From: a virus | Direction: 5' to 3' (one strand) | Length of the DNA stretch: 21,988 nt | IMG/VR virus record: IMGVR_UViG_3300031227_000487 | Location: 1 to 21,988 of that record | In this document: piece after piece, positions 1 to 21,988 of the stretch | How positions within the stretch are numbered: the first letter of the stretch is position 1 | Layout: every line of letters starts with the position of its first letter | Made by a program: the position numbers and the translations under genes | Notes under the pieces: model-generated | What the model was told of the DNA's origin: nothing | The model's database searches: none | The model's input: the letters and a program-made list of their open reading frames with translations, nothing else

Positions 1-1
1 T

Positions 2-109
2 GAGATGTGGTTGGAAAGAAAGAGCAGTGGAAAGATAGCCGAAATAAGAAAAACCTACAACTTACTCTTAGAAATAGAAGGGAGCGAGAATGGGAACGAA
101 GCTAGATAA
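2..109 (+). CDS. Partial hypothetical protein (C-terminal end only)
   Basis: An open frame enters from the left edge and stops at 107-109. The readable tail is about 35 residues, with basic and acidic residues alternating around the segment KIAEIRKTYNLLLEIEG, which looks like an amphipathic helix. It overlaps the next gene by 20 bases, and that gene's ribosome binding site (GGGAGCGAG, about 80-88) lies inside it, the usual arrangement in a packed phage operon. An ATG at 5-7 could be an internal methionine or a start, but no ribosome binding site can be seen because the window begins there. I do not recognise a family and no function is inferred. Confidence 0.5.
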   Translation, partial: EMWLERKSSGKIAEIRKTYNLLLEIEGSENGNEAR

Positions 110-347
110 AAAAGGTGTTTACTTACCCCTGATCTTAGTATCATTACTTCTAAATTTTACAGCAGTCGGAATAATAAGACTATGGATACAGCAGTTATTC
201 GATGCCAGGAGGATGACCGAATATACAGCATTGCATCACCTTATAGACAATCTAAGCACAATTCCTATTATCTATTGGTGTGCAGTAAGTTTTTCAGTTG
301 GATTGGTTGTAATGTTTGGGGTTATGTGGGCTATAAGAAAGGATTAG
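90..347 (+). CDS. Small membrane protein with two predicted helices
   Basis: An 85-residue protein of unrecognised family. Two hydrophobic stretches stand out: residues about 10-32 (YLPLILVSLLLNFTAVGII) and about 58-80 (IPIIYWCAVSFSVGLVVMFG). They are separated by a polar loop with an R-R pair (residues 40-41) and two histidines, and the protein ends in a short basic tail RKD. A two-helix protein of this size fits the general shape of a class II holin or another small inner-membrane phage protein, but no endolysin gene lies beside it, so a lysis role is only a possibility. The start is supported by GGGAGCGAG just upstream. It overlaps the end of the preceding partial gene and is followed after 7 bases by the zinc-ribbon gene, so all three probably share a transcript. 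Confidence 0.65.
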   Translation: MGTKLDKKGVYLPLILVSLLLNFTAVGIIRLWIQQLFDARRMTEYTALHHLIDNLSTIPIIYWCAVSFSVGLVVMFGVMWAIRKD

Positions 348-354
348 GTGCGTT

Positions 355-558
355 ATGAATAAATGCTGTGAGAAGTGGAAGGTAGCTTACTATCAAGGAG
401 AAGCTGAAAGCGGCCTTCATGGGAAAAGAGTAGAATATAAGATTCATCAAATAGTGCCTGAATTTTGCCCAGAGTGTGGGCGTAAGTTAGGGGAGTGGGT
501 GGTGTGGATGTCAAACATGGGAACCAGGAAAAGCCATACCAGTAAAGGATCCGATTAG
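355..558 (+). CDS. Zinc-ribbon-like small protein (frame broken at about 491-504)
   Basis: The uninterrupted frame gives 67 residues: a Cys pair near the N terminus (CCEKW), a middle section KIHQIVPEF and a CPECGRK zinc knuckle at residues 38-44. Small phage proteins combining an N-terminal Cys-Glu-Lys-Trp with a C-terminal CPxCGR knuckle are common and of unknown role; they probably bind one zinc. After the knuckle the reading turns to low-quality sequence (VVWMSNMGTRKSHTSKGSD), while the +1 frame continues with Cys-rich, credible coding to 718. The final ~18 residues therefore may not be the true C terminus. GAAAGGA at 338-344 is a plausible but distant ribosome binding site. Confidence 0.6.
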   Translation: MNKCCEKWKVAYYQGEAESGLHGKRVEYKIHQIVPEFCPECGRKLGEWVVWMSNMGTRKSHTSKGSD

Positions 559-718
559 CTGTGAATGTATTAAATGTGGTAAGCCAATAAGATTTCCAAA
601 GCCCAAGAAAGAGTTGCCAGAGAAGTTTAAAAGTTATGATTTTGTAGAAAATAGACAAATACAGGCTATGCAGAAAATTGATGCGATAATAGACTACCTA
701 AAACGTGTCTTGCCGTAG
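491..718 (+). pseudogene. Out-of-frame continuation of the zinc-ribbon gene
   Basis: From about 491 the +1 frame relative to the 355 gene is open to a TAG at 716-718. It reads as real protein: W-C-G-C-Q-T-W-E-P-G-K-A-I-P, then CECIKCGKPIRFPKPKKELP, then an amphipathic tail ending IDYLKRVLP. It contains no ATG or GTG before the methionine codon at 668, so it is hard to see as an independent gene. Dropping one G from the GTGGG at 495-499 fuses it smoothly to CPECGRKLGEW of the upstream frame, giving a protein of about 120 residues with three Cys clusters. The cause may be a one-base insertion mutation, an assembly error or, less likely, +1 frameshifting. Confidence 0.5.
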
Positions 719-793
719 ATCAAATACAAGGATAAGAAAAGGTCTAGGAAAGCAGAAGACAGAAGTGGGAAGAAAAGAATATCAAAATTATAT

Positions 794-822
794 TTGACTT
801 TAGATTAAGTAAATGGTATAAT
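794..822 (+). promoter_or_regulatory. Sigma-70 type promoter with extended -10
   Basis: TTGACT at 794-799 and a perfect TATAAT at 817-822 are separated by 17 bases, with TG at 814-815 giving the extended -10 motif TGnTATAAT. Transcription should begin near 829-830. It lies just upstream of two tiny coupled genes and about 360 bases before a strong terminator, so it defines a short self-contained transcript. Confidence 0.8.
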
Positions 823-848
823 TCTTATATAAGGTAACGGTAGCATCG

Positions 849-1001
849 ATGAGCATACTATATTACATCATAATAGAAAAAATAGGCTATTTTAAAATAG
901 GGAGATTCGTTGACTTATTGCAGTTAGATCTAATCATACTATTACTTGCAGTTATATTGATTTATGAGATAAAGCGCTGGCAGAGACTGAAGGATTTATA
1001 A
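849..1001 (+). CDS. Tiny single-pass membrane protein
   Basis: A 50-residue protein beginning MSILYYIIIEKIGYF. It holds a single strong hydrophobic helix at residues about 26-42 (LDLIILLLAVILIYEI) followed by a basic tail K-R-W-Q-R-L-K, so by the positive-inside rule the C terminus should face the cytoplasm. The N-terminal 12 residues are also hydrophobic and could form an amphipathic helix at the membrane. It is the first gene after the promoter at 794-822, with a leader of only about 20 bases and a poor ribosome binding site (AAGG at 831-834, too distant to be ideal). Its TAA overlaps the next gene's ATG (TAATG). I do not recognise a family. Confidence 0.55.
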   Translation: MSILYYIIIEKIGYFKIGRFVDLLQLDLIILLLAVILIYEIKRWQRLKDL

Positions 1002-1168
1002 TGGACTGGCGCGATGAACTCTGGAAAGCCGCGAAAGAGATCCTTAAAAAGGGCGGTGAAATCAGAGTAAACGTAACAAAGCGCGATCATAAAAGAATAA
1101 TTATAATACAGAAATTCCCAGAGAACTACATCCGGTGTAAGGAAGAAACAGTATTAGCAGACGATTGA
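1001..1168 (+). CDS. Tiny hypothetical protein, translationally coupled
   Basis: A 55-residue soluble protein beginning MDWRDELWKAAKEIL. An N-terminal amphipathic helix is followed by alternating strand-like segments (GGEIRVNVTKRD and KRIIIIQKF) and an acidic C terminus (VLADD). The helix-strand-strand pattern recalls very small folded proteins such as DNA mimics or partner subunits, but nothing specific can be claimed. The start codon overlaps the stop of the membrane protein gene in TAATG, so translation is probably by re-initiation. It is the last gene of the transcript ended by the terminator at 1185-1224. Confidence 0.6.
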   Translation: MDWRDELWKAAKEILKKGGEIRVNVTKRDHKRIIIIQKFPENYIRCKEETVLADD

Positions 1169-1184
1169 CCTCGATTCTACTAAG

Positions 1185-1224
1185 AGGCAATGTTAATAGA
1201 AACCCTATTGATGTTGCCTTTTTT
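1185..1224 (+). terminator. Strong rho-independent terminator
   Basis: A 15-base stem (1185-1199 with 1205-1219, including three G-U pairs) encloses a 5-base loop AAACC and is followed by TTTTTT at 1219-1224. It closes the short unit started by the promoter at 794 and sits 17 bases before the small-terminase start. Confidence 0.85.
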
Positions 1225-1241
1225 ATTAACAAGGGGTAAAC

Positions 1242-1835
1242 ATGAGAGAAAGCCAGCCAGAAGCCTTGAACAAACCACCTGATAAGCTATCACAGACCCA
1301 AAAGAAGGAACATATCGTTCTACAAGATAAGCCCAAAAGGAAAGCTATAAGGCCTAACTGGGATATTATTAAGAATGAGTATATAAGATACCCTATGACG
1401 TATGATGAGTTAAGCGTTAAGTATGGTGTATCCGTAAAGACCCTAGAAAGGCATGCAGCAGGTAAGTGTCAATGTTGCAAAGGTTGGGGATATTTAAGAG
1501 CAGAGTATAAAGAGAAGGTTAGGATTAAAACCCTTAACGTGGCAGTGGATAATGCGGTGTCTGATAGGCAGAAGTTAATACAATCCATAGAAGAACTCGT
1601 AAATCTAAAAATCACCGCCGAGAGACGTGTCCTAGTAAAAACAGCTGAACTATCCGACGAAGACCTACGTTTAATGGCCTCAATCCTAAACAAATCCAAG
1701 AACAATATCCCAGACCTGACCAAGATAGCTGAACTCCTAAAGGGCAACGCCACAGATCGTAGTGAACTTACGGCCCCGGAGAAGCAAGCCAGGATAGGCA
1801 GGTTAAAGGGGATGTTAGAGCCAAGCCAATCGTAG
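1242..1835 (+). CDS. Putative terminase small subunit (HTH DNA-binding)
   Basis: A 197-residue protein with a polar, basic N-terminal 38 residues, then a helix-turn-helix at about 40-73 (NWDIIKNEYI, TYDELSVKYGVSVKTLERHA). This has the shape of the DNA-binding domain of phage small terminase subunits, which recognise the packaging site and bring the large subunit to it. The central region 88-130 is rich in charged helix (coiled coil-like) and would suit ring oligomerisation; the C-terminal 60 residues (KIAELLKG to the end) could contact TerL. The start is supported by AGGGG upstream of ATG. Gene order, two tiny ORFs before TerL, supports the call. The family match rests on the HTH pattern and position rather than a signature motif, so another HTH regulator is possible. 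There is a CxCC cluster at residues 76-79. Confidence 0.65.
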   Translation: MRESQPEALNKPPDKLSQTQKKEHIVLQDKPKRKAIRPNWDIIKNEYIRYPMTYDELSVKYGVSVKTLERHAAGKCQCCKGWGYLRAEYKEKVRIKTLNVAVDNAVSDRQKLIQSIEELVNLKITAERRVLVKTAELSDEDLRLMASILNKSKNNIPDLTKIAELLKGNATDRSELTAPEKQARIGRLKGMLEPSQS

Positions 1836-1932
1836 GGTGGTATGGTATGGGTGAACGTGAGAACGTGGCTTAGGATTGATATTTAAAGGGTAGAATGAGC
1901 GTTTATGAATGGTTACACAGGGAAATCAAGCA

Positions 1933-2040
1933 ATGGTACTTAAACAGGAGCTGAAGGCCTTAGGACACTGGAAAGACAAGCCAAGAGGCAATCCAGGTAA
2001 GGGTTATCAAGCACAAAGGCGAGGTTCTAGTGTCGATTAA
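1933..2040 (+). CDS. Tiny basic hypothetical protein
   Basis: A 35-residue ORF, MVLKQELKALGHWKDKPRGNPGKGYQAQ followed by seven residues. The block H-W-K-D-K-P-R-G-N-P-G-K-G has the look of a genuine short basic nucleic acid-contacting protein rather than random translation. AGGGA about 10 bases before the ATG is a usable ribosome binding site. It lies in the TerS-TerL gap. An overlapping ORF (1895-1954, MSVYEWLHREIKQWYLNRS) could be an upstream part of the same gene if a frameshift is present at about 1935-1955. No function is inferred. Confidence 0.4.
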   Translation: MVLKQELKALGHWKDKPRGNPGKGYQAQRRGSSVD

Positions 2041-2097
2041 CAGGGCTTGTGCCACAAGGAACGTAGTTAACGTAACATACATTATAGGCGGTTACGC

Positions 2098-2208
2098 ATG
2101 ACACACATAGAGACAATAGAGATGCAACGGCGCATAGATGAACTAAGGGGAGATGTAGAAGAAGCTGGTCGCACAAGAGGCCAGGGGGGGGCATTGAGAA
2201 AGTTTTGA
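2098..2208 (+). CDS. Tiny charged hypothetical protein
   Basis: A 36-residue ORF, beginning MTHIETIEMQRRIDELR, forming a single charged amphipathic helix followed by a Gly/Arg tail (GRTRGQGGALRKF). Its ATG overlaps the TGA of an orphan open frame (stop 2099-2101). AGGCGG lies about 10 bases upstream. The coding sequence runs through the G8 tract at 2184-2191 and ends in the AT-rich stretch before TerL. No family is recognised; it may be real but could be chance. Confidence 0.35.
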   Translation: MTHIETIEMQRRIDELRGDVEEAGRTRGQGGALRKF

Positions 2209-2226
2209 ATATATATATAACCCCCC
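2184..2226 (+). repeat. G8 / C6 complementary tracts flanking an AT-rich loop
   Basis: A run of eight G (2184-2191) is followed 29 bases later by six C (2221-2226). The intervening sequence ends in alternating A and T (about 2209-2219). The tracts could pair as a six-base all-GC stem. It lies 40 bases upstream of TerL. It may be a weak attenuating hairpin, part of a packaging site, or simple low-complexity sequence. Confidence 0.45.
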
Positions 2227-2266
2227 ACACCCATTCACCCAACTTTTCAAACTCGCAAGGCTTTTT

Positions 2267-3931
2267 ATGCAAACCTTAACCGATAAAGAAATCTTTGAAA
2301 GCGAACATCTCTTAATAGATGAAAACCCTATCAGGCTTATAGAGAATGAGTTTTTGACTATAAAGACCAAAAAAGGGGAGCTGCTAAAATTTACCCTGAA
2401 TACCGTTCAAAAGCTCGTTCTGGATAAAATCAAGTCCATAATGGCAAAGGGTAAACCTGTACGGCTTTGGGTTTTGAAAGCCCGCCAGACAGGCATCTCT
2501 ACGCTTATAGAAGCCATTGTTTACGCCTATACCTCCCAGCGCGAGGCCACGAATTCACTTGTTATAGCTGATGACGTAGATGGCGCGAATTACATCTTTA
2601 GTATGCAGAAACTCTTTCAAGAGGCTTTGGAAGACCACCTAAAACCTACCCCGAAACACTCAAACGAGAAGAAACTGGAGTTTGATAAAATTCATTCCCA
2701 GATATTGATTGATACGGCAGAGAACCTATCGGCGGGTAGGAAATACACCTTTAGGAATGTCCATCTTTCCGAGGTGGCGTATTTCAAGGATCTGAAGACT
2801 TTAATGTTAGGGTTGAACCAGTCAGTCCCTAATCTCGCGGGGACATTCGTAGTTGGGGAAACCACCGCTAATGGTATCGGAAATCAATTCTACGATGAAT
2901 GGCAGTCCGCCTCTTTGGGCCAAAGTGATTGGGAGACAATCTTTATTCCCTGGTTCATGGTTGATGAGTATTCGCTTAATTTGGAGAACGGGAAACTTTA
3001 TCCTGTGGATGCAATAGAATTCTCCTCTCCTACAGAGAAAGAGAAGTTTTTAATCGAGGAAAAGGCTTTAGCCATAAAATATAAATGGGCTCCTGAACAG
3101 GTAAACTGGCGCAGATGGTGTATCGTAAACCAGTGCAATCGTTCGGTCTTGCAGTTTAATCAGGAATACCCTGACTCACCTGAAACCGCGTTTATCTCAA
3201 CAGGAGATTTATTTTTCGACAAGAACGCTTTAAAATCCCAAGAGATTATAAAACCTAAGTCCGCAGGGAACATCGTAAAAGAAGAAGGAAAATACGTTTT
3301 TAGATATGACCAAACGGGGTTGTTTAAGATATATGAGTTTCCTGTAAGGGGCGGTCAGTATGTGGTAAGTGGTGATCCAGCAGAGGGGCTTGAGAACGCG
3401 GATAAGTCCTCAGCGATAGTCTTAAATAAAAGAACGAATAGAACTGTGTGTACCTATAATCATAACATACCTCCTGATAGGTTCGCTGAAGACCTGATTA
3501 AATTAGGGCATTACTATAATGACTCAATTGTAGTTTGTGAAAACAAGGGCTACGGGTATTCCGTGAATCAGGATTTATATAAAAAATACGGCAGGGTGTA
3601 TCGGAAGGTCAGGACTAAAAAAGGATTCAATGAACCGACAATGGATTTAGGATGGAACACGAATTCCGTTACCAGGCCCCAAATGTTATCTCAATTCGCC
3701 GAGGAGATCTCAAACGGCTCTACGGATTTACTCGATAAGGACTTGATACAACAGTGCTGGACATTCGTAAACAATCCTAAGAAACAACGCGCCGAAGCTG
3801 AACGCGGGAAGAATGATGACCTCGTAATCGCAAGGTCGATAGCTGGCATGGTTAGGTTGGAACAACCGTATAAGAGCATGGAATTTAAACGCAAAAAGAA
3901 ATCTCATTATAGGGGTTTGTCGGGGTATTAA
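2267..3931 (+). CDS. terL: Terminase large subunit (packaging ATPase-nuclease)
   Basis: A 554-residue packaging motor that docks on the portal, drives DNA into the prohead with ATP and cuts the concatemer. The ATPase domain shows a Walker A-type P-loop KARQTGIST (71-79), a Walker B strand NVHLSEVAYF with catalytic E169 (Ser in place of the usual first acidic residue), and the coupling motif GETTANG (197-203). The linker carries FNQEYPDSPETAF (297-309), typical of this family. The RNase H-like nuclease domain follows, with likely metal ligands D370 (SGDPAEG), E425 (VVCENKGYG) and D517/D518 (RGKNDDLVIA). Length is normal and complete. The ribosome binding site is weak (AAGG, 2257-2260), so translation may be low or coupled. 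No intein or intron is seen. Confidence 0.95.
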   Translation: MQTLTDKEIFESEHLLIDENPIRLIENEFLTIKTKKGELLKFTLNTVQKLVLDKIKSIMAKGKPVRLWVLKARQTGISTLIEAIVYAYTSQREATNSLVIADDVDGANYIFSMQKLFQEALEDHLKPTPKHSNEKKLEFDKIHSQILIDTAENLSAGRKYTFRNVHLSEVAYFKDLKTLMLGLNQSVPNLAGTFVVGETTANGIGNQFYDEWQSASLGQSDWETIFIPWFMVDEYSLNLENGKLYPVDAIEFSSPTEKEKFLIEEKALAIKYKWAPEQVNWRRWCIVNQCNRSVLQFNQEYPDSPETAFISTGDLFFDKNALKSQEIIKPKSAGNIVKEEGKYVFRYDQTGLFKIYEFPVRGGQYVVSGDPAEGLENADKSSAIVLNKRTNRTVCTYNHNIPPDRFAEDLIKLGHYYNDSIVVCENKGYGYSVNQDLYKKYGRVYRKVRTKKGFNEPTMDLGWNTNSVTRPQMLSQFAEEISNGSTDLLDKDLIQQCWTFVNNPKKQRAEAERGKNDDLVIARSIAGMVRLEQPYKSMEFKRKKKSHYRGLSGY

Positions 3932-3944
3932 CAGAAAGGAATTT

Positions 3945-4325
3945 ATGCCAGGAGATAACGGTAACAAACCAAGATTAGATATTATAAACGATAAGATTAA
4001 GACACTTGAACTCGATAAGGAAACGAACAAAGAGGAACTGGGAAAACTTTATCAGGAGAGGATTTCCTTAACGCCACCGCCAAAAGATTTTAAGATAGCC
4101 GAGATTTGGATTAAAGATGATACCGTAGCATTAGACGCTGTTCCGAATTTCTGGATGGATAAATTACGAGCGTTGGGGATCTTAGAATACTGCAAGGAAA
4201 TCGTGAAGGACTACAACCCTGTTCAGAAGCCTAATATTCTAAGCGGTAAGGCAGTCAACAGCGCTATGAATAAACTTAACAGAGCCAAGAATCGTATTGG
4301 CGGTATGTTCGGGGGAAATAAATAG
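3945..4325 (+). CDS. Hypothetical protein between TerL and portal
   Basis: A 126-residue protein. Residues 8-45 form a charged coiled-coil-like helix (DIINDKIKTLELDKETNKEE and onwards), followed by TPPPKDFKIAEIWIKDD, a globular middle with WMDKLRALGILEYCKEIV, and a basic Gly-rich tail (KNRIGGMFGGNK). A good ribosome binding site (AGAAAGGA) precedes the ATG. It lies 13 bases after TerL and 15 before a 49-codon gene, so it belongs to the packaging and head operon. I do not recognise the family; a head-associated or packaging accessory role is suggested only by position. Confidence 0.75.
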   Translation: MPGDNGNKPRLDIINDKIKTLELDKETNKEELGKLYQERISLTPPPKDFKIAEIWIKDDTVALDAVPNFWMDKLRALGILEYCKEIVKDYNPVQKPNILSGKAVNSAMNKLNRAKNRIGGMFGGNK

Positions 4326-4340
4326 AAAAGGAGATTAGGT

Positions 4341-4490
4341 ATGCAAGACGGTAAACGCAGATTTGGAAACCCCAGAACTAATGAAGAACGAAGAAAAAGG
4401 CATACAAAATTGTACGGAAAAGGTAGTAAGCTTCCACCTCGCGGAACAGGGATTTTAGGAACAATAAAAGGGGTTAAAAGTGCCAAGTAA
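4341..4490 (+). CDS. Small basic hypothetical protein before the portal
   Basis: A 49-residue, strongly basic protein: MQDGKRRFGNPRTNEERRKRH followed by a Gly/Pro-rich segment (KLPPRGTGILGT). AAGGAGATTAGGT upstream is a strong ribosome binding site with correct spacing. Its last 11 bases overlap the portal gene's GTG start, and the portal's ribosome binding site (AAAAGGGG) lies within it, which implies coupling. The abundance of Arg/Lys suggests contact with DNA or RNA, but function is unknown. Small basic genes in this slot next to the portal recur in phages with this gene order, as far as I know, without a defined role. Confidence 0.7.
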   Translation: MQDGKRRFGNPRTNEERRKRHTKLYGKGSKLPPRGTGILGTIKGVKSAK

Positions 4491-6552
4491 ATTTAGTCCA
4501 GATGATATGAGAAAAGATGTTGTCAGGTGGGTTACGGAATCCCGAACCCATTACGCTCCCCGCTTTAAAGAAGTGGATGAATACGTTAAGCGGTATGAGG
4601 CGAAACGAAGTATCTCTGGCCTTATGGGCTGGGGGGATGACCCAAAGAAAAACCCAAAGAATTCTCCCTGGAAATGGGCCTCAGATATAGGTGTCCCGAT
4701 AGAAGCGTTTACCATAGAAGGATTATTGCCGAGATTTTTAAAAGTCTGTTATGGGGCAAAGCCGATCGTCTGGGTCAGGGGTCAGAGTGAAGATGATTTA
4801 GGTCAAGCCCCAGTAGTCCAAGAAGCCCTTAATTTTCAGCTTACCAAACATATAAAGATTTACCGTAGGATGAAGCAGGTGTTTAAAAATGTCGTCATGG
4901 CTGGTGATGCTTTAGTAAAATGTGTATGGGAAGAAGAAGAAAAGATTATAAATAAGGTCGTTTATTATGTGGTAAATCCCCAGACCAATGAGAAATATAC
5001 TAACGAACAGGGCGAACCCATAACTGTTACAAATGACGCTATCGTTCAAGAAGTGAACGAACAGGGTTTGCCACAGGTAAAGAAGAAAGAAATCCTATCA
5101 GAACCCAAGAAAATCTATGATGGGCCTAAACTTTATTCAAGGAATATCAAACAGGTCTTAATCCCGAAGGACGCTAATACTCCCGAAGTGGATGACTTAG
5201 ACTGGATTTGCGATACCTATGAACGGACTATCGATTGGTGTAAACGTAATGTCGGAGAACAAGACGAGGGAAAGTTTAATCCCAGAGCTGTAACTGAACT
5301 CGAAGAAGACATCTTAGTAAAAAATCCCACAAATAAAAATGAAATCCATAACTATTCTAAAATACTCATAAGCGAGTGGCATGGAAAGTATGATGTAAAT
5401 GAAGACGGATTTGATGAAGAAATCGTTGTTTTTATAGGCTCTACAAACCTGACAGGAGTGGCGAATTCAAAAGACCAGCTTGAGAATTCCAAACTATTAG
5501 GATGGATGATTTCCCCATATCCTAAACGACCTTTCTTCCACTACCAAATTATCCCTATGGATAATAGTTTCTATGGAAAGGGAGTGCCTGAATTCTTAAT
5601 AGGTATCAGGAATTTAATAGACGCCGTATTTAATCAGATGATAGACAGGGGTTCGATTGCAAATAATCCTCCTACGATAGTTCCCGCAGGACATGATCCT
5701 GATGAAAACCCTTACGGCCCTGGAGCGCAATGGGTATCTGACAACCCTTCGGCATACAGAGTATTGGAACTCCCTAAATCGGAACAACTGGAATTCGTAA
5801 AGTTAGAATTCTTATTATCCCTTGTCCAAAAACTATTCGGAGTAACGGATTATGGAACAAGCATGGATTCTCCTATCGGTTCAAATAGAACCGCATCAGG
5901 GATTATGTCTATAATTGGGGAAGGGAATATTAAGTTTGATGATATGATAAGGGCGTTACAGGACATAAACGAGGACTTGTATGATTTCATAGTCCAGTTA
6001 AATGCTGATTTGCTGGAAGATGATTATGTCTATATGGTAACTGGCTCTGAAGAAAACCCGTTTAAGAAAATAAATAAAAAGGGCTGGTCTGGAAACTTTG
6101 ATTTTGAGAGCGTAGGAAACTCTATAAATATAAATCGTGAGATAGAGCAGAACAGGGCGACAATGGCATACAAGACTGGAATGGAGTCCTATGGTAAAAA
6201 CCCTGTTATAACTGATGAAGTGATACGCCAATTAACTGAAAACTTTTTCAGGGCAATAGATATGAGAAATGTGAAGATACCAACTCCTGAAGAATTACAG
6301 CAGATCTCGGCTCAGAACGCTCAAAAGCAACAACAAGCTATTGAAGCAGAGACGCAGTCCAAACAACCTGTTCCTAAATCCCCGTTAGCCCCTATTAAAT
6401 ACGAGGATTTACCAGCAGAGGGAAGAATTCAAATGGCCGCAAACGCAGGGATACAACTTTCTCCAGAGTCAGTAAAAGAGCAGATAGCAAAAGAGGACTT
6501 AGAAAAATTGGAAGGAGTGCTAGGTGATAGAAACTCAGCCGAAGCAAGATAA
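4480..6552 (+). CDS. Portal protein (head-tail connector)
   Basis: A 690-residue protein that forms the dodecameric ring at one head vertex, serving as DNA channel, terminase dock and tail attachment point. The start is GTG at 4480, supported by AAAAGGGG just upstream; the overlap with the preceding small gene is 11 bases. Portal signatures include WKWASDIGVPIEAFTIEGLL (64-83), the core helix region YGKGVPEFLIGIRNLIDAVF (365-384) with NQMIDRGSIANNPP after it, the SNRTASGIMSI segment (468-478), and a Gln-rich C-terminal barrel-like region (612-640, EELQQISAQNAQKQQQAIEA). The size fits podovirus-type portals with an extended C terminus. Its end overlaps the next gene by 29 bases. Confidence 0.93.
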   Translation: MPSKFSPDDMRKDVVRWVTESRTHYAPRFKEVDEYVKRYEAKRSISGLMGWGDDPKKNPKNSPWKWASDIGVPIEAFTIEGLLPRFLKVCYGAKPIVWVRGQSEDDLGQAPVVQEALNFQLTKHIKIYRRMKQVFKNVVMAGDALVKCVWEEEEKIINKVVYYVVNPQTNEKYTNEQGEPITVTNDAIVQEVNEQGLPQVKKKEILSEPKKIYDGPKLYSRNIKQVLIPKDANTPEVDDLDWICDTYERTIDWCKRNVGEQDEGKFNPRAVTELEEDILVKNPTNKNEIHNYSKILISEWHGKYDVNEDGFDEEIVVFIGSTNLTGVANSKDQLENSKLLGWMISPYPKRPFFHYQIIPMDNSFYGKGVPEFLIGIRNLIDAVFNQMIDRGSIANNPPTIVPAGHDPDENPYGPGAQWVSDNPSAYRVLELPKSEQLEFVKLEFLLSLVQKLFGVTDYGTSMDSPIGSNRTASGIMSIIGEGNIKFDDMIRALQDINEDLYDFIVQLNADLLEDDYVYMVTGSEENPFKKINKKGWSGNFDFESVGNSININREIEQNRATMAYKTGMESYGKNPVITDEVIRQLTENFFRAIDMRNVKIPTPEELQQISAQNAQKQQQAIEAETQSKQPVPKSPLAPIKYEDLPAEGRIQMAANAGIQLSPESVKEQIAKEDLEKLEGVLGDRNSAEAR

Positions 6553-6784
6553 TAGAATACAGGACTGTCAATCTGTGCTTGATATTTCAACACTTAATGG
6601 GTGGCTGATTTATAAAAGGGAACTTGAAAAGCTGATAAATGTTTATACTATTTATATGGATAATCCTGACGCTTCCCCTGAACTGATAAAGAATTATCAG
6701 CTTATTAAAAAAGGTTTGAAGCTGGCGTTCGATATACCAAAAGCATTAGAGTTTAAAGCGAAACAAGCTCGAAAGGAGAGGTAA
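6524..6784 (+). CDS. Hypothetical protein, coupled to portal
   Basis: An 86-residue mainly helical protein. The start is GTG at 6524; GGAG at 6513-6516 with seven bases of spacing supports it. It lies inside the 3' end of the portal gene, suggesting coupled expression. Visible features are a central helical hairpin: LNGWLIYKRELEKLINVY (residues 24-41), then DNPDASPELIKNYQLIKKGL and a basic C terminus KAKQARKER. No family is recognised. The size, position and helical content would suit a small head component or portal accessory, but this is inference from location. Confidence 0.7.
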   Translation: MIETQPKQDNRIQDCQSVLDISTLNGWLIYKRELEKLINVYTIYMDNPDASPELIKNYQLIKKGLKLAFDIPKALEFKAKQARKER

Positions 6785-6786
6785 AA

Positions 6787-7137
6787 ATGGAAGATGTAGG
6801 ATACAAGATACCAAAAGATGAATCACCGCAAGCAGTAGAAGCACCGAGGGAGGATAAGATTAGATACCCCTCAATTTACTTAGACAATAAAGTCCCAGAT
6901 GCTTTAATGAAAAAAGATGTTGGGGATATATGTCGGCTTGAGATTATAGGCAAAATTACTCGCAAGGGAATAAACGAACAAGATGATAAAAAAAGAGAAA
7001 ATATGGAAATAGAGATTCATAAAATGGGTGCATCTGGTAAATCTGAAGAAGATTACCTCGATATGCCCGATGAAGAAAAAGACAATTATGATGAAAAGGA
7101 TATGAAGGAAAAGAAAGAAGAAAAGATAGAGGAATAA
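6787..7137 (+). CDS. Hypothetical acidic-tailed protein
   Basis: A 116-residue protein with a strong ribosome binding site (AAAGGAGAGG). The first 65 residues look globular: KIRYPSIYLDNKVPDALMKK then DVGDICRLEIIGKITRKG, with alternating strands that resemble small beta-barrel (OB-like) folds. The C-terminal ~45 residues are low-complexity and highly charged (EEDYLDMPDEEKDNYDEKD, then KKEEKIEE), probably disordered. The stop overlaps the next ATG (TAATG). Proteins of this form recur between portal and scaffold genes in environmental phages, as far as I recall, but I cannot give a function. Confidence 0.7.
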   Translation: MEDVGYKIPKDESPQAVEAPREDKIRYPSIYLDNKVPDALMKKDVGDICRLEIIGKITRKGINEQDDKKRENMEIEIHKMGASGKSEEDYLDMPDEEKDNYDEKDMKEKKEEKIEE

Positions 7138-7283
7138 TGGACTGGACAAAAGCCTTTATTGAGAAACATAGTGATAAGAAAGAAATAGCCAATTTAGAAA
7201 AAGAAAAGTTTTATGGTTATGTGCAATTAAATTTTCACGAAGGAAAAGTAATAAGTTTAGCTAAGCACCAGACAATTAAATAA
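7137..7283 (+). CDS. Small hypothetical protein, DUF2292-like
   Basis: A 48-residue protein: MDWTKAFIEKHSDKKEIANL then YGYVQLNFHEGKVISLAKHQ. The C-terminal pattern, a Gly-aromatic strand, then a turn of type hGK and V-I-x-h-x-K, resembles the small DUF2292 family found in bacteria and phages (short beta hairpin, role unknown). Its ATG overlaps the preceding stop in TAATG, so it is probably translated by re-initiation. It is the last gene before the terminator at 7303-7353, closing the portal segment. The family assignment is by eye and tentative. Confidence 0.6.
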   Translation: MDWTKAFIEKHSDKKEIANLEKEKFYGYVQLNFHEGKVISLAKHQTIK

Positions 7284-7302
7284 TCGGTAATCTGAAAGAC
7301 AG

Positions 7303-7353
7303 AAGCCGTATTAACTAACCCTATAACTCATAGGAAGTCAATACGGCTTTTTT
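7303..7353 (+). terminator. Rho-independent terminator upstream of scaffold gene
   Basis: A 10-base outer stem (7303-7312 with 7340-7349) is extended by ACT/AGT and an inner CCTAT/ATAGG stem around the loop AACTC, followed by TTTTTT at 7348-7353. It lies 20 bases before the scaffold start. No convincing promoter is visible between it and the scaffold gene, so some read-through or antitermination must occur if capsid genes are expressed from upstream. Confidence 0.85.
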
Positions 7354-7372
7354 ATTTAAAGGGAGGTAGCAA

Positions 7373-8134
7373 ATGGAAAATCAAGGTAAAGCCGCTGATG
7401 CGGAAGCCTTGACCCAGGAAGGTCAAGAGCAAGAAGGCCAGGCTGGAGCCGAAGGGGTAAACCAGGATGGTAGTGGCAAAGAGGAAAAGTTGTATGCTGG
7501 GGTGTATAAGACGCCAGAAGAACTTGAGCAAGGGTATATAAATTCCAATAGGGAAGCGACCCGTATGGCTCAAGAAATCAAAAGGCTCTCAACGCTCGCC
7601 CAGCAAGCACCGCCAAAGGAGAAGGAGAAAATCGAGGAAAAGATTACAGACCTCACCAAACATTTTGACCCTGATACTGCAAAAATTCTGTCTGGGTATT
7701 TCAAGAACCTCTTAAAAACCGAGTTTGATGGTTTTCAGGAGAATTCAAGAGTACAGGGAGAATTCCAGAAACAGGTAACGGATGTATGGGCGGAAACTGA
7801 AAAACTTTTTCCCGATGTTAAAAACCAACAAAGTAAGCTATATGTCCGCGCGAACGATATTCTGTTTGAACGACAATTAGCTGAAATTACTCCTTCTGGT
7901 GAGGTGAAACTTTTAACCCCCTTTGCTTACAGGATTGCTGTTGAAGCGGCATATACGGAGTTGGGTAGGCAAGCTTCGGAAAATGCAGCAGCACCAGGTA
8001 AAAAAGGTCGGGCAGGTATGATTCAGGGTAAAGGCTCTAAAGGTTTTGGAGGTGGGAAACTTTCCTTTGAACAATATCAGAAATTGTCTGACGATGACAA
8101 AGATGCCTATGATAAATCAACAACGGGGAGATAA
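7373..8134 (+). CDS. Capsid scaffolding protein
   Basis: A 253-residue, charged, helix-rich protein just before the major capsid gene, the standard place for the internal scaffold that guides prohead assembly and is later lost. The N-terminal 38 residues are Gln/Glu/Gly-rich and disordered. The segment KLYAGVYKTPEELEQGYINS (39-58) is a hallmark pattern of phage scaffolds, followed by a coiled-coil region about 60-125 (EIKRLSTLAQQAPPKEKEKI and onwards). The C-terminal part is basic and Gly-rich (GKKGRAGMIQGKGSKGFGGG), followed by LSFEQYQKLSDDDKDAYDKS, a small helical capsid-binding end typical of the family. A strong ribosome binding site (AAAGGGAGG) precedes the ATG. Transcription must pass the terminator immediately upstream. 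Confidence 0.85.
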   Translation: MENQGKAADAEALTQEGQEQEGQAGAEGVNQDGSGKEEKLYAGVYKTPEELEQGYINSNREATRMAQEIKRLSTLAQQAPPKEKEKIEEKITDLTKHFDPDTAKILSGYFKNLLKTEFDGFQENSRVQGEFQKQVTDVWAETEKLFPDVKNQQSKLYVRANDILFERQLAEITPSGEVKLLTPFAYRIAVEAAYTELGRQASENAAAPGKKGRAGMIQGKGSKGFGGGKLSFEQYQKLSDDDKDAYDKSTTGR

Positions 8135-8136
8135 AA

Positions 8137-9441
8137 ATGAATTTTCTTAGAAATCTCCTAAAATTCCTAACAGATGAAAGAGGTTTTGCTACCTTAAATA
8201 CGCATACCTATAATGCTGGTGCTGGTGAGTTCGATGATGCCATACCAGAGTTTTGGAATGCGAGGCTTTATGATGAGGGTATCAGAAAAGCTTTTTGGGG
8301 TGCGAGATTTGAAGGTAAGGAAGGCTCAAGTAAGCCCATAATCACGAAAGATGATTTCACAAAAGGGCCTGGAGATACGATTCACTTCCAGACAATGAGC
8401 CAACTTATTTCATCGGGAGTTACAGGAGAATCCACATTAGAAGCAAGCGAGGACAAGCTCTCTATGAGTCAGTTCGACTTAACTGTTGACTGGATCAGAA
8501 ATGCAGTAGCTTTCACTGAGAACTTGGAAAGAAAGGTAAACTTTAGCATAGTTCAGGTAGCTCGCAAGAGATTGTCTGATTGGATTAGCCGTCATATAGA
8601 CGAGGGTATGGATACCCAGCTTATAACGACTGAATCACCAGATACTATTTATGCGGGAGATGCCGCTGCTGAAGCGAACCTCGGAGACAACGACACCTTT
8701 GGAACTGAAGAGATCGACAGAATAAAGCTCGCATTACAGCGTAAAGGTGCAATACCTATATCCGTTAAGATGAAGGATGGCGAAGAACTTGATACATACG
8801 GCATCGCTATATCTGAAATTGACGAATATTGGCTGAAAGGTGATAGTGTTTGGCAACAGGCGCAGAGAGACGCAGGGATAAGGGGAGAACAGAATAGGAT
8901 TTTTACAGGAGCATTGGGGATATATAATGGTTGTATTTTGTATGTCCGTAAGTCTGTAAAATCAGGTTACAATATTCAGGGTTCTCCGCTACGTCCGGAA
9001 GCAAGGCTTTATACAGGCATTGCTTCAACAGCTGAAACCACGATCACAGTAGGTTCTAATGCCAAAGCTAACTATACAAAGTTCTTCCCAGCAACTGGAA
9101 CGCTTCGTATAGACAGTGAGGAGATAACCTATTCAGCAAAAGCAGTTACGACCTTTACAATAAATGCAAGAGCGCAGAACGGAACAACTGCGGCAGCTCA
9201 TACAGCAGGTGCATTGATCACATTAAGGAACGTATCTACGCAGATAGGTTTCGGAGCTGAAGTAGCGGTGAGAGGTTGGGGGATGAAACCGACTCCTATT
9301 TCTCAGTCTTATGATTACGGTTTCGAGAATGGCATAGGGGTAAAGGCGATTTTTGGGCAAGTAGCAGTAAAAGATACACTTGGAGCTTGCAAGAATTACC
9401 TTTTAATGAAATCCTACGCTAAAAACCCAGGCACTATATAA
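8137..9441 (+). CDS. Major capsid protein with inserted beta domain
   Basis: A 434-residue shell protein, two bases after the scaffold gene, with ribosome binding site GGGGAGAT. The core reads like the N4 gp56 / P22-coat-like group of HK97-fold capsid proteins: DTIHFQTMSQLISSGVTGES (80-99), FDLTVDWIRNAVAFTENLER (113-132), a long spine-helix region 133-160 (RLSDWISRHIDEGMD), and the C-terminal RGWGMKPTPISQSYDYGFEN (379-398). Residues about 288-364 look foreign to the fold: GIASTAETTITVGS, TGTLRIDSEEITYSAKAVTT and AQNGTTAAAHTAGALI. This ~75-residue module also occurs in other phage structural proteins and probably forms an exposed beta-sandwich-like knob. Assignment as capsid is firm; fold subgroup is by eye. 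Confidence 0.9.
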   Translation: MNFLRNLLKFLTDERGFATLNTHTYNAGAGEFDDAIPEFWNARLYDEGIRKAFWGARFEGKEGSSKPIITKDDFTKGPGDTIHFQTMSQLISSGVTGESTLEASEDKLSMSQFDLTVDWIRNAVAFTENLERKVNFSIVQVARKRLSDWISRHIDEGMDTQLITTESPDTIYAGDAAAEANLGDNDTFGTEEIDRIKLALQRKGAIPISVKMKDGEELDTYGIAISEIDEYWLKGDSVWQQAQRDAGIRGEQNRIFTGALGIYNGCILYVRKSVKSGYNIQGSPLRPEARLYTGIASTAETTITVGSNAKANYTKFFPATGTLRIDSEEITYSAKAVTTFTINARAQNGTTAAAHTAGALITLRNVSTQIGFGAEVAVRGWGMKPTPISQSYDYGFENGIGVKAIFGQVAVKDTLGACKNYLLMKSYAKNPGTI

Positions 9442-9453
9442 GGAGATAAAGCC

Positions 9454-9819
9454 ATGAAGAAATTACTTATTGCTTTAATCGTCCTCGGGTTGATAGCAGT
9501 TGGGAGTTCAATATCCAGTGCTGATTCTACAAGGACGACACCACATAAGTTCAGAGCATTTACAACAGATACCGCAGTAACACAAGGTGCTACCATTTTC
9601 AGAATAACTGGTTATGTTACAGAAACCGCTGGAAAGTTTGGTATATACAATACTTCTACACTTGCTACCGCAAGCAATACTACCGTTGCTGTTGAAGGTG
9701 GAGAAGCTACAGATGAAGACGCTTTAGCCCATATGTATTTCGGGGAAGAAGGGTTGACTCTTGATTCTGGTATGACTGTTGTTGTATATGGTTGCACAGT
9801 AGTAATTGAGTATCTGTAA
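9454..9819 (+). CDS. Secreted small beta-rich protein, paralogue 1
   Basis: A 121-residue protein with a clear Sec signal peptide: MKK, then a hydrophobic core LLIALIVLGLIAVGSS, and a likely cleavage after S-S-A (about residue 23, before DSTRTT). The mature ~98 residues are strand-rich, with IFRITGYVTETAGKFGIYN and the C-terminal MTVVVYGCTVVIEYL. It aligns along its full mature length with the protein at 9874-10221: F/Y-R-I, G-x-F-x-I-Y, E-G-x-E-A, and C-x-V-x-V/I-E-Y at the end. AAGGAGAT precedes the ATG. Coming directly after the capsid gene it could be mistaken for a decoration protein, but the signal peptide implies export to periplasm or cell surface. Family unknown. Confidence 0.8.
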   Translation: MKKLLIALIVLGLIAVGSSISSADSTRTTPHKFRAFTTDTAVTQGATIFRITGYVTETAGKFGIYNTSTLATASNTTVAVEGGEATDEDALAHMYFGEEGLTLDSGMTVVVYGCTVVIEYL

Positions 9820-9826
9820 AGTAATT

Positions 9827-9859
9827 TATAGGGGGCAGGCTAAAAACCTGTCCTCTATA
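9827..9859 (+). terminator. Intergenic hairpin without T tract (possible attenuator)
   Basis: A 13-base stem (9827-9839 with 9847-9859, two G-U pairs) encloses loop CTAAAAA. It is followed by TTTAAAGGAGAG rather than a T run, so it is a poor terminator and may instead be a processing or stability hairpin that sets different levels for the two paralogous genes on either side. Confidence 0.55.
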
Positions 9860-9873
9860 TTTAAAGGAGAGTT

Positions 9874-10221
9874 ATGAAAAAAATAATTTTAGCACTATTG
9901 ATTGTGATATTCTTTACTCCGTTTGCTTTTGCGGATAGGAATACCTCAACCACAAAAGGATATTCCTCATCTACGTTAATAAAAAGAGGGGACTGGAAAA
10001 TTTACCGTATTAGTTATGTAGTAACTACTGCTAGTGGAAACTTTACTATTTATGATGCTGTGGATACTTCCCAATTTTCTAATACTTATGTAAAGACAGA
10101 GGGTTCAGAAGCAGTTTCTTTAAACGGCAAAGTATTAGATTTCTCTAAAAAACCATTGGAAGGTTCGACAGGGTTGTACATAGTGATAACTACTTGTAAT
10201 GTTATCGTGGAGTACGAATAA
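9874..10221 (+). CDS. Secreted small beta-rich protein, paralogue 2
   Basis: A 115-residue protein with signal peptide MKKIILALLIVIFFTPFAFA and cleavage probable after A-F-A (about residue 20, before DRNTST). The mature part, about 95 residues, matches its upstream neighbour: WKIYRISYVVTTASGNFTIY, EGSEA, and CNVIVEYE at the end. One cysteine near the C terminus is shared with paralogue 1 (GCTVV / TCNVI). The two genes evidently arose by tandem duplication and have diverged strongly. The ribosome binding site is AAAGGAGAG. The TAA overlaps the ATG of the ligase-like membrane protein in TAATG, so expression of the two is coupled. The product should be exported, not assembled into heads in the cytoplasm. 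No family is recognised. Confidence 0.8.
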   Translation: MKKIILALLIVIFFTPFAFADRNTSTTKGYSSSTLIKRGDWKIYRISYVVTTASGNFTIYDAVDTSQFSNTYVKTEGSEAVSLNGKVLDFSKKPLEGSTGLYIVITTCNVIVEYE

Positions 10222-11249
10222 TGTTTGATTTGGCTCTGGTGATATTTTTATTCTTATCGCCAATTATTTTATTACCCGTAATCGGTAATATCACAGCTCT
10301 ACAATTCTATCAATCAGGGGTGATAGACTCTACCAACTCCATGCTACAATTACAATTCTTTCAATTCGGGATAATTGTCTTATATATCGTATCCTTGTTT
10401 CAAAAAAAGATAAGGGTTCTTCAGGATAAGTGGTTATTCTTTTTCTTAATCGGGTGTTTGGTAAGTGTATTTCTGCATCCCATATCAGTAAAAGTCATTC
10501 ATAATATATTTTTAGGATTTTTACTTTATAAACTTGTATTTGAATATTCAAGAAATATAAAACTTATCTTATTGCCGATAGTTATAGTCAGCGTCTTAAA
10601 TTTTATCTTTCAATCACTACAATTTTTTAATATAAACTTTATTTATTCTTACGCAGGTCTTATGAAAAACCCGAGTCATTTAGGGACTTATCAGGCGCTT
10701 GCAATACCTATATGTTATATGTTTAATCCCTGGTTAGCTATTATCCCAATTATGGGACTTTTACTCACGAAAACTTGGACTGCTATATTTGCTGTTATTT
10801 TAGTAATATGCCTTAAATTTAGAAAGCAAATAATCGGATTAGGTTCTATGTGGATTATGTTTTTTATGTCGTGCATAGTGTTATTTGTAAGTATATTTTA
10901 TAAACTAATGTTTTATGATCTACGTCCCCGTCTTTGGGTATGGTTTGAAACACTAAAGTCTTTAACCCTTGCAGGACATGGGTTTAGCTTTAGCAAAAAT
11001 TTAGAACATATATTTGGACATTTTGACAATCCCTATAATCAGTATTTAGGTATTCTATTCAGCGTTGGTATTTTTAGTATTCCTATATTTATCTGGCTAT
11101 ATAATTCTATGAAAAATAGAGGATTAGTTTTTCCAAGTTGCTTAATCCTTGCAATTATAGCATTAGGGCAGTCCTTTATGGATTTTCCGAGATTATCAGG
11201 AACGGTGATTGTGTTGTTCGGTTTATTGAACATAAAAACGGAGGTGTAA
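10221..11249 (+). CDS. O-antigen ligase/polymerase-like polytopic membrane protein
   Basis: A 342-residue protein with about ten hydrophobic helices. The pattern follows the Wzy/WaaL superfamily, membrane enzymes that polymerise lipid-linked sugar repeats or transfer them to lipid A core. Shared features are GLMKNPSHLGTYQALAIPI (146-164, the G-x-x-x-N-P entry to a helix), an Arg at the start of the large periplasmic loop (RPRLWVWFETLKS, about 235-247), a glycine turn AGHGFSF, and HFDNPYNQYLGILFSVGIFS (267-286), which occupies the place of the usual H-N-x-Y-L..G motif. The catalytic-loop His appears as H253, H263 or H267; the exact equivalent is unclear. It is shorter than most ligases (about 400). 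It may alter host surface glycans. It could also be an inactive relative or a different polytopic protein. Confidence 0.6.
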   Translation: MFDLALVIFLFLSPIILLPVIGNITALQFYQSGVIDSTNSMLQLQFFQFGIIVLYIVSLFQKKIRVLQDKWLFFFLIGCLVSVFLHPISVKVIHNIFLGFLLYKLVFEYSRNIKLILLPIVIVSVLNFIFQSLQFFNINFIYSYAGLMKNPSHLGTYQALAIPICYMFNPWLAIIPIMGLLLTKTWTAIFAVILVICLKFRKQIIGLGSMWIMFFMSCIVLFVSIFYKLMFYDLRPRLWVWFETLKSLTLAGHGFSFSKNLEHIFGHFDNPYNQYLGILFSVGIFSIPIFIWLYNSMKNRGLVFPSCLILAIIALGQSFMDFPRLSGTVIVLFGLLNIKTEV

Positions 11250-11250
11250 C

Positions 11251-11544
11251 ATGGTTTCATTAAGATATGTTGGTTCGCGTTCATTTAACAAGGTTGTGTT
11301 TCAGAGAAAGCCTTATGTCTTTAAAAAAGAGAATGACTTTACCTGTGAGTGTCCACAAAAGTTGGTCGAGTGGCTTGCCCATAACGCCCCAGGGCAGTAT
11401 CAGGTAAACTCTACAAAAACGGTCGTAAAGGAAGTCGTGGTTGAAAAGAAAAAGACTTTAATTTGTGATGAGTGCGGTTTTACAGCAAAGAGTGAATATG
11501 GACTTTTGGTGCATTCTCGAAAGCATAAAAAGGAGGAAAAGTAA
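11251..11544 (+). CDS. Head-neck region protein ending in a C2H2 zinc finger
   Basis: A 97-residue protein. Residues 1-52 resemble short phage proteins found between capsid and adaptor genes: a beta-type opening MVSLRYVGSRSFNKVVFQRK, then PYVFKKENDFTCECPQKLVE, ending GQYQV. A charged linker (TVVKEVVVEKKKT) leads to a classical C2H2 finger: C72-x2-C75-x12-H88-x3-H92, with aromatic/hydrophobic core positions F77, Y83 and L86. This spacing is exactly the textbook zinc finger. GGAGGTG supports the start. Classical C2H2 fingers are rare in bacteria but occur in some phage proteins. Here it might stabilise a neck component or bind nucleic acid. It precedes a coiled-coil gene by zero bases. Confidence 0.75.
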   Translation: MVSLRYVGSRSFNKVVFQRKPYVFKKENDFTCECPQKLVEWLAHNAPGQYQVNSTKTVVKEVVVEKKKTLICDECGFTAKSEYGLLVHSRKHKKEEK

Positions 11545-11967
11545 ATGGACAGAAATATGAGTAGAAAAGAAGTGATGTATTTAGACTTAGAAAAAGAGGT
11601 CGCAAGACTGAATAAGGAAAAGGCTATTCTTGTCAGAGAAACTAACAATGTTATAGTAAATCTGTCGGGACATAAAGAAAGGCAGATGATAATTGAAAAA
11701 TCATCAAAAGAGGTTGTAGTAAAGGCAAAACTTGAAGCGGAAAATATCGTAAAGAAAGCAAAGAATATCGAAACAGAGGCAATATCTAAAAAGTCCACAG
11801 TAGAGATTAGGCTCGTCAATCTGGATGAACAAAAACAAGATCTCGCTAAACTCATAAAATCAAATGAGGGGTTAGAAAAAAGCCTCAAATTAGCAAAAGA
11901 GGATGTAAATTTATTGAAATCTAAACTTCAAAAAGCTCTTGAAGTGATAAAAGAAACACTGAAGTAA
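11545..11967 (+). CDS. Coiled-coil hypothetical protein
   Basis: A 140-residue protein that is almost entirely charged helix with heptad-like spacing: YLDLEKEVARLNKEKAILVR (12-31), KAKLEAENIVKKAKNIETEA (60-79), and SLKLAKEDVNLLKSKLQKAL (112-131). No membrane segment or catalytic motif is present. AAAGGAGG eight bases before the ATG makes 11545 the better start over the ATG at 11557. It directly follows the zinc-finger gene and precedes the head-tail adaptor by a few bases, so it could be a structural rod, a chaperone-like assembly factor or a tail-assembly helper. The family cannot be named; composition alone resembles many unrelated coiled coils. Confidence 0.7.
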   Translation: MDRNMSRKEVMYLDLEKEVARLNKEKAILVRETNNVIVNLSGHKERQMIIEKSSKEVVVKAKLEAENIVKKAKNIETEAISKKSTVEIRLVNLDEQKQDLAKLIKSNEGLEKSLKLAKEDVNLLKSKLQKALEVIKETLK

Positions 11968-11977
11968 GGAGGGCTTG

Positions 11978-12694
11978 ATGCCTACTTATGGCCTACAAAC
12001 AAGCACATTACTAACCCGCATTAAAGACTATGCCAATATAGCAAACATCGAGGGTGCTGACGCAAAGGCTTTAATAGCGCTTAACGATGCCCTTCGTAAA
12101 TTGGCAGGTGAAAGGCGTTGGATTGCTCTGCGTCGTCAAGGGACGATCACTCCAGTTGCTTCTACCCAGAGCTATGCTTTAACAGGATTAACAGGCTTTA
12201 ACTATCCTCTCAGGGCATTTTATCTATTAAATGGGAATGAAGCACCGATAGATATAGTCAGTGATGAGGTATGGGCTGAAGAAAACGATAGCGATACTGT
12301 CGGGACTCCGAGTATTTGCGCTTTCCTTGAAATATCAGGGGCCATAAAAGTATATTTCTCACCATTGCCCTCTGACGCATTTGTAGCGTTATATTCGACT
12401 ATCTATATTGATTATGACAAGAAACCTACGGAAGTTTCAGCCGACACCGATATTCCAGATATACCGCCTACGAACTGTCAAATGGCTCTCGTCTACTACG
12501 CAGTAGCGGAACTTTTGGCTAAACAGGGCGATTTAACTGGTATGGCAGTATGGGAATTAAAAGCTACGAAGGAACTCAGTAAGTATTTTAAAGCTGATAT
12601 TCATTTTAGGGGAGTGAAACGACAAAGTGGAAGACCGTCTTTTGGGATACTTGATGGAGTAAATGGGCAGGGTGGGCAAGCAGATTATAGGTAA
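11978..12694 (+). CDS. Head-tail adaptor / connector protein
   Basis: A 238-residue protein. The longer reading from TTG at 11975 adds one methionine, but AAGGAGGG (11966-11973) is spaced correctly for the ATG at 11978, so I use that. The N-terminal helical part (TSTLLTRIKDYANIANIEGA, DAKALIALNDALRKLAGERR, WIALR) is typical of the adaptor class (P22 gp4-like, T7 gp11-like) that binds beneath the portal ring. The rest has strands and short loops: YALTGLTGFNYPLRAFYLLN, IYIDYDKKPTEVSADTDIPD, then a helical ELLAKQGD... region. The position directly before the hub gene fits. Exact subfamily is not determined. Confidence 0.75.
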   Translation: MPTYGLQTSTLLTRIKDYANIANIEGADAKALIALNDALRKLAGERRWIALRRQGTITPVASTQSYALTGLTGFNYPLRAFYLLNGNEAPIDIVSDEVWAEENDSDTVGTPSICAFLEISGAIKVYFSPLPSDAFVALYSTIYIDYDKKPTEVSADTDIPDIPPTNCQMALVYYAVAELLAKQGDLTGMAVWELKATKELSKYFKADIHFRGVKRQSGRPSFGILDGVNGQGGQADYR

Positions 12695-12697
12695 ATT

Positions 12698-15424
12698 ATG
12701 ATACGCAAGACAGCTATTGTTATAAGTGACTTTTCAGGTGGCGAGGATACAAGGACTCCAATACTCTCGATGCCTCTAAATAAAAGCCCGAATATGCGGA
12801 ACTTTCATTGCGCAGGGGTAGGAAACCGCCTTATGAAACGAGGTGGGTTCGACAAAGTAAATTCTTCAACAGTAGAATCAGATGGACTTGATGTTTGTTA
12901 TCCCCCTGGTTATCAGACCACCGATTATGCTTTAAGGGATGCTGCCGCAAGGACTCAAATATCGCAAGGGTTTAAATGTAAGACTTCTTCTACTGTAACA
13001 AAGGTCAAATTATGGCTTAAGAAAGTAGGAACTCCCGCAGGAACAGATACCATAACTCTTGAAATCCAGTCAGATGCTTCAGGAGTCCCGTCAGGGACGG
13101 AAGTAACCAATGGCGTAGCAACTGCCATTGACATTTCAGATACCGCGACATTAGTAACTACTGAGTATTCTTGGGTAACTTTTACCTTTTCGACTAATCC
13201 CACTTTAGTGGCAGGAACACAGTATCATTTAGTATTGACAGGTGCTTTTGATATTGACGGGACTAATTATGTTTATTGGGGCGTAGATAATTACGATGTA
13301 ATTTATCCCGATGGAAGCATGAGCGTTTATGATGCCACGACTTGGACTGTGGAAACCTCATACAATGCCTGTTTTGAGGTTTATATCACAAATGGTGCAA
13401 AAGGAAACGATGGAGTGGCTCTATGGGATTTTTCGTCTAAAAATATGCTCTTAGGAGTTTTTGGGACTTCAATTTATAAGATGGATAAAAGCTCATCTGG
13501 AAATCCCGATGGAGTCTGGGACGCTCTCAGTGGCGGGAGTGGCTGGGATACATATACTAAAATCGTCAGCTCTTTTAATGGATCAGATGCCGCGACTGCT
13601 TTTACAGACCCAATAGCAGGTGCTTGGACTTTTGTAAGCGGGGCAGAATTAGATACTGCTCAAAAGAAATGGACAGCAAGTTTATTATTAAATGGGACTA
13701 CTGATTATGTTACTCAACCTGACAATAATAACTATAATTTAGGTGCGGGTGATTGGACAATGAGAGGGTGGTTCAGATTTGCTAACGTTAGTAAAGACCA
13801 AGCAATATGTGGGCAATTTGTAGACACCAGTAATGCTTGGAGGATACAAGTTACCAATACAGGCGCTTTTTTAAACTTTTATGCTGTTTCAGCAGGAACG
13901 GTTATAGCAAATTTTGGAACTGCCTGGACACCTTTAGCTGATACTTGGTATTTTATAGAAGTTTCAAGAGGTGGGAATACTCCTTATATGTTTATTGATG
14001 GCGTTACTAAAACAGTTACACAAACTGTAACTATTTCTGGAAAAACTATCCCTGATATTGCAGCAGTTTTTACATTAGGCAAGTCATTCGGTACATTTTT
14101 TTTAGATGGTTGGGTAGATGATTTTAGATTAGATAAGGGAATTTGCAGGAATACAGCAAGTTACACATCACCTGCTGCTGCTTTTAGTGCTGCTTCCGCG
14201 CCATTAACTTCTTCCCGTTTCTGGACAATGGCGGATTGGCAGTCAGGAAGGGCTTTAATAAATACCGATATAGGACTTTATACTTATTTGGGAACAGGTA
14301 GTATTTCACTGGTTTCCGGCGCTCCTGTAGGTAAATTCGTAGTAATATGGAAAAACTATGTCTTTATGGCAGGAATAAGAGGTTCTTCGAATACTGTCAG
14401 GTATTCAGATCTATCAGATTACACTACTTGGACGGCTACAAATACGCTTAATTTTGACACCTCTGATGGGGATGTAATTACAGGCATTAGAATACTTAAA
14501 GGTAAGCTTTATATATTTAAGCGGTATTCTATATTTAGAGTTACTTATCTTGGCTCCAGTCCTACATTCCAAGTTGACCAAATATCAGGCATAGGTTCTC
14601 CCTGTCATTACACGATCAAAGAGGTAGACATAGGCGGAGAATTGGGAAATGTTTTAATCTATCTTACTACTGATAAGAAGCTTGCTATTTTTGACGGATA
14701 TAATGTTCAGATAATAAGTGATGTTCTTACTGAAGAAACAAATGATTTATTTGCCTCTGCGGATGACCAGCCTTTAAGTTTTAATGATATGAATTTTAGA
14801 TACACAGACCTTTTTCATGCCTCTGTTAAAAATGACACACAAGAATACATCTTATATAGTGTATTAGGAACAGATACTTCCGTAAACTATGCCTTTGTCT
14901 TTGATTATAAAACAGGTGGGATATTCCCTTATGATGGGCAGGTTTTTGCATCGAGTTGTTATGCGTTATCAACAAGTAAGGTCAAGAAACTTTACTGTTC
15001 AGGGTACACAGGTTATACATGGCTTCAGGAATCAGGAAACTCCGATGATGGATCTGATATAAATGCCTATTGGGTATCAGGAAAGATTAAATCTTCAGGG
15101 GTCGCTCTTTTAAACAAAAACCTTTTACTTGGGATAAATGCAAAATATGCTGTATCTGCTTCCATTATTAGTGTAACTTTACAATATAGATTTAATTGGG
15201 GAGTTTCGTGGATTACACCGACATCATCAACATTTGATTCTGCCCATAATGACGAGCTTAATTTTGGGAAAACAGCTGTATTTGATATAGGAAGCATAAA
15301 CAATATGTTACAGATAAAAATAAAAGATAGTTCTTCTAATCCAGCTCCTACGATATATGGATTTGAACTATACAGGGAAGAAAAACCGTTAGGCGTGTCT
15401 ACTGAAGATAAGGCTACAACATGA
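12698..15424 (+). CDS. Tail hub / tail tube protein with two inserted lectin-like domains
   Basis: A 908-residue protein. Its first 55 residues (DFSGGEDTRTPILSMPLNKS, then NRLMKRGGFDKV) and residues about 505-908 (GKFVVIWKNYVFMAGIRGSS, FDTSDGDVITGIRILKGKLY, then IFKRYSIFRVTYLG) are those of the beta-propeller hub proteins of short-tailed phages (P22 gp10 or T7 gp12 type). Two segments interrupt it. Residues about 80-232 form a jelly-roll like exported choice-of-anchor domains (QISQGFKCKTSSTVTKVKLW, SGVPSGTE, LVAGTQYHLVL). Residues about 286-502 are a LamG/concanavalin-type domain (WTASLLLNGTTDYVTQPD, WTMRGWFRFANVS, WYFIEVSRGGNTPYMFIDG, LDGWVDDFRLDKGICRN). Both are probably surface carbohydrate binders. 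Its stop overlaps the next start as ATGA. Confidence 0.8.
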   Translation: MIRKTAIVISDFSGGEDTRTPILSMPLNKSPNMRNFHCAGVGNRLMKRGGFDKVNSSTVESDGLDVCYPPGYQTTDYALRDAAARTQISQGFKCKTSSTVTKVKLWLKKVGTPAGTDTITLEIQSDASGVPSGTEVTNGVATAIDISDTATLVTTEYSWVTFTFSTNPTLVAGTQYHLVLTGAFDIDGTNYVYWGVDNYDVIYPDGSMSVYDATTWTVETSYNACFEVYITNGAKGNDGVALWDFSSKNMLLGVFGTSIYKMDKSSSGNPDGVWDALSGGSGWDTYTKIVSSFNGSDAATAFTDPIAGAWTFVSGAELDTAQKKWTASLLLNGTTDYVTQPDNNNYNLGAGDWTMRGWFRFANVSKDQAICGQFVDTSNAWRIQVTNTGAFLNFYAVSAGTVIANFGTAWTPLADTWYFIEVSRGGNTPYMFIDGVTKTVTQTVTISGKTIPDIAAVFTLGKSFGTFFLDGWVDDFRLDKGICRNTASYTSPAAAFSAASAPLTSSRFWTMADWQSGRALINTDIGLYTYLGTGSISLVSGAPVGKFVVIWKNYVFMAGIRGSSNTVRYSDLSDYTTWTATNTLNFDTSDGDVITGIRILKGKLYIFKRYSIFRVTYLGSSPTFQVDQISGIGSPCHYTIKEVDIGGELGNVLIYLTTDKKLAIFDGYNVQIISDVLTEETNDLFASADDQPLSFNDMNFRYTDLFHASVKNDTQEYILYSVLGTDTSVNYAFVFDYKTGGIFPYDGQVFASSCYALSTSKVKKLYCSGYTGYTWLQESGNSDDGSDINAYWVSGKIKSSGVALLNKNLLLGINAKYAVSASIISVTLQYRFNWGVSWITPTSSTFDSAHNDELNFGKTAVFDIGSINNMLQIKIKDSSSNPAPTIYGFELYREEKPLGVSTEDKATT

Positions 15425-16023
15425 AAATAGCAAATTTAGAACTCAGTCCACGACTAAGGAAAGATTTAAGTTTAATAGAATTCATAAATAATGTGGCGTC
15501 TATTTTAAATAGTGGGCGTTATCAGATGAGGACATATACAGCTGTTCCTACTCATACAGGGGAATCAGGAGAATTTGGAATCTTTATATCAGGTACAGTA
15601 TTAAGACTCTATGTCTGGGACGATACAAATTCCCTTTGGTATTTTAATGAGTGGAACGCCGTAGGATTGGGCCAGGCAACGATAGTAAAAAGTGTTGCTT
15701 TAACTGCTCAAGACGGTGATATAACAACTACTACCTTATATACCCCTGCGGCAGCAGGTGTGTATCGTATTTCAACTTACGCCCTTACTACAACCGCAGG
15801 AGCAGGCGGGACGTTAGACGTAACAATCGGGTGGACAGATTCAGAACAGGCTCAATCAAGCGTAGTAGTAAATGATTTAGATTTAACAGTGGATAAGTCC
15901 GCCTCACAGAATACTTTATTTGTCCGAGCGACTGCGGCTGCAATTACTTATGCAACAGCGATAACAGGGAAGTCGGGGACGCCTGCGTATTCGCTTTTTA
16001 TTATCGTGGAGAGGCTTTCGTGA
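15421..16023 (+). CDS. Tail fibre-like beta-rich protein
   Basis: A 200-residue protein. The first 30 residues are helical (LSPRLRKDLSLIEFINNVAS), followed by YTAVPTHTGESGEFGIFISG and RLYVWDDTNSLWYFNEWN, a pattern seen in phage tail-tip and fibre proteins. The C-terminal half is a beta-sandwich-like domain of the type AAAGVYRISTYALTTTAGAG plus TLDVTIGWTDSEQAQ (111-145) and ends in a hydrophobic strand YSLFIIVERLS; this module is widespread in tail-associated phage proteins. ATGA overlap with the hub gene and a GTG overlap with the next gene imply co-translation. The exact position in the virion is unknown; a receptor-facing fibre or a decoration role are the likeliest. Confidence 0.65.
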   Translation: MKIANLELSPRLRKDLSLIEFINNVASILNSGRYQMRTYTAVPTHTGESGEFGIFISGTVLRLYVWDDTNSLWYFNEWNAVGLGQATIVKSVALTAQDGDITTTTLYTPAAAGVYRISTYALTTTAGAGGTLDVTIGWTDSEQAQSSVVVNDLDLTVDKSASQNTLFVRATAAAITYATAITGKSGTPAYSLFIIVERLS

Positions 16024-16364
16024 ATAAACTTTATTATGAGAAAATGCTGGATAGGAATAGACTTATACCTTTCTTTAAAGGTAAACGATTGGTCTGCACA
16101 TTAAGTTTTTATATTTGTAACAAGGGCGAAGAAGATAAATATTTTCGTCAGGATATGTGGAGCGTAGAAGATGATAATGAAAATGGAACCATTTGTATCG
16201 TCGACCATTTAATAACTGATAAGCACCCTGACAACCCAAAACTATCCTATGAGATTTGGCATAGGTTTAAATCATATATAAAATCTAACTTCCCCTCCGT
16301 TGAACGGATTAGGTGGAATAGATTTAAGAATAATAAAACTTACACAAAAAGGGGGAAGATATGA
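16020..16364 (+). CDS. Small hypothetical protein, possibly GNAT-like
   Basis: A 114-residue protein starting at GTG 16020, overlapping the preceding stop by four bases. The sequence shows strand, loop, strand: RLVCTLSFYICNKGEEDKY, then GTICIVDHLITDKHPDNPKL, and a helix KLSYEIWHRFKSYIKSNFP followed by VERIRWNRFKNNKTY. This strand-then-helix order with an R-x-W-R ending resembles small N-acetyltransferase-like proteins found among tail genes of uncultured phages, but the acetyl-CoA binding loop is not evident, so the resemblance is weak. It overlaps the next gene's start (ATGA). Called hypothetical. Confidence 0.6.
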   Translation: MNKLYYEKMLDRNRLIPFFKGKRLVCTLSFYICNKGEEDKYFRQDMWSVEDDNENGTICIVDHLITDKHPDNPKLSYEIWHRFKSYIKSNFPSVERIRWNRFKNNKTYTKRGKI

Positions 16365-17965
16365 AGAAACAAATCTACACGATACAAGTTTTAAATGACA
16401 AGGATTTTGAAGATCTACATAAACAATTTTCAGAGGTAGATAAAGAAACTCTAAAGACAGCGTTGGGTTTTGCCAATAAAGAAACAGGTGAAGCGTATGT
16501 CAGAAAAACCACAGTCAAAGAATTAGACGCTACAACGATGCAACACGAACTTCAAGAGCTAATATCTAAAAACTCCGAACATGAAGACGAGAATAATATC
16601 CGTTGGAAAAATGCAAGGAGTGTATTAAAAAATATTGTTGCTCCTGCTGCTTTATCTTTAATCCCTGGCATTGGGCCTGTATTAGCTGGTGCTTATAGCG
16701 GTGCCAGAACTTACAAAAAAACAGGTAGCTTAGGCAAAGCTGCTCTTTCAGGTGGATTATCTTTCGCTGGCGGTAAATTAGGACAATCTGGTGCAGGATA
16801 TAAGGGTGCGGTAGAGGCTTCCAAAGCCGCTGGTGGCGGTATTTTAGGTCAGACATTAAGCGGTGGACAAGGTATGCTTCAAGGTGTGGTGGGTGCTTTG
16901 CCTGGATTTGGTAAAGGTGGAATGATGGCAGGCGCAACAAAAGCACTTACGCCAGGGGCGATGAAAGTAGGAGCATTAGGAGCAACAAACGCTATTGCGC
17001 CAGTAGCAGGAGGTTTAGCTGAAAAACTTACCTCCGCAAAGGCTGTTAGAACTATGGGAGCAGGAGGAATAAATGCACCTGTTTCAGGAGCAGCTGCTGG
17101 AATAGGTATTGGTTCAGCATTGGGTAGCCTTAAAAATATAGCACCATCTACACCTGGAGCAACTCCAGGCGCTGCACCGATAACCCCAGCAGCGGGAATT
17201 CCAGGAACCCCAGCAGCGGCAGGCGGAGCAGGAGAAGTCGCAAAAGCAGTTCCTAAGACTTTAATAGAAAAAGCAAAGGGTTTAATAACTCCTCAAAACA
17301 TCTTAGGCGCTGGTTCGTTAATAGGTTCAATGACTCCGTCTGCGCCTGAATTTCAAATGCCTTCAACAGTAGAGGACATAAGAAAGAAACTGTTAGAGCA
17401 GACACAGGTTGACCCAGCTACAGGAAAAATGAAACCTGGCGGATTAACTGAAATCGGACAACAGGCTCAATTAGAATTAGGGAACATATTGAAATCCACT
17501 CCACAGGAACTCTACCCAACAGCTAACGACGCGTATTATGATGCGGCTTTAAGAAGAACTAGAGAGAGTTATCAAGTCGCTCAAGATAATATGGACAAAG
17601 CGTATAATTTAGCTGGAACTTATGGGTCAGGCGAACACATGGCACAGAAAGCTAAGTTACAGGAAGAACTTGCGAGGACTGAAAGTGGGTTACAGGCTGA
17701 AACAGAACAGAGAAGATTTGAATTAGCGCGAACTGCACAATACCAAGCTATCCAAGATTCTTTAGGCGTAGATAGAAACGTCATGGATGATCTTGTTGGT
17801 TTGAGTGGATTAGATGTTCAGACTGCGGCTATGATTTATGGCGCACAAGCAGCCGATGTATCAGCTATCAGAGAGGCACTTGGAACAGTCGGGGCAGAGT
17901 TACTTATCAGGGGAACGACTGGAGCGGGAACTCAACCGGAAATAAACGTAAATTTGGGAGGATAA
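16361..17965 (+). CDS. Internal virion (ejection) protein with Gly/Ala-rich core
   Basis: A 534-residue protein. Residues 1-85 form a distinct polar domain with the pattern QHELQELISKNSEHEDENNI-R (61-81), containing two His-Glu pairs. From 90 to 260 it is Gly/Ala-rich with short hydrophobic repeats (AALSLIPGIGPVLAGAYSGA, SGAAAGIGIGSALGSL), a membrane-active composition. Residues 262-290 are a Pro/Ala linker. Residues about 335-470 are helical and coiled-coil-like, including LARTESGLQAETEQRRFELA. This architecture fits internal proteins ejected with DNA to form a conduit through the cell envelope. The ATG sits in an ATGA overlap with the preceding gene. No peptidoglycan-cleaving domain is visible. 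Confidence 0.7.
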   Translation: MKKQIYTIQVLNDKDFEDLHKQFSEVDKETLKTALGFANKETGEAYVRKTTVKELDATTMQHELQELISKNSEHEDENNIRWKNARSVLKNIVAPAALSLIPGIGPVLAGAYSGARTYKKTGSLGKAALSGGLSFAGGKLGQSGAGYKGAVEASKAAGGGILGQTLSGGQGMLQGVVGALPGFGKGGMMAGATKALTPGAMKVGALGATNAIAPVAGGLAEKLTSAKAVRTMGAGGINAPVSGAAAGIGIGSALGSLKNIAPSTPGATPGAAPITPAAGIPGTPAAAGGAGEVAKAVPKTLIEKAKGLITPQNILGAGSLIGSMTPSAPEFQMPSTVEDIRKKLLEQTQVDPATGKMKPGGLTEIGQQAQLELGNILKSTPQELYPTANDAYYDAALRRTRESYQVAQDNMDKAYNLAGTYGSGEHMAQKAKLQEELARTESGLQAETEQRRFELARTAQYQAIQDSLGVDRNVMDDLVGLSGLDVQTAAMIYGAQAADVSAIREALGTVGAELLIRGTTGAGTQPEINVNLGG

Positions 17966-17971
17966 GATACC

Positions 17972-18000
17972 TTGACAAACTCCAATAAGTATGATATACT
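17972..18000 (+). promoter_or_regulatory. Consensus sigma-70 promoter (extended -10) for the HNH gene
   Basis: TTGACA at 17972-17977 is a perfect -35, and TATACT at 17995-18000 follows after 17 bases, with TG at 17992-17993 giving the extended -10. It begins six bases after the previous gene's stop codon and drives a ~115-base leader before the ATG at 18122. A TTG inside the -35 box opens the same frame but lacks any ribosome binding site and should not be used as start. Confidence 0.85.
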
Positions 18001-18007
18001 TTTAGGT

Positions 18008-18116
18008 GATGGAAGAAGAACGGATTTTTTATTGCCTAAAACAAGGACGCAAAGTAGGTTTAGAAAACTTAACCGTTTTCTTCCATCAACCGAAATGCGT
18101 CCGTTTTTATTGGAGG
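18008..18116 (+). promoter_or_regulatory. Structured leader of the HNH gene: long hairpin, RBS-blocking alternative, possible pseudoknot
   Basis: Bases 18008-18023 pair with 18073-18087 (15 pairs, one bulged G). The 3' arm includes CTTCCA (18080-18085), which can instead pair with the ribosome binding site TGGAGG (18111-18116). In addition GGACGCA (18045-18051), inside the loop, can pair with TGCGTCC (18096-18102) beyond the stem, giving an H-type pseudoknot, or a terminator-like stem followed by five T (18104-18108). The pairings are read directly; any switching between them is inference. Confidence 0.6.
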
Positions 18117-18121
18117 TAAGC

Positions 18122-18715
18122 ATGAGAGATAAAAAAGGTAGATTTCTTAAAGGTTGTGTTGCTTGGAACAAAAATAAAATAGAAAAATTTTGCGTTCAAT
18201 GCAATAAAAGATTTGAAGTTTCTTTCTCAAAAAATAGGCTTAGATTTTGTAGTAAAAAATGTTCAGGTATAAACTTTAAGGGACATATCGTATCAAAAGA
18301 AACAAGGCAAAAATTAGCAGAAATAAATAAGAAAGAAAAACACCCACAATGGAAGGGTGGAATAACTGAAGACAAAAATCATATTAAACTAATAGGTCAA
18401 AGATGGAAACATAACAATAGAGAAAAGTGTGAGAGATATAAAAATAAAAGAATGCAATTATATTATAATGCTGGAAAATTATCCATAAAAACTATTCAAC
18501 TTGTTTATGAGGATAACATAAAGAAATATGGAACGCTTACTTGTTATCTATGTTTACAACCAATTCAATTCAAACAAGATTGTTTAGAACATAAAACACC
18601 ATTGTCAAGAGGCGGAACCAATGAATATAATAATTTGGAAATAGCTCACAGAAGATGTAATTGTAAAAAAAACAATAAGACTGAAAAAGAATACAGGGAG
18701 GCTTCTAATGGCTGA
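18122..18715 (+). CDS. Free-standing HNH homing endonuclease
   Basis: A 197-residue protein starting at ATG 18122 with ribosome binding site TTGGAGG; a longer frame from 17972 covers the promoter and leader and is rejected as start. It has an N-terminal zinc-finger-like domain (C24-x2-C27, C43-x3-C47), then a DNA-contact segment SKETRQKLAEINKKEKHPQW (58-77) with K-G-G, typical of the NUMOD3 type, then the HNH nuclease: CYLC (141-144), CLEHKTPLSRGGTNEYNN (154-171), IAHRRCNC (174-181), where H157, N170/171 and H176 are the likely active-site residues and the four Cys hold zinc. It cuts DNA at the empty site so its gene spreads by recombination. It is visibly more AT-rich than its neighbours, and its last eight bases overlap the next gene. 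Confidence 0.9.
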   Translation: MRDKKGRFLKGCVAWNKNKIEKFCVQCNKRFEVSFSKNRLRFCSKKCSGINFKGHIVSKETRQKLAEINKKEKHPQWKGGITEDKNHIKLIGQRWKHNNREKCERYKNKRMQLYYNAGKLSIKTIQLVYEDNIKKYGTLTCYLCLQPIQFKQDCLEHKTPLSRGGTNEYNNLEIAHRRCNCKKNNKTEKEYREASNG

Positions 18716-19247
18716 TTGGGGAAATGTAAGACAAGGATTAACTCAAGGTTTTCAGGTTGGGGCAAGCACGGGAGGCCGTTTAAAAGGTCTTGGCTCTGCC
18801 ATTGCAAAGGTGGCTGCTGGGTTAAAATCCAAACGTGAAACTGGGGAAGCTATTGGGACATTAGGACAGACAGAAAGGATTAAGCAACAGATAGGAGCTG
18901 AATATGCAGGGCCTTCTAAGTATGGGCCAGAAGCGTTAGCATTTGAAACGGCCAAGTCAGGAATACTAAAACCACCACAGGCGATTGTTGACGCTGAGGG
19001 AAAACCAATAGGAGAAAGACCTGCTGGGTCGGTGTTTAAGCCTACAGATAAAGACGTTAGACCTGAAGGATATAAAGAAAGCTTGGCTGATGCCGTTGGT
19101 GATATTGAAGGTGGAAAAGACCCAATGAAGGTTTATAGGGCTATGTCAAAAATTTATCCAATACATAGCTCTGAATTAAAAAGGATACTACTTCCTTCAA
19201 CTAAATTAGGTGAAGTAGATATATCTGAAAGTTTATGGGGAAAATAA
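18708..19247 (+). CDS. Putative internal virion protein (small)
   Basis: A 179-residue protein. It starts MADWGNVRQGLTQGFQVGAS with a Gly-rich stretch TGGRLKGLGSAIAKVAAGLK, the same style as the Gly/Ala-rich proteins around it. Residues 55-130 are loop-rich with Pro/Lys (GPSKYGPEALAFETAKSG, GSVFKPTDKDVRPEGYKES), and a helical C terminus follows (DPMKVYRAMSKIYPIHSSEL). The ATG lies 8 bases before the HNH stop and its ribosome binding site (AGGGAGG) is inside the HNH coding sequence. Before the HNH gene arrived this gene presumably followed the ejection protein at 16361-17965. The function is inferred from position and composition only; no family is recognised. Confidence 0.65.
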   Translation: MADWGNVRQGLTQGFQVGASTGGRLKGLGSAIAKVAAGLKSKRETGEAIGTLGQTERIKQQIGAEYAGPSKYGPEALAFETAKSGILKPPQAIVDAEGKPIGERPAGSVFKPTDKDVRPEGYKESLADAVGDIEGGKDPMKVYRAMSKIYPIHSSELKRILLPSTKLGEVDISESLWGK

Positions 19248-21988
19248 ATGCCTTCTCTTTATAAACAATTAACTTTGGAAGAAACCCCAAAGGTTTCTCC
19301 ATATAAACAAGAAGTCCAAAAAGAGGGGGCTTCTCAATACAGGCAAATGAGTTCAAAAATACCAGAAGCTGACGTTGGCGAAATTAAAGAATTTGAACCG
19401 CGCAAAGCTTTAATTGCTGGCCTAAAACGCAAAGGGGCTATTGCTGCAAAACATCTTACACCTCCTATGTTAAGGAAATTACTTCCCAAACAAATACAAG
19501 AAGTCAAGCCATTTACTGGTGCAGAAAAAGTACAACTTCCTTTAACTGAACTCACAAGACAAATTGGGGAATTTCAAGTAGGTGGAACAGTTACTAAGGG
19601 ACTTTCTAAACTTCCCCTTATAGCAAAAACAGGTCAAGCAATTTCTAAAATCCCTAAAGTTGGTGGTCTTATAGCCAAAACCATAGTTCCTGAATTTACA
19701 AAAGGTGCTGTATTCGGTGGATTAGAAGCAAAAAAACCCAAAGAGATACCCAAAGAAGCGTTAAAAATGGGGACTATATTTGCTGGTATTCCATTGGCTA
19801 TGAAAGGCGTGGGATTTGCAGGCAGAGATATAATGAAGACTGTAAGAAATCTTGATGAAATAACAGGAGGGGGAGTCAAGAAAACCGCTGAATCCATAGG
19901 ATTATCAATACCAAAAGTAAAAGCATATGATTTACTTAAACAACGCCATTCTGATTTAGCATTAGGGGAATTTGAAAGTGGCAAGTTTATTAACAATTTA
20001 CGGAAAACTATCCCTACAAAGTTCAGAGAAATTATACCATTTCTTAGGGAAAAAACTGGTATTCCTAAAAATCTTAATAGACCTGATTTGGAGGCTTTAT
20101 ATCCAGAGGCGCAGAAAAAACTTGCTCCAATAGTGAAAGAAGTATCTAACTATTTGGATGACGCCCATAAATTCTTAATGGACAGCTATGGCGATGATGT
20201 GGGATTTGTAGAAAATTACATACCTCACATTTGGGATATACCAAAGAATAAAGAAAAAGAAGTGGTTAATTGGTTTGTAACCCGTAACCCTCATATGAAA
20301 CAAAGGCTTATTCCTACATTAAAGGAAGGGATAGAGAAGTTTGGATTAAAACCTAAGACTTTAGATATAGCGGATATTATACAGACATATGACCAATTTA
20401 AAATAAAGGCAGTGGCCAATGTTAAGTTTTTAGACGGATTAAAAGCATTGGAAGGTAATGCAGGAGTTAAGTTAATGCAGAGAATAGACAAAGCTCCTGC
20501 TGAGTGGATTACAATAGACCATCCTGCACTTCGTAGAGCTATGGGAAAAATGGTGGGGACAGAAAAAAAGAAACAGCTTTTATTAAACAAAGTTGCCGTG
20601 AAGGTTCACCCCGAAATAGCGGAAGTAATGAAAACTGCTTTAGGGCAACCCTTTAAATGGCCCGCAGGGAGATTGGCGACCACTATAAATGCTGTAGCTA
20701 AAAAGATAAATCTATCCCTATCTTTGTTTCATCATACTGCTCTGACTGAGTCGGCTACAGCAACAGGAATAGGAGGGCGCGCAGGAAAACTTTGGAATCC
20801 TGTTCGGATAGTCAAGGCTTTTAAATCAGGTAATTATGGCATATTAGAAAACGAGCCTTTAAGTAAGGATGCTTTACAGCATGGTCTTCAGATAGGGGCA
20901 ATTACAGATGTTCAGAGAAATGTAATACAAAAATCTTTACAGACTGCTGAGGATACTCTCCGCAGGCCTCGTGTTATTGGCAAGGTATTAGGGCCAGCAA
21001 TAAAAGGAATAAGAAAAGCAAATGAATTTTGGGATAAAGGATTGTGGGATTATTACCATACTTCCTTAAAGTTATATGCCTATGAAGATTTAGTAAAGGC
21101 TCAAATACAGAAAAATCCCAAGATTCCCATGAATAAAGTTAAGGAAGAAGTAGCTCAATTTGTAAATGATACTTTCGGTGGTCAGGCATGGGATTTACTT
21201 GTTAAGTCTCCCCAATGGAGACAGTCTGCTCATTGGGCGTTATTAGCCCCTGATTGGACATTATCTACAATAAGGCAAGCTCTATCACCCATAGGAGTAG
21301 GAGCTGTTCATGGAGCTACAAGAGGCATTAGAACCGAGATGGGTCAGAAATTTTGGGGCAAGGGGATGTTATATTTTTATGGGGGAATGAATTTATTAAA
21401 TAAATCTCTTACAGAAAGCTATACTGGTAAGGGTCGTTATATGTGGGAAAATGCCCCCGGACATAAGACACACCTTTATATAGGGCAAAATCCTGATGGA
21501 ACAGAGAAGTATTTAAGATGGGGCAAGCAGTTCAGAGAATTACCAGAGTTTTTTATAAATCCTCCCAAGAAAGCATTTGGTAAAGTCGCTCCTTTAGTTC
21601 GTATGGCAACATCGCAGACTCTTCCTCATCCTGAATGGCAGAAGGAATTTGCGGATAAGCCTTTTTGGGATAAAGAAGCTTTGAAAGGAAGAGTCAAAGA
21701 AGTAGGCAAGGGTTTTATACCTTATTCTGTATCAGGTCAAATGAGGACAGGTTTTAACCCTCTCCAATTCGCTATGCCTATATCTAAAGGTATGACTCCT
21801 TATAAAGCGAGGGAGCTATTCAGGGATGCTATTGATCGTAAGGATAAAAACAGATTAAAAGAGGTATGGGCTTCTGCGTTAAATAATAATTTAGACGCAA
21901 AATCACTGTTTAGAAATGCGCGTAGTTCTGTTAAATCAGACATAACCTTTGAATTTAAAAAAGAAGCTAAAGAGATAATTAAAAGATT
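19248..21988 (+). CDS. Large internal virion / polyvalent-type protein (partial, runs off right edge)
   Basis: ATG at 19248, directly after the preceding stop and with GGGG seven bases upstream, opens a frame without stop for 913 codons to the window end, so the true C terminus is beyond. The N-terminal 45 residues are Lys/Gln-rich and loose. Residues about 120-200 are Gly-rich and hydrophobic (TKGLSKLPLIAKTGQAISKI, FTKGAVFGGLEAKKPK). At 322-329 is ENYIPHIW, a signature seen in large polyvalent-type or internal virion proteins of phages, followed by helices. After about 460 come aromatic, membrane-protein-like segments such as FHHTALTESATATG and the later QWRQSAHWALLAPDW. It is probably ejected into the host or packed beneath the portal. 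No peptidase or lysozyme motif is visible in the part seen. Confidence 0.75.
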   Translation, partial: MPSLYKQLTLEETPKVSPYKQEVQKEGASQYRQMSSKIPEADVGEIKEFEPRKALIAGLKRKGAIAAKHLTPPMLRKLLPKQIQEVKPFTGAEKVQLPLTELTRQIGEFQVGGTVTKGLSKLPLIAKTGQAISKIPKVGGLIAKTIVPEFTKGAVFGGLEAKKPKEIPKEALKMGTIFAGIPLAMKGVGFAGRDIMKTVRNLDEITGGGVKKTAESIGLSIPKVKAYDLLKQRHSDLALGEFESGKFINNLRKTIPTKFREIIPFLREKTGIPKNLNRPDLEALYPEAQKKLAPIVKEVSNYLDDAHKFLMDSYGDDVGFVENYIPHIWDIPKNKEKEVVNWFVTRNPHMKQRLIPTLKEGIEKFGLKPKTLDIADIIQTYDQFKIKAVANVKFLDGLKALEGNAGVKLMQRIDKAPAEWITIDHPALRRAMGKMVGTEKKKQLLLNKVAVKVHPEIAEVMKTALGQPFKWPAGRLATTINAVAKKINLSLSLFHHTALTESATATGIGGRAGKLWNPVRIVKAFKSGNYGILENEPLSKDALQHGLQIGAITDVQRNVIQKSLQTAEDTLRRPRVIGKVLGPAIKGIRKANEFWDKGLWDYYHTSLKLYAYEDLVKAQIQKNPKIPMNKVKEEVAQFVNDTFGGQAWDLLVKSPQWRQSAHWALLAPDWTLSTIRQALSPIGVGAVHGATRGIRTEMGQKFWGKGMLYFYGGMNLLNKSLTESYTGKGRYMWENAPGHKTHLYIGQNPDGTEKYLRWGKQFRELPEFFINPPKKAFGKVAPLVRMATSQTLPHPEWQKEFADKPFWDKEALKGRVKEVGKGFIPYSVSGQMRTGFNPLQFAMPISKGMTPYKARELFRDAIDRKDKNRLKEVWASALNNNLDAKSLFRNARSSVKSDITFEFKKEAKEIIKR

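Follow-up and report, generated by a model that had tools for sequence, protein, structure and literature searches.

A candidate switchable RNA leader upstream of HNH endonuclease and replication-initiation genes in environmental phages

Does the leader of a phage HNH endonuclease gene act as an RNA switch and, if so, through which of its pairings? The question is raised by a 21988-base virus contig from IMG/VR (hereafter the window, i.e. the whole stretch of DNA analysed), which encodes portal, major head and terminase-like genes. We consider it fairly probable, from sequence comparison and fold models, that this leader acts in cis as a switchable 5' RNA module, in which a promoter, a structured RNA and a ribosome binding site are kept as a unit before HNH homing-type genes and a few replication-initiation genes.

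The HNH gene and its promoter

The HNH gene (18122..18715; all features described here are on the + strand) encodes a protein of 197 a.a. that matches PF01844 and PF14279, both above cut-off. In phage relatives L021 and L022 (46–47% identity in the upstream gene), the corresponding junction contains neither the leader nor the HNH gene; a PF01844 gene that lies between other genes and is missing from relatives at this junction has the placement of a free-standing HNH homing endonuclease. The HNH relatives that were found first are mostly located close behind the upstream gene, without the window-type leader; the exceptions are those in L078 and L095, where the layout of the leader is as in the window and its sequence is different. 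In L077, the region before an HNH relative (about 1920–2050) looks tRNA-Leu-like by eye, with no ARAGORN call.

A preliminary description of this locus had overlooked the promoter, which decides which RNA gets made. It is a sigma70-type site (TTGACA-17-TATACT, with a TG before the −10 box) at 17972..18000, the best-scoring site in 15000–21988 (11/12), and both of its boxes are of the sigma70 type, not of the T4 late or middle type. Since the promoter ends at 18000, the RNA is expected to start at ∼18007, which is the first base of helix P1 (described below). Promoters of the related leaders are similar: 36 out of 39 match at 10–12 of 12 positions or come close to that, and P1 starts at a median distance of 6 nt past the −10 box. 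The module is bounded by the −35 box and the start codon: sequence information is high inside, and drops just upstream of the −35 box and past the start codon. The HNH frame itself stays open across the entire leader of the window (17972–18122) and reaches back as far as a TTG within the −35 box, probably by chance.

A family of leaders and the genes behind them

We gathered 39 distinct copies of the leader module in about 25 environmental phage contigs, using pattern scans and two covariance models (R1 and R2). Because TTGAC, TTTTTAT, CTTAAC and GTARG were included in the search patterns, the conservation of these bases is partly due to selection; P2, P3, the 5' strand of P4, the GAA bases (see below) and the downstream gene are outside the patterns. 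Two weak R2 matches (L302:2868–2986 and L269:502–619), which carry the motifs TTTTTATGTCTAAA and AAAAGG.GA and no promoter, were left out of the family count; they are possibly a different RNA or chance matches.

Searches of Rfam 15 with the window and the loci of nine members gave no match at the gathering score, and permissive Rfam searches gave sub-threshold, chance-like matches or none (for L203, none up to E = 1). Distant blastn searches of named or cultured phages and plasmids returned short chance-like matches only; no module copy was found in 50 other viral records that match the search patterns by chance, and no match in the host genomes of one small phylum (five genomes, an uninformative sample). 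An exact search with the 16-base P1 arm produced 32 matches, close to the estimated chance number, the sole real one being in a near-identical contig. We found no description of the leader RNA in open-access papers. As judged by comparing its sequences, the leader represents a family of structured RNAs so far uncatalogued, in which two mutually exclusive folds are conserved.

For the 31 distinct members that make up the main alignment, the downstream genes were typed by profile search: 27 members lead HNH or endonuclease genes, one (L224) leads an HNH remnant, one (L186) leads no gene, and two lead replication genes (a DnaD-like helicase loader at L115:1282, and a replication initiation protein, Phg_2220_C, at L077:3230). 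A third replication gene, encoding a replisome organizer, is found behind a later copy (L271:740); by inspection, HNH-type genes follow the seven remaining later copies, one truncated where its contig stops. Several copies can be found in one record: there are three each in G007, G010 and G013, and four in G009 (the record of L115; 30198 bases), three before HNH genes and one before the DnaD-like helicase loader. The modules without a downstream gene (L186:2769–2891) or with an internally shortened HNH gene (L224:3599–3717) are apparent stages of cassette decay.

These gene neighborhoods bear on the idea that the stretch bounded by the promoter and the U-run forms a small RNA of its own, acting in trans or bound by the nuclease and working with the HNH protein. 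Omega RNA works together with IscB, and the module resembles HEARO / IscB omega RNA in that a structured RNA immediately precedes an HNH gene; its own promoter, its terminator-like 3' end and HNH genes as its usual neighbor would fit such a role. Unlike HEARO / IscB omega RNA, however, the module has no match to the omega-RNA (HEARO) or any other Rfam family, the HNH proteins behind it are short and of various subfamilies, and three members lead replication genes instead. Its distance to the start codon is also nearly fixed, with the 3' end of P2 located 15–21 nt upstream (mode 19). We regard a trans-acting or nuclease-bound RNA as quite improbable, and prefer the cis-acting module, whose sharing links homing cassettes to replication-initiation genes.

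Two exclusive folds of the leader

The preliminary description had claimed a long hairpin of 15 pairs. It is present as P1, with 16 pairs and one bulge (18007..18023 with 18073..18088; G18018 is bulged), as seen in the window fold, the MAFFT alignment and the covariation across 31 leaders. Its loop (loop 1) contains a conserved AUUUUUUAU at 18024..18032 (alignment columns 34–38), which is in the search patterns and therefore owes part of its conservation to ascertainment. A leader peptide opened by the ATG of loop 1 was considered and rejected, as this ATG is not conserved. The pairing of GGACGCA with TGCGTCC, also claimed, is P2 (18045..18051 with 18096..18102): it consists of seven perfect pairs and shows compensatory changes across the 31 distinct related leaders. 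Covariation further supports P3, in which GGU (18057..18059) pairs with the ACC of 18089..18094. The latter segment includes the GAA bases, which are near-invariant (31, 30 and 31 of 31) and lie between P2 and P3 opposite the GUA of AGUA (18053..18056; GUA in 26–27 of 31), an arrangement that we take to resemble a bulged-G (loop E) module. Directly 3' of P2 is a U-rich run (18104..18110; family mean 6.2 T of 8, vs 2.2 of 8 at the equivalent position of HNH relatives that lack the leader), which includes the five T (18104–18108) reported earlier after a terminator-like stem, and the Shine–Dalgarno (SD) GGAGG can be read at 18112..18116. The leader of the window folds better than 200 out of 200 shuffles (z = −3.9).

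Standard pairs were found in 92.9% of the cells of the P1+P2+P3 pseudoknot, vs 67.5% for shuffled and 43–48% for slid pairings, and double changes at 23 out of 23 pairs (counts that treat the 31 sequences as independent, uncorrected for relatedness). P2 and P3 were absent from the model used for the alignment, and the result for all three helices is unchanged in a plain MAFFT alignment. A fourth helix, P4, was revealed by RNAalifold on the MAFFT alignment: an RRAAAC strand is paired to the upper part of the P1 3' arm, enclosing a UUAACC loop. In the window, the 5' strand of P4 is GAAAAC (18063..18068), the conserved loop is at 18069..18074 (CTTAAC is present in two search patterns), and the 3' strand is GUUUUC (18075..18080). 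P4 is paired in 87.7% of cells (vs 34–55% slid), with 43 double-changed cells (vs 14.5 shuffled). G–U wobbles are frequent on the sense strand, which fits an RNA.

GUUUUC is common to P1 and P4, and both helices covary there. Because P1 and P4 require this same 3' strand, two exclusive folds are conserved: a nested P2–P3–P4 hairpin followed by the U-run, or P1 plus the P2/P3 pseudoknot. The earlier proposal of competing, mutually exclusive folds before the HNH gene, including a pseudoknot and a terminator-like stem, was right in essence. It had placed the contest at CTTCCA (18080–18085), with the SD as the second partner; the conserved contested segment is instead GTTTTC (18075–18080), for which the P1 5' arm competes with GAAAAC. 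CTTCCA can indeed pair with TGGAGG (18111–18116, with one G–U), but this pairing is not conserved: in the family, the P1 3' arm pairs with the SD of its own leader no better than with that of another (p = 0.13). Of the three pairings for which compensatory changes had been suggested as a check, hairpin P1 and P2 show them, and the third, between hairpin arm and SD, does not.

The promoter geometry, the four covarying helices, the exclusivity of P1 and P4, the near-fixed spacing to the start codon and the gene association can all be read from the sequences; strong covariation and a clean gene association are combined in this one leader family.

Access to the ribosome binding site and known leaders

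We propose that the first base of P1 is also the first base of RNA made from the module's own promoter, and that P4 could form first during transcription, completing the nested P2–P3–P4 hairpin that ends at the U-run (terminator-like, off); the P1 5' arm could displace P4, giving P1 and the P2/P3 pseudoknot with an open SD (on). We infer this assignment of the on state, as well as a protein, an RNA or a small molecule tipping the balance. The two states of the window RNA are 3.4 kcal/mol apart (−26.3 and −22.9), and for most own-promoter RNAs the fold model strongly favors P1, so the switch would need kinetics or a factor. The module is like riboswitch and protein-responsive attenuator leaders in its mutually exclusive helices, its terminator-like end and its conserved core with a loop E-like module; unlike them, it has no candidate ligand or protein and is absent from Rfam 15, and its genes are those of nucleases and replication, not of a metabolic pathway. 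We tentatively rank termination at the U-run, in RNA folded with P4, as the most likely lever: the P1/P4 exclusivity covaries, and termination is here predicted from sequence, with U-runs that are imperfect in several members (e.g. interrupted in TAATTTTT and TTATATTT, which is poor for termination). Control of translation through the pseudoknot is the second likeliest lever, and a somewhat less probable one.

Pseudoknot energies were approximated by reserving strands. With the P2/P3 strands reserved, own-promoter RNA is predicted to open its SD more cheaply: the cost is lowered from 3.1 to 2.2 kcal/mol (family means, p = 0.0006), and from 3.1 to 0.8 kcal/mol in the window. This more open SD would also suit a module for constitutive expression that does no switching, in which the 5'-terminal stem protects the mRNA while the pseudoknot and the U-rich stretch keep the ribosome binding site open; P1 does sit at the 5' end of the predicted RNA, and the spacing of ∼19 nt corresponds to the 5' edge of the ribosome footprint, next to the U-rich stretch. 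But the second, mutually exclusive helix P4 covaries too, and the conserved GAA and GUA bases exceed what protection needs, so we consider constitutive expression unlikely and the switchable module the better reading.

The switchable module may also be silent on RNA made from upstream genes. Such read-through RNA carries extra 5' sequence, and in the window phage this includes an anti-SD, CTCCAATAA, in the promoter spacer (17980..17988), which is predicted to pair with TTATTGGAG (18107–18115) in read-through RNA only (P(pair) 0.84–0.99 in long transcripts); the predicted RNA start of the own promoter (18007) is downstream of this arm. If the anti-SD silences read-through RNA, the nuclease would be made mainly from its own promoter. 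The predicted opening cost of the SD rises with read-through from 2.2 to 3.3 kcal/mol in the family (p = 0.003) and from 0.8 to 6.0 kcal/mol in the window. Across 30 members, own pairs of spacer and SD beat mismatched ones (p = 0.007), an effect driven by roughly a third of the members. The anti-SD is stronger in leaders with a co-directional upstream gene (p = 0.038, with crude gene calls); it is strong in only about a third of the members, and some with a co-directional upstream gene have none. We also considered whether the upstream sequence has been selected to shift read-through RNA from P1 to P4, and rejected this, as the real upstream sequence is no better than shuffled.

Leaders that hide the ribosome binding site are known for the homing endonucleases T4 I-TevI, segB and Aeh1 mobE (PMC2988022), and T4 homing-endonuclease leaders are silent on read-through RNA (PMC2988022, PMC3014915). 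The preliminary description had invoked T4-like hiding by the hairpin arm CTTCCA, and its interpretation of the leader is partly supported: hiding is predicted, through the segment inside the promoter and on read-through RNA, not through the hairpin arm, whose pairing is not conserved. The module is thus like I-TevI, segB and Aeh1 mobE in that read-through RNA can hide the SD and own-promoter RNA is predicted to be without the hiding arm; unlike them, it has a sigma70-like promoter (not T4 late), beyond the RNA start it contains a pseudoknot that covaries as well as a competing helix, and one and the same module is found before replication genes and HNH genes of several families. Plain T4-type silencing, in which the anti-SD upstream of the RNA start is the relevant feature and the rest is incidental, would account for the anti-SD in the promoter spacer by a mechanism already reported for those three genes (PMC2988022), but does not account for the four covarying helices that lie beyond the RNA start, nor for the many members without an anti-SD; we find it very improbable as the whole explanation.

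A second precedent is the replication initiator gene repZ of ColIb-P9, whose translation depends on an upstream activator pseudoknot (reviewed in PMC8383071). The module is like it in topology and place (P1 crosses P2/P3 directly upstream of the ribosome binding site, and P2 ends ∼19 nt before the AUG); unlike repZ, it has an antisense promoter-like site in only one out of 31 members, has extra helices, and belongs to phages rather than a plasmid, and activation is proposed here by analogy. With a non-T4 promoter and no antisense RNA indicated, the module is a strict member of neither class; by analogy, it would work like the T4 leaders and the ColIb-P9 repZ pseudoknot at once.

It is possible, though doubtful, that the switchable module represents a new class of sensor RNA, coupling the expression of the homing nuclease to the replication programme of the phage: the same signal-responsive leader on replication-initiation genes and HNH cassettes would time cutting to when recombination can follow. 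The silencing and timing of mobile nucleases in phages outside the T4 group becomes testable by short reporter constructs. At the other end of the window cassette, the HNH gene overlaps the ATG of the next gene (18708) by 8 nt, and its 3' end (18695–18715) supplies the Shine–Dalgarno of that gene, AGGGAGG.
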